Positions 1 through 24,118 of a stretch of DNA of 24,118 nucleotides are shown here, piece by piece. The notes beneath the pieces were generated by a model. It was not told the DNA's origin. It was given only the letters and a program-made list of their open reading frames with translations, and did not search any database. Each line of letters opens with the position of its first letter. The stretch's first letter is position 1. The DNA comes from a virus, in the IMG/VR virus record IMGVR_UViG_3300028569_001663, positions 1 through 24,118 of that record; one strand, 5' to 3'. Position numbers and translations under genes: made by a program.

Positions 1-2
1 TT

Positions 3-269
3 CCCAAAAGCGACGAATCAGAAGATTCGCCACTACGACACATCACGATCTTCGTTGACAACGTCGAAGCCGGTTCGGGGTTCGTCCGGATCGACCAGGA
101 CGGTGGCCACCACGTCGAAGACTGCGGAGCCCAGTTCTGCGAGGACACCGACGAATCCGACGCCGTCTACGAACTGATTGACGAGGCGCTCACGTCTGGA
201 AAATCCAGCATTAAGGCGACACTCGACTCAGGAGACACGCTGTCAATCAGTTGGATGCTCGGCGAGTAA
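3..269 (+). CDS. Partial acidic protein of unknown function (3' end)
   Basis: This frame is open from the window edge to the TAA at 267-269, giving 88 codons without a start, so the gene begins upstream. The visible part is acidic, with many Asp and Glu residues, and has two Cys residues close together (EDCGAQFC). It ends in SWMLGE. No family is recognised. It is followed at once by a GC-rich hairpin and then by further small plus-strand genes, so it probably belongs to the same rightward set of accessory genes. The gene call rests on the open frame and the downstream arrangement; the function is unknown. Confidence 0.55.
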   Translation, partial: PKSDESEDSPLRHITIFVDNVEAGSGFVRIDQDGGHHVEDCGAQFCEDTDESDAVYELIDEALTSGKSSIKATLDSGDTLSISWMLGE

Positions 270-283
270 TCAGCAAGACAACC

Positions 284-306
284 GCCCCGACCAACGCGGT
301 CGGGGC
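284..306 (+). terminator. GC-rich hairpin, possible terminator or mRNA stabiliser
   Basis: GCCCCGACC (284-292) and GGTCGGGGC (298-306) form a perfect 9-bp stem with the loop AACGC, followed by CTTTC. It lies 15 bases after the stop of the first gene and about 38 bases before the ATG at 344. The T tract is too short for a classical strong intrinsic terminator, so partial termination or an RNA-stabilising role is equally possible. Confidence 0.5.
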
Positions 307-343
307 CTTTCATAAACCCGCAAGTGAAACAAGGATCAGACTA

Positions 344-550
344 ATGACGACACCATCATTCGCCCGAGAAGCCGCCGAACTCATCACAGCAACCTACGAC
401 TCAGCCGATCAGTTTGCCGCCGTTGCACAGGACGGATGCGGCGAGTGGGAGATCGACAGAGCAAGCGAGATCGCCGAGCAATCCGGCGTAGCGATGGCAG
501 ATATCATCGCCGCAATCGAAGCGGTTTGCAGGGAAAAGACTAACCACTGA
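344..550 (+). CDS. Small hypothetical protein (68 aa)
   Basis: I chose the ATG at 344 because AAGGA lies at 331-335, a good Shine-Dalgarno spacing. The frame is open further upstream, but that extension would run through the hairpin at 284-306. The product begins MTTPSFAREAAEL and looks wholly helical, with alternating Ala/Glu-rich stretches, two Cys residues and no membrane segment. No known family is recognised. It lies between two GC-rich hairpins in a row of short plus-strand genes, an arrangement common in accessory regions of phages. The coding call is fairly secure; the function is unknown. Confidence 0.6.
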   Translation: MTTPSFAREAAELITATYDSADQFAAVAQDGCGEWEIDRASEIAEQSGVAMADIIAAIEAVCREKTNH

Positions 551-557
551 CCACTGA

Positions 558-586
558 GGCCCCGCCCCCGCAATCGTGCCGGGGCC
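558..586 (+). other. GC-rich hairpin just upstream of the next gene
   Basis: GGCCCCG (558-564) pairs with CGGGGCC (580-586); a smaller GCA/TGC pairing is possible inside the loop. The hairpin ends directly before the Shine-Dalgarno sequence AGAGGAG (587-593) of the gene at 602. With the hairpin at 284-306 it makes a pair of similar structures that precede two successive small genes. It has no T tract, so a role in RNA stability or translation seems more likely than termination. Confidence 0.4.
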
Positions 587-601
587 AGAGGAGAATGAAA
601 G

Positions 602-955
602 ATGCACATCCAACCAATCCACATCGACAACGTGCAATATGCGAACCCCGATCGATTCGTCGTCTGCCGAGTACTGAGTGGCGGTCGAATGGAGTATTAC
701 AACGCTCACAAATTCACCCCATCCATGAACGGATGGCAGCCCAAAGTGGAGCTTGCCAGCCTCTTCACCTATCGGGAAGAGGCGGTCCACTGCCTTAATA
801 CAATCGTGGCACGTCGTGGACCAACTGCTCTGTTTGACAAGATCAGCGCAGAGTTAATCGCCGAAGGAATATACCACGACCGCGACTCAATGGAGTTGCA
901 TGAAAACGGCCGCGTATGGTGCGGCACACCAGCAGGCGGCATGTGGGTGGAATAA
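602..955 (+). CDS. Hypothetical protein (117 aa)
   Basis: The ATG at 602 has AGAGGAG eight bases upstream; the ATG at 595 opens a different, shorter frame. The product begins MHIQPIHIDNVQY and ends GGMWVE. It is a small soluble protein with mixed strand and helix character, and no catalytic motif or domain is recognised. Its TAA (953-955) shares one base with the ATG of the next gene (TAATG), so translation of the two is probably coupled. Function unknown. Confidence 0.65.
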   Translation: MHIQPIHIDNVQYANPDRFVVCRVLSGGRMEYYNAHKFTPSMNGWQPKVELASLFTYREEAVHCLNTIVARRGPTALFDKISAELIAEGIYHDRDSMELHENGRVWCGTPAGGMWVE

Positions 956-1602
956 TGCTTTTTTATCCTCAATGGACAAGACTCTGCCGAGTCTGCGGGA
1001 AGCAATTCACCCCGCCCGACAGGCGAGTCCATCTCTGCTCGGATGAGTGCCGAGAAGAACGCGACCGACAAAACAAAATCAAAGAAGCACGACAACACCG
1101 CGAACGAAAAAGACTTGCCAGACAACTCATTACCAGAGTCTGCGAAATCTGCGGAAAGCAGTTTCACCGATCTGACAATCGCTTTCGGAAGACGTGCTCC
1201 GTCGAATGCCGTGCTGAAATTCAGCGTCGAACGAAACTGAGAAACCACAGGAAATGGGCAACCAACGCTTATCAAGACCGCAACGAGCTGGCGATGCTCG
1301 CCCTTGCAACCGCCCAGCCACAGGCCAGCCGCCTATGCAATCGCTGCCACGCTTCCCCAGTTCTCGGATCCAGAAAGTACTGCGACCCGTGCAAACTCGC
1401 CATCCAAGCCGAACACAACCGCAACAACCAGGCAAAGATGCGGTCTGCAAGAAGAACAACTCTCGCGCCACGTTTCTGCATCGTCTGCCAAGTTGTGTTT
1501 GATCCAAACCATCGACCCGGTAAAGCGAAACTTACCTGCTCGTCCGACTGTGCCAAAGAGCATCGAAGGCGGCACAACAACAAGCCCAGAGAGGCGACAT
1601 GA
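955..1602 (+). CDS. Protein with four Cys4 zinc-binding modules (215 aa)
   Basis: The start at 955 is chosen from the TAATG overlap with the preceding gene; the frame opens slightly upstream but an earlier start would lie inside that gene. Four modules of paired cysteines are spread along the chain: Cys11/14/28/32, 63/66/81/85, 128/131/143/146 and 175/178/195/199. The first two share the core CxxCGKQF. The linkers are rich in Arg, Lys and His, as expected for nucleic-acid contact. Similar Cys4 modules accompany HNH-type phage enzymes, but no HNH or other nuclease motif is visible here. A DNA- or RNA-binding role is inferred. Its end overlaps the next start by four bases (ATGA). Confidence 0.75.
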   Translation: MLFYPQWTRLCRVCGKQFTPPDRRVHLCSDECREERDRQNKIKEARQHRERKRLARQLITRVCEICGKQFHRSDNRFRKTCSVECRAEIQRRTKLRNHRKWATNAYQDRNELAMLALATAQPQASRLCNRCHASPVLGSRKYCDPCKLAIQAEHNRNNQAKMRSARRTTLAPRFCIVCQVVFDPNHRPGKAKLTCSSDCAKEHRRRHNNKPREAT

Positions 1603-2354
1603 GCACAGAATCCACCGCAGTCATCATCACCCAGCACAACAGCGACCTACACGCGATGCCGACCGAGACGCTGAAGCTGGAACTCGCCAAGTCCTTGCAA
1701 ATCACCGTCGAAAACTTTCAGCGAATGGCCTTCATCATTCGCGAACTGGAAGAGAGAGGCGAAGACCTCGAATCGCTCAGAATCTCACTGCTGACCTACC
1801 TCCGCAAAATCGCCCACGGACAATTAGCCGCCGCCGCTGTTGTTCGGTTTGCCTCTCGACCCGACCTCCTTGCCAGGGTCTCACGACTGCCACTCCCCGA
1901 CCAGGAGTTCCTGGCCCAAGGCGGACCGATTGACTTGGTAGTCCGCCAGGGCGAATCAATGACTACCCGCAAGCTCGACCCGTTCACCCTCGAACGCAAT
2001 CAACTCGCACAAGTATTCGACACTGACAAAATCCGCTCCACATCCGAACAAATCGCCCTCATCGAAAGCAAGCCCGCCAACACAGAAAAAACCACCCGCA
2101 AACCAGGTTCAATCCGAGTCGACCGTGAGCGGAAAGGTCTCATCCTTGGACGAAAATTCTTCTCAGCAAACGAAATCCTCGAAGCACTTTCGACGATTTC
2201 AGACCAGGTTGAAGAGGCCGGAGAAATGACCGTTATCAATATCGATTCAGCCTATGCCAAATGCATCCGCATCCAAGCTGCCAAGCGAGACACGACAATG
2301 CGAGACCTAGTAACCCGCTGTCTTCGCGCTTGTGGCTTATTGACCGAGAATTAA
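1599..2354 (+). CDS. Hypothetical protein with possible C-terminal ribbon-helix-helix fold (251 aa)
   Basis: The ATG overlaps the previous stop as ATGA, with GAGG a few bases upstream inside the preceding gene, so coupling is likely. The N-terminal half is helical and charged. Around residues 70-105 is a segment containing HGQLAAAAVVRF and LPLPDQEFLAQGG. The last 45 residues have the order strand (MTVINIDSAYAKCIRIQA), helix, Thr turn, helix, which resembles ribbon-helix-helix DNA-binding proteins. That fold is inferred from the pattern only. The middle part (about 130-175) is Lys/Arg-rich. A regulatory or DNA-maintenance role would fit the neighbouring zinc-module and HTH genes. Confidence 0.7.
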   Translation: MSTESTAVIITQHNSDLHAMPTETLKLELAKSLQITVENFQRMAFIIRELEERGEDLESLRISLLTYLRKIAHGQLAAAAVVRFASRPDLLARVSRLPLPDQEFLAQGGPIDLVVRQGESMTTRKLDPFTLERNQLAQVFDTDKIRSTSEQIALIESKPANTEKTTRKPGSIRVDRERKGLILGRKFFSANEILEALSTISDQVEEAGEMTVINIDSAYAKCIRIQAAKRDTTMRDLVTRCLRACGLLTEN

Positions 2355-2390
2355 AACCAGCGACACCAAAACTTTCCGAAAGGAATCACC

Positions 2391-3068
2391 ATGACCGATT
2401 CAACCGAAACCAAACCCGCCAAACGTGGCCGACCCCGTAATTCTGGCTTCAATATTCCCGCCAACAAAGTCGCCCAACTGCAGGCGGCAGGCCAAAGCTA
2501 CGCCGCTATTGCCGAGACGCTTGGCATCAGCAAGACTGCGGTCAGTCGTTTGCTGACCATCTCACGTCGAGGCACCGTAATGAGCGTAGCCGATCGTTTG
2601 CAGAGTTTCGTCGAGGCAGTTCAGGCGGGAAGCCATCGCGCTTTGCAACTGCTGGAACAATGGGAACCATCCAACACGGATGAGATCGTTCTGGACCGGA
2701 CCGGGACGAGCCCGCTCCGCTTCGCGGGTTCGCTGCTGCGGGAGGCGACCACCCGTTTCATCGACACCACCCCGGACAAACCCCACAAAGATTGGTGGAC
2801 GGTCCGCATTTACAGCACCGAGGCGACCGACTTCCGGTTCGCTGTATCCATCGCGTACTCGACCACAATCCGGAAGGTGGTATCGATCGAGCACTACGCC
2901 GAGTTCACCGACGACCCGGCGGCAGTTCTCGAATCTTACGATCCGCTGGCCGTTCTACGAGGGTTCCCGGACTCTCCCGAATACGCTTCGCGGCAAGCGT
3001 ACCTCGAGAAATCTTCAAAGCTTCAGTTCGGCAAGATGGTTTCGGACCTGCTGAGGGACCCGCTGTAA
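2391..3068 (+). CDS. HTH-domain DNA-binding protein (225 aa)
   Basis: AAAGGAA lies just upstream of the ATG. The N-terminus has an AT-hook-like run (KRGRPRNSG, residues 11-19). A resolvase/Hin-type helix-turn-helix follows at about residues 27-56 (QSYAAIAETLGISKTAVSRLL). The rest (about 65-225) is an unrecognised domain with no serine- or tyrosine-recombinase catalytic motif, so a regulator is more likely than a recombinase. It is the last plus-strand gene and converges on the late operon; its TAA is followed with no gap by the GTAG of a repeat pair. It may regulate the neighbouring phage genes, which is an inference from position. Confidence 0.75.
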   Translation: MTDSTETKPAKRGRPRNSGFNIPANKVAQLQAAGQSYAAIAETLGISKTAVSRLLTISRRGTVMSVADRLQSFVEAVQAGSHRALQLLEQWEPSNTDEIVLDRTGTSPLRFAGSLLREATTRFIDTTPDKPHKDWWTVRIYSTEATDFRFAVSIAYSTTIRKVVSIEHYAEFTDDPAAVLESYDPLAVLRGFPDSPEYASRQAYLEKSSKLQFGKMVSDLLRDPL

Positions 3069-3158
3069 GTAGCAGGCACGGTCCCCGTGCCGTTCGCCGT
3101 TTTCTTCCCACCCAACAAAGACCAAAAACCGCCACGGCAGATGGAATCTGCCTGCTAC
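3069..3158. repeat. REPIN-like repeat, class A, copy 1 (convergent junction)
   Basis: GTAGCAGGC at the left end is matched by GCCTGCTAC at the right end. The left arm folds GGCACGG/CCGTGCC around TCC, and the right arm folds GGCAGAT/ATCTGCC around GGA. The linker is relatively AT-rich and contains AACAAAGACC. The element fills the whole gap between the TAA of the rightward HTH gene and the TAA of the leftward late operon, so it may also serve as a bidirectional terminator. Confidence 0.85.
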
Positions 3159-3159
3159 T

Positions 3160-5157
3160 TTACGTTGTTGGCTTCGGGAAGAACTCCGTTCCTCGCGCGA
3201 ACTTGTCGAACCAGCTCACTTGATCCCGTTCGTGCACCACGTGCGGGCGCTCCTTCCGATAGGACTCCAGCAGCAGTTCCACGGATTGTTGCTGGCAGTC
3301 CAGGTTAAACCCGATAATCTGCGGAGCCCGTTCGGCGGCATTCAGCTTGAGCGACAAATTCCGGCCGCTCACATTTGGCAGCGTATCGCCGATCTGTAAT
3401 TCCGGATGCAGGAACCCTTCCAGGCGGATCGAACAATCCAGCCGCATCACGTCTTCGATGGTCCGCACATCGTTGGCGTAGTTTTGAATCGCGGTTGTAT
3501 CGTCCCTCGCTTCCGTCGGTTGCCCATGGAAGATTGACCGAGTCGATATCTTCGACTTCTGGAACTTGTCCGACACGTCCAGGACTAGCGTCATGTCCAG
3601 CCCGTTAACCGAATCCGGTTGGCGCGTCGCAATTCCCGTCAATCGCCGATCCCCAGCAATCGTGGCGGTAATTCGGACTAATGCCTGATCGGGAGTTCCC
3701 GCCCTGATCTTTCGCCACAATGGTTCGGGCGGAGTTTCTCCGTCGAACATGATCCCGCATTGTTTTTCGAGAACCGCGTAAGGCCATTTGACCCGCTTCC
3801 AGCCCGGATCAGACTTGTTTTCCGGATCCGTGGCCCCGACCTGAAAAGAATCCCACCAGTCCACCCGATAACCGTTCGATTCCATTTCGTCCGCGTCGGC
3901 ATGTTGAGTGAGACACCGTAGAAAACGCCGCCGCTTGCGGATTAGTTTTTCCGTAAAATCAAATGCATCGATACCATCCCCAAACACGCCACCGATTTCC
4001 GGCCGCAGCCCGTCATATTCATTGGACTCGTTCAACACCCACAGGCGACCGATTTCCGGATTCGTGTTATAGAGCGACTGGCCAATCGCCAGTTCTGACA
4101 GATGCCGCGTATCGTAAGTTGTTCGCCACCCCTTCTCCAAAATCATAGTAAGCTCGACCTTCTCCGTATCCCCAAAGCATTCAATCCGATTTGCCAGGTC
4201 GATTACAGAATAGGAGGCGTCGAAACTCAGGACATTCGTGGCGGTCACATCCCGGGAGTCACCCGGGCGCTGCAGGAAGACTTCCTTCTCAGGCCCGGTC
4301 CCTCGCTGAAAAAACCGTAGCCGAGTGACCCGCTGCCCGCTTTCGACCGAGTGCTCCAAATGCCAACTGATATGAAGCGGGATCAACAACGCGTCGAGCG
4401 CGTCAGGCAGTGACGAACCGAACGGAATCGCGACATTTTTGAGAGGCGGAGGATCCCCGTCGAACGTACCCCAGGTGGCGGCAAGTTCACTCTTCGTCGG
4501 ATTCGTCACGAACTCTTCGTCGGGATTCAGCCACCAGCACAAGGCCAGGACCACGTCTTCCACTTCCCACAGCGTGGCGTTCCCCTCCTGAAATGTAATG
4601 GCCTGATCAGTCCACAAGGAATCCCAGTCGAGAACGTAATTCCATTCGTCGGTCCCATCTGTTTTCCAGCTCTTGTTCGGTCTGACCACTGCATCAATTT
4701 CGGGATTGATGACAAATTGCCTATCAACATCTACACGATTGCTCCACACAACATCCCAGCATGGATAGAACGTCAGCCGCTTCCCGAAATGCTGATCGCC
4801 GATCCGAGCTTCGATCGAGACAATTTCGCTGGATTCGTCGATCCGCTGGGGTTGCCGAGCCATCTGGCCCCAGCCCACCACGATTGACGGCAATCCGTCT
4901 TCGTCCAATGCCCGCAGTTCCAGTTGCCGTTTCATGCCGATCGGAGTTGTCGTGTCGACCAGCCGCGGCATATCTCGCCAGGCGAACGTCAGCACATCAT
5001 CCCGCCGACCCGTCGAAGAGATCGAGGCAGTCAACGGGATCAGATAGTCGACTTCGTCGGCCATCGTTGGCGTCGCACCGTCGTCAGGTCCCAACAACAC
5101 CACAAATTTGGTTGTATTTAGCAACAACGAACTACCAGGCGGAGGAGCAGGCGGCAT
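3160..5157 (-). CDS. Tail hub/tip-like structural protein (665 aa)
   Basis: The ATG at 5157 is preceded by AGGAA; the frame extends to a GTG at 5193, but that lies inside the upstream repeat. The product starts MPPAPPPG and is a long beta-rich protein. The region with SYSVIDLANRIECFGD and the later IEDVMRLDCSIRLEGFLHPELQIGDTL pattern resembles the strand-rich hub domains of phage baseplate or tail-tip proteins. That resemblance is by pattern and position only. It is the last gene of the late operon, downstream of the tape measure, where lambda-like phages carry tail-tip and host-contact genes. No peptidase or lysozyme motif is evident. Other possibilities are a central fibre or another baseplate component. 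Confidence 0.6.
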   Translation of the reverse strand: MPPAPPPGSSLLLNTTKFVVLLGPDDGATPTMADEVDYLIPLTASISSTGRRDDVLTFAWRDMPRLVDTTTPIGMKRQLELRALDEDGLPSIVVGWGQMARQPQRIDESSEIVSIEARIGDQHFGKRLTFYPCWDVVWSNRVDVDRQFVINPEIDAVVRPNKSWKTDGTDEWNYVLDWDSLWTDQAITFQEGNATLWEVEDVVLALCWWLNPDEEFVTNPTKSELAATWGTFDGDPPPLKNVAIPFGSSLPDALDALLIPLHISWHLEHSVESGQRVTRLRFFQRGTGPEKEVFLQRPGDSRDVTATNVLSFDASYSVIDLANRIECFGDTEKVELTMILEKGWRTTYDTRHLSELAIGQSLYNTNPEIGRLWVLNESNEYDGLRPEIGGVFGDGIDAFDFTEKLIRKRRRFLRCLTQHADADEMESNGYRVDWWDSFQVGATDPENKSDPGWKRVKWPYAVLEKQCGIMFDGETPPEPLWRKIRAGTPDQALVRITATIAGDRRLTGIATRQPDSVNGLDMTLVLDVSDKFQKSKISTRSIFHGQPTEARDDTTAIQNYANDVRTIEDVMRLDCSIRLEGFLHPELQIGDTLPNVSGRNLSLKLNAAERAPQIIGFNLDCQQQSVELLLESYRKERPHVVHERDQVSWFDKFARGTEFFPKPTT

Positions 5158-5172
5158 GATGGTTCCTATTTC

Positions 5173-5247
5173 GTAGCGGGGGCGTCCCGCCACCGATTCG
5201 TTTTCTCTTCAGCAAAAGACCCATCGGCGGCAAGATGCCACCGCTAC
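5173..5247. repeat. REPIN-like repeat, class B, copy 1
   Basis: The left arm GTAGCGGGGGCGTCCCGCCACCG and the right arm, which ends GATGCCACCGCTAC, form two imperfect hairpins with GTAG at each outer end. The linker contains CAAAAGACCCATCGG. The element starts 15 bases before the ATG at 5157 and ends 2 bases beyond the stop of the upstream gene, so it fills the gap exactly. Confidence 0.8.
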
Positions 5248-5249
5248 TC

Positions 5250-5927
5250 TCAGTGTTCAACAGCCGTCAGAGTGGCCGTCGTCGAAGGGACGGCAGGAAT
5301 CACCACGTTGACGACACCCAGCACCATAGCCACCGAACCGGCCCGAGCTTCCAGGCGGAACGAATAAGTGCCGACCGCCAATCCCGTCAGTGCGAATTCC
5401 TGATGCCGAGATCCCGCCATGCTTTGCGCCAGAGTCCCCAGCACCGTAGGCCCCGACAGCCACACGGCGGCAAACGCCGTCAACGTGGCACAGTTCAAAT
5501 CCGGAGTCCACGCGAACCGGATTGACGCAGATCCAGAGACCCCGACATCCACGCCCAGGATCACAGCCGTTCCGGAAACGATCCCCACCAGATTCCCGCT
5601 TCCGTTCAGCGACAGATTTCGCGGGCGATAGATCGTCTCGTTCTCGTAATCCCCGGCGAACGTGCGGACCTGCAGCCAGATATCCGACCGCCCGTACCAT
5701 GCCACCGGCAACGCAACGACGAATTGATTCGTCGGCGAAACCACCGTAGCCAGCGAAGCATCGTTGCTGGAACTCGGTTGCATCGGCAGGCGGCGACCGT
5801 CGTAAATCTTGTTCGGACGGTACTGGATGTTCTCAGGACCGCCCAGGCCCCCGTAGAGCTTCGCCCCTTTCGTCCCCTGAAAAGGACGATTCGTCAGACA
5901 AATCGAGCGATTGCGAGCGATCAACAT
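5250..5927 (-). CDS. Beta-sandwich tail protein of unknown role (225 aa)
   Basis: I chose the ATG at 5927, with GGTGGGAA upstream; a TTG four codons earlier in the same frame is less likely. The C-terminal half (about 110-225) is made of alternating hydrophobic strands rich in Thr, Val, Ala and Gly (GTYSFRLEARAGS, VVNVVIPAVP), typical of Ig/FN3-like beta-sandwiches. The N-terminal third includes NIQYRPNKIYDGRRLPMQP. It is one of three similar-sized beta-rich proteins between the tape measure and the hub-like protein, so a tail-tip or adhesion role is inferred. No receptor-binding motif is visible. Confidence 0.6.
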   Translation of the reverse strand: MLIARNRSICLTNRPFQGTKGAKLYGGLGGPENIQYRPNKIYDGRRLPMQPSSSNDASLATVVSPTNQFVVALPVAWYGRSDIWLQVRTFAGDYENETIYRPRNLSLNGSGNLVGIVSGTAVILGVDVGVSGSASIRFAWTPDLNCATLTAFAAVWLSGPTVLGTLAQSMAGSRHQEFALTGLAVGTYSFRLEARAGSVAMVLGVVNVVIPAVPSTTATLTAVEH

Positions 5928-5941
5928 GGTTCCCACCAAAA

Positions 5942-5970
5942 CCCCATCGGCGGCAAAATGCCGCCGCTAC
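5942..5970. repeat. Single REP-like arm, class B
   Basis: Only one arm is present: ATCGGCGGC, AAAAT, GCCGCCGCTAC, which reads GTAG followed by a perfect GC hairpin on the minus strand. It lies one base after the stop of the gene starting at 6664 and 14 bases before the ATG at 5927. It is either a remnant of a pair or a solitary insertion. Confidence 0.7.
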
Positions 5971-5971
5971 C

Positions 5972-6664
5972 TCAGTACGTCGTGAACTTGCAAGATCCCG
6001 TGTAGGTCACACCGCCCGCCGTAATTGTGGCGACCGCCGTGAATCCCCGGTTACTCGCCAGACCTGGCGAAGCAAACTCCGCTTCGAATCGGTGACTGAC
6101 ATTCGTCGAACCGACATCCCCCGTCGACATCGAGAATTGAGCCACCCGCGCACCTGCCGACGTAGTCGCATCCTGCGTTACTACGATCGAACAGGTGGCA
6201 GATGGATCCAGAGTATCCAGAGCGATCGTCTTCCCGTTCCGCACCAGTTCCGCCGTCAAGTGCATACTCGTGCCGAGCGTCGTCGTCAGATTGGCGGTCA
6301 CATCGACTTCGAACGGCACGCTGGCGGGATCGTTCGGCACCTGCTGACCAGCACACACCCGCAAAGGCCAGTTCAAGACCGATGCCGTGTCCGTCGTCGG
6401 AGCTGGCGAGCCACCCGCTCGAGTGTACATCGTGACGACAATGTCCCGAGGCGTCATATTTGGCGAGATCGTGGCCAACGCGATCACCGCATGGTAAAGC
6501 GAAGTCGCCCCCAGGCTGGCGACCGAACAGGCCACACCCGGAGTTGTCGCGGACCCCAATGCCTTCCACGTATTGTCCGACCAGTCGAAGACCTGATTCA
6601 AAACAGGGTCCGTCACCGTCACATATTTGTTCAGGCCGCTCGCGTCAGGTTGTGAGAATCGCAC
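5972..6664 (-). CDS. Beta-rich tail protein of unknown role (230 aa)
   Basis: Translation starts at GTG 6664, supported by GAAGGA about ten bases upstream and by the short gap to the previous stop at 6678. The N-terminus (MRFSQPDASGLNKYVTVTD) is followed by a hydrophobic, Ser/Ala-rich middle. Two beta-sandwich-like stretches come at about 115-150 and 175-230 (HRFEAEFASPG, FTAVATITAGG). Cys residues are few and no catalytic motif is seen. It is adjacent to two other beta-rich proteins and downstream of the tape measure, so a distal tail or fibre role is inferred. Confidence 0.6.
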   Translation of the reverse strand: MRFSQPDASGLNKYVTVTDPVLNQVFDWSDNTWKALGSATTPGVACSVASLGATSLYHAVIALATISPNMTPRDIVVTMYTRAGGSPAPTTDTASVLNWPLRVCAGQQVPNDPASVPFEVDVTANLTTTLGTSMHLTAELVRNGKTIALDTLDPSATCSIVVTQDATTSAGARVAQFSMSTGDVGSTNVSHRFEAEFASPGLASNRGFTAVATITAGGVTYTGSCKFTTY

Positions 6665-6677
6665 AGTTCACCGTCCT

Positions 6678-7283
6678 TCAGTAACTAAAACCCGCCGTCA
6701 ACGTCCCCGCCACAGCCGCCAACGTGAATCGATTCCCGGAATCCGCAATCGCCACGTCAGCCGGCGGGAGACTCACAATCACCGTCGTCGTGATCGGAGC
6801 CCCCGAATTCCCGGCCGCATCTTGCGGGACAATCGCATAGGCCCAGGTCCCGCTGCCATCCACAGGCGCACACTGAAACGAATAGGCCCCGTCACCCGTG
6901 AAAGGGATATTCGCCACCAATTGAGTTGCCGAACCGCCGGAACTGACCGACCCCAACACAGCAAAATGATGGACATTCGAGGAGCCCGACGAAGTCCAGC
7001 TCAGCGTAAACCTGTTCCACGGTTGACGCGGGATCTGATTCCCATAGTCGGAATTGATGTCCGCCACAGCGACCCGCACCAGAGTGAGCGGCGTAGGCGA
7101 GATGCTGGGCATCAACTGCCCAACAATACGCCGCTCACCTGGTACGCGAGTCGATCCAATCAGAGTCCGATTGGCGTACAACTGCCAAAGCCACCCAGCC
7201 GAGTAAGGCGAAGTGAAATCGCAATACACAGCTTGAGGCCCCAGCCAGCCGACATCGGTAATCTGAAATCCACCCAGAAACAT
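6678..7283 (-). CDS. Ig-like beta-rich tail protein (201 aa)
   Basis: The ATG at 7283 has only a weak GGGTGA upstream. The N-terminus (MFLGGFQITDVGWLG) and the central segment with GDGAYSFQCAPVDGSGTWAY look like FN3 or Ig-like domains, with regular hydrophobic strands and Gly/Ser turns. The end is GTLTAGFSY. It is the first of three beta-rich genes after the tape measure and the 132-aa tail protein, and is separated from the next by only 13 bases. A role in tail-tip assembly is inferred from position. Confidence 0.6.
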   Translation of the reverse strand: MFLGGFQITDVGWLGPQAVYCDFTSPYSAGWLWQLYANRTLIGSTRVPGERRIVGQLMPSISPTPLTLVRVAVADINSDYGNQIPRQPWNRFTLSWTSSGSSNVHHFAVLGSVSSGGSATQLVANIPFTGDGAYSFQCAPVDGSGTWAYAIVPQDAAGNSGAPITTTVIVSLPPADVAIADSGNRFTLAAVAGTLTAGFSY

Positions 7284-7295
7284 TGGTCACCCAAA

Positions 7296-7379
7296 GTAGC
7301 AGCCACGGTCCCCGTGCCGTCCGCAGTTCTCTAATTCCCAAACCAAAGACAGCCACGGCAGATGGAATCTGCCTGCTAC
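7296..7379. repeat. REPIN-like repeat, class A, copy 2
   Basis: The left arm is GTAGCAGCCACGG, TCC, CCGTGCCG; the right arm is GGCAGAT, GGA, ATCTGCC, GCTAC. The linker contains AAACCAAAGACAG. The element starts 12 bases before the ATG at 7283 and ends one base before the TAG stop of the upstream gene at 7381-7383. Confidence 0.85.
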
Positions 7380-7380
7380 G

Positions 7381-7779
7381 CTACACCGGAGGTTTCAACT
7401 GTTCGAACGTGATGAAGATCTGTCGCCAATACCCATGAATCGCATCCGACCGCCCAATCCCCTGCTTCAATCCCGCCATCCGCACATTCTGCAGATAGGC
7501 CACCGTCTCAAACGCCGTGTCCGCCTGAAACGTCCCGACCTTGCCCAGCCGCAGCTCCAACTGAGCCAGATCCCCGTCCCTCGCCGCCGTCGACACGTAA
7601 CCCATCACGATCATCGGGACCATGAATTCGCGAATCACCAGGCCCCCGTGCATGACGCTCGTTCCGTCGACACCGAAGGCAAAGGCCCGCTGGACAGCGA
7701 CTTGCCATTCACCCCATTCAATATCGTTGATCATGCCGAGGATCGAAGCCCCGGCGTGATACAGAGCAGGCGTCGGCAT
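7381..7779 (-). CDS. Small tail protein downstream of tape measure (132 aa)
   Basis: The ATG at 7779 shares one base with the tape-measure stop (TAATG), so the two are translationally coupled. The product begins MPTPALYHAGASILG and has a central hydrophobic run (LVIREFMVPMIVMGYV) that looks like beta strands rather than a membrane helix. Its size and its place directly after the tape measure match minor tail proteins such as lambda gpM, but I see no sequence similarity that would prove it. Likely a tail-tip component. Confidence 0.6.
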   Translation of the reverse strand: MPTPALYHAGASILGMINDIEWGEWQVAVQRAFAFGVDGTSVMHGGLVIREFMVPMIVMGYVSTAARDGDLAQLELRLGKVGTFQADTAFETVAYLQNVRMAGLKQGIGRSDAIHGYWRQIFITFEQLKPPV

Positions 7780-9878
7780 TACCTTCCACCCCCAATCCCC
7801 AGACCAGCCGCAGGCACCGGCGGAGGTTTCTCACCCTGCCCCGGCATTTGCACGTTCACGTTCACATTCACCGGAGGAGGAGCCGGAGCCCGACCAGGAC
7901 GAACCGCTTGCTTCCGCTCGTCAATGATCGTCTTGGCATCCTGCATGTTTCGTTCACGCTCGATCGCATCCGCAGCCACCTGACCCCGCTGTTCGTTGCT
8001 GCCGAACGCCGACATGAACCCTTCGTGGCCCATCAACGCCGTCCCCGCGTCGTAAGCCTTTAACCCGGCCGCAATCCCGACCGGACTGAGTCCGCTGGTT
8101 TTCAATTGCAGTTCGTACGCTTCCCGCATGGTTCTGGACTGCATATCTTTCGCGGCATCGACCATTTCAATCGCTGTTTTCTGCCGAATACTGGTCGCGT
8201 TCTGCCCCGTCGTCGTGATTTCCACGTCCCGAGCAAACCCCGCTTTGTCGCCCATCTTCTTTTTCAGGGCTTCGACTTCTTGCTGGCTTCCCATCTCGGT
8301 AATCATGGACGAGATATTTCGCCCCTCGACGACGATATCCAGAGCCGATGACCGTTCGTCTTCGGGAAGACTTTCCACCCCCTTCTTGATGCGACCCATC
8401 ACCGTCGCGAAGTTCTCGCCATTGAAGTCGACGTCTTCCGGATTCAGGCCCATCCGCCCGAGCTGCTCGACCACTTTAGGAGACGCCTTGGCAGTTGCCA
8501 GTTGCCGGACAATTTCCCGCATGTGAGTGCCCGCTTCTTCGGCGATCTGAGTCTTCCGCAACATGGCGAAGTTCGCCAGTTGTTCTTCGGGTGACATCCC
8601 ACCCAGTTCACCCAGGGCGCTCGAATGTTTCGCCAACTGCTGCAAGTCCGTCACCTTCAGGGGAGTTTCCTTCAGGCCCTGAATCTGCGTGGCCAACTCT
8701 TCGACGTTCTGAGCGTTCAAGTCTTTCTTGTTCGCGGTCAGAAACATGGAAAACGATTCGGCCATGTCTTTCGCATCGGTGGACTTACCGGGAATCAGTG
8801 ACTGAGCCTTGATCAGCTTGAGGAACGGAGTCAACGCAGGCCCCTGAGCCTGATCCACACCGAACCCCGTCGACACCATCGTCGACGCCGTGTTGAAAGC
8901 GTCTTCGCTGGGGGTGGCCGTCTCAATCGCCGCCTTGTAGATCGCATTCTTCGCTGCCCGACCCTGCAAAGCGTTCAGCCCACCTTGTGCACGGAACCGC
9001 CGGACCAGTTCATCCTGCTTCCCCGCGGCTTCTTCCGAAGCCTGTTGCTGTTCCTTGTTGGCTTGCATCAGGAACCGTACCGCCTGAGTCACCGACATAT
9101 AGGCCGTCGCGATCCCGACCAGCCGCCCGCCAAACCTCAGCAGAGCATCAGAACTCTTGTCCGTCTCCGTCGTGAACTTGTGCTGATCGAGATGCATGAT
9201 CCCGATCGCTTTGGCGAACTGCTTCTGATCGATCGAACCCGCCCGCAGCAGTTCCCGATACCGCTGAATCTTCTGATTGTGCCGATCCTGTTCCGTGCCG
9301 AACGTCCGCAGTAACGCCGTCGCCTCCCGATCGTTCCGCTGCTTTTCGATGGCCGCTTCCCGTTCCGCTTTCCGGCGTTTGGCGATCAGCCCAATCTGTT
9401 CGGCATAGGCCCGCTTGTAGGCCGACATGCCCGCCATGTACTCGGAATCACTGAGTTCCCCCGAGGCATGAGCCTGCTTCAGCTTGCCGGTTTTCTCAAA
9501 GTATTCCTGCTTCGCCAGTTCCTTGCGCGACATCGCGAACCGCCGCATTGCCGCCAGTTCCTTATCCCGCAAAGCCTGAGCATCCGCCGCCGCCTTCACG
9601 TCAGCCAGTGCCGCCGCCTTTTGTGCAGCCAGTCGCGCCGCCGCATCCTTGCCGGGATCACCCCCCTTCCCAATCTTTTGAATCGCGGTCGAGATCGCTT
9701 TGAAGCCGGTTTCGACCTGCTGGCCACTCTGTTTCCCAGCCGCACCGACCTCTTTCATCTTGTCGATTTCTTGCTGCAGCTTCTGAATGAGCTTCTCCGA
9801 AGCGAGTTGCTTCTTCTGATAATCCTCGAACACTTGTCGAGAATCGCTCGTCCAGGTAATGCCAATCGTGTTCGACAT
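7779..9878 (-). CDS. Tail tape-measure protein (699 aa)
   Basis: The protein sets tail length and occupies the tail lumen. The N-terminal third (about 15-230) is rich in Lys, Glu, Gln and Ala with heptad-like spacing, consistent with coiled coil. A hydrophobic stretch follows at about 245-270 (LLRFGGRLVGIATAYMSV), then a long helical region. The C-terminus is Pro-rich with alternating NVNVNV and a Gly-rich end. At roughly 0.15 nm per residue the tail would be about 100 nm, a rule-of-thumb estimate. It lies downstream of the chaperone-like gene and is coupled to the next gene by TAATG. The Shine-Dalgarno sequence is weak (GGGG) and sits between the start and a repeat. Confidence 0.85.
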   Translation of the reverse strand: MSNTIGITWTSDSRQVFEDYQKKQLASEKLIQKLQQEIDKMKEVGAAGKQSGQQVETGFKAISTAIQKIGKGGDPGKDAAARLAAQKAAALADVKAAADAQALRDKELAAMRRFAMSRKELAKQEYFEKTGKLKQAHASGELSDSEYMAGMSAYKRAYAEQIGLIAKRRKAEREAAIEKQRNDREATALLRTFGTEQDRHNQKIQRYRELLRAGSIDQKQFAKAIGIMHLDQHKFTTETDKSSDALLRFGGRLVGIATAYMSVTQAVRFLMQANKEQQQASEEAAGKQDELVRRFRAQGGLNALQGRAAKNAIYKAAIETATPSEDAFNTASTMVSTGFGVDQAQGPALTPFLKLIKAQSLIPGKSTDAKDMAESFSMFLTANKKDLNAQNVEELATQIQGLKETPLKVTDLQQLAKHSSALGELGGMSPEEQLANFAMLRKTQIAEEAGTHMREIVRQLATAKASPKVVEQLGRMGLNPEDVDFNGENFATVMGRIKKGVESLPEDERSSALDIVVEGRNISSMITEMGSQQEVEALKKKMGDKAGFARDVEITTTGQNATSIRQKTAIEMVDAAKDMQSRTMREAYELQLKTSGLSPVGIAAGLKAYDAGTALMGHEGFMSAFGSNEQRGQVAADAIERERNMQDAKTIIDERKQAVRPGRAPAPPPVNVNVNVQMPGQGEKPPPVPAAGLGIGGGR

Positions 9879-9890
9879 CGGAACCCCAAA

Positions 9891-9981
9891 GTAGCAGGCA
9901 CGGTCCCCGTGCCGCCCGCAGTTTTCTTTCTCGACACCAAATCACAGACAAGAGCCACGGCAGATGGAATCTGCCTGCTAC
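9891..9981. repeat. REPIN-like repeat, class A, copy 3
   Basis: The arms match the class A consensus (GTAGCAGGCACGG...CCGTGCCG and GGCAGATGGAATCTGCC GCTAC); the linker includes AATCACAGACAAG. It starts 12 bases before the tape-measure ATG. On the minus strand its GTAG provides the TAG stop codon (9980-9978) of the 80-aa gene upstream. Confidence 0.85.
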
Positions 9982-10220
9982 GCTTGTGGAACAACTTTGG
10001 ACGGAGCCACCACAGACCGAAACGCCCGTTCGAACTCGGCCGTCACCTGACCACCCGGATTGAATTCGTTGTAGACCTCCTGCAAAGTCGTCTTCGAGAC
10101 ATCCGCATTCAGCAGGAACCCGCGAATCAGATCCGCCGTTTCCGCATTCACCTCACCACCAAGAACCGGAACCTCGGCAATCGGTTCCTCCAATTTCACT
10201 TCCGCCACTTCGCCATCCAT
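9978..10220 (-). CDS. Small acidic protein between chaperone and tape measure (80 aa)
   Basis: The ATG at 10220 is preceded by AAAGG, which lies inside a perfect hairpin (10222-10236). The product begins MDGEVAEVKLEEPIAEV; the N-terminal third is acidic and the rest helical (VNAETADLIRGFLLNADVSKTTLQEVYNEF). No family is recognised. Its place between the tail-assembly-chaperone candidate and the tape measure suggests a second chaperone-like or tail-initiation role. The stop codon TAG is contributed by the adjoining repeat, so the original C-terminus may have been different. Confidence 0.65.
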   Translation of the reverse strand: MDGEVAEVKLEEPIAEVPVLGGEVNAETADLIRGFLLNADVSKTTLQEVYNEFNPGGQVTAEFERAFRSVVAPSKVVPQA

Positions 10221-10221
10221 C

Positions 10222-10236
10222 TGAAAGCACCTTTCA
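10222..10236 (-). promoter_or_regulatory. Hairpin over the ribosome-binding site of the 80-aa gene
   Basis: TGAAAG, a GTG loop and CTTTCA form a perfect 6-bp stem on the minus strand, ending one base before the ATG at 10220. The Shine-Dalgarno bases AAAGG lie in the stem and loop. The stop of the -1 frame extension of the upstream gene (10236-10234) is in the same stem, so ribosomes finishing the frameshift product would melt it. The regulatory role is an inference. Confidence 0.45.
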
Positions 10237-10350
10237 CAATTGGTCCTGAAACAACAGATCGAACCACGTCGGCGCGTGATTCGGCAGCAAACCTTTCCGC
10301 CAGGCTCGGGTCTTTATGAGTCGGGGGTGAGTGAGTCGTTCTCTTTTTTT
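10234..10350 (-). other. Slippery site A7 and -1 frame extension of the chaperone gene
   Basis: Near the end of the gene at 11039 the minus strand reads TCA AAA AAA GAG, a perfect A AAA AAA slippery heptamer (10350-10344). After a -1 slip the frame stays open for 36 codons to a TGA at 10236-10234. The extension contains AWRKGLLPNHAPTWFDLLF. The fusion would be about 268 residues against 241 for the unshifted product. Lambda G/GT and many other tailed phages use a -1 shift in the gene pair between tail tube and tape measure, which is exactly this location. Frameshifting itself is inferred, not shown. Confidence 0.65.
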
Positions 10351-11039
10351 GAGAGACCCGCCGTTTCTCTCTCCTTCAGAGCCTCAAATTCGGCCAGGAC
10401 CGCTTTCACGTTCATCCCGTCCACCGCCGCCATCGTGATCCGCAGCAGATCGTCCGTGTCGAGAATGCCCAGTTCAGACGCGATCACCGAATTGATCCGG
10501 TAATTCTGCCGCAAGGCGAACACGCAGAACTCCGCCCACTCGTTCAACATCTGCTCGGGAGATCGGCCAGCGTCCGCCGCCATCTTGTTTTCGTCGAGAT
10601 CCATCAGCAGCAGCCGACGAAACCACGGTTCCGACAACTGCCAGAACTCATTGAACTGCGGCTTCCGAACTTTCTTCCACTGGCTATCCACCAGCCGCAG
10701 ACTTGACGGCAGGTCCGAGGCACACGGAACCCGCCACAAATTCCCGTCACCAAGACTCCAGTCGTAGCCGGGAAACAGCGAGGGACGAGCCAGGTCATTC
10801 GGCACGCAGGGGGAATCGGTCCAGAATCCGACCTTGTAGCCAGGTCCGTCGATCCAGCGTTGACGAGCAGGAACGTACCCGATTTCGCCCGTCCACCCGA
10901 CAATCAGACCATCGGGAACCCCGTCGCGACTGGTGACCGGGCATTCGCTGGCCCCGTCCACAAAGTCAGCCAGCCCCACAGACCGCAGGCACGACGCCGA
11001 ATTGGACATCTTGCCAGGAAACATCAATTGATAATGCAT
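10314..11039 (-). CDS. Probable tail assembly chaperone (gpG-like position, 241 aa)
   Basis: The ATG at 11039 has AAAGG upstream at a good distance. The product starts MHYQLMFPGKMSNSASC. Its middle is Trp- and Pro-rich (PGYKVGFWTDSP, LFPGYDWSLGDGNLW) and its C-terminal third is helical (about 145-232). Few members of this family are recognisable by sequence. The call rests on its place between the tail-tube candidate and the tape measure and on the slippery A7 with an open -1 frame at its 3' end. These chaperones coat the tape measure during tail assembly and are absent from the virion. At 241 aa it is longer than lambda gpG (140 aa). Confidence 0.6.
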   Translation of the reverse strand: MHYQLMFPGKMSNSASCLRSVGLADFVDGASECPVTSRDGVPDGLIVGWTGEIGYVPARQRWIDGPGYKVGFWTDSPCVPNDLARPSLFPGYDWSLGDGNLWRVPCASDLPSSLRLVDSQWKKVRKPQFNEFWQLSEPWFRRLLLMDLDENKMAADAGRSPEQMLNEWAEFCVFALRQNYRINSVIASELGILDTDDLLRITMAAVDGMNVKAVLAEFEALKERETAGLSKKENDSLTPDS

Positions 11040-11055
11040 TCGCCAATGCCTTTAA

Positions 11056-11139
11056 GTAGCGGTGGCTTTTAGCCACCGATCATTTCTTATCTCTTTTTCC
11101 AAAACAAAAGACCAATCGGCGGCTAGAAGCCGCCGCTAC
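11056..11139. repeat. REPIN-like repeat, class B, copy 2
   Basis: The left arm is GTAGCGGTGGC, TTTT, AGCCACCG; the right arm is CGGCGGC, TAGAA, GCCGCCGCTAC. The linker contains AAAACAAAAGACCAATCGG. It begins 16 bases before the ATG at 11039 and ends 2 bases beyond the stop of the tail-tube candidate. Confidence 0.85.
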
Positions 11140-11141
11140 TC

Positions 11142-12038
11142 TTACGGAGCCGTTACAGCCGATGCCGCACTCGCCACCAGCGTCCGACCTTCCAGCCGAA
11201 TCGCCGCACTCCCGTGTTTCGTTTCTTGTGCCGAGATCATTTGCGGCTTGATCACACCAGACGCAAAACTGAACTTGATGTGTTGAGCCGTCGCGTTCGC
11301 CACATACGTTCCGCCGCTGGTCCGCTTTCGCAGGTAGGCCGTCACCGAACTGATCGCCGCCCCGCCCAGGATCGAAACGAACTGATCGAAGTCTTCGACC
11401 TGAACTTCAATCACAGGATCGATCGTTTCCAGAAACATATCGCTGGGATAGACCGCTCCGTCGTACGTCTGCAGATCCGACCAGCCCAGGCCGAACGACA
11501 CCGAATAGCCGACCTGTTTCGGAACATGCACGCCGTTGATGTACACCGGCCCGAGTCCGTACATCGCGTTGAACGCCTGAGCCTGCAATGTCTGGTTCAC
11601 CGATTCGGCGTACGGAACCACGATGCCGTCTGAGGACAGGAAGAACGCCTGGCCCTGAGCTGTCGGAGTTCCCTGCCTAGGAGCGTTGATCGACTGGGGA
11701 ACCAGGACCACGGGACAATCCGCGATCCCCACGACTTTCATGTTCGCTCCAGCCCCGACAAACGTGCCCCCTTTGGCCCGCTTCTGGTACGGAACCGTGA
11801 CGTTCGCACCACTGGCGATCAGAGTCCCCAGCGTGCCGAACGCGGTCAGGAACCCGCCAATGTCGACCGTCGACAGGCTAGCTTCGGGTTGTGACGAGAC
11901 AATGAACTGATCGGAGATCACCGGCGCACCGGAAAACCGGCCAGACATGGATTCGATCTTGGGATCGAAACCGGAATTCGTGACTTGCCGCAGATTGACG
12001 CCTGAACCCAGTAAAGCATCGTAGACTACGTCTGGCAT
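11142..12038 (-). CDS. Probable major tail tube protein (298 aa)
   Basis: The ATG at 12038 follows AAAGGG at a suitable distance. The protein begins MPDVVYDALLGSG and is a Gly/Ala/Ser/Val-rich beta protein with few charges and almost no Cys, as expected of a self-assembling tube subunit. Segments such as QVGYSVSFGLGWSDLQTYDG and DPVIEVQVEDFDQFVS suggest strand pairs. It stands where lambda has gene V, after the neck genes and before the chaperone and tape measure. No sheath-like gene accompanies it. At 298 aa it is a little longer than lambda gpV (246 aa). The role is inferred from composition and order. Confidence 0.65.
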   Translation of the reverse strand: MPDVVYDALLGSGVNLRQVTNSGFDPKIESMSGRFSGAPVISDQFIVSSQPEASLSTVDIGGFLTAFGTLGTLIASGANVTVPYQKRAKGGTFVGAGANMKVVGIADCPVVLVPQSINAPRQGTPTAQGQAFFLSSDGIVVPYAESVNQTLQAQAFNAMYGLGPVYINGVHVPKQVGYSVSFGLGWSDLQTYDGAVYPSDMFLETIDPVIEVQVEDFDQFVSILGGAAISSVTAYLRKRTSGGTYVANATAQHIKFSFASGVIKPQMISAQETKHGSAAIRLEGRTLVASAASAVTAP

Positions 12039-12054
12039 GGCATTTTCCCTTTAT

Positions 12055-12147
12055 GTAGCAGGCAGATTCCATCTGCCGTTCGCTCTGCTTCTTCTCGAAA
12101 TAACACAAAAACAAAGACAGCCACAGCAGATGGAATCTGCCTGCTAC
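12055..12147. repeat. REPIN-like repeat, class A, copy 4 (symmetrical)
   Basis: Unlike the other class A copies, both arms carry the GCAGAT hairpin. The left arm GTAGCAGGCAGATTCCATCTGC is the exact reverse complement of the right end (12126-12147), a perfect 22-bp inverted repeat around a linker with AAAACAAAGACAGCC. It lies 16 bases before the ATG at 12038 and shares its last base with the TAG of the upstream gene. Confidence 0.85.
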
Positions 12148-12662
12148 TATCGAAACTGTTTCAACACTTTTTTCTGATTGGCCGGATCGTAAATCTGTGC
12201 CACGTAGTAATCCCGCATCCGTTCGGATTGATCCGCAATTTCCGTTTCGGACACGTGTTCCATTTCCTGCCGACGCTGCTCGGTCAGGGGTCGCCGGATT
12301 CGCTGGCCCGCCTTGGGACCCTTCTTGATCATGGAGGTTTCCGGAGCTTTCGCTGTCAAAGATCCTCGCATCGCCGTCGCCCTGATCACCGATTCCGTCA
12401 GAACTGCCCGCCGAAGATCACCCGTCCACTCGTTCGGCCGCTGATGATGGACTGTCCTGGCCTTGATCTTCTGCCAACGAGCCGACCGCTTCGCAAACAC
12501 ACCGGGATAACGAGCATACGCCGAGGTCATAAAGTGGAACGGCAGGTAGAACGTCCGGATCTGATGCATCGTTTCGCGATGATTGTCGTTCATGATCTTG
12601 TTATGAGCACGAATGTTGAACATCACGTTTGAGACTTGGGCGCCGATGATGAATGTCGTCAC
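12147..12662 (-). CDS. Tail-completion/neck protein candidate (171 aa)
   Basis: I chose GTG at 12662: it overlaps the previous stop as GTGA and has a strong GGGAGGG eight bases upstream. The frame is open further upstream but inside the preceding gene. The product begins MTTFIIGAQVSNVMFN, is basic, and contains NEWTGDLRRAVLTESV, reminiscent of the TGxLRxS pattern of HK97 gp10-type neck proteins; the rest is charged helix. Its place between capsid and tail-tube genes fits a tail-completion protein such as lambda Z. The stop is TAGTAG, formed together with the repeat. The family call is tentative. Confidence 0.6.
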   Translation of the reverse strand: MTTFIIGAQVSNVMFNIRAHNKIMNDNHRETMHQIRTFYLPFHFMTSAYARYPGVFAKRSARWQKIKARTVHHQRPNEWTGDLRRAVLTESVIRATAMRGSLTAKAPETSMIKKGPKAGQRIRRPLTEQRRQEMEHVSETEIADQSERMRDYYVAQIYDPANQKKVLKQFR

Positions 12663-13177
12663 GGCAAACCCTCCCGATGCACGATCCAGGTCATTTCCAC
12701 CAGGTTGACACCGTTCTCTGTCACCGGATCCAGTTCCCCGCAACTGAATTCCTCGAGTCGCTGGAATTCCAGACAGCCCGCCGTCGTCGCCAGCCCCCGC
12801 AATTCTTCCGAGATCTGCCCGTACAGGTTGTTCATGTGCCGCCGATGGTCCCGATCCGTCACAGTCCCCGTCACGTCGTACCAGGTCCGCAAGGCCGAAT
12901 CCGACAGCTTCAAATACTGGATGAAGATCGACAGTTCCCCGGTCCCGATGAATGTCGTCGTCCCCGTTCGGTTGGCACTCTGAGACGACTGATGTCGAAT
13001 CACCGCCCGTGGGAATGGTTCCGTGTCGTTATCCAGAGCCAGATCTTCATGGACAAAGACCGCCGCCGCCGCCGCATCCGCCGCCCCGACCAGACGCCGG
13101 AACGTCGCGGAGGATGTCACCGTATTCGTCAAATGCTGCAATCGCAGCGATCTTTCACCCACGACGGGAACGATCAT
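12659..13177 (-). CDS. Neck or tail-terminator candidate (172 aa)
   Basis: The ATG overlaps the preceding stop as ATGA (13177-13174). The product begins MIVPVVGERSLRLQHL. It has an Ala run (DAAAAAVFVHED, about 34-45), then strands rich in Thr and Ile (TTTFIGTGELSIFIQYL), a helical stretch and a final strand (LVEMTWIVHREG). The mix of one helical layer and a beta sheet, and the gene order, would suit a tail terminator (lambda U) or another neck protein. No decisive motif is visible. Confidence 0.55.
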   Translation of the reverse strand: MIVPVVGERSLRLQHLTNTVTSSATFRRLVGAADAAAAAVFVHEDLALDNDTEPFPRAVIRHQSSQSANRTGTTTFIGTGELSIFIQYLKLSDSALRTWYDVTGTVTDRDHRRHMNNLYGQISEELRGLATTAGCLEFQRLEEFSCGELDPVTENGVNLVEMTWIVHREGLP

Positions 13178-13515
13178 AGAATGTGCTCCCGACTGCTGAC
13201 CGTCCGGACCTTGTCATCCCGCCGGACGTAGATCATCCGCAGACCTGAATCCAAATTCGGAGTCCGTTGCACCTGCCACAATTCCCCATTGACCAGCCAC
13301 TGTTCCCCGACTTCATAGGGAACCTCCTCAACCACCACCGTCAGCATCCCCGTTCGCAGAGTCCGTTCGCCCTTCAGGTCAAAGTCTCTGTCAACGCGAT
13401 CTTCCACCCACAGGCACCGCACACCCGTCGTGTCCACCCCGGCAGGGCTTCGACGAGTGACGGTGATCCCGCTCATCTCGTACAGCATCTCAAAACCTTC
13501 TACGGCAATCGACAT
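13174..13515 (-). CDS. Head-tail joining protein candidate (113 aa)
   Basis: The ATG at 13515 is used, although the nearest AAGGA lies rather far upstream; an ATG nine codons later is an alternative. The product is a small beta protein (ITVTRRSPAGVDTTGVRC, GMLTVVVEEVPYEVGEQWLVNGELWQV) whose size and place, first after the major capsid gene, fit head-tail stopper proteins such as lambda FII (117 aa). It is translationally coupled to the next gene by a 4-base overlap. The identity is inferred from size, fold pattern and order. Confidence 0.55.
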   Translation of the reverse strand: MSIAVEGFEMLYEMSGITVTRRSPAGVDTTGVRCLWVEDRVDRDFDLKGERTLRTGMLTVVVEEVPYEVGEQWLVNGELWQVQRTPNLDSGLRMIYVRRDDKVRTVSSREHIL

Positions 13516-13547
13516 GATGGCTTGTGTTCCTTCGTACTGGCCTTGCC

Positions 13548-13606
13548 GTAGCGGGGGCTTTTCGCCCCCGCTCGTGACTCCATCGGTTGCTAAAAGCCAC
13601 CGCTAC
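13548..13606. repeat. REPIN-like repeat, class B, copy 3 (short)
   Basis: The left arm is GTAGCGGGGGC, TTTTC, GCCCCCGC; the right arm is ATCGGTTGC, TAAAA, GCCACCGCTAC. Only about 11 bases of linker separate the arms, the shortest of the set; the other pairs have longer, relatively AT-rich linkers with AAAGAC-like words. It ends 2 bases beyond the major capsid stop and lies 32 bases before the next ATG. Confidence 0.8.
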
Positions 13607-13608
13607 GA

Positions 13609-14652
13609 TTACATCTCGGTTCCGTCCGTCACGTTGGTGATCAACACACCAGCACGGAAGAACGTGTTGTCGCCCATCGGATCACTGAAATCCTTGAGCT
13701 GGTAATTCCAGCGACCACGGATCACGCCACCGCGTCGAGACTCTTCGCGGTACTCTTCCATGATGATCGCCCCTTCCGCAGAACTGGCACCGATCCCAGG
13801 GATCGACGAGTTCTGTTTCATGAACATCACCGTGCGACCCAGGCACGGCCCGGAATTCGTCAGTTCGGAGCTGCCATCGGCAATCCGGCAGACCATGGCC
13901 ATTGTCGGGTCCCAGAACCGAGCCAACGTCGCCGCCGCCGTGCCGCTGGGCGTGTTGTTCTTGTACCCGTCCGCCACCAGAATATGATCCAGCCGCAACA
14001 GGGACTTCAGCATCGACATCGAGACGTCCTTCGGATCGTCCTGGCCGGAATACTTGATCCGGTCGATGATCGACTGGGACTGCATCATGTAATCCAGTCC
14101 GAGTTCAGGAATGATCAGGCAGTTCGCCCGCAGCCCGAACTTACGGAACTGACGTTTGGCCGCCAGAATCGTCGCCACCGGCGTACTGGTGGCCGTCGCC
14201 TTGAACGTCGTGGTACCGCTCAGGGCGATTGTCTGATCCCCCGTGTAGTTGGTGGTATTGAAGACCATCGCCGCCACGTCTCGTTCGTGTTCCTGCAACA
14301 ACTGATCAACAACCCGATCGGCGGCAATCTGTTCCGCCTGGATGAAGTCGCCAAACAGTTCGATTTCGGCATCATCGACATCAGACTCAAGCCCGTGCTC
14401 TTGAGTCGTAAACGAATCAGTCGTCCAACCGAATTCATCCTTCGCGTACCCTGCACGCGGATTGCGAATCAGCGTACGAGGCGGAGCCAACCGGGTTTTG
14501 ATCGTCTCACGCGAAAACGTGGACGACGGGACAGCCACACCCGCTGCGGGCATGACTCTGAGGCCGATGAACCCTTCCCGGTTCGCCAGCAAACTGAAAT
14601 CAGATCGACGGATCGACAAGTCGAACCGCTGAATAGCTTGACTTTGCAACAT
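13609..14652 (-). CDS. Major capsid protein (347 aa)
   Basis: The ATG at 14652 is preceded by AAGGGG in a hairpin loop. The length is close to lambda gpE (341 aa). The N-terminus (SDFSLLANREGFIGLRVMP) and the region EHGLESDVDDAEIELFGDFIQAEQIAADRVVDQLL, including the helix rich in Glu/Asp, are typical of capsid proteins with the HK97 fold; later segments read like its A-domain strands (LIIPELGLDYMMQ, RTVMFMKQN, GRWNYQLKDFSDPMGDNTFF). It follows protease/scaffold and decoration genes, the lambda C-Nu3-D-E order. The longest untranslated gap of the operon lies directly upstream. Confidence 0.85.
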   Translation of the reverse strand: MLQSQAIQRFDLSIRRSDFSLLANREGFIGLRVMPAAGVAVPSSTFSRETIKTRLAPPRTLIRNPRAGYAKDEFGWTTDSFTTQEHGLESDVDDAEIELFGDFIQAEQIAADRVVDQLLQEHERDVAAMVFNTTNYTGDQTIALSGTTTFKATATSTPVATILAAKRQFRKFGLRANCLIIPELGLDYMMQSQSIIDRIKYSGQDDPKDVSMSMLKSLLRLDHILVADGYKNNTPSGTAAATLARFWDPTMAMVCRIADGSSELTNSGPCLGRTVMFMKQNSSIPGIGASSAEGAIIMEEYREESRRGGVIRGRWNYQLKDFSDPMGDNTFFRAGVLITNVTDGTEM

Positions 14653-14656
14653 GACT

Positions 14657-14758
14657 GGAGTTCCCCTTGAAACTCCACCGCGACACTTGAATCAAACACG
14701 TCTCACACTTGGAAAATAACCGGGTCCGATGGCCATCTCGCCCGGCTCCGCGGTGGAG
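14657..14758 (-). promoter_or_regulatory. Structured leader of the major capsid gene
   Basis: Two structures compete for the same bases. GGAGTT, TCAAGGGG, AACTCC (14676-14657) forms a hairpin whose loop displays the Shine-Dalgarno AAGGGG. CTCCACCGCG (14758-14749) is the perfect complement of CGCGGTGGAG (14682-14673), and GGAG at 14676-14673 takes part in both. Between the long-range arms lies another hairpin (CCGGG/CCCGG at 14745-14720, enclosing the palindrome GATGGCCATC). This 120-base leader is the longest in the operon. A control of capsid translation is an inference. Confidence 0.5.
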
Positions 14759-14772
14759 ACACAGAATTTCAC

Positions 14773-14847
14773 GTAGCGGCGGCTTTCTAGCCGCCGATGG
14801 GTCTTTTAGTGAAGAAGGAATAATCGGTGGCTGGAAGCCCCCGCTAC
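14773..14847. repeat. REPIN-like repeat, class B, copy 4
   Basis: The left arm is GTAGCGGCGGC, TTTCT, AGCCGCCG; the right arm is ATCGGTGGC, TGGAA, GCCCCCGCTAC. On the minus strand the right edge gives three successive in-frame TAG codons (TAGTAGTAGC) at the end of the decoration-like gene, the first of which is its stop. Confidence 0.85.
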
Positions 14848-14849
14848 TA

Positions 14850-15545
14850 CTACTTCAACTGCACATCAGCCAACGTGCTGACCACAACACCAGCACCCCA
14901 GTTTGTGCCCACAAGAACGGCACTCGCGGCATTACTGACCGAGACGCGACCGTTGGCCGCTCCGTAGCACGCCACGCCCACGCCAATCGTGTCCGCCGCT
15001 TCAATCGCCACACCGAACGGCGATGTAATCGGAATCACCGGCACACGGCCACCAACACGCACGCCATCGGTAACGCCGATTGCTTCTTCGGTCGCTGCGG
15101 CATAGACAACAGTCGACGTTCCCGAGTCCCACTTGACCCGTCGATTCGACAACAGGTCCGACGCACAGGCAAAAGACCGACGCCATTTGGGAGCGTTCAG
15201 TAACTGCACATCAGCAAACGCATTGACGACAACACCAGACGCCCAGTTGGTTCCCACCAGAACGGCACCATTCGCATTACTGACCGAAACGCGACCGTTG
15301 GCCGCTCCGTAGCAGGCCACACCCACGCCGATCGTATCCGCCGCTTCGATCGCCACACCGTCAGGACAAGTAATCGGAATCACCGCAACTCGCCCGTTGT
15401 AGGGCACACCATCCGTCACCCCGATCGCTTCATCCGTGGCGCCGGCATAGACCACCGTCGACGTAGCCGAGTCCCACTTCACCCGTCGATTCGGCAACAG
15501 GCTAGAGGCACAGGCAAACGTCCTGTTCCCTTTGATTGTGATCAT
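14850..15545 (-). CDS. Internally duplicated capsid decoration-like protein (231 aa)
   Basis: The ATG at 15545 follows AAAGGG. The protein is two copies of one domain: residues 10-115 and 125-230 align without gaps and differ at about 18 of 106 positions by my count. Each copy has the order FACAS..L..NRRVKWDS, TSTVVYA, EAIGVTDGV, VIPIT, GVAIEAADTIGVGVACYG, resembling the small beta-rich decoration proteins (DUF2190-like) encoded beside capsid genes. Each is about as long as lambda gpD (110 aa), and the gene stands between protease/scaffold and capsid, where lambda has D. A fused, two-lobed capsid decoration protein is the most likely reading. Confidence 0.75.
   Translation of the reverse strand: MITIKGNRTFACASSLLPNRRVKWDSATSTVVYAGATDEAIGVTDGVPYNGRVAVIPITCPDGVAIEAADTIGVGVACYGAANGRVSVSNANGAVLVGTNWASGVVVNAFADVQLLNAPKWRRSFACASDLLSNRRVKWDSGTSTVVYAAATEEAIGVTDGVRVGGRVPVIPITSPFGVAIEAADTIGVGVACYGAANGRVSVSNAASAVLVGTNWGAGVVVSTLADVQLK
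14856..15173 (-). repeat. Tandem domain copy 2 of the decoration-like gene
   Basis: This segment encodes residues 125-230. It matches 15201-15518 in phase at the DNA level; many base differences fall at third codon positions, as seen around the block encoding EAADTIGVGVACYG. That suggests a duplication followed by purifying selection. Confidence 0.8.
15201..15518 (-). repeat. Tandem domain copy 1 of the decoration-like gene
   Basis: This segment encodes residues 10-115, the N-terminal copy of the duplicated domain. The linker to copy 2 encodes LNAPKWRRS. Confidence 0.8.
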
Positions 15546-15566
15546 TTGAAAAACCCTTTTGAAAAA

Positions 15567-15665
15567 GTAGCAGGCACGGTCCCCGTGCCGTCTGCAGTGT
15601 TAAAACGCTTAAAAAAGCTAAAGATTAAGTAAACAGAGCCACGGCAGATGGAATCTGCCTGCTAC
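15567..15665. repeat. REPIN-like repeat, class A, copy 5
   Basis: The arms are GTAGCAGGCACGG, TCC, CCGTGCCG and GGCAGAT, GGA, ATCTGCC, GCTAC, around a linker that is unusually A-rich (TTAAAAAAGCTAAAGATTAAG). It begins 21 bases before the ATG at 15545 and shares its last base with the TAG stop of the protease gene (TAGTAG). Confidence 0.85.
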
Positions 15666-16159
15666 TATTCCGCACCGCCGTCATACTTCTCACCGATCAG
15701 ACGGCGAGCTTGCTTCGTGTTGTTCGTGGCCATCAGGAAAGCCTGATGCAGATCGGGCCGCTCCCTCGCCGCCGCCAACGTCGCCGCCGATCGCGACAAA
15801 CCCGCTCGCTGGTTCCCGGCCACCAGAGCATTGAAGTCCGCAATCGGATTCTCGCTCGACTCTTCCGAACCAGCCGCCGCCCCGCCTTTCGGCTTCACGG
15901 TCCCCAGGGCAGGAGCCCCCGATTTCTGAGAAGCTGCTTCCGCAGCGGCCTTGGCTTCCGCCGCTTCCTGAGTCGCTCTGGCTAACCGAGTATTCATCTC
16001 GGCGAGCCAGTTACTCTTGGCCTGATCCAGCGTCACGTTCCCGCGAAGCTGCTTCATCAGGAAGCTATCGTCCGCTCCTGGCAGGTGAGCCGTCAGTTGA
16101 TCCAAGGTCGCCGCCGTCGATTGCACCGAGCCGGTCAGCGTCGTTGTCTGTTCCGTCAT
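15665..16159 (-). CDS. Nested scaffold protein candidate (164 aa), in frame within the protease gene
   Basis: An ATG at 16159 (codon 306 of the protease) is preceded by AAGGG with a 7-base gap, a better ribosome site than many in this operon. The product begins MTEQTTTLTGSVQ, has an Ala/Glu-rich helical stretch (RATQEAAEAKAAAEAA), a low-complexity linker and a basic helical end. Lambda Nu3 is made in just this way from the 3' part of gene C and acts as the capsid scaffold. Separate expression is inferred from the ribosome site and this parallel. Confidence 0.6.
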   Translation of the reverse strand: MTEQTTTLTGSVQSTAATLDQLTAHLPGADDSFLMKQLRGNVTLDQAKSNWLAEMNTRLARATQEAAEAKAAAEAASQKSGAPALGTVKPKGGAAAGSEESSENPIADFNALVAGNQRAGLSRSAATLAAARERPDLHQAFLMATNNTKQARRLIGEKYDGGAE

Positions 16160-17074
16160 TTTCAAACCCTTCTTCTGAGAACTACGTGTACCGGCCCGTT
16201 CCTGTAACTGCCGGATTGTCTCGTCCAAACCTTGCACGGCATCGACGAGACCCATCGACTTCGCCGCCTCACCGACATGCACACGCCCGTCAGCAATCTT
16301 TCGCACCGCCGCCACGGTCATCTTCCGACCCGCCGCCACCGCCTGAATGAATTGCTCATTCAACGCATCGACCATTTCTTGCCACGCCGCCAAGTGTTCT
16401 TCGGTGATCTTGGTCCCAGGAGTCCCCGCCCCCTTGTATTCACCCGCCTTGACCACATGGACCTTGATCTTCATGGCATCCGCAATCGCCGACGAATCGC
16501 GAACCGCCATGTAAGTTCCAATGGAACCGACCAGCCCGGTCGGATTCGTGGCGACCAGCCCCGCTTGACTGGCAAACCAGTACGCGGCACTCGCCCCCAG
16601 ATCCTCAATGAACGCCGCTGTCGGCTTCTTCTGTTCCAATGCAGCCAGATCCGCCGCCATGTCGTGAGTCCCCGCAACCGTCCCGCCTGGCGAGTCGATC
16701 ACAAAACACACGCCACTGACCGCCGTATCCCGGCCTGCCATCCGAATCGCCTGCCGCAGCTTCACCGTCGATGTGGCACTGGAAAAGGAACTCTGAGCTT
16801 TCATCAACGTGCCGTTCACGCTGATCAAGGCAATCCCGCCCGGTGTCACGTCGTACGGAGATTCCGATTTCGCCTCATCCTGGCCACCGATCCGGGCTTC
16901 GAGTTTCCTCAGCCGCTCTTCGGACATCTCGACATGCGTTACCAGGTCCGTCCCGGCCACCATGCTGAACAGCCCATTGAACGCCGTTTCTTCCATCGAC
17001 CACAGGCCGAAATAGTCCGACAGTCGCGGATATTCCGGTCGCATCGTCAGCAACTCAGTTCCTTCGATCGACAT
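15665..17074 (-). CDS. S49 (SppA/ClpP-like) prohead protease with C-terminal scaffold region (469 aa)
   Basis: The ATG at 17074 shares one base with the portal stop (TGATG). The N-terminal domain has the S49 features: DSPGG (127-131), the nucleophile Ser162 in LGASAAYW, LVGSIGTY at about 181-188, and a candidate general base Lys214 in AGEYKGAGTP. This is the single-domain form found in lambda gpC. Residues 306-469 form a separate, helical, Ala/Glu-rich part with its own internal start. In lambda-like phages the protease matures the portal and capsid and then is lost. It follows portal directly, as in lambda B-C-Nu3. Confidence 0.85.
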   Translation of the reverse strand: MSIEGTELLTMRPEYPRLSDYFGLWSMEETAFNGLFSMVAGTDLVTHVEMSEERLRKLEARIGGQDEAKSESPYDVTPGGIALISVNGTLMKAQSSFSSATSTVKLRQAIRMAGRDTAVSGVCFVIDSPGGTVAGTHDMAADLAALEQKKPTAAFIEDLGASAAYWFASQAGLVATNPTGLVGSIGTYMAVRDSSAIADAMKIKVHVVKAGEYKGAGTPGTKITEEHLAAWQEMVDALNEQFIQAVAAGRKMTVAAVRKIADGRVHVGEAAKSMGLVDAVQGLDETIRQLQERAGTRSSQKKGLKMTEQTTTLTGSVQSTAATLDQLTAHLPGADDSFLMKQLRGNVTLDQAKSNWLAEMNTRLARATQEAAEAKAAAEAASQKSGAPALGTVKPKGGAAAGSEESSENPIADFNALVAGNQRAGLSRSAATLAAARERPDLHQAFLMATNNTKQARRLIGEKYDGGAE

Positions 17075-18657
17075 CAAGCCGCCTCATCTTTCTTCGCCGG
17101 AACGGGGTCGGGTTGATCGGGCTCACCCTGAATCTTCATCGTGATCCCTTGCGGCAACGCCAGACCGACCAATTGTTGCCAGTGAACCGGCTGGTCATCC
17201 TTGAACTCTTCATTGATCGCCATCGCTTCCGCTTTCGCCTGGCGGATCAGATACGCATTGTCTTCGACCGTCTCGCGACTGATTCGAAACCAGTCCAGTT
17301 GCTTCCGGCCCAGCACGCGACGAGGCGAATTCAGGTTCGACTTGATTTCCAGCGCGTCCGCTTGCGTATCCTTCAAAGGTTCGATGTAAGCGAACCCCGG
17401 CGGATGAAAGACGTGCATTCCCAACCGGGCACCACGCTTGATCGCCGCTCGCAGCCGCATCCCTCGCGGACTGTTTTCCGCCACCCACTCCCGCACCTTC
17501 CAGAGATACGTCGGAGTGTCCAGCGAAGCGATCAGCCACTTCTGAAACTCACGCCACTTGATGCGAGCTTGATCGATCGCACCACGCCACCCGCTGAAAT
17601 TCGTTTGACTGGGATCCAGCAACAGGACATGCACAGGCATATCCAGATTGATCGCCATGAATGTCAGAATCAAATGCGAATGACTGAGGAAGTTCACACC
17701 CCCCGCATTCGGTGAAAACGCCTGCAACTTCTCGCCCGGCTTCCCGGTAATCTCCATCCCCGGAAAGATGTGTTGCAGCAAACGGACCGCCTGTTCGCTG
17801 TTCCGCAACTCCACTTCGCCCGAGGTCCCCGCCGTCAGTCCGGGAATCTGCTGATCCACAATCGGCAGTTCCCGCATGAACGCGATGCAGCTTTGAACCT
17901 GCTGCTTCACCAGCTCGGCAAACTGAATGTCATCATGTAAACCCGCCGCCGTGAAGATCGGAGCGAACGCCGTGATCCCCCGCGTGAAACTCGCCCGCTT
18001 CCGTCGCACCAGGTGCAGAACTTGCGGATTTCCGTTCGCATCATAAAAGTCGTATGGCTTGATCTGGTTGACCAGATTCACACGCTGCAAAGGATGGATG
18101 TCTTCCTTCGTGAACCAGACCTGACGGGGGATATTGTCATCATCCTTCAAGATCCCGAACACGACATTGCGTCGAGTTCCGGTCGGGGTCCTCGCCCGAT
18201 GAGCTTCCACCGTCTCGACCGATCCCCGATCCGTCAGAATCTCAAACACGTCGCCATCGACCAGCATTGAACGCAAGGCCATCTGCCGGATTTCGTGCCA
18301 GTTCAACGTCTGGTTGAAGTGACACAGCCGCTTGTCCTCAGTCCACTCGTTCCACGAATCCTGCAGGATGGTATCCGCGTCGTCGTCGCCCGTCTGAGTA
18401 TCCAGCGGGAAACCTCCTTGCACGACGTTCGTCACCAGCCGATCCACAGCCTGGCCGACAACCATGTCGTTCCGGTCCAGGTCCCGAGCCAGTTCCATGA
18501 ACTGGAGAACTTGCGTTTCGTTGCGGAAGTGATAATCCGCACCCGACCCCATCGCCGCCAATCCGGTCCGCTTCCGCCGCACAACATCCGACTTGGCAAA
18601 GTCGTAATCCGCCCGCATATCCTTGAACGCACCAGCCAGCGAAACTTCACGGGACAT
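17074..18657 (-). CDS. Portal protein, lambda gpB family (527 aa)
   Basis: The ATG at 18657 has a strong GGGGAGG eight bases upstream and overlaps the previous gene by 11 bases. The sequence shows landmarks of the lambda portal family: GDVFEIL at about 135-141, the strand/helix PYDFYDANGNPQVLHLVRRKR at about 201-221, and DPSQTNFSGWRGAIDQAR at about 348-365, the counterpart of the conserved NYSSAR-type motif. The length matches lambda gpB (533 aa). The C-terminal tail is acidic, Pro- and Lys-rich. Portals form the dodecameric DNA entry ring and contact terminase. The gene is coupled to the protease downstream (TGATG). Confidence 0.9.
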   Translation of the reverse strand: MSREVSLAGAFKDMRADYDFAKSDVVRRKRTGLAAMGSGADYHFRNETQVLQFMELARDLDRNDMVVGQAVDRLVTNVVQGGFPLDTQTGDDDADTILQDSWNEWTEDKRLCHFNQTLNWHEIRQMALRSMLVDGDVFEILTDRGSVETVEAHRARTPTGTRRNVVFGILKDDDNIPRQVWFTKEDIHPLQRVNLVNQIKPYDFYDANGNPQVLHLVRRKRASFTRGITAFAPIFTAAGLHDDIQFAELVKQQVQSCIAFMRELPIVDQQIPGLTAGTSGEVELRNSEQAVRLLQHIFPGMEITGKPGEKLQAFSPNAGGVNFLSHSHLILTFMAINLDMPVHVLLLDPSQTNFSGWRGAIDQARIKWREFQKWLIASLDTPTYLWKVREWVAENSPRGMRLRAAIKRGARLGMHVFHPPGFAYIEPLKDTQADALEIKSNLNSPRRVLGRKQLDWFRISRETVEDNAYLIRQAKAEAMAINEEFKDDQPVHWQQLVGLALPQGITMKIQGEPDQPDPVPAKKDEAA

Positions 18658-18979
18658 CGCAAATACCTCCCCGGAATCGTTCCAGTGAGAATTGACGAGC
18701 CACTTGTCCAGACGCCGCCACAGCCGCAGGGGACTGAGCCGTCAGGTTATTGAGCCAAGCCTGAGCTTCCTGCTGCAACTTCCCTAACTCTTCGACGCGA
18801 AACCCGGTTTCAAACCGAGTCAATCCACCCTGAGCCGTCGCGGAAGAACTCGGCGTATACAACCGCAGGTTCCGACAAGCCACAATGAACCGCCGCGCAA
18901 GAGCCCCCGTCAGATCGGACTGATAGTCCGAAGTGTCCGAGAACTCTTGGAGGTAATCCGCTCGCTTGGGTAGTGTCAT
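18647..18979 (-). CDS. Small head protein in the gpW position (110 aa)
   Basis: The ATG at 18979 has no clear Shine-Dalgarno sequence; instead a short palindrome lies just upstream. The product begins MTLPKRADYLQEF and is helical, with GFRVEELGKLQQEAQAWLNNLT at about 58-79. Its size class and its place directly before portal match lambda W, the head-completion protein, but the sequence similarity is too weak to call. It overlaps the portal start by 11 bases. The missing ribosome site suggests translation of a leaderless or specially started message, or that the true start differs. Confidence 0.6.
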   Translation of the reverse strand: MTLPKRADYLQEFSDTSDYQSDLTGALARRFIVACRNLRLYTPSSSATAQGGLTRFETGFRVEELGKLQQEAQAWLNNLTAQSPAAVAASGQVARQFSLERFRGGICDVP

Positions 18980-18982
18980 AGT

Positions 18983-18996
18983 CCGATTTATATCGG
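18983..18996. promoter_or_regulatory. Short palindrome before the gpW-position gene
   Basis: CCGAT, TTAT, ATCGG is a perfect inverted repeat that ends three bases before the ATG at 18979. The surrounding 80 bases are AT-rich for this window and lack a Shine-Dalgarno site. On the minus strand TTGTCA and TATAAA occur but only 12 bases apart, too close for a standard promoter. An operator or a leader hairpin are both possible. Confidence 0.3.
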
Positions 18997-19067
18997 TAAA
19001 CTCATGACAACTTGAAGTTATTTGAACGATTCCGAAACCGGATTACGCGGGTTGTTCGGAGTCTTCA

Positions 19068-19095
19068 GTAGCGGGGGCTTCCAGCCACCGATCAT
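19068..19095. repeat. Single REP-like arm, class B
   Basis: GTAGCGGGGGC, TTCCA, GCCACCGATC is one arm of a class B element with no partner nearby. It lies in the gap between the Cys-rich 127-aa gene (stop at 19101) and the gpW-position gene. With the class A pair at 22052-22138 it brackets the extra genes between terminase and portal. Confidence 0.7.
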
Positions 19096-19100
19096 CGGGC

Positions 19101-19484
19101 TTATTCGCCGACCTGTCGCCAGGCGAAACACTCCGTCGCGCACACGGTGACGCCATTCAGTTCCGTTCCGAACGACTGCCGCGTCCTGGCTGTCGGCAAC
19201 TTCTTTAGGCATTGACCCTGGACGCCACATTGATAGATCGTCCTGTCGCAACCGCAATTCCCTTTTGCAATCGCCCCGACTGGCTCGCCACGATGTGGAC
19301 AGTTGATCCAATCCACGCCGATTTGCAGCAAGCCTGATTCGCCAAGCGGCGGCAGACCCCAGTAACGCCGGTACGAATTGACACCTCGCGGCCCTTCAAT
19401 CGCCAGATCGACACGGTCACCCCGACAGATCGCTCGACGGTGATCGGTGAATCGGTCGCACTCAGGAAACGTCTCGTCGCTCAT
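19101..19484 (-). CDS. Cys-rich small protein with zinc-ribbon-like spacing (127 aa)
   Basis: The ATG overlaps the previous stop as ATGA (19484-19481). Nine cysteines lie at residues 9, 20, 62, 77, 79, 86, 92, 115 and 119. The core CPHRG...CGC...YQC...QC recalls a motif I associate with planctomycete proteins, where it ends glycosyltransferase-like or phage-neighbouring genes; this is from memory and is not tested. The protein has no membrane segment. It is coupled to the large Cys-rich gene upstream, so the two probably act together. Metal binding is inferred. Confidence 0.65.
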   Translation of the reverse strand: MSDETFPECDRFTDHRRAICRGDRVDLAIEGPRGVNSYRRYWGLPPLGESGLLQIGVDWINCPHRGEPVGAIAKGNCGCDRTIYQCGVQGQCLKKLPTARTRQSFGTELNGVTVCATECFAWRQVGE

Positions 19485-21295
19485 ACAGTCACCGTGACAA
19501 TAGTACCAAAGCACGCCCCGGATGTTTTTTCAAAGATGATTTCAAACGGATCACAGGATGCAGAGACCGCGCCTGTCATCGTGAGATTCACGTCGATCGC
19601 ATCAATGCTCCATACGCCATCGATGCACTTAATAACCCACGCTGTCGATTCGTCATCGTCGCCCGCCCAACGAGATTCCACGCCGCCGGAGGGTACTCGT
19701 GGAAGTGTGAACGTGCCGACCCCGGTATAGCAACCGCCAGACCCGTCAACAGCAACCGATACTGTGATCGTCGCCGGAGGAGGATCACAACACCCGTCAT
19801 TTGTGCAGAGACTGCAATCCGCCTGGCCAATCGTGATCGAAGACGGCATCCCGTCCGCCGTCAGTAGCGTGAACGACGCGTTGTGGAAGGCCGCGTTGAA
19901 CGCCGCCAGGTTAGCCCATGTCCAAGGGTTGCTGGCCACCGCAGCATCACCGCCCGTGTCTGACAGATTGGACTTGAAGAACGTGCCGGTCGAGCCGTTG
20001 AAGTTGTTCGAGCAATACCAGCGAATCGTCTCGTTTCTTTCACCAACACAGAGTACCGAATCCACCCCCTTGACCCTGAGCCTGATAATCGCGTGGCTGT
20101 CGCCCAGTCGAGTCCAGAGCTTCGCGTTGCCGGACGCACTGTTCGACCCGCTGGTCGCCGTGATCGTTGCGTAGCCTGCAACAAACTCACACTGAGTTCC
20201 ATCAGAGCCGCCGCTTTGGTAGGGATCTGTCGACCAGTTGATCGCGTTACGAAACACCATCGTCGAGGCCAGCAGCGTCCAGCCACATTGGATAATACCC
20301 TCAGTGCGCTGCATGACGATCGTGGGCAAGTCCAGGTCAAAGCAGTGATCCCAGCACGAGCACAAGTTGTCAGCCGCGCTGACCACGTTGATACACAGTC
20401 GGTCGATTCGCATCCTGAACCGGGATTCCGAGGTTCGGAGATCGATGAGAACCCCGGAACTGCCTACATATTGTGTTTGCTGAGTCGAGTTGTATTCAAC
20501 AAACCACCCAAACTCGATCGGATCAGCCCCGGCACAAAAGTTAGGGTAGGCTGGAACAAGAGTGAACCCCGTGTTCAGCGTTGTTGGATTATTCCAGATT
20601 TCCCATCGTCTGTCGGCTGACAAGTTCACGTTGAACCCATGCGGTGCATCCGACGCCACGAGTCTGTACCAGTCGCCCGCCACGTTGCTTGGAAAGGACG
20701 AAGATTCCGTGTATTGAAGCCCCGTTCGCCCTTCCACATACGATTCGCCCGATCGAAGCAAAAAGATCTGACCACATTGCCTGGCAGCAAGTTGCGGCTG
20801 AGGATCACCACCACCCGCCGTGACTGTCGGGATCGACGCATCATAATGGACCGTCGTGACACCCGTGGAATTCCTGGTCGTGTCGCGATACCTTGCCGCC
20901 CAATCGATCGACAGATTGACGATCATTGGGTGTCCGTCCGGATTCACCGCCGTTGCCGGTAGAATCTGGCCGAAAATGTAGACAGATTGGTAACCGAACA
21001 ACTGAATGAACCCACCACCGGGATCATAAGCGGGCGGAGTCGCCATCGTGTAAACCAACTCTGAATCAATTTCGAGAGACGGCGACTCATTGGCAATCAG
21101 TGGCGTCGTCATCGGCTTCGACGCATCGTATTTCTTGCAACCAAGTGTTGTTCCATCATCTGTGATTTGAGCTATCGCCGTGGACGCAGACGTGACGTTG
21201 CGCATGAACTCGAACGTCTCGTCAAACGTCGTGTCGGTCCACTCGTTCTCCGCGATTTGACACCAACAACAGCACTTACACGGTCTTGAAGGCAT
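19481..21295 (-). CDS. Large Cys-rich virion-like protein of unknown function (604 aa)
   Basis: The ATG at 21295 shares one base with the previous stop (TAATG); the frame runs to a GTG upstream inside that gene. The N-terminus (MPSRPCKCCCWC) has five Cys in seven residues. More Cys pairs follow (NLCSCWDHC at mid-chain; DCSLCTNDGCC near residue 510). Long beta-rich, Ser/Thr/Gly-rich segments lie between them, as in lectin-like or fibre-like proteins. No catalytic motif is visible. Its place between terminase and portal is unusual for a lambda-type operon. A head fibre, decoration or moron function is possible; none is shown. Confidence 0.65.
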   Translation of the reverse strand: MPSRPCKCCCWCQIAENEWTDTTFDETFEFMRNVTSASTAIAQITDDGTTLGCKKYDASKPMTTPLIANESPSLEIDSELVYTMATPPAYDPGGGFIQLFGYQSVYIFGQILPATAVNPDGHPMIVNLSIDWAARYRDTTRNSTGVTTVHYDASIPTVTAGGGDPQPQLAARQCGQIFLLRSGESYVEGRTGLQYTESSSFPSNVAGDWYRLVASDAPHGFNVNLSADRRWEIWNNPTTLNTGFTLVPAYPNFCAGADPIEFGWFVEYNSTQQTQYVGSSGVLIDLRTSESRFRMRIDRLCINVVSAADNLCSCWDHCFDLDLPTIVMQRTEGIIQCGWTLLASTMVFRNAINWSTDPYQSGGSDGTQCEFVAGYATITATSGSNSASGNAKLWTRLGDSHAIIRLRVKGVDSVLCVGERNETIRWYCSNNFNGSTGTFFKSNLSDTGGDAAVASNPWTWANLAAFNAAFHNASFTLLTADGMPSSITIGQADCSLCTNDGCCDPPPATITVSVAVDGSGGCYTGVGTFTLPRVPSGGVESRWAGDDDESTAWVIKCIDGVWSIDAIDVNLTMTGAVSASCDPFEIIFEKTSGACFGTIVTVTV

Positions 21296-21621
21296 TACGG
21301 ACACCCCGCCCAGGTAATACACCACTCACCCTGAATCAGTTCGATCATCCCCGCCGCCCCCGCCGAGCCATCCAATGCCGGATCGTAGTTGAAGACGAAC
21401 ATGGTTTCAGTCGTCTTCCGCAGCCGCCGACCCTGAGTCGAAGTCGGGGTATACGTGTAGTCGTATTCGAGTAGATACACTTCCACCCGAACGGGATTGC
21501 TGTACAAGGTCGCGGGCGGAACAAAGTCCGCCTTAACCTCAATCCAGCGCTTCGTAATCGGCGGAGTCGTGTTGACCTCGCCCCGGTCCGGCCTCGCTCG
21601 TTCAGGTAGATCACCCAGCAT
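21295..21621 (-). CDS. Hypothetical protein in the terminase-portal insert (108 aa)
   Basis: I chose the ATG at 21621, with GAGGG upstream; it overlaps the previous gene by 11 bases. A longer frame with a GTG start lies inside that gene and is less likely. The product begins MLGDLPERARPDRGEV, contains strand-like segments (KRWIEVKADFVPP, VRVEVYLLEYDYTY, TETMFVFNYDPALDG) and ends EWCITWAGCP. No family is recognised. Tight overlaps on both sides link it with the Cys-rich genes downstream. Confidence 0.6.
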   Translation of the reverse strand: MLGDLPERARPDRGEVNTTPPITKRWIEVKADFVPPATLYSNPVRVEVYLLEYDYTYTPTSTQGRRLRKTTETMFVFNYDPALDGSAGAAGMIELIQGEWCITWAGCP

Positions 21622-22030
21622 CGCCCAGCCCTCGCATTTGATCGGCCAGATTTTCGACCAGCCAGCGAACCAGATCGCTGCCACTTTCCACGTGCGTCAT
21701 CCGACCATTGAACGAATAGGTCAGATGTTTCTCCCGACAACCCAGCAGCACACGCCGGAACGTCGCTCCCATCTCGCCCATCAACGTGCAATCGATCCGC
21801 GATGAGATATACCCATGCCGACCCGGCTCAATCTCCCCCACAAAGAACGGCAGATCCAATGCCAGCACCACCGTAGCGGGGGCATCTTGCCCCCGATCCC
21901 CAATCTCCGCAGGAACGCCACCAGCAACCGCCGCCGCCGCGTCCTCAATCCCCGTCCCATCTTCCAACACCGGCGGAACAAACTCCGTCGCCAGGTTCAC
22001 CGCTTGATCAGTCGATTTACTCTTCGCCAT
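21611..22030 (-). CDS. Hypothetical protein containing a translated REP arm (139 aa)
   Basis: The ATG at 22030 has AAAGG about ten bases upstream. The product begins MAKSKSTDQAVNLATEF. Residues around 44-53 (GDRGQDAPAT) are encoded by a class B repeat arm that reads through in frame. The C-terminal part (FVGEIEPGRHGYISSRIDCTLMGEMGATFRRVLLG, then DLVRWLVENLADQMR) looks like a compact folded domain with a final helix. No family is recognised. It is the first gene after terminase and the first of four overlapping extra genes. Confidence 0.65.
   Translation of the reverse strand: MAKSKSTDQAVNLATEFVPPVLEDGTGIEDAAAAVAGGVPAEIGDRGQDAPATVVLALDLPFFVGEIEPGRHGYISSRIDCTLMGEMGATFRRVLLGCREKHLTYSFNGRMTHVESGSDLVRWLVENLADQMRGLGDAG
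21873..21897. repeat. REP-like arm inside a coding sequence, class B
   Basis: GTAGCGGGGGC, ATCTT, GCCCCCGATC matches the class B arm but lies within the gene at 21611-22030. On the coding strand it is translated as part of IGDRGQDAPATV with no stop, in a linker-like segment between an Ala/Val-rich stretch and the folded domain. Confidence 0.75.
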
Positions 22031-22051
22031 TCAGAACTCGCCTTTCTGTAA

Positions 22052-24118: not shown

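Follow-up and report, generated by a model that had tools for sequence, protein, structure and literature searches.

A conserved adenine run and −1 frame extension predict a second form of a putative phage tail assembly chaperone

Introduction

Whether one phage gene yields two proteins, and whether the ribosome or RNA polymerase would be responsible for the change of frame, is the question raised by a short run of adenines in IMG/VR virus record IMGVR_UViG_3300028569_001663. The stretch analyzed here, which we call the window, covers positions 1 to 24,118 of that record (24,118 nucleotides). In phage lambda, G binds the tape measure protein and T recruits tail-tube subunits, and the −1 shifts of tail chaperone genes are textbook ribosomal frameshifting. 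Xu, Hendrix and Duda (2004) reportedly described such shifts as conserved in tail assembly chaperones. The original prediction for the window placed a programmed −1 frameshift at an A AAA AAA heptamer in a gene between the tail-tube and tape-measure genes, which it took to be a tail assembly chaperone gene. Here we compare this gene with its relatives.

Results

The gene, the slip site and the −1 frame

The gene and the elements at its 3′ end are as follows.

10314..11039, minus strand: zero-frame putative tail assembly chaperone (G-like), 241 aa, assigned from its relatives and an AlphaFold2 model
10344..10350, minus strand: slip site A_AAA_AAA, a run of exactly 7 As flanked by TCTC and GAGA
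10234..10344, minus strand: −1 frame extension, 36 codons plus TGA (10236-10234), predicted fusion 268 aa
10258..10302, minus strand: conserved core of the extension, WRKGLLPNHAPTWFD, from the alignment of 24 extensions

Codons 230-232 of the gene read TCA AAA AAA and are followed by GAG, with the heptamer in the −1 phase. When we recomputed the coordinates of the gene, heptamer, stop and extension end from the sequence, all of those originally given proved correct. An in-phase A AAA AAA at 10350-10344 precedes the zero-frame TAA by nine codons, and the −1 frame, which opens 33 nt before the slip site, stays open for 36 codons and closes ahead of the next ATG at 10220. The length computed from the frame for the predicted shifted product is the anticipated 268 residues. 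The extension translates as RERLTHPRLIKTRAWRKGLLPNHAPTWFDLLFQDQL and is, as had been remarked, too short to be noticed as a gene of its own. A near-identical second viral record (99.95% over 18.7 kb) has the same A7.

A run of seven As is by itself unremarkable, and its position is what counts. Both strands of the window together hold a single A7, while dinucleotide shuffles average 2.70. In 22 site-bearing genes, which were selected for having the site, 0.27 in-phase A7 heptamers in total would be expected anywhere upstream, and none occurred elsewhere, against 22 at the site.

Gene neighborhood and chaperone identity

The gene lies in the order tail tube, chaperone, tape measure, with these neighbors:

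11142..12038, minus strand: tail tube protein of the T5/P74-26 two-domain type, from an AlphaFold2 model (pLDDT 91) and structure matches
9978..10220, minus strand: 80-aa open reading frame (ORF) with no family match, between the extension and the tape measure gene
7779..9878, minus strand: presumed tape measure gene, 699 aa, named from its position; its own match is a weak SHOCT match only

The tube model, built from an alignment of 21 sequences, matched the P74-26 tail tube best (8ed0; VIA-align Z 17.3, rmsd 3.0 over 261 residues), and also matched the T5 tube (9iny; VIA-align Z 16.8) and the T5 tail-tip chain 7qg9_G (Foldseek E 1.2e-8). Beyond the tube, in the upstream direction, come the genes for the portal, terminase, head protease and major head protein. 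Among the relatives described below, syntenic downstream genes gave tape-measure family matches in 3 of 7 tested: PhageMin_Tail (PF10145) was matched in L073 (E 4.1e-18) and L062 (1.4e-6), and tape-measure PHROGs were matched by the syntenic genes of L073 and L067. The predicted placement between tail-tube and tape-measure genes is thus borne out, by fold for the tube and, for the tape measure, by position in the window and family matches in relatives. The presumed start of the tape measure gene follows the extension closely in many relatives; in the window the 80-aa ORF is found there.

The chaperone itself was modeled (AlphaFold2 pLDDT 92) as a beta domain at about residues 1-125 and a helical domain at about 127-234 that ends near the slip site. 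This model had no match at E≤0.001 in the PDB or BFVD (best VIA-align Z 3.4), and the window protein matched no family in Pfam or PHROGs. Thirteen aligned members and six extension peptides, searched against the same two collections, gave just weak, chance-level matches. By analogy, we regard the gene as a putative chaperone of the lambda G/GT kind, from a family that neither Pfam nor PHROGs contains. The name, which the original prediction had used, is thus upheld by position, the tail-tube fold next door and the two-frame layout, and not by homology to a known chaperone.

REP-like paired elements, with GTAGC...GCTAC ends, sit at many gene borders of the phage segment:

3068-3158, 7290-7379, 9888-9981, 12055-12147, 15566-15665, 22050-22138: REP-like paired elements
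5173-5247, 11056-11139, 13547-13606, 14785-14847: REP-like paired elements, second type

The 80-aa ORF takes its TAG stop from a repeat copy at 9957-9981. Two contigs of a Planctomyces MAG contain a 22-mer of one window repeat, and this shared word points to a Planctomycetota host and suggests long residence in, or exchange with, a host chromosome. The presumed head decoration gene (14850-15545) consists of two tandem repeats of about 115 codons with 84% and 79% DNA identity in two blocks.

Relatives of the chaperone and their slip sites

Taking the Planctomyces MAG as the center, we searched Planctomycetota alone, in overlapping sets of 170 genomes at family level, 392 at phylum level and 397 at class level; a search at order level covered the same 170. 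At E≤1e-3 these searches found 38 places, of which we set aside four partial, marginal matches (L036 and L057-L059, E 6e-4 to 7e-5) before counting. This left 34 confident relatives with best E values of 5.2e-16 or lower and 20-32% identity to the window protein; L010-L021 coincide with later loci and were counted once. Scans of viral contigs with the chaperone, major head protein and tube found the near-identical record alone, a scan of genome contigs with the window chaperone gave no match, and three queries against 50,697 phage records found no relative.

An in-phase A_AAA_AAA is present near the 3′ end in 22 of the 34 relatives, two have G_GGA_AAM (G_GGA_AAA or G_GGA_AAC, both chosen with the extension in view), and ten are without both site and extension. 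One A-run relative is anomalous: L051 has an A8 (2023-2030 of the oriented locus, 0-based start) and carries the extension motif in the +1 frame, not the −1 frame. This may possibly be an assembly base error or a site relying on another slip, and the motif's frame would also be reachable by polymerase slippage. We kept L051 in the counts of 34 relatives and of 23 A-run members and left it out of the extension alignment, the leave-one-out test and the pairwise test; the 24-member extension set is therefore the site-bearing genes with the window in and L051 out.

The original prediction had proposed comparing homologues and had named homologues without the slippery site as evidence against it. 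A slip site and the −1 frame are conserved in 24 of the 34 (L051 with its frame anomaly) and not in the other ten. Homologues of the damaging kind do occur, yet the same ten genes also lack the extension, so the two are present or absent together. Two genomes hold two chaperone members each (L047 with L060, and L055 with L061), presumably in two prophages, and in the second pair one member has the site and the other does not.

These counts bear on the simplest account of the window, in which the A-run and the open frame are accidental and the 241-aa protein is the only product. An A7 is not rare at the 2.70 expected in the window, and ten relatives do without the site, but site, frame and extension recur together in all of the other 24. 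Within the alignments of the family this conservation refutes an accident, to which we give almost no credence for the window as well.

Relatives without a site

The ten siteless relatives are L026, L037, L039, L040, L042, L045 and L046, together with L050, L055 and L056. When the site region was left out of the tree, the siteless label needed 4 changes, where shuffled labels needed 8.8 on average and none of 500 shuffles was as low. Seven of the ten form one starred clade with support of 95/83, the root of the tree being arbitrary. We sought an extension-like domain in 4.5-19.5 kb around the ten siteless genes, where the best iE was 0.023 and all matches were taken as noise; in the short loci the best iE was 0.007. 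The same tube family is found nearby in five of the ten. In 20 site-bearing members, the gap between the zero-frame stop and the tape-measure start holds the extension. Given the ten relatives without site and extension, we do not regard the extension as essential.

The extension is conserved as a protein

The original prediction had described the extension as protein-like, and the comparison of relatives goes further. All 24 members have at least 30 open codons past the site in the −1 frame, whereas 4 members do in frame 0 and 8 in the +1 frame. For a leave-one-out test, we held out each locus in turn and searched all of its six-frame segments, about 100 per locus, with a profile built from the remaining extensions. 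The predicted frame and place came out on top in 21 of 24 cases, the window among them (iE 3.2e-12); the three failures were L025, L034 and L053. Pairwise comparison of the 45 codons past the site, with the near copies L024 and L060 removed, gave a mean score over 231 pairs of 40.5 for the −1 frame, as against 22.0 for frame 0 and 21.9 for the +1 frame (about 19-20 when shuffled). Scores of at least 40 were reached by 109 of these pairs in the −1 frame, 8 in frame 0 and 5 in the +1 frame.

Substitutions follow the same frame. The closest pair, L024/L028, differs at 4 first, 3 second and 12 third positions of the −1 codons, with pS of 0.44 and pN of 0.10 in that frame. The conservation pattern was the same in the nine members, window included, in which the zero-frame stop comes no more than 11 codons past the site. 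Extension length ranges from about 30 to 60 aa across the family, and the alignment has the motif W..G....P[TS]..[DE], from which single members depart. Together, the profile, the pairwise scores, the codon-position bias and the nine early-stop members indicate that selection acts on the extension as a protein and that its conservation does not simply follow from the zero frame.

A conserved small protein might be translated from a start codon of its own with no shift at all, and some members do have GTG, TTG or ATG codons in the −1 frame. Eleven of the 24 members, however, have none of these three codons in the −1 frame before the core position set by our script, and 20 of 24 have no ATG. In the window, neither ATG nor GTG precedes the extension core, and the one TTG lies inside the motif (the scripted core position being early). 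Translation from a separate start would also leave the conservation of the A-run unexplained, and we consider it highly improbable.

The frame change could instead serve mainly to set the dose of tape measure protein by coupling at its start, with the extension secondary. Spacing at the gene border is compatible with this: the zero-frame stop precedes the tape-measure start by a median of 100 nt in 20 site-bearing members, 10 of which have their extension stop at −20 to +35 nt from this start, and in 9 of 10 siteless relatives the chaperone stop is −11 to +35 nt from the presumed tape-measure start, all by a scripted choice of start. A precedent is found in Shigella spa13/spa32, where slippage ends near the gene of a length ruler (PMC5009743). 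Against a role in dose alone stands the conservation of the extension as protein. Close spacing is also expected from compact gene order, the choice of starts is approximate, and in the window an 80-aa ORF separates the extension from the tape measure gene. We judge tape measure dosage an improbable main function, less so than a separate start.

Run length points to RNA polymerase in most relatives

RNA polymerase is blind to reading frame. In the 23 A-run members (22 relatives and the window), the whole runs, at their assembled lengths, have nine As in 17 cases, eight in 4, ten in 1 and seven in the window only. The A9 runs begin at codon positions 1, 2 and 3 in 4, 9 and 4 cases. We simulated a null in which an in-phase heptamer is selected and flanking As are drawn from the gene; runs of exactly nine arose in a mean of 3.75 of 23 members (maximum 12 in 5000 simulations; observed 17) and runs of nine or more in a mean of 4.98 (maximum 14; observed 18). 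Twelve runs start at the second codon position, and in 10 of these the base after the heptamer is A (P 4.3e-6), although a further A there adds no second in-phase heptamer. The 126.9 kb of loci hold 23 runs of at least eight As, all at the site except one, and no run of at least eight Ts. The presumed prophage of L073 holds a second A9 run at position 13045, some 2.9 kb downstream of its chaperone site.

All 22 A-run relatives thus have at least eight As, and the A7 of the window falls short of this. That run length is kept whatever the codon phase is a result for the family, with the window as an outlier. Conserved length with free phase is a signature of transcriptional slippage and not of a ribosomal heptamer, and RNA polymerase is reported to slip very readily in vivo on nine As or Ts (PMC5009743). 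Sliding of the ribosome on poly(A) was considered as the cause of the nine As and rejected, such sliding being robust at A11 and slight at A9/A10 (PMC4363877). Folding z-scores revealed no consistent downstream structure in the A-run members, and z fell below −2 in only 4 of the 24 members (L048, L054, L043 and L024). In the A9 relatives, the slip is therefore most likely a realignment of RNA polymerase, as judged from these sequence features.

The two G_GGA_AAM members look ribosomal. Hairpins are predicted just downstream of both sites, very strong at the G_GGA_AAC of L048 (z −4.6) and with z −1.9 in L029. We found tRNA-Lys(CUU) in 12 of 14 host-type genomes; the presence of two lysine tRNAs has been proposed as a reason for polymerase slippage in Thermus dnaX (PMC5009743).

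The slip in the window

The run of the window is shorter than that of every A-run relative, and the site may be weak or decaying. It is an in-phase X_XXY_YYZ heptamer, but downstream structure, a common though not universal companion of such sites, was not found in the window (z +1.42), nor was a well-placed Shine-Dalgarno-like element. Without these two, ribosomal shifting in the window may be inefficient. In addition, A_AAA_AAA is less shift-prone than A_AAA_AAG in E. coli (PMC5009743).

A less likely but serious rival is that RNA polymerase slipping on the A7, and not the ribosome, gives the −1 product in the window too. The runs of the relatives look tuned to polymerase slippage, the window is without ribosomal stimulators, and for a dnaX cluster with 10, 9, 8 and 7 As it has been argued that the shorter runs may slip in transcription (PMC3711429). 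That cluster, with A8-A10 plus one A7 species, presents the same ambiguity over A7 as the window does (PMC3711429). Seven As nonetheless fall below the n>7 stated for transcriptional realignment on A-runs (PMC3711429), high efficiency in vivo is given for nine (PMC5009743), and the A7 is exactly the in-phase ribosomal heptamer. A ribosomal −1 slip at A_AAA_AAA is the most likely mechanism in the window and is favored over polymerase slippage. What had been predicted as a programmed −1 shift therefore stands as regards the conserved site, frame and extension; a ribosomal mechanism, however, is likely in the window only, as the A-run of the relatives looks built for the polymerase.

Discussion

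We consider it very probable that this gene makes two proteins, a 241-aa chaperone and a minority −1 form of 268 aa reached by way of the A-run. Most expression would yield the 241-aa chaperone, while a minority would slip at the A-run into the −1 frame and yield the 268-aa form. The two would share 232 residues, and the longer would carry a 36-residue tail that we see as a possible miniature equivalent of lambda gpT. The sequences show the site, the open frame, an extension conserved as protein and the order of tube, chaperone and tape measure; we infer the making of both products, their ratio and their binding partners. By analogy with lambda, the long chaperone part would coat the tape measure protein, the short tail would bring in tube subunits, and a fixed ratio of the two forms would allow the tube to be assembled in order. 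In the A9 relatives, the polymerase would add an A and so give access to the −1 frame; in the two G_GGA_AAM relatives, the design would be ribosomal with a downstream hairpin. It seems that one protein is reached by different recoding routes inside one family. We speculate, as the moderately favored history, that polymerase slippage on A9 runs has been kept by selection, that single members switched to a ribosomal G_GGA_AAM with a hairpin, that the window with its A7 is a crossover between the two, and that one clade dropped the second form.

Known systems share parts of this arrangement. As in lambda G/GT, the gene lies between tail tube and tape measure, the slip site is near the 3′ end and the zero-frame stop, and the −1 extension comes from a minority of expression, here by prediction (PMC5009743). 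Unlike lambda G/GT, the chaperone has no sequence or fold match to a known chaperone and has an N-terminal beta domain in its G part, the extension is about 30-60 aa, a clade lacks both site and extension, and most relatives have A9 runs instead of a bare ribosomal heptamer. The dnaX family likewise uses either polymerase slippage on nine As or Ts (Thermus) or a ribosomal heptamer (E. coli) (PMC5009743), but dnaX is a replication gene with products at about 1:1, whereas this is a gene of virion assembly. In Shigella spa13/spa32, slippage also extends the protein at its C terminus, and the end of the added coding sequence overlaps with the start of a gene for length control; that system, in contrast, belongs to a type III secretion needle, with a larger extension of 112 aa and 25-30% product (PMC5009743).

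Among the mostly open-access papers covered, PMC5009743, PMC3711429, PMC10885494 and PMC7660901 included, we found no description of such a case, whether we searched for transcriptional slippage in phage tails or their assembly, or for frameshifts, chaperones or tape measures in Planctomycete phages. The prediction tool PRFect seeks ribosomal slip motifs (PMC10885494).

That A9 is conserved irrespective of codon phase suggests that the polymerase, too, serves phages in setting the ratio of their tail chaperones. If this is true, tail assembly would be a further system, beside dnaX and some IS elements, to have moved between transcriptional and ribosomal recoding. The family has no name in Pfam or PHROGs, and its clade without the extension would offer a natural experiment on the need for the T-like part.
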